Origin: a virus
Direction: 5' to 3' (one strand)
IMG/VR virus record: IMGVR_UViG_3300032753_000204
Location: 1 to 20,822 of that record
DNA length: 20,822 nt
Part shown: in pieces, positions 1-20,822 of the stretch
Position numbering within the stretch: position 1 is the first letter of the stretch
How the letters are laid out: every line of letters begins with the position of its first letter
The notes under the pieces: model-generated
Databases searched by the model: none
What the model was told of the DNA's origin: nothing
Seen by the model: the letters and a program-made list of their open reading frames with translations, nothing else
Program-made: the position numbers and the translations under genes

Positions 1-927
1 AGAACGGGTGTCGAAAACGTAGGGCGTTCCAGAGAAGGACGAGCAGTAAATCCGCCCTTCCAGCGTGAAATCTCCGCTAAACTTGGCTGCCGCGCCGGGG
101 CTCGCGACGGTAACGTAACTTGAGGTGCCGTTGAACCCGAACCAGTAGCCATCCTGGGCCGGGGACGGGCCGATATTTCCGATAGAGATGGAGGTCAGGG
201 ACAGCGTTAAGCCGCTGTTGGATGCGTCCGACACCGTGGTCGACGAAGCCCGCAACAACAGGCTTACGTCATTCCAGAACGGGTCTACCGCCGCGCCGCT
301 GGAAATCGAATAGGTTCCATGGTTATCGATGATGCGCCATGCGTTCGTCGCCTCGTACAGAAGCGTGACGGCCACGCCTTGAGGGACGGAAACCGACGTG
401 CTGCCAACACTGGCATAACTCGCAACGCCATCGTAAAGCGTCGCGCCAGAAGGAACTCCGACCTTCGTCCCGCCGCTGCCCGTGGAATCCACCTCGATCT
501 TGTCGCCGACGCTTGGCCCAGAGGTGGGCAGCGTGAGAACAACCTGGGTTGAGCCTGTGACCACATAACCAAAGTTGGTCGTCGCCGTCGTGTTCGAAGA
601 GATGTTCGCCCAAGTGAGTTTCGATAGGTTCGAGAGCTGTGTCGCCGACAACGTCGCAAAGACTTGGGCGGAAGATCCCGAGAGACTGATCAAGCTCCCG
701 GAGTTGCTGCTCGCAAGAACCGTGGTTCTCGATAAAGTCGTCGCCGTGACCAAGTTACCTAGACCGACTTCCCAGTTGGCTCCGTCCGTGATGCAATAGT
801 TCACCACAGTGCCTGTGGTGAAGGCTGTTTGGAAGGATTGGTAACCGGTGGTGGCTCCCGCGAGAGTCACCGTCCCGGTCCCAGAAGTCGTCGTGGTCTC
901 TTGGACCCTATCGGCGAAACTAACCAT
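1..927 (-). CDS. Tail fibre / receptor-binding protein with LamG-like domain (3' end outside window)
   Basis: I translated this frame by hand: it is open from the ATG at 927 to the window edge (309 codons, no stop), so only the N-terminal part is present. The first ~85 residues carry a pattern frequent at the N-terminus of phage fibre proteins: 'RVQETTTTSGTGTVTL', then 'GYQSF', 'NWEVGLG', 'LSRTTVLASS'. Residues ~110-210 look like a beta-rich shaft segment. From about residue 225, 'FWNDVSLLLRA', 'FNGTSSYVTV' and 'FSGDFTLEGRIY' are typical of concanavalin/LamG-like carbohydrate-binding folds. The likely role is host surface binding at the tail tip. The start overlaps the stop of the preceding 82-aa gene by 8 nt, with AGAGG upstream. 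The LamG assignment is from pattern recognition only. Confidence 0.8.
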   Translation of the reverse strand, partial: MVSFADRVQETTTTSGTGTVTLAGATTGYQSFQTAFTTGTVVNYCITDGANWEVGLGNLVTATTLSRTTVLASSNSGSLISLSGSSAQVFATLSATQLSNLSKLTWANISSNTTATTNFGYVVTGSTQVVLTLPTSGPSVGDKIEVDSTGSGGTKVGVPSGATLYDGVASYASVGSTSVSVPQGVAVTLLYEATNAWRIIDNHGTYSISSGAAVDPFWNDVSLLLRASSTTVSDASNSGLTLSLTSISIGNIGPSPAQDGYWFGFNGTSSYVTVASPGAAAKFSGDFTLEGRIYCSSFSGTPYVFDTRS

Positions 928-1168
928 TGAGCTTGGCCTCTACGGCTGCTTTCTGATTGGCAAACTCCGTTGCCAAGGCGACAAGGGAAGCTTTGGCGGC
1001 AGCAATGGCTGCGTTGTTGTCGGCTTGCTTGCTCGTCAGATCCTTGATCAAAGCGTCGGTCGCCTCGATGTCCGCGATCACGTTGTGAATGGTGCGAACG
1101 ATGGGGTCTTCGAGCTTGACGATCTCAGTCTTGACGGGAGTAAAGAGCCGATCAAAGAGGGTGGTCAT
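920..1168 (-). CDS. Small coiled-coil phage protein of unknown function
   Basis: This 82-residue protein has no family I can name. The N-terminal ~30 residues are mixed. Residues ~30-80 are rich in Ala, Asp, Lys and Gln with hydrophobic spacing that predicts one long helix or coiled coil. No signal peptide or membrane segment is visible. The ATG has a good AGGAG ribosome binding site 7 nt upstream. The gene overlaps the end of the inner spanin gene by 17 nt and the start of the tail fibre gene by 8 nt, so it is translationally packed between lysis and fibre genes. It could be a fibre accessory or chaperone protein, but that is only a guess from position. Confidence 0.7.
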   Translation of the reverse strand: MTTLFDRLFTPVKTEIVKLEDPIVRTIHNVIADIEATDALIKDLTSKQADNNAAIAAAKASLVALATEFANQKAAVEAKLNG

Positions 1169-1670
1169 TGTTGATCTCCTGTTGCTGTTTGACCCAGGAC
1201 TGAAGTCCTTCGAGTTGGGCCTTTACTTCGTTGTAGGTGCCGTAATTGTCGGCGACGGTTGAGGCGATGTCAGAGAGTTCAACACCGGAGGCGGCGTCAT
1301 CAGGTTTCCCGGAGGTGTCGGGAAGTGAGGGCACACCGTTTGCGGCGGCGTCGTGCAACCGGACAAAGCCAACAGGGATAATGCAATGAGCATCAGCTTC
1401 TTTGGTGACATAGACTGGAACCTTTTTGAGAATGGTTTTGGTTACTGTGACAACCTTGGTCTCGGCTACGGCTGTAGAGGCACCCACGGATTCAGTGACA
1501 GCACTTTGAGCATCTGTTGTCTTGACGACTGCAACTGCTGCGTCTGCGACAGCAGCGCGTTCTTCAAGACTTTTGTAGTGCCACGCAGTGTAGAAACCTG
1601 AACCGAATAGAGATGCAGCCACAATAAGATAAGCGGCGAGTTTGAGTTGGACATCACTGATTAATCCCAC
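1152..1670 (-). CDS. Inner-membrane spanin (Rz-like)
   Basis: This 172-residue protein has a single N-terminal membrane segment (about residues 9-28) followed by a charged, Ala/Val-rich periplasmic region with helical stretches. That is the layout of i-spanins, which join inner and outer membranes during the last step of lysis in Gram-negative hosts. The start is GTG, supported by AGGAGG 8 nt upstream; no in-frame ATG lies near it. The assignment depends strongly on the small lipoprotein gene nested inside it in another frame. It overlaps the holin-like gene upstream by 17 nt. The sequence itself is not recognisably lambda Rz. Confidence 0.78.
   Translation of the reverse strand: MGLISDVQLKLAAYLIVAASLFGSGFYTAWHYKSLEERAAVADAAVAVVKTTDAQSAVTESVGASTAVAETKVVTVTKTILKKVPVYVTKEADAHCIIPVGFVRLHDAAANGVPSLPDTSGKPDDAASGVELSDIASTVADNYGTYNEVKAQLEGLQSWVKQQQEINNDHPL
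1223..1411 (-). CDS. Outer-membrane spanin lipoprotein (Rz1-like), nested in the i-spanin gene
   Basis: This 62-residue ORF lies wholly inside the inner spanin gene in a different frame. Residues 1-18 form a classic lipoprotein signal: 'MSPKKLML' then a hydrophobic stretch ending in the lipobox 'LALSGC', with Cys19 as the lipidated residue. The mature 44 residues are rich in proline, serine and threonine, as in Rz1 proteins, and predict little regular structure. The embedded Rz/Rz1 arrangement is known from lambda. The ribosome binding site is weak, so it may depend on translation of the overlapping gene. The lipobox and proline-rich composition make the assignment fairly secure. Confidence 0.82.
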   Translation of the reverse strand: MSPKKLMLIALSLLALSGCTTPPQTVCPHFPTPPGNLMTPPPVLNSLTSPQPSPTITAPTTK

Positions 1671-1845
1671 TTGAGGACCCTCCTTTTAAGAGAACGGCGG
1701 GTACTGAGATCGCCATGACGATTTTGTCCACGGGGTGTGGCAACGCAGCGGCGGCTCCAATAGCCGTGGCCAATCCTGCCCAAGTCGAGGGATCAGCAAG
1801 AGCAGGACCAATCTTGGTATGGATGCAATCGAGAAGTTTAGGCAT
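1654..1845 (-). CDS. Small membrane protein, probable holin
   Basis: This 63-residue protein has a hydrophobic, Ala/Gly-rich middle: roughly residues 22-36 and 41-55, separated by 'LPHPVDK'. That suggests one or two short membrane segments. The 'DPSTWAGLATAIGAAAAL' stretch resembles small phage holin-like proteins. It sits directly after the endolysin and before the spanins, where a holin is expected. The ATG has GGAGG about 12 nt upstream. The start overlaps the endolysin stop by 8 nt. No sequence motif proves holin function; position and hydrophobicity carry the call. Confidence 0.6.
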   Translation of the reverse strand: MPKLLDCIHTKIGPALADPSTWAGLATAIGAAAALPHPVDKIVMAISVPAVLLKGGSSSGINQ

Positions 1846-2278
1846 TGAAAAGATCTACCTCCGCTTGCCTGCGGGCGGTCAAACCAGGTAGGGAGACCAC
1901 GACACCATTGATGTGGGCCTTGTCCCATTTCGGGAACTCGGCAGCCGCTCCGTCGTAGTCTCCAGCATTGAGCTTGACCAGCAAGGTTGAGTTCGCCAAG
2001 GCACCTGCGCCCAGGTTGAAGATAAAGTCCAAGAGAGCAGCGGTCTGACCATCGGTTAAAGAAACCTTCACGAGGTGGTCAAGCTGCTGGGAGGCATTGT
2101 CGAGGTCTCGATCCAAGAGGGTTTGCCCTTGCTCCTCAGACAACACCAAACCTGCTGTAACGTCAGGTCCGGTATGTCCCCAAGCAATAGTCCATTTGCC
2201 CGCAGGGCAAATATAGGGTCTTGGATAGAAGCCCTCGGATTTCTTGATCAGAGCTTCAGCGAGATCACGAGCCGACAT
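1838..2278 (-). CDS. Endolysin, T4-lysozyme-type muramidase (GH24)
   Basis: This 146-residue protein has the glycoside hydrolase 24 lysozyme layout: 'KKSEGF' with catalytic Glu15, then Cys24 and Thr30 in 'CPAGKWTIAWGHT'. The E-8-D-5-T spacing of T4 lysozyme is kept, but the usual Asp is Cys here, a variant seen in several phage lysozymes. Later 'LTDGQTAALLDFIFNLG' and 'GLTARRQAE' are family-typical helices near the C-terminus. It should cut the N-acetylmuramic acid-N-acetylglucosamine bond of peptidoglycan. There is no signal peptide or SAR-like membrane segment, so release probably depends on a holin. The ATG has GGAGG 6 nt upstream. Confidence 0.93.
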   Translation of the reverse strand: MSARDLAEALIKKSEGFYPRPYICPAGKWTIAWGHTGPDVTAGLVLSEEQGQTLLDRDLDNASQQLDHLVKVSLTDGQTAALLDFIFNLGAGALANSTLLVKLNAGDYDGAAAEFPKWDKAHINGVVVSLPGLTARRQAEVDLFNA

Positions 2279-2468
2279 TCAGAACCTCCATAGGTTCCGC
2301 ATCGCCGAACATCTCCTGATAGGCAGATCGGATCTTATCCAGGAGCCAGAGTGATTGACTCGTCCCGGAGGCCTCGGCAAGGAGTTGCAGTCGGACACGA
2401 TCCGACTGCTCCCCATAAGCCGCGATGAGGCGAGTTCTAGCTCCCACTTTGGGCTTGTTCTTGGACAT
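2265..2468 (-). CDS. Small protein with possible ribbon-helix-helix fold
   Basis: This 67-residue, basic N-terminal protein is not a known family to me. Residues ~22-54 run as a short strand ('DRVRLQLL'), a helix ('AEASGTS') and a second helix ('SLWLLDKIRSAYQEMFG'). This pattern resembles ribbon-helix-helix DNA-binding proteins, where a dimer inserts a beta ribbon in the DNA major groove. A role in regulating the lysis region is possible but inferred. GGAG lies 9 nt before the ATG. The gene overlaps its neighbours by 32 nt upstream and 14 nt downstream, so it is co-translated with the lysis genes. Confidence 0.62.
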   Translation of the reverse strand: MSKNKPKVGARTRLIAAYGEQSDRVRLQLLAEASGTSQSLWLLDKIRSAYQEMFGDAEPMEVLNVGS

Positions 2469-2802
2469 CCGGGGCTTGCTCCACTGGGGTCGGGGTCGAA
2501 GGGGTCAAGGGCTTCAAGGTGGGTTTGACGAAGGGAATCGGGAGGTCTTCAGCCAACTTAAGACCACTACGAATGATCATCAGCAAGTTGGTATCACTGG
2601 CCAGTCGATTGGCCCGCAGATGCGGATTGGCTGTGGAGTTGCTCTCGAAATCCAGAGCGGCTTGAGCCAAGGCCGACAGGAACTCAGTCATATTCTCGAA
2701 GGAGTCCCGACGATCCAGTTCGGCCTGAACTTCCTCGGGGTTAATCAAAGCAAGAGCAGTCAACTGCTCTTTCGTCAAAGTAGTAAGGTCAATCTGCAAC
2801 AT
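2437..2802 (-). CDS. Small acidic phage protein of unknown function
   Basis: The open frame begins at 2862, but I chose the ATG at 2802 ('MLQIDLTTLTKEQL', 121 residues). The strong CTTCTGGAG ribosome binding site at 2812-2820 then has a 9-nt spacer; an ATG two codons earlier would be only 3 nt away. The first ~80 residues are probably helical, including a segment ('LTKEQLTALALINPEEVQAE') typical of short acidic phage proteins. The last ~35 are proline- and threonine-rich and probably unfolded. It is the first gene of the lysis block on the minus strand. Its function is unknown. Its ribosome binding site is one of those complementary to the hairpin loop at 15194-15214. Confidence 0.65.
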   Translation of the reverse strand: MLQIDLTTLTKEQLTALALINPEEVQAELDRRDSFENMTEFLSALAQAALDFESNSTANPHLRANRLASDTNLLMIIRSGLKLAEDLPIPFVKPTLKPLTPSTPTPVEQAPDVQEQAQSGS

Positions 2803-2865
2803 TGTCATATTCTCCAGAAGTACACACGGCGAGAGTCTACCGCAGGTGTTCCTGGGATGCACTGC

Positions 2866-2881
2866 TGAGTTGATTAACTCA
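2866..2881. promoter_or_regulatory. Palindrome TGAGTT-N4-AACTCA, candidate operator
   Basis: This perfect 6-bp inverted repeat with a 4-nt spacer lies in the divergent intergenic region (2803-2946) between the GapR-like gene and the lysis block. A TTGATT hexamer (2870-2875) lies within it and a TATTAT hexamer follows at 2885-2890, but their spacing does not make a standard promoter. The palindrome may bind a dimeric regulator, for example one of the two ribbon-helix-helix-like proteins of the window. Its functional status is unproven. Confidence 0.3.
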
Positions 2882-2946
2882 TAGTATTATTTACTAGCAT
2901 CTGCTGTTACTTCTTATCAATCCGAAGATGTTCTGGAGGAACTGTT

Positions 2947-3447
2947 ATGAGCAATCTTGCTCCTGTGATTAAGGATTTTGTCAACCAGTTGGTTGACCTT
3001 AAGAAGTCCGAAGCAATTTTGAAGAAGAATCGGAAAGACGTTGTCACCGATCTGAAGGAAGAAGGCTTCTCGGCTTCGATCATGATGAAGCTGATCAAAG
3101 ACGATCCTGAGAAGGTTCAATTGCAGTTGGAGGCTGTTAAACTCGCTGGAGCCGTTTTGGGTGTCCCCGTCTATGTTGAAGAAGCCGATCTCTCCGACGT
3201 GGACGTTTCCGAGGAGCGGAAGGATTTCGCTCTGGAGAAGTTCGGAGAGCTTAAGGACATCGACAATGAGCTTCAGGACCTTGGTGCCGAGATCAAGAAG
3301 GTTCTCGCGGAAGTCAAGAGCAACGGCTTGATCCCCAAAGTCGTCCTCCTCATCGCTGAGTTCCAAGTGGACGACAAGCGCAAGAAACAGTTCGATGAGC
3401 AGAGCATGGTCATCGGGGAATACCTAGCCGCTTACGCAAACGGCTGA
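2947..3447 (+). CDS. Tandem GapR-like (DUF2312) DNA-binding protein
   Basis: This 166-residue, highly charged protein has a C-terminal half (about 95-164) that matches the GapR/DUF2312 pattern: a coiled-coil helix, then 'VLAEVKSNGL' (GapR-type 'YAEAKGNGF'), a second helix with 'DDKRKK' and a final 'EYLAAYANG'. The N-terminal half (about 7-72) repeats the same order: 'VDLKKSEAILKKNRKDVVTD', 'LKEEGFSASIM', 'KDDPEKVQLQLEAVKLAG'. It therefore looks like an internal duplication joined by an acidic linker (73-90). Caulobacter GapR is an ~89-residue nucleoid protein that encircles overtwisted DNA. The gene is on the strand opposite to the surrounding operon, with TTCTGGAGG 7 nt before its ATG, and overlaps the J gene's 3' end by 24 nt. 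The family call is from remembered motifs. Confidence 0.78.
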   Translation: MSNLAPVIKDFVNQLVDLKKSEAILKKNRKDVVTDLKEEGFSASIMMKLIKDDPEKVQLQLEAVKLAGAVLGVPVYVEEADLSDVDVSEERKDFALEKFGELKDIDNELQDLGAEIKKVLAEVKSNGLIPKVVLLIAEFQVDDKRKKQFDEQSMVIGEYLAAYANG

Positions 3448-6400
3448 CCACGAGAACGGCACCGATACCCTAGCCCCCGATGAGTTATAGGCATAGACCT
3501 GGAAATTCGTGGGGCTAGTGTAGCTGCTGAGATTGTAGACCATCGTCACCGGAGTTGAACTCTGTGGTGTCAACGTCAGGGATTGCAGCTCCACCATCGT
3601 CACATTGAAATTCACATTCGTCCCGCTGGTGTCCGTCGAGACAGCAGAACCAGTCCCGCTGTCATTGATGGTTCTGACACCAACCTGAACAACAAGATCC
3701 GTGATCTCCAAGCGGGCCATCGGGTCTGTGGTCGAGAAATCCAAGGTGACCTTCACATATCTGAAGTTTCCTGCTCCGATCTGTGTAACCCCGACATAGT
3801 CGGTCCAAGGGCCGCTTGTGCTTGTTGCGACGGATACTGTGGGGACAACGGACACAGAACCGCTGAGTGCGACGGGGAGGTACATCAACTGCATGGACAA
3901 TGCGGAGATGACTGTGCCGTAGTCGAATATCTCGACGTAAGAAGCTGTCCGAGTTTCGGTGATAAGGTTGACGCCTCCCAGAGGTGTATCACCAAGGACG
4001 CCTCCCGACATATCCACATGGATCGGTGCGAGGAGCGACGAGCCGACTACCTGGGCATTGGTAACCGTCCCGGAGAAGGTGCTCGTCCACAAAGGATGGA
4101 ACGCATATCCACTGGGCAAGGTTGTCGTCGCCGTTACCGAGGTTGCCGTTCCGACATTTCCAGCCGTATCGACTGGAGCTATCCAATAGGTCCAAGTACC
4201 TGCGACAGTTTCGACAACCGTGGTGAAGGTTCCTGTCTTCAAGCCAATGGGAGTGCTGCCTTTCGAGAGCATGTACCCAGCAATGGGTAAGATGCCTGTG
4301 GAGGTGGTCCAAGACAGCATCACATTGTTCTCGACCACCTGGGCCGTCAACGTCACCGCAGAGGGCGGCGGCAAGCCAATCGTAGCCGTACCAAGGTCGC
4401 CCTCGATGCCCATCACGTCAACAGCTCTGATGCCGAAGGTTCTTGCGTCAGGAGTGGTGATCGGCATTGAATAGGTCTGAGCATAGACCTTGGCGATGAC
4501 AACCCCGTTGAGTGAGACCTCGAAGTGATCGATGGCGAACTGCCCAGATGTCGCTGTCCAGTTGAGGATGAGATTCTGACCCGAGAAGGTATAGGTCAAG
4601 GTCGGAGCAGGAGCCTCGGTAACAGCCACGGTTGTTGTCGCGGCGTTGACACTGAGGTTCCCTTGGAAGTCCATTGCCTTGACCCAGAAGACCTGCCCAT
4701 TCGCGGGAGGCGTTCCCACCATATAGGTCAGGGCGTTCACAGTTGCGAAGACTGTCGAGCCTGTTCCCACCTGATACATACGGGTATCCAAGTCTGGGAC
4801 AGCCGACCAGTTGAGGATCAGTCCATAAGGTATTGGCGTGTTGGTCAGACCCGTGACATCTGCTGGAGGTGCCTTGGGGTTGACTGCTGTGAAATAGAAG
4901 GACTGGACGTTTTCAATATGCGCCTTGGAACCAAGGCTGTTGATCGGCAGAACTCGGATCTCCCAATCGCCTGGAGCAAGGTTGGCAATCTGGTTGCCTC
5001 GAACGAGTGTGAGCTGCTCAAAGCCTCCAATGCCTGTCATTACCCCGGCAGGTCGGCACCAGACTTCGAACTCGTTGTTGAAATATTTGTAGGTCGAGGG
5101 CATCACCGGCTCGACTTCTGTGTAGAAGGTCAAGCTGACCCAATCGAAGCTCTCGGTGAACACACAGCTCACTGGCCCAGGGACATTCGTCGCATCCGGG
5201 AGGAATGAGTACAGGGGTGGAGGCAGGTCGAGGTTGTTGTCAACGTCCACCCACTTGTTCCTGTTGATCTCAATGGCATCGATCTGGAACAAGTCGGGGG
5301 TTCCATCTACTTCCGAAACCTTGAGCACTCGAAAAGGCTTCGGCGCTCCCAAACCTGTTCCGACTTGTCCGACGACAAAGTTTGCTTGAGCAGGGAAGAA
5401 GGTGGGGATCGGTTCATCCAAGGTCAAGCTCGTGACATTCCCGACAGTCGTACTGGTGACATTGAACGTGTAGGTTCCACCCGCAACGGCCACTTGGAAG
5501 AAGTAGGAGACACCAGCTTCGAGATAGATCGGATCTCTAAAATTGACGGTGCTGCCTGAATAGGACTGGATACGTCCAGTCAAGCCGAAGCCAAGATCAT
5601 CGTCCCCAATGAGGATGATATCAAAAGGCATCACATACTGACCAAGCCGATTCGTCTTGAATGAAACCTGCATGCGTTCGGTGTTGGCTGTGATCAGCTT
5701 GTAACGTGCGCGTCGATAGGCCTCTGTTCGTGAGGTGCAGCCCACTGCGGTGAAGTCGAGGGGGACAACACCATATTGAGCTTGGAGAGGATCGCTCGAG
5801 ACGTTGAAGGTGTCTGGCTGCCAATCATAATCCGGGTTATTGAAGGTCACTGTGATGTCGTTGTACCGGGACATGATGTCCGTGAAGGAATAGGTAAAGC
5901 CCTCGACGGTGATGTTCTCCTGAGTGAACAAGGCAATCGCTTGATCGTCCTTATCGACCTTCAACTTGACCGTTCCGTTCTGGTCCGTGAAGATCACGGA
6001 ATTGAAAGCTCCAGCCATATATTTCAACTGATCTCGGATGAGCCTCTGATCGGTGATGATGCCGTTGAATGTGTATCGAGGAGACCCATCTCCGACGCGC
6101 TCGTCACACCACTGAGCGGCCTCGTAGAAGGACCACTTGTCAGCATTGATGGGGACGTAGAGAGACAGACCATATCGGGTGTTGGTGATGATGTCGTAGA
6201 GACACCAAGCAGGGTTGTCCGTCCAAGCCATCTTGAAGGTGCCATCCCATGTTCCAGTATAGGTCTTGGCTATGGGATCGTAATTCGTAGGCACCTTGAT
6301 GATAAGGAGCTTGTAAATTCCACTGAACTGCGGGATCGAGGAGAACTGTGAGGTCGCCTGACCTGTCAACATCGTACAGGCGGTGTTGGCGAACTTCCAA

Positions 6401-7203
6401 GACCCCGAAGTTACCTCCTGGTAGCTCTCCCAGTTAATATCATGGAAGTTCTGCGATCCATCGCTCTCGGGGCTGACCTTGGTGATCTTGATGTCCCAGG
6501 TGTTGTCGATGGCCAGCACTGGTGTGCGATATTGCTGAACCTCTGGCGACGTGGTCTTGCCGCTGACTTCCGTGGTTACCGAGGTGGAGTTGGCGCTGCT
6601 CTCCCACTTGGCAACGAGATCGGAGCTGGAATAGACAAAGCCGTTTCCGTTGGCTCTTGGAGTGGTAGTTTGGTTTACACTTCCCCTCAAGGAACTTACC
6701 AGTGAGGAGAGGTTCTGCATCGATACCCAGGTTGTGCAGTTCGAAGGCTTGAACTGGATTATGAAATCCATCTTGTCGCCATAGGTTCCCGAGTTGTCCG
6801 CACGGTAGAGGGTGTTGATGGTCAACCTGATATCGATGAAATCCATGTCGCCTTGGCGTGTCGATCTGATCAGAGGCACTTCATGATAGAGCGCCGTGTT
6901 GACCGTCAGGCTCGAGGCAATCCCTCCCAAAGAGGGCACAATGGTGTAAGTCGGACTGGCATCTCCAGCGAACTGCCTCAAGGTGAAGTTCGAGAAGTTC
7001 GTCGAGCCGTCCAAGGCTTGGAGGAGCGTATCACCGATGTAGAAGGATTTGGCTCCGTTCTCCAAACCTTCGATGGGACCCTCCGAGACAGCAATGATGG
7101 TCTCGAAGGTATCGTTCGAACGGAGGCTGTCAGGCGTCTGAGTGGCTGATGTGCTGCCGCCGCCGCCGCCGCCGCCTCCGCTGCCTTGGAAAACCCTGCT
7201 CAC
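3424..7203 (-). CDS. J: Central tail fibre / host specificity protein (lambda J-like)
   Basis: At 1259 residues this is the tail-tip protein that initiates tail assembly and contacts the host. The N-terminus has an unusual run of eight glycines, then 'DTFETIIAVSEGPIEGL', a hallmark of gpJ proteins ('LSEGEIEG' type). Residues ~15-680 form the tip core. About 776-863, 864-945 and 946-1028 are three fibronectin type III-like domains ('LILNWSA', 'LILNWTA', 'VMLSWTT'), perhaps with a fourth before them. The last ~230 residues are beta-rich and probably receptor-facing. The start is GTG, overlapping the stop of gene I by 4 nt (GTGA). The order K-I-J supports the call. The 3' end overlaps the opposite-strand GapR-like gene. 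Confidence 0.93.
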   Translation of the reverse strand: MSRVFQGSGGGGGGGGSTSATQTPDSLRSNDTFETIIAVSEGPIEGLENGAKSFYIGDTLLQALDGSTNFSNFTLRQFAGDASPTYTIVPSLGGIASSLTVNTALYHEVPLIRSTRQGDMDFIDIRLTINTLYRADNSGTYGDKMDFIIQFKPSNCTTWVSMQNLSSLVSSLRGSVNQTTTPRANGNGFVYSSSDLVAKWESSANSTSVTTEVSGKTTSPEVQQYRTPVLAIDNTWDIKITKVSPESDGSQNFHDINWESYQEVTSGSWKFANTACTMLTGQATSQFSSIPQFSGIYKLLIIKVPTNYDPIAKTYTGTWDGTFKMAWTDNPAWCLYDIITNTRYGLSLYVPINADKWSFYEAAQWCDERVGDGSPRYTFNGIITDQRLIRDQLKYMAGAFNSVIFTDQNGTVKLKVDKDDQAIALFTQENITVEGFTYSFTDIMSRYNDITVTFNNPDYDWQPDTFNVSSDPLQAQYGVVPLDFTAVGCTSRTEAYRRARYKLITANTERMQVSFKTNRLGQYVMPFDIILIGDDDLGFGLTGRIQSYSGSTVNFRDPIYLEAGVSYFFQVAVAGGTYTFNVTSTTVGNVTSLTLDEPIPTFFPAQANFVVGQVGTGLGAPKPFRVLKVSEVDGTPDLFQIDAIEINRNKWVDVDNNLDLPPPLYSFLPDATNVPGPVSCVFTESFDWVSLTFYTEVEPVMPSTYKYFNNEFEVWCRPAGVMTGIGGFEQLTLVRGNQIANLAPGDWEIRVLPINSLGSKAHIENVQSFYFTAVNPKAPPADVTGLTNTPIPYGLILNWSAVPDLDTRMYQVGTGSTVFATVNALTYMVGTPPANGQVFWVKAMDFQGNLSVNAATTTVAVTEAPAPTLTYTFSGQNLILNWTATSGQFAIDHFEVSLNGVVIAKVYAQTYSMPITTPDARTFGIRAVDVMGIEGDLGTATIGLPPPSAVTLTAQVVENNVMLSWTTSTGILPIAGYMLSKGSTPIGLKTGTFTTVVETVAGTWTYWIAPVDTAGNVGTATSVTATTTLPSGYAFHPLWTSTFSGTVTNAQVVGSSLLAPIHVDMSGGVLGDTPLGGVNLITETRTASYVEIFDYGTVISALSMQLMYLPVALSGSVSVVPTVSVATSTSGPWTDYVGVTQIGAGNFRYVKVTLDFSTTDPMARLEITDLVVQVGVRTINDSGTGSAVSTDTSGTNVNFNVTMVELQSLTLTPQSSTPVTMVYNLSSYTSPTNFQVYAYNSSGARVSVPFSWSAVCVSG

Positions 7204-7787
7204 AACTTCACCGCAACGGCTTCAATATCCGCCGAAAGGATTTGACCATAGGTGCGGAACTTTCCATATCCGATGGGGATCGGCGTCCCTGCTTTCGTCG
7301 TGTTCTGAGGCGCACCCAGATAGAGGCTGCCATTCGGATCATTGATCCCCGAAGGTGGTGCTGGGGACATCATCGACATGATGCCACCGAGAACCATCAT
7401 GGCTCCCATGGCTCCCAAGGCCAGAGCGGTTGTTCCGCCAATGAGAGACCCAGCTCCCATTCCAATGGGTCCCAGCGCCACGGCGGCGGCGACCAGGACG
7501 ACGCCCATGATGATCTGGAAGAAGCCACCTCCTCCACCTGCACCACCGAGGGCGGGCATGATGTGAATCTCCGACTCATCGTCTCGAAGGGTCCGACACA
7601 AGTCCTGTTGGGTATTGAAACCGATGACGGCCACTCGGATACGCCCCCGTCCTGGTGTTGGATGAAGGGCTCGACCTGTCACGACACAGGCAGCTTCGAT
7701 GGCCTCCTTGACGGAATTCACTGCAAGTTCAAGGTCAGTCGTCACGAGCTTTTTCAGCATTCCGTGAAAGATGATCTTACGCTTCAT
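7200..7787 (-). CDS. I: Tail assembly protein (lambda I-like)
   Basis: This 195-residue protein has the layout of lambda gpI. A ubiquitin-like N-terminal part contains 'LRDDESEIHIMPALGG'. A glycine-rich turn and a hydrophobic Ala/Gly/Met segment (about 88-140) follow, and the C-terminus has 'GIPIGYG'-type residues ('TPIPIGYGKFRTYGQILSA'). gpI is needed for tail tip assembly and is thought to be cleaved or released. The gene lies between the JAMM protein (11-nt overlap) and J (4-nt overlap), the lambda order. A CTTCTGGAG motif sits 12 nt before the ATG, inside the preceding gene's coding sequence. Confidence 0.9.
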   Translation of the reverse strand: MKRKIIFHGMLKKLVTTDLELAVNSVKEAIEAACVVTGRALHPTPGRGRIRVAVIGFNTQQDLCRTLRDDESEIHIMPALGGAGGGGGFFQIIMGVVLVAAAVALGPIGMGAGSLIGGTTALALGAMGAMMVLGGIMSMMSPAPPSGINDPNGSLYLGAPQNTTKAGTPIPIGYGKFRTYGQILSADIEAVAVKL

Positions 7788-8097
7788 CTTTGGTCACCAC
7801 TCCAGAAGGAGAGACACGATAACATGATACTCCATCAAGTCCAACAATGTAGTGTGCCAATTCGGGCCACATCTTGAAGGTCTCATAGTCTTCTGCTGAG
7901 AGGTTACTAGTAAGGCCAGGATGTGTGTGGAATGATGCTTGAGTCTGGTCCTCATACTTCAACATGTCCTCTGCTCGAACGAGGAAACCCAGTTGAGGAT
8001 CATTTGCGATGTTCTCCAGCTCCACGACAGTCCCATCCTTCAAGATGAGTCCCACACGTTCAAGACCTTCCTGGGCGTAGAAATCAGTTAGATCCAT
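7777..8097 (-). CDS. JAMM/MPN-domain tail protein (N-domain counterpart of lambda K)
   Basis: This 106-residue protein carries a JAMM metalloprotease signature: Glu13 in 'LERVGLIL', then His57, His59, Ser67 and Asp70 in 'SFHTHPGLTSNLSAEDYE' (H-x-H-x7-S-x2-D). The family cleaves isopeptide or related bonds using zinc. In lambda gpK a JAMM domain precedes an NlpC/P60 domain in one polypeptide. Here it is a separate gene located downstream of the NlpC gene, overlapping it by 14 nt. All expected metal ligands are present, so it is probably active in tail tip maturation or cell wall entry. Confidence 0.9.
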   Translation of the reverse strand: MDLTDFYAQEGLERVGLILKDGTVVELENIANDPQLGFLVRAEDMLKYEDQTQASFHTHPGLTSNLSAEDYETFKMWPELAHYIVGLDGVSCYRVSPSGVVTKDEA

Positions 8098-8569
8098 TGG
8101 CCTTCTCCAACATTGCCCGCTTGTGAGGAGGCAGGAGTTGCATCAGATCCAAGATCTCTGGTCCCTTGGTGACCTTGGGGACATCCTTGTGTCTCAGGAC
8201 GGCTACTGTGTTGTTCCGCCACAGACCTGAGTAAGGTGTGACCTCTGAGAACCGATTGACGGCATGATGAAGGATCATATTGTTCCCAAGATAGACTGCG
8301 GCATGACAGGCCACGGGGGCAGCCATTGCAATGAGGAAACCATCTGCTGGCAGCCAGTCTTTTGGGTGACAGTCGATTACCCTGAAGCCCTCTTCATAGA
8401 AGTGATCCATGTAGAGGTTCATTCCCAGGTTCCACCAGTTATCTGGGCGAGCAATGTTCCTTATGTTGATATCAAAGTTGTCTTTGTAGAAGTCCCTTGC
8501 CAGACTGAAGCAGTCCTGCACTCCATGATTAAAGGGACGACCGATCAGGTGTTGGTATTTTAGGTCCAT
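8084..8569 (-). CDS. NlpC/P60-family tail peptidase (C-domain counterpart of lambda K)
   Basis: This 161-residue protein matches tail-associated NlpC/P60 cysteine peptidases. The motif 'FNHGVQDCFSLARDFY' holds catalytic Cys20. The middle has 'DWLPADGFLIAM', and 'CHAAVYLGNNMILHH' supplies His89 and a probable third polar residue, His101. These enzymes cut peptidoglycan stem peptides, probably during DNA entry, or process tail proteins. It follows the L-like gene with almost no spacing (stop and start adjoin at 8569) and has only a weak ribosome binding site, suggesting translational coupling. The C-terminal ~40 residues are probably a helical extension. Confidence 0.9.
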   Translation of the reverse strand: MDLKYQHLIGRPFNHGVQDCFSLARDFYKDNFDINIRNIARPDNWWNLGMNLYMDHFYEEGFRVIDCHPKDWLPADGFLIAMAAPVACHAAVYLGNNMILHHAVNRFSEVTPYSGLWRNNTVAVLRHKDVPKVTKGPEILDLMQLLPPHKRAMLEKANGSN

Positions 8570-9684
8570 CAGTAGTTCACCGTGGGGAAGTCTGGAGCGA
8601 CGAAGAGTCGCGCAGGAATGTTGAAGTTCGGTCCATCAATGTCCTCCCGCATTTCGAAAGTGACGATGGTGTTCGTCACTGTGGCTATTCGGGAGATGCG
8701 CCAGCTTTGTTGAACATAGATCGGCAGATCATTCAGGATATTGATGCCCAGGACTCGGTATCTGAGAACGGTCGCTGCCTCGAGTGTTCCAGCAAGGATG
8801 AACGAGCTGAAGATGCCCAAGGGGTTCATCACTGTCATCTGAGGTCGAGAGACTTCACCCTCGGAGCTGTTCAAGACACCTGTGAAGTTGATGCCGATGC
8901 CTTCCCAAGTGTTCCCCTGCCAAACGATGGTGTTGTTGCTCTTGAGGTAAAGCTGCGTTCCGTCCGTAAGGATGACCTTGAAGAGTTCGACGACAGCATC
9001 CGCTGTCATCTGATCAGCGTCCACCAAGTGGGAGACTGGGAAGCTATGTGGGCTGTTCAGCAACCAAGCAGAGCTGGTGAAGGGAGCCATCTGTTCGGCG
9101 AGATAGACAAGGCTCTCATGGATAACCGTGGCTGAGGATGTGAAAGTCCCCAGGTTATTGATCCCATATAGAGCCGCGCCTTGCGCCAAAGTGCCCACAC
9201 TGGTGAGATCATAGAGGGTGTCACCTGCGATGACTGTCACACCATGGTAGACCGCAGCCGCGCTGGTGAATGTCCCAAGAGATTCCGCTCCTGAGATGAC
9301 CTCTCCCTGAGTGACGTTGAGGACTATCCCGAAGCTTCCCAATTGAGAAGCCCCTGTCAGGGCATTGCCTTCCTCGGCTACGTCGGAGCTGATGAAGGCC
9401 CCGATAGTCTGATTCCCAGTCAGCACAAGTGCGGCCTTCAGCGAAGCACTGCTGATGAAAGCCCCAATGACTGACGCGCCGTTGATCACTTCGGAGGCTG
9501 CCGACACTGTCCCCGAGGAAACAAAGACAGCGAAGGCTCCTGAACCAGAGAGGGTATTTCCTAACTGGACCGTCCCACTGCTGGTGAAGGCAGAGATGGT
9601 CGAAGCCCCCGTAATGTTGTCAGAGGTCCCTGAACTCCCCAGAGAGCTTAGAGGCTTCGAACTTAGAGGGGAGTTACCCAGCAT
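8569..9684 (-). CDS. Minor tail protein (lambda L-like) with N-terminal tandem repeats
   Basis: This 371-residue protein is a fusion-like design. Residues ~218-371 resemble lambda gpL-type tail proteins ('LFKVILTDGTQLYLKSNN', 'WEGIGINFTGVLNSSEGEVS', 'EMREDIDGPNFNIPARLF'). Residues ~10-215 consist of about nine or ten imperfect ~21-residue repeats with consensus '(T/S)GAxxIGxFxSSxxVxxGxxL', for example 'TGASTISAFTSSGTVQLGNT' and 'NGASVIGAFISSASLKAALV'. Such Gly/Ser/Val repeats predict a beta solenoid or a chain of short beta hairpins. The gene follows the M-like gene with a TAATG overlap, and GGAG lies before its ATG. In lambda, gpL has no such repeat region. Confidence 0.82.
   Translation of the reverse strand: MLGNSPLSSKPLSSLGSSGTSDNITGASTISAFTSSGTVQLGNTLSGSGAFAVFVSSGTVSAASEVINGASVIGAFISSASLKAALVLTGNQTIGAFISSDVAEEGNALTGASQLGSFGIVLNVTQGEVISGAESLGTFTSAAAVYHGVTVIAGDTLYDLTSVGTLAQGAALYGINNLGTFTSSATVIHESLVYLAEQMAPFTSSAWLLNSPHSFPVSHLVDADQMTADAVVELFKVILTDGTQLYLKSNNTIVWQGNTWEGIGINFTGVLNSSEGEVSRPQMTVMNPLGIFSSFILAGTLEAATVLRYRVLGINILNDLPIYVQQSWRISRIATVTNTIVTFEMREDIDGPNFNIPARLFVAPDFPTVNY
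9052..9657 (-). repeat. Tandem ~21-residue coding repeats
   Basis: The N-terminal half of the L-like gene encodes repeated units with consensus GAxxIGxFxSSxxV. The neighbouring units 'VIGAFISS' and 'TIGAFISS' are also similar at DNA level (near 9395-9420 and 9455-9480 on the plus strand). Other units have diverged in nucleotide sequence while keeping the protein pattern. The limits are approximate. Confidence 0.7.
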
Positions 9685-10070
9685 TAGGGTTGCTCCATCA
9701 GGTCAATGGTGAAGTCCTCGACCATGCCGTTTCCGCTGGCGATGCCTTTGGGAACCTGGAGGGGTTTGAAGAACTTGACGGTGACTGATCCCCAAGCCGG
9801 GTGAATATAGAGGAAGTTCTGGGACAACCGATGTGTTTGGTAGAAGGTCTCAAGCGCACCCAGGTTGTCATCGTACTGATTGGTCGTTATGTCCAAGGTT
9901 CCATCAGTGTTGACGTAGTATTTGAACCCTTTGAAGTACAACCTGAATACTCTCTGATCTGGAGCTGTCGGAGGCGCAGCAAAGGTATAGCCTTTTCCAA
10001 ACTGAATTCGTGTAGACGAGTCTGGATACTGTGTCTCAAACAGGTGCTTCATCCACTGGAAGGTGTCCAT
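9684..10070 (-). CDS. Minor tail protein (lambda M-like)
   Basis: This 128-residue protein has the gpM pattern: an N-terminal 'FQWMKHL', then 'TRIQFGKGYTFAAPPTAP' (family 'FGDGYxQ'), a strand 'QRVFRLYFKGFKYY', 'LETFYQTHR', and a C-terminal 'VTVKFFKPLQVPKG' ending in 'VEDFTIDLMEQP'. In lambda gpM joins the tail tip baseplate. It lies directly after the tape measure gene (3-nt gap, AAGG 8 nt before the ATG) and overlaps the L-like gene by TAATG, matching the H-M-L order. Confidence 0.85.
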   Translation of the reverse strand: MDTFQWMKHLFETQYPDSSTRIQFGKGYTFAAPPTAPDQRVFRLYFKGFKYYVNTDGTLDITTNQYDDNLGALETFYQTHRLSQNFLYIHPAWGSVTVKFFKPLQVPKGIASGNGMVEDFTIDLMEQP

Positions 10071-10073
10071 AAT

Positions 10074-13000
10074 TTAAGCCTTACCTAGAGCGACGGATTT
10101 GATCAACTGCTTCGTCTGTCCACCTCGGAGAATGTCGTCACTGATCGTGGCAATGACATCCTTCGGCCCAAGAGTCGGCTTCTGATCGGGAGCTACGACC
10201 CAGACATGCACGTTGTTGTCTGTCCCCGCCTTGTTGGAATTGGCGGGCATCGCGCTCGAAGACTGGGACTGCGCCCGATTTCCCATGGCGTTGAGACCGT
10301 TGATGGTGCTGGCACCAAGAAGGTTGACCGTGGATTGTCTGAGGACAGCTTCCCCTGGTTGAAGCAGGAAAGGTACGGAATCCCTGGTGGGCGTCGGAGC
10401 AAAACCATCAGCAGCCCGACGTAGACCTCGGAAGTGGTCTGAGACGATGCCGCCTTGTGCCCAGGCACCCATTCCTTGTGGAAGCCAAGCTGCCCCCAAA
10501 CCTGTTGTAGGTGTCTGAGTAGCAGCCGCAAGTGGGTCAGCACCAAAGCCTCCGAGGTAGAAGCTGCCAGCGGTGCCGAGCATCTTGAACATGCTCATGG
10601 CCATTTGATTGGAGGCCATCTGCGTCAAGGATTGGAGGATGCTCTGTACCATTGAGGTGAAGGCTTGCCTCACGGTCCCTGAACCTGTCATGACCTTCTG
10701 ACTGAAGGTCGAGAAGGCATTCCCTGCCGTGGTGAGCGTCCCTGTGACATCAGTTCGGAGGGTCTGCATAGACGAGCCTGTCATCCCAGACTTGTCCAAC
10801 CAGTCGCCGAAACCTGCGGTTACCGCTCCTCCATAAGTTTTCTCTTCCTTGATCTTCTCCTCAGTGTCCTTCCTCTGTGCTGCAAGCTTCAGAAGGTTCT
10901 CTTCCTCCTTGGCGATCTTCTTGTCGTTGTCGGCAATGTCTTTCTTGGCCTGAAGAATTGTTTCCTCAGCCTTCGCAAGCTGGTCGGAATTAACCTGGGT
11001 TTGCCCAGACTCTCCTCCCCATTGAAGAGTGATCAGGTCTCCTTTTGCCTTGGCAAGCGCGTCTTGGAGAGCTTCCGCATCCTTACGATATTGGGCAAGC
11101 TGCCCTTGGCCTCCCCTCATCTCAGCATCACTGAGGGCCAGAGTATCAGGACCATCAATGCGCTTCTGGATCTTCTGAGCCTGGAAAGCTGCGAAGGGGT
11201 CGCTGCTGTAATTGCTCCGAGCCTTTGCGAGAGCGAGCTTGTCATCCGTTAAGGTCTTATCCGCAGCGGCCTTTAGTTGCTCGGTGTTGTCCGCAGCCTG
11301 GGCATCCTGTTCGGCGATCCGGCTCTTTCCAAGCTTGGCACTCTCAGCCCAGCTCTTCATAAGCCTATCCGTCAAAGCGTGATGTTCCTGAAGAGCTTCC
11401 CACTGAGTCTTGACGAATATTTGATCAAACTGCATCTGAACAGTGGCCTTCTCCTTGTTGATCTCGTCCTGCTTGGCACCGTTCTTCCGAGCGTCGTCTT
11501 CCGCCTTCTTGAGGCTCAAAGCCTCCTGAGCCGAGAGGTTCGTCAGCAGTTCCTGATTGATCCTGCTGAGACTCTCATCAGTCTGATTCCCCGACTTGTC
11601 ATTGTACTTGGCCTTGATGGCTGTCTCTTGAGCCTTCAGCCACCTAAGCTGATACTCAATGACCCGAACACCGGCCTTGGCCATTGCGTCCTGAAGGTCG
11701 TTGAGCTGCTTGTCGAGATCGGCTCGAGCTGCTTGCATGTCCCTGAAGGCCTGACCTTCTCCGAATTTCTCCTTGATGGCATTAGCATTCAGCTCGGTGG
11801 AATTCAGCGCCTCCGAGAGTATTGCCGCCTTCTGCTCGTCAGTCTTACCTTCAACCTTCAGTTTGTCATGAGTTTCCCCAACCTTAAGCTGGGCTGCGGT
11901 GACGGCTGCACGGGAGGCGGTTTCTTTTGGGTCAACTGCTTTTGCAGTTTCCTCACGAATATAGGCAAGCTGGCTCCTCCAGTCCTGAAGGGACTTGACA
12001 ATGTCCGCCAGTTCTTTTTTGGCTGCGGCGAGCTGTTCGGGGTTCAAACCTGTTGGGATCATGTCAGGGCCGAAGTTCTTCTTCCGTCCGCTGATCAGAT
12101 CCTCAAGTTCAAGCTTACGTTCGCCACCTGCTTGGATTTGGGCTCTGAGACCTTGCTCCCCCAGACCCTTTAGATTGTTCGCCCAGTCACTTTGAGAAGC
12201 TTCCCGAAGCTTCAGCAGCGCATCAGCAAAGCCCTTCGTTGAATTGGTGCTCGCGTCAATGTATTTCGCAAGGTCTTTGAACTGCTCGAGAAGCGCATCC
12301 CTAGTCTTAGCAGAGTCCTTAAGCTCTCCAGCTTCAGCCAGTTTCTTAATGGCCTCATCAATCTGATTGACCATATCGTGGCTTTGTCTGGCCGCGCCTT
12401 CAAACTTACTTGTTGCTGCCTGGGCATCATCAGCGGCCTGTTTCTGAGCCGTGCCGTATTTTTCCCAGAGGATTGTAGCCCCGCCAACAGCCGCCCCGAG
12501 GGCAAGGACCGCAATGCCAAGAGGCGTAACAGCGAATTCAGCGAAGGCCACCGCGAGTCCCTTCACAAGTTTGGATAGACTTGCAATAGTTCCAGCAGCT
12601 ATGATTGCCCCAATAACTGTGGCGACACTTCCAAGGACATCCTTGAACTGAACTACGGACTTAATTCCCTCGGAGATGTTCTTTATCAGACTCGTCAGGC
12701 CGTCCTGCATTGGCTTGAAGGAAGCATCTCCCAACAGGCCCAAGTTGCTCCCCAGGTTTGAGAGTGCGTAGGACAGCGACTGGGTCTGGGTCTCGGCAGC
12801 CTTGGCAGCCGAACCACTCTCGCCCAGTACCTTTGACAGGCGCTCCGCATCTCCCAATTGACGCACCATCGCGTCGAACATGTGACCAGATCGGGCGTCG
12901 AAAGCCCTGATGGCATTGTCCGCCGTGAACCCTGCGTCAGCAAGGTTCTTCAAAGTCTGGATGAGGCCATCCCCTTTGAGGTCGATCTGCTCAACGCTGA

Positions 13001-14507
13001 TGCCGAGCCTCGAGAGTTCTTTCTGGAAGTTCGCCGAAGGGTCTTGAAGCTCTTGGATCAGCTTGCGGCTTCCAGTTCCCAACATGGACCCGGAGCGGAT
13101 GCCAGACTCGGCAGCCATGGTCATGGCTACCGTCATTTCCTTCATGCTGATCCCGGCGTCCGCTGCCTCCTGGGACACATACTGCAAAGCAGTCCCCATC
13201 TCAGCGGTGCTCAACTTGGTTTTCAAGGAGGCATTCGTCAGCAGATCGCCAATCTGACCATACTGGTCAGACCTGAAGCCAAACACCATTCCAAGGTGCG
13301 TGAGCATATCCGTGGCTTCTTGGAGAGGAGCCCCGGTTGCTTGAGCATAGGTGATGACCGCGCCTAATGACTCCTTAACCTGATCGGCTGTGAAGCCCAC
13401 CTTGGTGAACATCGTCGCTGAGTCCGCGACCTCTGTGGCGCTGAACTTGGACCCAGCGGCTGCCTCGGCGATGCTTGTCCTGAACTGCGCCATCTCGGTA
13501 TTGGAAGCACCGGTGGTTGCCCTGAGATTCGTGAGCGCCTTCTCCAGATCCGTCGCTGCGCTGAACATCTCCTTAAGGCCTGCTACCGCGCCAAAGAGAA
13601 CGCCCGTCTCCATCGCAAAGGCCCCGGTGAGCAGCATCATGTCTGCACCACCGTTCGAAGACATCATGGCCTGCCTATTGGCAATCCTCGACTCAGCATT
13701 CCTCTGAGGAGCAGTCCTCTGCTGTTCAGCCCGAGCTTGGGCACGAGCCTCTGCTTCCTGTTCCCGCTTGAAACGAGCTTCCATGGTAGCGTCAGCGACA
13801 ACCGACCTGTTGTCGCTGATCAGTTTAGCCGCTTGGTTTTTTAAGTTATTGATCTCATCTTGGAGGGCTTTTTTCTCGACATTGAGTGCAAGTCTCCCAG
13901 CCTGATCTTGCGTCATTTCATAATGCGAAGGACCTTCGTTGATACCAAGGTTCTTATTCCAAGAGGCCTGTGCCTTGTCCTGGTGCTCCTTCAGAGCCCT
14001 CGCTTTCTCATCCTCGATCTTCTGAAGGGCTAAAGCAGCTTGAGCTTGGGCGCGAGCCTCCTCGTCTGCCTTCCTCTGCTCCTGAAGGCGGGTGTTCTTG
14101 ACAATGCTCGCAGCCCTTCCGACCTCGCTCAGTGAGCTGAAGCTTGAGGCACTGAGGGTTGACATCTCCTTGCGGATCTTGTCCGCGACCTTGGAGAATT
14201 CCTCGAAGACCTGGGCTGCTCCTTCAGCTCCGCTCTTTTGAAGACCGCTTCGGAGGGCTGTGAAGACCTCCTGAAATTGCCCCATGTTTCCTGAGAAGCC
14301 ATTGTCCTTGAAGGCTTTGGCCATTGCTCTTTCAATGGTGTTGATCTGCTGAAGGATCTTCTCCGTCTTCACAGAATCATCACCTAGAACAACAGCCTTC
14401 TTTAGATCCTCACCAAGCTCTTGGATTCGACTTTCGAGCTTATCCAAAGCTTCAAGCATCTGGTCAGTGTTAAGGTAACCATCTAGGACAATTTCACTCT
14501 CAGACAT
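10074..14507 (-). CDS. Tail tape measure protein
   Basis: This 1477-residue protein sets tail length and is probably ejected to help DNA cross the envelope. Residues ~140-280 and ~700-1250 are Ala/Lys/Glu/Gln-rich and predict long coiled coils. About 310-560 is the TP901-type tape measure core ('DLEKALTNLRATTGAS', 'MTVAMTMAAESGIRSGSMLG'). About 625-680 is strongly hydrophobic and may insert in the inner membrane. Near 1290-1340, 'RQAFTSMVQSILQSLTQMAS' resembles the lambda gpH C-terminal region, followed by a 'RDSVPFLLQPGEAVLRQS' motif common in tape measures. The ATG overlaps the GT stop (TAATG), with GGAGG upstream. The length suggests a tail of roughly 200 nm by the usual scaling of about 0.15 nm per residue. 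Confidence 0.96.
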   Translation of the reverse strand: MSESEIVLDGYLNTDQMLEALDKLESRIQELGEDLKKAVVLGDDSVKTEKILQQINTIERAMAKAFKDNGFSGNMGQFQEVFTALRSGLQKSGAEGAAQVFEEFSKVADKIRKEMSTLSASSFSSLSEVGRAASIVKNTRLQEQRKADEEARAQAQAALALQKIEDEKARALKEHQDKAQASWNKNLGINEGPSHYEMTQDQAGRLALNVEKKALQDEINNLKNQAAKLISDNRSVVADATMEARFKREQEAEARAQARAEQQRTAPQRNAESRIANRQAMMSSNGGADMMLLTGAFAMETGVLFGAVAGLKEMFSAATDLEKALTNLRATTGASNTEMAQFRTSIAEAAAGSKFSATEVADSATMFTKVGFTADQVKESLGAVITYAQATGAPLQEATDMLTHLGMVFGFRSDQYGQIGDLLTNASLKTKLSTAEMGTALQYVSQEAADAGISMKEMTVAMTMAAESGIRSGSMLGTGSRKLIQELQDPSANFQKELSRLGISVEQIDLKGDGLIQTLKNLADAGFTADNAIRAFDARSGHMFDAMVRQLGDAERLSKVLGESGSAAKAAETQTQSLSYALSNLGSNLGLLGDASFKPMQDGLTSLIKNISEGIKSVVQFKDVLGSVATVIGAIIAAGTIASLSKLVKGLAVAFAEFAVTPLGIAVLALGAAVGGATILWEKYGTAQKQAADDAQAATSKFEGAARQSHDMVNQIDEAIKKLAEAGELKDSAKTRDALLEQFKDLAKYIDASTNSTKGFADALLKLREASQSDWANNLKGLGEQGLRAQIQAGGERKLELEDLISGRKKNFGPDMIPTGLNPEQLAAAKKELADIVKSLQDWRSQLAYIREETAKAVDPKETASRAAVTAAQLKVGETHDKLKVEGKTDEQKAAILSEALNSTELNANAIKEKFGEGQAFRDMQAARADLDKQLNDLQDAMAKAGVRVIEYQLRWLKAQETAIKAKYNDKSGNQTDESLSRINQELLTNLSAQEALSLKKAEDDARKNGAKQDEINKEKATVQMQFDQIFVKTQWEALQEHHALTDRLMKSWAESAKLGKSRIAEQDAQAADNTEQLKAAADKTLTDDKLALAKARSNYSSDPFAAFQAQKIQKRIDGPDTLALSDAEMRGGQGQLAQYRKDAEALQDALAKAKGDLITLQWGGESGQTQVNSDQLAKAEETILQAKKDIADNDKKIAKEEENLLKLAAQRKDTEEKIKEEKTYGGAVTAGFGDWLDKSGMTGSSMQTLRTDVTGTLTTAGNAFSTFSQKVMTGSGTVRQAFTSMVQSILQSLTQMASNQMAMSMFKMLGTAGSFYLGGFGADPLAAATQTPTTGLGAAWLPQGMGAWAQGGIVSDHFRGLRRAADGFAPTPTRDSVPFLLQPGEAVLRQSTVNLLGASTINGLNAMGNRAQSQSSSAMPANSNKAGTDNNVHVWVVAPDQKPTLGPKDVIATISDDILRGGQTKQLIKSVALGKA

Positions 14508-15126
14508 TATGCAACCCCTCCGAGTACAGCATTGAATTGCATAGAGGCTTCAAGGAAGTTTCCAGGAGTCTTCTGCTCAGGAGCATCTCCACCACCAAGT
14601 GCGAGGCTAATTACCTTAGCCAACGTGCTGTAGTCTTGGACAAACTTGCAGTGCATGAAACCCACCTTCAACCTCATCTGTGCTTTGAGATCTTCGGAAC
14701 TGTTGGACCAAAATACTTCAGTCAACTTGCTGGGTACTACCTCGAAGGCCCAGCAGAGACCGTCCTCAAAGCTTAACCCGCTGACCCAGTCAACGAATAT
14801 GCCTCCAATTGCGACTGAATCCTTTTTGTCTGCGCTACTGCCTTGGTAGCGCGGCGCAAGAAAAAATCCAGGATGTGGGTCTGCGCCCAATCGATCAGGA
14901 CCTCGGACTGCTCCAAGGTCAGGCTCTCGAGGCTCGGGGCCTCACCAACAGGGTTCCCACGGGCGTCCCGTTTCATGAGAAGCTTCGTCAGAAGCTCATC
15001 ACGAACTTCACTGTTGAGTACCATCGTTGGGATGTTGTCCAGATCGGGTACGAGTCGCACCAATTCGGTGAGCAACCCGTAAGACATAAATATCTCGCTG
15101 TCGCCGAGCTTTAATGTGTCAGACAT
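14507..15126 (-). CDS. Tail assembly chaperone GT (-1 frameshift product)
   Basis: The T part is an open frame (127 codons from an internal ATG) in the -1 frame, with no ribosome binding site of its own. It overlaps the G gene and runs to the tape measure start. Slippage at T-TTT-TTC (14866-14860) would join the first 89 residues of G to 117 residues of T, beginning 'LAPRYQGSSADKKDS', giving about 206 residues. A second A-rich site at 14821-14829 could act instead. G/GT pairs are conserved in long-tailed phages. They coat the tape measure and guide tube polymerisation, and the ratio is set by frameshifting. The T part has 'VDWVSGLSFEDGLCWAFEVV', a tail-chaperone-like segment. Confidence 0.82.
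14773..15126 (-). CDS. Tail assembly chaperone G
   Basis: This 117-residue protein lies between the tail tube and tape measure genes. 'LGDSEIFMSYGLLTELVRLV' and 'LESLTLEQSEVLIDWAQTHI' are family-like helical regions of tail chaperones. The C-terminal 28 residues lie in the overlap with the T frame. The ribosome binding site is the extended CTTCTGGAG motif, 12 nt before the ATG. It begins directly at the end of the terminator U-run, so translation of G requires read-through of the terminator or a separate start. The 9-nt motif is perfectly complementary to the loop of the hairpin upstream. Confidence 0.87.
   Translation of the reverse strand: MSDTLKLGDSEIFMSYGLLTELVRLVPDLDNIPTMVLNSEVRDELLTKLLMKRDARGNPVGEAPSLESLTLEQSEVLIDWAQTHILDFFLRRATKAVAQTKRIQSQLEAYSLTGSAG
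14821..14829 (-). other. Second possible slippery site (ACA AAA AGG)
   Basis: On the minus strand the G frame reads ACA-AAA-AGG here. A -1 slip of the AAA tRNA keeps full pairing (AAA to AAA) and continues as AAG GAT in the open T frame. It is weaker than the T-TTT-TTC site because the flanking codon re-pairs imperfectly. It is closer to the G stop, as in many G/GT pairs. Confidence 0.35.
14860..14866 (-). other. Slippery heptamer T-TTT-TTC for -1 frameshift (G to GT)
   Basis: On the minus strand, codons 87-89 of G read GAT-TTT-TTC, so the heptamer T TTT TTC is in the exact X-XXY-YYZ phase for -1 slippage. Both tRNAs can re-pair (TTT, TTT) and the -1 frame is open to the tape measure start. 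The location in the G-T overlap agrees with the family rule. Confidence 0.72.
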
Positions 15127-15149
15127 TTACTAGCAAATCTCCAGAAGAA

Positions 15150-15182
15150 AAACCACGATGGGAGTGTAACCCATCGTGGTTT
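15150..15182 (-). terminator. Rho-independent terminator after the tail tube gene
   Basis: There is a perfect 13-bp stem (15150-15162 with 15170-15182: AAACCACGATGGG / CCCATCGTGGTTT) and a 7-nt loop. On the minus transcript it is followed by a T-rich tract, TTTTTCTTCT counting the last three stem bases. It separates abundant head and tube products from the chaperone and tape measure genes and would reduce, not abolish, downstream transcription. It lies directly before the G ribosome binding site. Confidence 0.88.
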
Positions 15183-15199
15183 CTAAGACAAGGTGTGTG

Positions 15200-15218
15200 G
15201 CTTCTGGAGGAATGCCTT
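15200..15218 (+). repeat. 19-bp inverted copy of the ribosome binding region at 19021-19039
   Basis: The plus-strand sequence GCTTCTGGAGGAATGCCTT is identical to the minus-strand sequence at 19039-19021. Two 19-mers matching by chance in a window of this size are unlikely (rough expectation well below 0.01). The match ends sharply on both sides. It overlaps the loop of the hairpin at 15184-15224. Confidence 0.9.
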
Positions 15219-15228
15219 GTCTTAACTC

Positions 15229-16008
15229 TTAACCCATCACCAATTCGGCTTGACGGGTAACGAAGTTGCTGTAATTCGGGTCCGTCGTGACCAGATTGTA
15301 GATCGTGGCTTCGAAGGGCAGATTCGCATAAGCCTTCGTGTCCGCCTTGAGGGTGAAACCCTTCGTGATGCGAACCTTCGGCAGGTTGACACGAATCAAG
15401 GTGCCGTCCGAGAGGGTGCTGACGGCGGCAGCCGACAAGTAAGGCTGAGCAGCCGTGGAGGCCAAGTCCAAGTTGGTGGCCAAACGGACGGTCGCGCCCG
15501 ACTGGAGGTTGTCGGGGATGCCGAACGTCAGGGTCAAGGTGTTGGTTGCGACCGAGGCGATCTTGTCAACGAAGATCTCTTCATTGGTCGCGCCCTGGAC
15601 GATGATCCAGCTATTGGCGACGAGTCCCGTCGCCGACACGACAGCCAGAGTCATATCCGGGGAGGCATATGTACCTGTGACAGCTCCCGAGGTCGTCGTG
15701 ACAACGGGAGAGCTGGTCAGCGCCGCGCCGTTCATGCCGAGGCCGAAGGCGATATTCTTGGCGGTGTATTCGAACACTTCCCAAGAGGCCTTCAACTGCG
15801 ACTTGTTCATGGTGCTGGACACGATCTGGTTCTGAACGCCCTGCGTCAGTTCCACGTAACCGACATCATAGGACAGGCTGAAGTTCTTCACCAAGCCAAG
15901 TAAATGAGTCGCGGGATTCAGTTTGTAGAGGTCGGCTTGGGGGCCAAGATAGATGGACGCTTCCGACAGGAAGAACGAACCAGTTTTTGCACTACCGAAA
16001 TCAGCCAT
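15229..16008 (-). CDS. Major tail protein (tail tube)
   Basis: This 259-residue protein lies between the tail terminator-like gene and the tail chaperones, the place of the tube subunit. The N-terminal part ('TGSFFLSEASIYLG', 'KNFSLSYDVGYVELTQGVQN') and the C-terminal part ('VRITKGFTLKADTKAYANLP', 'FEATIYNLVT') form the beta-sandwich core expected of tube proteins. Residues ~105-185 look like an inserted beta domain ('MTLAVVSATGLVANSWIIVQ', 'EEIFVDKI', 'LTLTFGIPDN') that may sit on the outside of the tube. CGGAG lies 7 nt before the ATG. The gene has its own upstream intergenic region, and a terminator follows, in keeping with high expression. Confidence 0.82.
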   Translation of the reverse strand: MADFGSAKTGSFFLSEASIYLGPQADLYKLNPATHLLGLVKNFSLSYDVGYVELTQGVQNQIVSSTMNKSQLKASWEVFEYTAKNIAFGLGMNGAALTSSPVVTTTSGAVTGTYASPDMTLAVVSATGLVANSWIIVQGATNEEIFVDKIASVATNTLTLTFGIPDNLQSGATVRLATNLDLASTAAQPYLSAAAVSTLSDGTLIRVNLPKVRITKGFTLKADTKAYANLPFEATIYNLVTTDPNYSNFVTRQAELVMG

Positions 16009-16042
16009 ATTATTTCTCCGAAGGCGGAATAAATTCTGTGGC

Positions 16043-16071
16043 TTGATTTATAAAATAATCCGAAGTACATT
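16043..16071 (+). promoter_or_regulatory. Candidate sigma-70-type promoter for the Arc-like gene
   Basis: The plus strand has TTGATT (16043-16048), a 17-nt spacer and TACATT (16066-16071), matching four of six bases of each consensus hexamer, 29 nt before the ATG of the Arc-like gene. On the minus strand the same region holds TTTTATAAATC, which could serve the tail tube gene. Neither is proven. Confidence 0.35.
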
Positions 16072-16078
16072 TGGTCTA

Positions 16079-16089
16079 GTAGTTTCTAC
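16079..16089. promoter_or_regulatory. Small palindrome GTAG-TTT-CTAC, possible operator
   Basis: This 4-bp inverted repeat lies at the expected transcription start of the Arc-like gene, where an autoregulating repressor could bind. It is short, and such palindromes occur by chance. Confidence 0.22.
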
Positions 16090-16100
16090 GAGTTTTTAAC

Positions 16101-16289
16101 ATGGACCTCAGAAGCAAGTCTCTTTCACTCCCCAATGATTTGATCAAGCTGATCGAATACAGGGCAGCACAGAACAGCCGCTCCTTTAGTGGTGAGGTTG
16201 TTCACCTCCTTCGCATGATCTTAAGGATCAATAGAGACGTGGAGGTCGAGCAGTTTAAAGTGCTGGTTTCCGGTCCCCGTGGAGATTGA
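16101..16289 (+). CDS. Arc-like ribbon-helix-helix DNA-binding protein
   Basis: This 62-residue protein matches Arc-type repressors. The strand 'SKSLSLP' is followed by helix 1 'NDLIKLIEYRAAQNSR', the turn 'SFSGEV' and helix 2 'VVHLLRMILRI' (compare the Arc pattern 'RLPxELxxxLxxxAxxxGRSxxxEIVxxL'). Such proteins dimerise and place the beta ribbon in the DNA major groove to repress transcription. The gene runs on the plus strand, against the structural operon. Its 3' end overlaps the tail terminator-like gene by 35 nt, and its upstream region is shared with the tail tube gene. It may regulate itself and the late genes, but the targets are inferred. Confidence 0.8.
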   Translation: MDLRSKSLSLPNDLIKLIEYRAAQNSRSFSGEVVHLLRMILRINRDVEVEQFKVLVSGPRGD

Positions 16290-16689
16290 CAATCATATTC
16301 TGGAAGGTCCTTGCTGGAGACCTATGCACCGGAAGGATTGTCGTACCACCTCCCACGATGAAGTTCCCTAAGATGAGACCGCTGGTTGCGTCCAGATAGG
16401 GAATCTTCTGCGTTGGCTGACAGAGCGTAAAGAGTTGATCCAGGATATCTCGGTGATCAAACATGGAGGTGTCATCCACTGTGGTCACAGTGAACATCAC
16501 CTTCACATCCATCGTGATCGGCCCTGAATCGACAGTGAAGCCTCGCATCCCCAAGATATTTTCAAAGGGAAGTGCATCCAATGTAACGAACTGGTCGAAG
16601 TCATAGAAGACTACGTTGTAAGGAAGCGTCCCTATGAAGCCCTGCAAGAAGTTCGAGAGCGATGCATAGATATTATTGTACTCAGCCAT
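16255..16689 (-). CDS. Tail terminator-like protein
   Basis: This 144-residue protein is placed between a gp10-like neck protein and the tail tube gene, the usual site of the tail terminator (lambda U position). 'NNIYASLSNFLQGFIG' is a first helix. The strands 'NVVFYDFDQFV', 'ITMDVKVMFTVTTVDD' and the helix 'DHRDILDQLFTLC' then fit the alpha/beta fold of that family. It should cap the tube when the tape measure length is reached and join the tail to the head. AAGGTGGG lies before the ATG, and there is 1 nt between it and the preceding gene's stop. Homology by sequence alone is not certain. Confidence 0.65.
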   Translation of the reverse strand: MAEYNNIYASLSNFLQGFIGTLPYNVVFYDFDQFVTLDALPFENILGMRGFTVDSGPITMDVKVMFTVTTVDDTSMFDHRDILDQLFTLCQPTQKIPYLDATSGLILGNFIVGGGTTILPVHRSPARTFQNMIVNLHGDRKPAL

Positions 16690-16690
16690 T

Positions 16691-17392
16691 CTACACCCAC
16701 CTTATTGGGAAACCTGCCTCTTGCAAGGCTTCCGTTACTTTCTTACCAATTCGGTCAGAGATGAAATACACAATCGTGGGAAGCATCAAGGGACGTAAAG
16801 GTCCACCACCATGACCTTTGCCGTTGCTCAAGTTCATCAGCTTGTCGAAGCCTCGGGAGAGTTCCTGATCCATGTACTGGGCGAGGCCAACATTCGAGGT
16901 GGTACTCCACCCAGTGCCTGAGATCAGGTTGGAGACGTTTGAGTAAGGCTTCAGACTTATGGTGAAGCCTTGAGCATCCTCGGGAAGCTTAAAACTCAGA
17001 CCCTCCGTAGCCTTGGAATTCTTCTTGAGCGTGACAGTCGTGAAGCCCAGGAACTCCAAGGCGACTTCCCCTGGAGCGAGCCTCCCGAACTCTGCTCTCA
17101 TCTCGCCGGTCTTTTCGAAGTATCCCGAGTTCCCCCACTTCTTGTCCTTGTACCTGACGTACTTCTCATTGAGCTTCGCCCAGGAAACGTACTGTCCCAA
17201 AGTTGGTGGGAGTGTCGATGACCCAAGAACATTGGTCACGAGGTAATCGAAGATCTTCGCCGCTTCCTCGTCGGCAGCCTTGGCGGCGATCTCCGCGATC
17301 TGCTCTTTCCGGTCATTGTAGGCTGTTGTGATCGCGTTCCCAATAAGACGGTAAACGGCGGATTTATCCAGCCTTGCGGATAAGCCAGCCAT
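16691..17392 (-). CDS. Neck / tail completion protein (HK97 gp10-like)
   Basis: This 233-residue protein is probably the joining protein that precedes the tail terminator. N-terminal helices (about 5-55, 'EIAAKAADEEAAKIFDYLV') are followed by 'YVSWAKLNEKYVRYKDKKWG', a tail-completion-like segment with the pattern W..LN..Y...K. A beta-rich middle (100-155) and a C-terminal 'DRIGKKVTEALQEAGFPIRW' complete it. The gene starts next to the stop of the preceding gene, with AGAGGTGG upstream. It is somewhat longer than typical gp10 proteins (~120-170 residues), so the family call is moderate. Confidence 0.62.
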   Translation of the reverse strand: MAGLSARLDKSAVYRLIGNAITTAYNDRKEQIAEIAAKAADEEAAKIFDYLVTNVLGSSTLPPTLGQYVSWAKLNEKYVRYKDKKWGNSGYFEKTGEMRAEFGRLAPGEVALEFLGFTTVTLKKNSKATEGLSFKLPEDAQGFTISLKPYSNVSNLISGTGWSTTSNVGLAQYMDQELSRGFDKLMNLSNGKGHGGGPLRPLMLPTIVYFISDRIGKKVTEALQEAGFPIRWV

Positions 17393-17953
17393 TTATGCCA
17401 CCTCTGAGATGAAGATCCCCAGAGCGGTCTCAGAACGTCGAACCGTGTAATGCCTTCCAGAGCCATCCATGAGGGTGACACGATCATTGAGGAGCAACTG
17501 CTGCCCAGTCAGGACCCTATACCGGCTCAAGGCGGTCAGAGAGTTCAAATCCTGCGAGACCAGTTCCAGTGTTGACCAAATGGTGCCCAATTGGACCAAT
17601 TGGGAAGACCTGTTCAGATTGGTGACAGGATCAATCACAGTGGTGGTCCTCGACCAGGATAGTTGGATATCCAAGTCGAACAGCTTGAAGACGTTCTGGA
17701 ACTCCCCACCAGGGTTGCTGTCCGCGCCTCCCCAGGCTGTCAGCATCTTCCGGCCAGCAGAATTTGTGAGTACCTGTCCGACCTGGACACCTGAGTCCGG
17801 GTGACAGAGCAGCAACCGTCTTGGTGTGAAATAGGTCGTGGCTCCTCGACCTGCGTTCTCAGGCATTGGCATCAACTGGCCATAGACATGCTCGCCGGTT
17901 AAGGTTGTCAGCCTCTCCCTAAAGCGTCTTCCGATTTGATCCAGATCAGGCAT
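17393..17953 (-). CDS. Head closure / head-tail joining protein
   Basis: This 186-residue protein lies second after the adaptor-like gene. 'DQIGRRFRERLTTLTGEHVY' is a helix, and the rest is mainly beta ('VFKLFDLDIQLSWSRTT', 'YRVLTGQQLLLNDRVTLMDG', 'HYTVRRSETALGIFISEV'). The C-terminal strands with 'LLLNDRVTLMDGSGRHYTV' fit the small beta-barrel of head closure proteins that plug the portal-adaptor ring after packaging. The gene overlaps its upstream neighbour by 8 nt and has no clear ribosome binding site, so it is probably translationally coupled. The role is inferred mainly from order and fold pattern. Confidence 0.58.
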   Translation of the reverse strand: MPDLDQIGRRFRERLTTLTGEHVYGQLMPMPENAGRGATTYFTPRRLLLCHPDSGVQVGQVLTNSAGRKMLTAWGGADSNPGGEFQNVFKLFDLDIQLSWSRTTTVIDPVTNLNRSSQLVQLGTIWSTLELVSQDLNSLTALSRYRVLTGQQLLLNDRVTLMDGSGRHYTVRRSETALGIFISEVA

Positions 17954-18692
17954 AGGGTCTGGGCACCATCAAGGCACCATAAGGACCTCCGATGACATCC
18001 ATGCGGTTTCCCTTGACCAACATGGTGGGGTACGTCGGCGTGATCCCGGTGATGTTGAGAATGGCTTCCTCCAACAGTCCGACGATCTTGTCATGGAGAT
18101 CATCGAAGTCCACATGTGAAAACCGTTCGTAGGAAGACGTGCCAACAGCTTCTTTCCTTAGCGCCCGAAGCGGCGCTGACGGGAGCAGATCGAAGGCTGC
18201 TCTGTAGGCAAGAGCATCATTGGCATACTTGGCCTTGATGGTCCCGGAGGACAAGGCGTCGGAGAGAACAGTACCTCCCAATTGGTTGTCCAAGATGAGG
18301 TAGGATTCGTAGAAGTCGATGGCTTCGTCCGGGAGTTCCGTCCTTGAAAAGGCGAACAACGTCCGAACATCATCAGGCGAGGCCGTGATGTTGAGCCAGT
18401 CGGCGATGCGATAGGCTTGTGTGATCTGGTAAGGATATCCGTTGACGAAGAACTTCAGGATCGCAGTTCTCAGCTCCGTCTTCAGAACCTTGGTGTTGTA
18501 GCTGGCGTCGATGTTGACGAAGGCGTCGGTGCCCACGTTGCTTAAGGCAACGTCAGTCTGAGCCGAGATGAGGGCTCCCAAGTTGTCTCTGAGGGAATAT
18601 GTGACTGTCCCCGCATCAGGGGTGGCGTATTCCCCATTCACGAGAATGGGGAACACCAAGGTCACTGCGTCTCCTGCGGTGACCGTCAGCAT
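17946..18692 (-). CDS. Head-tail adaptor-like protein with N-terminal beta-sandwich
   Basis: This 248-residue protein has two parts. Residues 1-95 form strands ('LTVTAGDAVTLVFPILVNGE', 'GTVTYSLRDNLGAL', 'LKFFVNGYPYQITQAYRIAD') like an Ig-type sandwich. Residues 105-225 are helical ('SPDDVRTLFAFSRTELPDEA', 'DFYESYLILD', 'ALAYRAAFDLLPSAPLRALR', 'DDLHDKIVGLLEEAILNITG'), which resembles the helical adaptor that binds the portal. It begins 2 nt after the preceding stop. The first gene after the capsid block is where adaptors are found. The extra N-terminal sandwich is less usual. Function is inferred. Confidence 0.58.
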   Translation of the reverse strand: MLTVTAGDAVTLVFPILVNGEYATPDAGTVTYSLRDNLGALISAQTDVALSNVGTDAFVNIDASYNTKVLKTELRTAILKFFVNGYPYQITQAYRIADWLNITASPDDVRTLFAFSRTELPDEAIDFYESYLILDNQLGGTVLSDALSSGTIKAKYANDALAYRAAFDLLPSAPLRALRKEAVGTSSYERFSHVDFDDLHDKIVGLLEEAILNITGITPTYPTMLVKGNRMDVIGGPYGALMVPRPYA

Positions 18693-18694
18693 GA

Positions 18695-19018
18695 TTAACG
18701 AGCCTTGCTCTTGCGAACCTGAGCTTCAGTGGGTTCATCCTCGGCGCGAGGAACTACCGGCTGGGTTGAGAAAGCCGATGCGAAGCTCGCAATCGCCAAT
18801 TCCCGATCACCCTCGGACTCGCCCAGGTATTTGACGAACTCAGCGTCCGTGGCCTCGTCGTTCAGATCCGCAATCAAGATACGAAGCTGAGAGTTCCCCA
18901 GGTGCCGTTGGAGCGAATGGTTCATCACCACCACAGCAGGGCGAAAGGCCGGGAGGTGTTGCAGTTTTTCATCCTGCAATTGGAAGTCTCCAGTAGTTTC
19001 AGCCAGAACTTTTGGCAT
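18695..19018 (-). CDS. Small protein of unknown function following the capsid gene
   Basis: This 107-residue protein has no family I recognise. The centre has strand-helix alternation ('FRPAVVVMNHSLQRHLGNSQ', 'LRILIADLNDEATDAEFVKY', 'ELAIASFASAF'), and the last ~20 residues are charged and probably disordered ('PRAEDEPTEAQVRKSKAR'). Its place between the capsid and adaptor genes points to a head or connector role. The ribosome binding site is the extended motif CTTCTGGAGG with a 10-nt spacer. The 19 nt ending 2 nt before the ATG are perfectly complementary to the hairpin loop element at 15194-15218, so its translation may be controlled. Confidence 0.75.
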   Translation of the reverse strand: MPKVLAETTGDFQLQDEKLQHLPAFRPAVVVMNHSLQRHLGNSQLRILIADLNDEATDAEFVKYLGESEGDRELAIASFASAFSTQPVVPRAEDEPTEAQVRKSKAR

Positions 19019-19020
19019 TT

Positions 19021-19039
19021 AAGGCATTCCTCCAGAAGC
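19021..19039 (-). repeat. 19-nt ribosome binding region shared (inverted) with 15200-15218
   Basis: The minus strand reads GCTTCTGGAGGAATGCCTT and ends 2 nt before the ATG of the 107-aa gene. It contains GGAGG (19029-19033). The identical plus-strand copy lies about 3.8 kb away in the 3' region of the tail tube gene. Confidence 0.9.
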
Positions 19040-19042
19040 TCA

Positions 19043-19069
19043 AGTCGAGGCAGCTTCTCTGCCTCGACT
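19043..19069 (-). terminator. Hairpin after the capsid gene (attenuator or mRNA-stabilising stem)
   Basis: There is a perfect 11-bp stem (19043-19053 with 19059-19069, AGTCGAGGCAG / CTGCCTCGACT) with a 5-nt loop. On the minus strand the loop is AGAAG and the stem is followed by TGAGCTTCTGG, not a U-run, so it is not a full Rho-independent terminator. It probably protects the capsid mRNA 3' end or reduces read-through. The AGAAG loop is complementary to the CTTCT just downstream, next to the ribosome binding site of the following gene. Confidence 0.65.
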
Positions 19070-19083
19070 CGATCACCTTATAA

Positions 19084-20301
19084 CTACGACGTAAAGTCGA
19101 TGATCTGACGGGCGTTGGCAAACACCAGCTTGTAGCCTGTGTTTTCCGTCCTGAAGTATTGAATCGCCTGATTGCGAATCGAACGCTCGGACTCCGCAAT
19201 CTGCGAACCCGACTCGACCAACTCTTCCAAGCATTCCGGCTTGGTCAAGCCAATCAACTGACCATTCGGGACCGTCGAGCTGATCACGAACTGAACACCG
19301 TTCAGCAGGATCGGCAGGTTCTGCTTCAGGTTCGGAGCAGCCGAGCCCAGGTGATCCATCTGGTACTGAGCTTCAGAAGTCTGAGTGCTCAAGGTCGGAG
19401 TGAACAACAGCAACCAATCGCAGTACATGCTGTAGTTACCGATCACGGTGTCCACCGGCCACATGGCAGCCGCACGGTTGACCAGCCAACCCAGGAGGGC
19501 CTTGTAGTTGATCGAGCCATTGGCGGTGTAGCCCGAGGTGTAGCCGTAGGGCAACTGGCTGCTCGAGGAGACCGTGGTGGCGGCGGCGTTGACGCCATCG
19601 CCGTTGATCAGGATGCTGGTCGCGGCCTTGACCTTCGACAGTTCGAGCTGACGCTCGACACGGGCGGCGAACGGGGTCAACACGTCCAACATGGCACGAC
19701 GAGCGAACTCATACGAGAACTCGTAACCCGAACCGTGTTTGAAGATCTTGACCGATTGTTCGCTGGTGGAAACTTGACGAACGGGGATGTTCGCAAATTC
19801 CGCAATGGTCGAGGTCTGACGAGCCGACGTGTCGTCTTCGACGAAGGTCGTGATCAATTCGTTGCCCGAGATCGGACGGCTGTTACCGACCATGGGGGCA
19901 ACAAATTCGATCAGGTTGATGCGGTTCTTCCAGCGTAGCATCGTGTCGATGACAGGCGGGAACAAAGCGCGGGTGCCGTCGTAGGTGACGAAGGTGTCGG
20001 CGGCGGCTTGCAGCACGGCACCGTTGGCGAAGTCGTCCTTCACGGGCAAGCCCAGGTAAGCGAACGAAGCCTCGAGACCGTCCAAGCCTTCGAACTGCAC
20101 GGGCTTCTCAGCCAAGCGGGGATCGATGGACAGCTTCAGGTAGTCGGCAATGCCGATGCCGTAGGCACGGGCGTCTTCGCACAAAGCCAAACCGGCGTTG
20201 CGCGACTCATCCCGACTCTTGCTCAACAGACCAGCCAGGACCTGCTCAGGAGCCCTACGATTGCGAGCCAGCTCGCAGATGTCTTTGGTAACAGCAGACA
20301 T
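19084..20301 (-). CDS. Major capsid protein (HK97-like fold)
   Basis: This 405-residue protein is the main shell subunit. Residues ~1-75 are helical and charged ('KDICELARNRRAPEQVLAGL', 'DESRNAGLALCEDARAYGIG'), like a scaffold-type delta domain that is often removed on maturation. 'RISFYEFA'-type residues appear as 'HGSGYEFSYEFARRAMLDVL' (spine helix region), followed by 'ARVERQLELSKVKAATSILI', 'GWLVNRAAAMWPVDTVI' and 'YCDWLLLFTP'. The C-terminal 'QIAESERSIRNQAIQYFRTE' and 'KLVFANARQIIDF' is a strong capsid P-domain/A-domain signature. GGAGA lies 9 nt before the ATG. The preceding gene is a decoration-like protein and a hairpin follows the stop. Confidence 0.92.
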   Translation of the reverse strand: MSAVTKDICELARNRRAPEQVLAGLLSKSRDESRNAGLALCEDARAYGIGIADYLKLSIDPRLAEKPVQFEGLDGLEASFAYLGLPVKDDFANGAVLQAAADTFVTYDGTRALFPPVIDTMLRWKNRINLIEFVAPMVGNSRPISGNELITTFVEDDTSARQTSTIAEFANIPVRQVSTSEQSVKIFKHGSGYEFSYEFARRAMLDVLTPFAARVERQLELSKVKAATSILINGDGVNAAATTVSSSSQLPYGYTSGYTANGSINYKALLGWLVNRAAAMWPVDTVIGNYSMYCDWLLLFTPTLSTQTSEAQYQMDHLGSAAPNLKQNLPILLNGVQFVISSTVPNGQLIGLTKPECLEELVESGSQIAESERSIRNQAIQYFRTENTGYKLVFANARQIIDFTS

Positions 20302-20314
20302 GCTAATGTTCTCC

Positions 20315-20822
20315 TTACTTCAGCAGGACAATGGCATAGTTCTGAGTGCTGCCCGAGGCCAGCGTATCAGTGCCAATGGAGGTTACGATATTCTGCTTGG
20401 GCAGATTCGCGGCGGTGGCGACCAAGGACGTTGCCGTCATGGCGGCAATCGTCTGGACATAGCCGGGGTAGGTCGTGTGACCGGTGACGGTGTCACCGAT
20501 GGCGACCGTCGCACCCGTGGCGACTTTCATCTTGACGCCGCCTTGGGTGCGGACGGTCACAACCATCACGCCTTCCGAGACACGGTTTTCGATGCGCTCG
20601 ATGCGGCCCAGGATGTAATCACCCGTGTGGGCCAATTTGACTTGCGTGTCAGCCGAGGTGTCCAACGTGACCGCCAAGCCGACAGGATCGACTTGACCGT
20701 TGACCCAGCCGTAGCCGGTCATGTTGCTGGTGAACAGGGCCTGGATGTCAGACGCAGCGTTGAAGGTGAAAACGAATTCGTTATCAGCAATCCCTTCGAC
20801 GGTTACGCCCTGACCAATATAG
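20315..20822 (-). CDS. Capsid decoration/cement-like protein (5' end outside window)
   Basis: The open frame continues to the right edge (about 168 codons visible), so the internal ATG at 20722 is not the start. The visible part has beta-rich sequence: 'FVFTFNAASDIQALFTSN', 'LAVTLDTSADTQVKLAHTGD', 'YILGRIERIENRVSEGVMVV', 'VRTQGGVKMKVATGATVAIG'. This resembles capsid cement (DUF2190-like) proteins, whose 'VVxVxxxGxxxxxxGAxVxxGDxV' pattern appears here. It lies directly upstream of the capsid gene (13-nt gap; its stop codon overlaps the capsid gene's ribosome binding site AAGTAAGGAG), the usual place of decoration proteins. The family call is moderate because the N-terminus is missing. Confidence 0.68.
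   Translation of the reverse strand, partial: YIGQGVTVEGIADNEFVFTFNAASDIQALFTSNMTGYGWVNGQVDPVGLAVTLDTSADTQVKLAHTGDYILGRIERIENRVSEGVMVVTVRTQGGVKMKVATGATVAIGDTVTGHTTYPGYVQTIAAMTATSLVATAANLPKQNIVTSIGTDTLASGSTQNYAIVLLK

Follow-up and report, generated by a model that had tools for sequence, protein, structure and literature searches.

What does a hairpin with an anti-Shine-Dalgarno (anti-SD) loop do when it stands beside a terminator at the end of a phage structural gene? Phages need hundreds of copies of their capsid and tube proteins but few of the neck proteins and chaperones, and little is known of RNA control of this ratio at the level of the operon. The stretch of DNA analysed here, referred to as the window, corresponds to a 20,822-base record in IMG/VR; its kin are JWF, 2-1, Lumi, Seuss and similar siphophages. 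On its minus strand, in the gap between the tail-tube and tail-chaperone genes, lies an element composed of a hairpin (H1) and a terminator (T2), with the following parts and neighbours:

15229..16008 (-): tail-tube gene, 259 aa, PHROG 28493, tblastn matches to JWF/Seuss-type siphophages; 5′ of the element
15184-15224 (-): H1 as a whole, 10 bp with a 21-nt loop containing CCUCC
15215..15224 (-): 5′ arm of H1, UAAGACAAGG; 10 pairs, 100% paired in four phages
15194..15214 (-): anti-SD loop of H1, CAUUCCUCCAGAAGCCACACA
15184..15193 (-): 3′ arm of H1, CCUUGUCUUA
15200..15218 (-): 19-nt antisense stretch, AAGGCAUUCCUCCAGAAGC, the complement of the ribosome binding site (RBS) of a 107-aa gene
15150..15182 (-): T2, 13 bp with the 7-nt loop UUACACU, then UUCUU
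14773..15126 (-): gene G, tail tape-measure chaperone, PHROG 37198; candidate cis target

PHROG 28493 is a family without an assigned function, and we take its member here to be the tube protein from its place ahead of the chaperone and tape-measure genes. A 62-aa ORF lies on the opposite strand between a 144-aa gene and the tube gene (16101-16289, +), and a small reverse gene occupies the matching place in JWF, where it is Arc-like, and in 2-1. The chaperone gene includes a slippery T TTT TTC (14866-14860, -) with the -1 frame open beyond it (14890-14507, -), likely a -1 frameshift of the G/GT type; in the relative Seuss the chaperone gene is annotated with ribosomal slippage.

Read along the minus strand, the end of the tube gene is followed by UAAGACAAGG CAUUCCUCCAGAAGCCACACA CCUUGUCUUA, a single G, the terminator (AAACCACGAUGGG UUACACU CCCAUCGUGGUUU) and then UUCUUCUGGAG, in which GGAG probably serves as the SD for the chaperone gene. 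The coordinates first proposed for a 10-bp hairpin and a 13-bp terminator with a U-rich tail are right, the T2 arm beginning 1 nt after H1. With its G+C-rich stem, U-rich arm end and the UUCUU that follows, T2 has the make-up of an intrinsic terminator; it is absent from the list produced by a simple consensus terminator scan. Seven of its 13 pairs are changed on both sides across four phages, and a terminator hairpin occurs 3′ of the tube gene in nearly all inspected relatives. The pairs of H1 are 100% kept in four phages, eight of the ten being invariant, and because they hardly vary their conservation says little alone. The stem sequence and the CCACAC motif of the loop are conserved beyond the needs of a hairpin alone; this motif, in the 3′ half of the loop (15194-15200, -), does not vary among the four aligned phages and takes little part in pairing. 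The whole element folds much better than shuffles (z -6.7), mostly through the contribution of T2. The element and its conservation are established. It is present as a single copy in the window and gave no family at the gathering threshold of Rfam 15. The minus strand just upstream of it showed no sigma-70-like promoter, in keeping with an RNA that derives from an mRNA; judged by sequence only, the element lies in the 3′ UTR of an mRNA whose intrinsic terminator it shares. The possibility that the repeat serves as an RBS on the plus strand was rejected: GGAGG-A-ATG leaves too short a spacing, and L009, one of the relatives described below, lacks the ATG.

The original prediction held that the loop is complementary to the RBSs of at least five genes in the window, and all the claimed complements were found (19 nt for the 107-aa gene, 11 nt for a GapR-like gene and 9 nt each for G, I and a 121-aa gene):

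18695..19018 (-): 107-aa gene, immediately 3′ of the major capsid gene; kept in relatives
19021..19039 (-): candidate main target, RBS of the 107-aa gene, GCUUCUGGAGGAAUGCCUU; perfect complement
19042..19070 (-), limits approximate: 12-bp hairpin without a U-run, in the interval that separates the capsid gene from the target RBS
2931..2941 (+, opposite strand): RBS of the GapR-like gene (2947-3447), UUCUGGAGGAA
15139..15147 (-): SD region of the chaperone gene (G), CUUCUGGAG; paired with the H1 loop in the read-through fold
2812..2820 (-): RBS of the 121-aa gene (2802-2437), CUUCUGGAG; first gene of an endolysin-containing block
7800..7808 (-): CUUCUGGAG ahead of gene I (195 aa, 7787-7200); doubtful target

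The 107-aa gene, called the post-capsid gene below, is without a Pfam or PHROG match. It follows the gene of the major capsid protein (PHROG 3922 by family match), and its position suggests that it is the first of a neck/connector block. The strong hairpin ahead of its RBS lacks a U-run; a hairpin is present 3′ of the capsid gene in nearly all inspected relatives, in some of them with a U-run.

A 9-nt complement of an SD is cheap in itself. In the window TTCTGGAG occurs six times against 1.35 expected, and six copies were reached by one of 100 shuffles. The weight rests on the 19-nt match (E = 8e-5 within the window) and on its covariation in relatives. An inverted repeat arising by luck might still account for this match alone, so relatives were gathered: 80 loci through a capsid alignment, 29 through a tube alignment and 5 in contigs of bacterial genomes. 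Only five different phages were found to have H1 with a CUCCAG loop, the window, L009 (whose sequence is identical in L010 and L107), L015, L131 and L273, and in each of these relatives it has the same place as in the window. Pattern scans of viral contigs with the loop or RBS motif gave alone no confirmed new clade member, though the L131 contig was already present in the first of them; the chaperone alignment, used as a query, brought no further close relative, and scans by the tube protein alone gave no matches.

Comparison of each loop with the post-capsid RBS of the same phage gives 19 nt in the window (AAGGCAUUCCUCCAGAAGC / GCUUCUGGAGGAAUGCCUU), 15 nt in L009 (GGCGCUCCUCCAGAG / CUCUGGAGGAGCGCC), 20 nt in L131 (CAGGGCGCUCCUCCAGAAGC / GCUUCUGGAGGAGCGCCCUG), and in L015 10 contiguous nucleotides, or 14 pairs with one bulged A (GGCGUUCUCCAGAG / CUCUGGAGAAACGCC). 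For L131 the loop served to predict the RBS motif in advance, and the RBS, once looked up, matched. Loop and RBS have changed in pairs, GGCAUU/AAUGCC in the window corresponding to GGCGCU/AGCGCC in L009 and L131, and L015 having a paired change of its own (GGCGUUCUCC/GGAGAAACGCC). The post-capsid RBS is GGAGGAGCGCC in L009, L131, L016 and L273; that of the window deviates (GGAGGAAUGCC) and its loop likewise, as do the RBS of L015 (GGAGAAACGCC) and its loop. The capsid tree makes the window sister to L009, L015, L273 and L016 and puts L131 far outside, on a long branch that leaves its place unsure; this fits branch-specific double changes in loop and RBS. The covariation anticipated in related phages is therefore present: the anti-SD loop beside a terminator is kept in five phages and pairs with the RBS of the same gene, with compensatory changes, in four. 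The complementarities and the compensatory changes are established, and few independent events can be counted, as the element occurs in only five genomes and the post-capsid RBS, too, is conserved.

In cofolding, each post-capsid RBS of the four phages was bound best by the RNA of its own phage (-19.3, -20.2, -9.1 and -25.1 kcal/mol, against -10.7, -16.1, -5.6 or weaker, and -15.5 kcal/mol for the best foreign RNA in the same order, the last being L131). Among 39 other, more distant relatives, the longest complement between UTR and post-capsid RBS was 2-7 nt and no post-capsid pairing was detected (p 0.37). The comparative evidence places the predicted pairing of loop and post-capsid RBS above chance. 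A generic complement to the SD was rejected as the whole explanation for this gene and remains a caution for the 9-11-nt targets.

The counter-case is L273, a provirus-like region in a contig of a Telmatospirillum MAG. A tRNA-Pro and a tRNA-Arg near one end of the contig (L282 18149-18225 and 18663-18739) suggest an integrated provirus in an alphaproteobacterium. L273 keeps the hairpin, with the loop AACCCUCCAGAUACC, and its match to the post-capsid RBS is only 8 nt. Its longest RBS match, of 10 nt, is to the orthologue of the 121-aa gene (UCUGGAGGGU), and is weak because two more such 10-nt matches occur elsewhere in the contig. With L273 included, the total over own partners ranks third of 120 permutations. 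Inverted-repeat copying, by template switching or gene conversion, could keep loop and RBS alike without any function; it would likewise change both sides together, and L273 shows that both can come apart. We consider it very improbable, since the likeness goes no further than the complementary stretch and is located within a conserved hairpin loop, and the 5′ flank change recurs in several unlinked RBSs.

This flank change is seen in the other candidate targets. Five of the 24 candidate GGAG-SD starts in the window have TTCT before the GGAG (those of the 107-aa, chaperone, GapR-like and 121-aa genes and of I) and none has CTCT; in the genome of L009, the one relative where RBSs could be compared, all five orthologues have CTCT and none TTCT, and the loop is changed at the same place. 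Several RBSs per genome thus share a motif that differs between genomes in step, as would be expected if an RNA-binding regulator of phage or host recognised UUCUGGAG and the complement in the loop were secondary. A protein site would not require complements that are perfect over 19-20 nt and show compensatory changes beyond the motif, and we regard this account as most improbable. The five genes listed by the original prediction are of uneven standing: the post-capsid gene is a strong candidate, the chaperone gene is best explained in cis, the GapR-like and 121-aa genes are suggestive (two genomes), and gene I, the least convincing, may be a coincidence, its site sitting within the end of the upstream coding sequence. 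The GapR-like protein belongs to the DNA-binding family PF10073; its gene is divergent from the 121-aa gene, and homologues are found in the L009 contig, L133 and L273. The block headed by the 121-aa gene includes a phage lysozyme (PF00959). These two genes may be secondary targets, weaker, like gene I, than the post-capsid gene; cofolding gives only weak trans binding for the 9-11-nt complements, in a model that does not include kissing to an intact hairpin loop.

The chaperone SD lies just beyond T2. With flanks included, the minimum-energy fold of the read-through RNA joins the loop to this SD across T2 in the window, L009, L015 and L131; for a different L009 stretch the hairpin wins, so that in L009 the two states are close in energy. 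The terminated RNA stops short of the chaperone SD and, in its predicted fold, retains H1. The structure originally proposed is confirmed, with a correction for the read-through transcript, in which the loop is predicted to be paired with the SD of the next gene and not exposed. The folds suggest that the terminated RNA might act in trans and the read-through RNA silence the chaperone gene in cis. A switch of this type (anti-SD, terminator, SD) throughout the family, for which JWF, 2-1 and others had looked suggestive, was rejected, own versus permuted pairing being non-significant outside the clade (p 0.07).

Could the loop serve solely to sequester the chaperone SD across T2 on read-through mRNA, its likeness to the post-capsid RBS reflecting an SD motif shared in the phage? 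The folds of the four phages agree with this, as do their loop/chaperone SD complements of 9-10 nt. It leaves unexplained a post-capsid complementarity of 14-20 nt with changes outside the SD core (AUGCC/GCGCC) that are absent from the chaperone SD; moreover, the L273 loop matches its chaperone SD over only 6 nt, and the 39 other relatives give the non-significant result just cited. We think this purely cis role unlikely. Pairing might also be intramolecular and long-range, the loop and the post-capsid RBS, ~3.8 kb apart, meeting within one polycistronic late mRNA with no small RNA acting in trans. The late genes are all on one strand and could share a transcript, on which loop and post-capsid RBS presumably both lie, and the comparative evidence is equal for cis and trans pairing; the motif-bearing GapR-like gene is encoded on the opposite strand and could be affected only in trans. 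We judge this arrangement distinctly unlikely.

The reading we favour, with moderate confidence, is that a 3′UTR-derived antisense RNA represses the post-capsid gene as well as, where transcription reads through, the chaperone gene. H1 and T2 would form an antisense module within the 3′ UTR of the tail-tube mRNA. After a stop at T2, the mRNA tail, or a ~80-nt piece cut from it, would display the CCUCC loop, which would pair over 14-20 nt with the SD/start region of the post-capsid gene and block its translation; output of the neck-gene block would fall in relation to that of capsid and tube. On read-through past T2, the same loop would pair with the chaperone SD just downstream and hold the chaperone down in cis. 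Pairing in the cell, repression and a separate small RNA are what we infer from these comparisons. The phage thus probably turns down selected genes through its own structural mRNA. A wider role for the tube-mRNA tail, as a phage-wide regulator of stoichiometry or timing whose one loop co-evolves with several RBSs, is conceivable but doubtful; the post-capsid neck block, the chaperone, the head of the endolysin block and the GapR-like gene would then be lowered together as tube mRNA accumulates. If true, silencing of other structural genes by the tail of a structural mRNA would be a simple way of setting stoichiometry, and the predicted pairing is specific enough for a direct test with compensatory mutations; the papers searched contained no account of it.

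The CcsR or cuckoo RNAs of alphaproteobacteria carry anti-SD loop motifs. They are sRNAs excised from the 3′ portion of an mRNA ending in an intrinsic terminator (PMC10253847, citing PMC4615179). Unlike the present element, which is a single copy after a tail-tube gene (PHROG 28493) and has no Rfam match, they follow a DUF1127 gene and occur in several copies. DicF is a prophage 3′UTR-derived sRNA that arises by Rho-independent termination inside an operon, with genes downstream (PMC9438474); it targets host mRNAs such as ftsZ, whereas the likely targets here are phage structural genes. Within a limited search of the open-access literature, a keyword search of a 2025 review of phage sRNAs (PMC12197685) showed no comparable structural-gene 3′UTR RNA. 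The same review describes c4, an antisense RNA of phages P1 and P7 that uses complementary segments, likely in loops, to block the RBS region on a phage mRNA. The loop described here is likewise complementary to the RBS of a phage gene, but c4 controls an antirepressor gene, while the candidate target here is a block of structural genes and the element matches no Rfam family. OppZ and CarZ of Vibrio cholerae are autoregulatory sRNAs derived from 3′ UTRs (PMC7398697), in which, as predicted here from sequence, an RNA from the 3′ end of an mRNA pairs with its own transcript and inhibits translation. OppZ binds the oppA-oppB intergenic region, sparing oppA (PMC9438474), and the post-capsid RBS directly after the capsid gene parallels this site. 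In contrast to both, the element is intergenic within a phage late operon and holds its antisense sequence in a hairpin loop, and the next gene may be a cis target. By analogy, it would work most like OppZ and CarZ and, among phage RNAs, most like c4.
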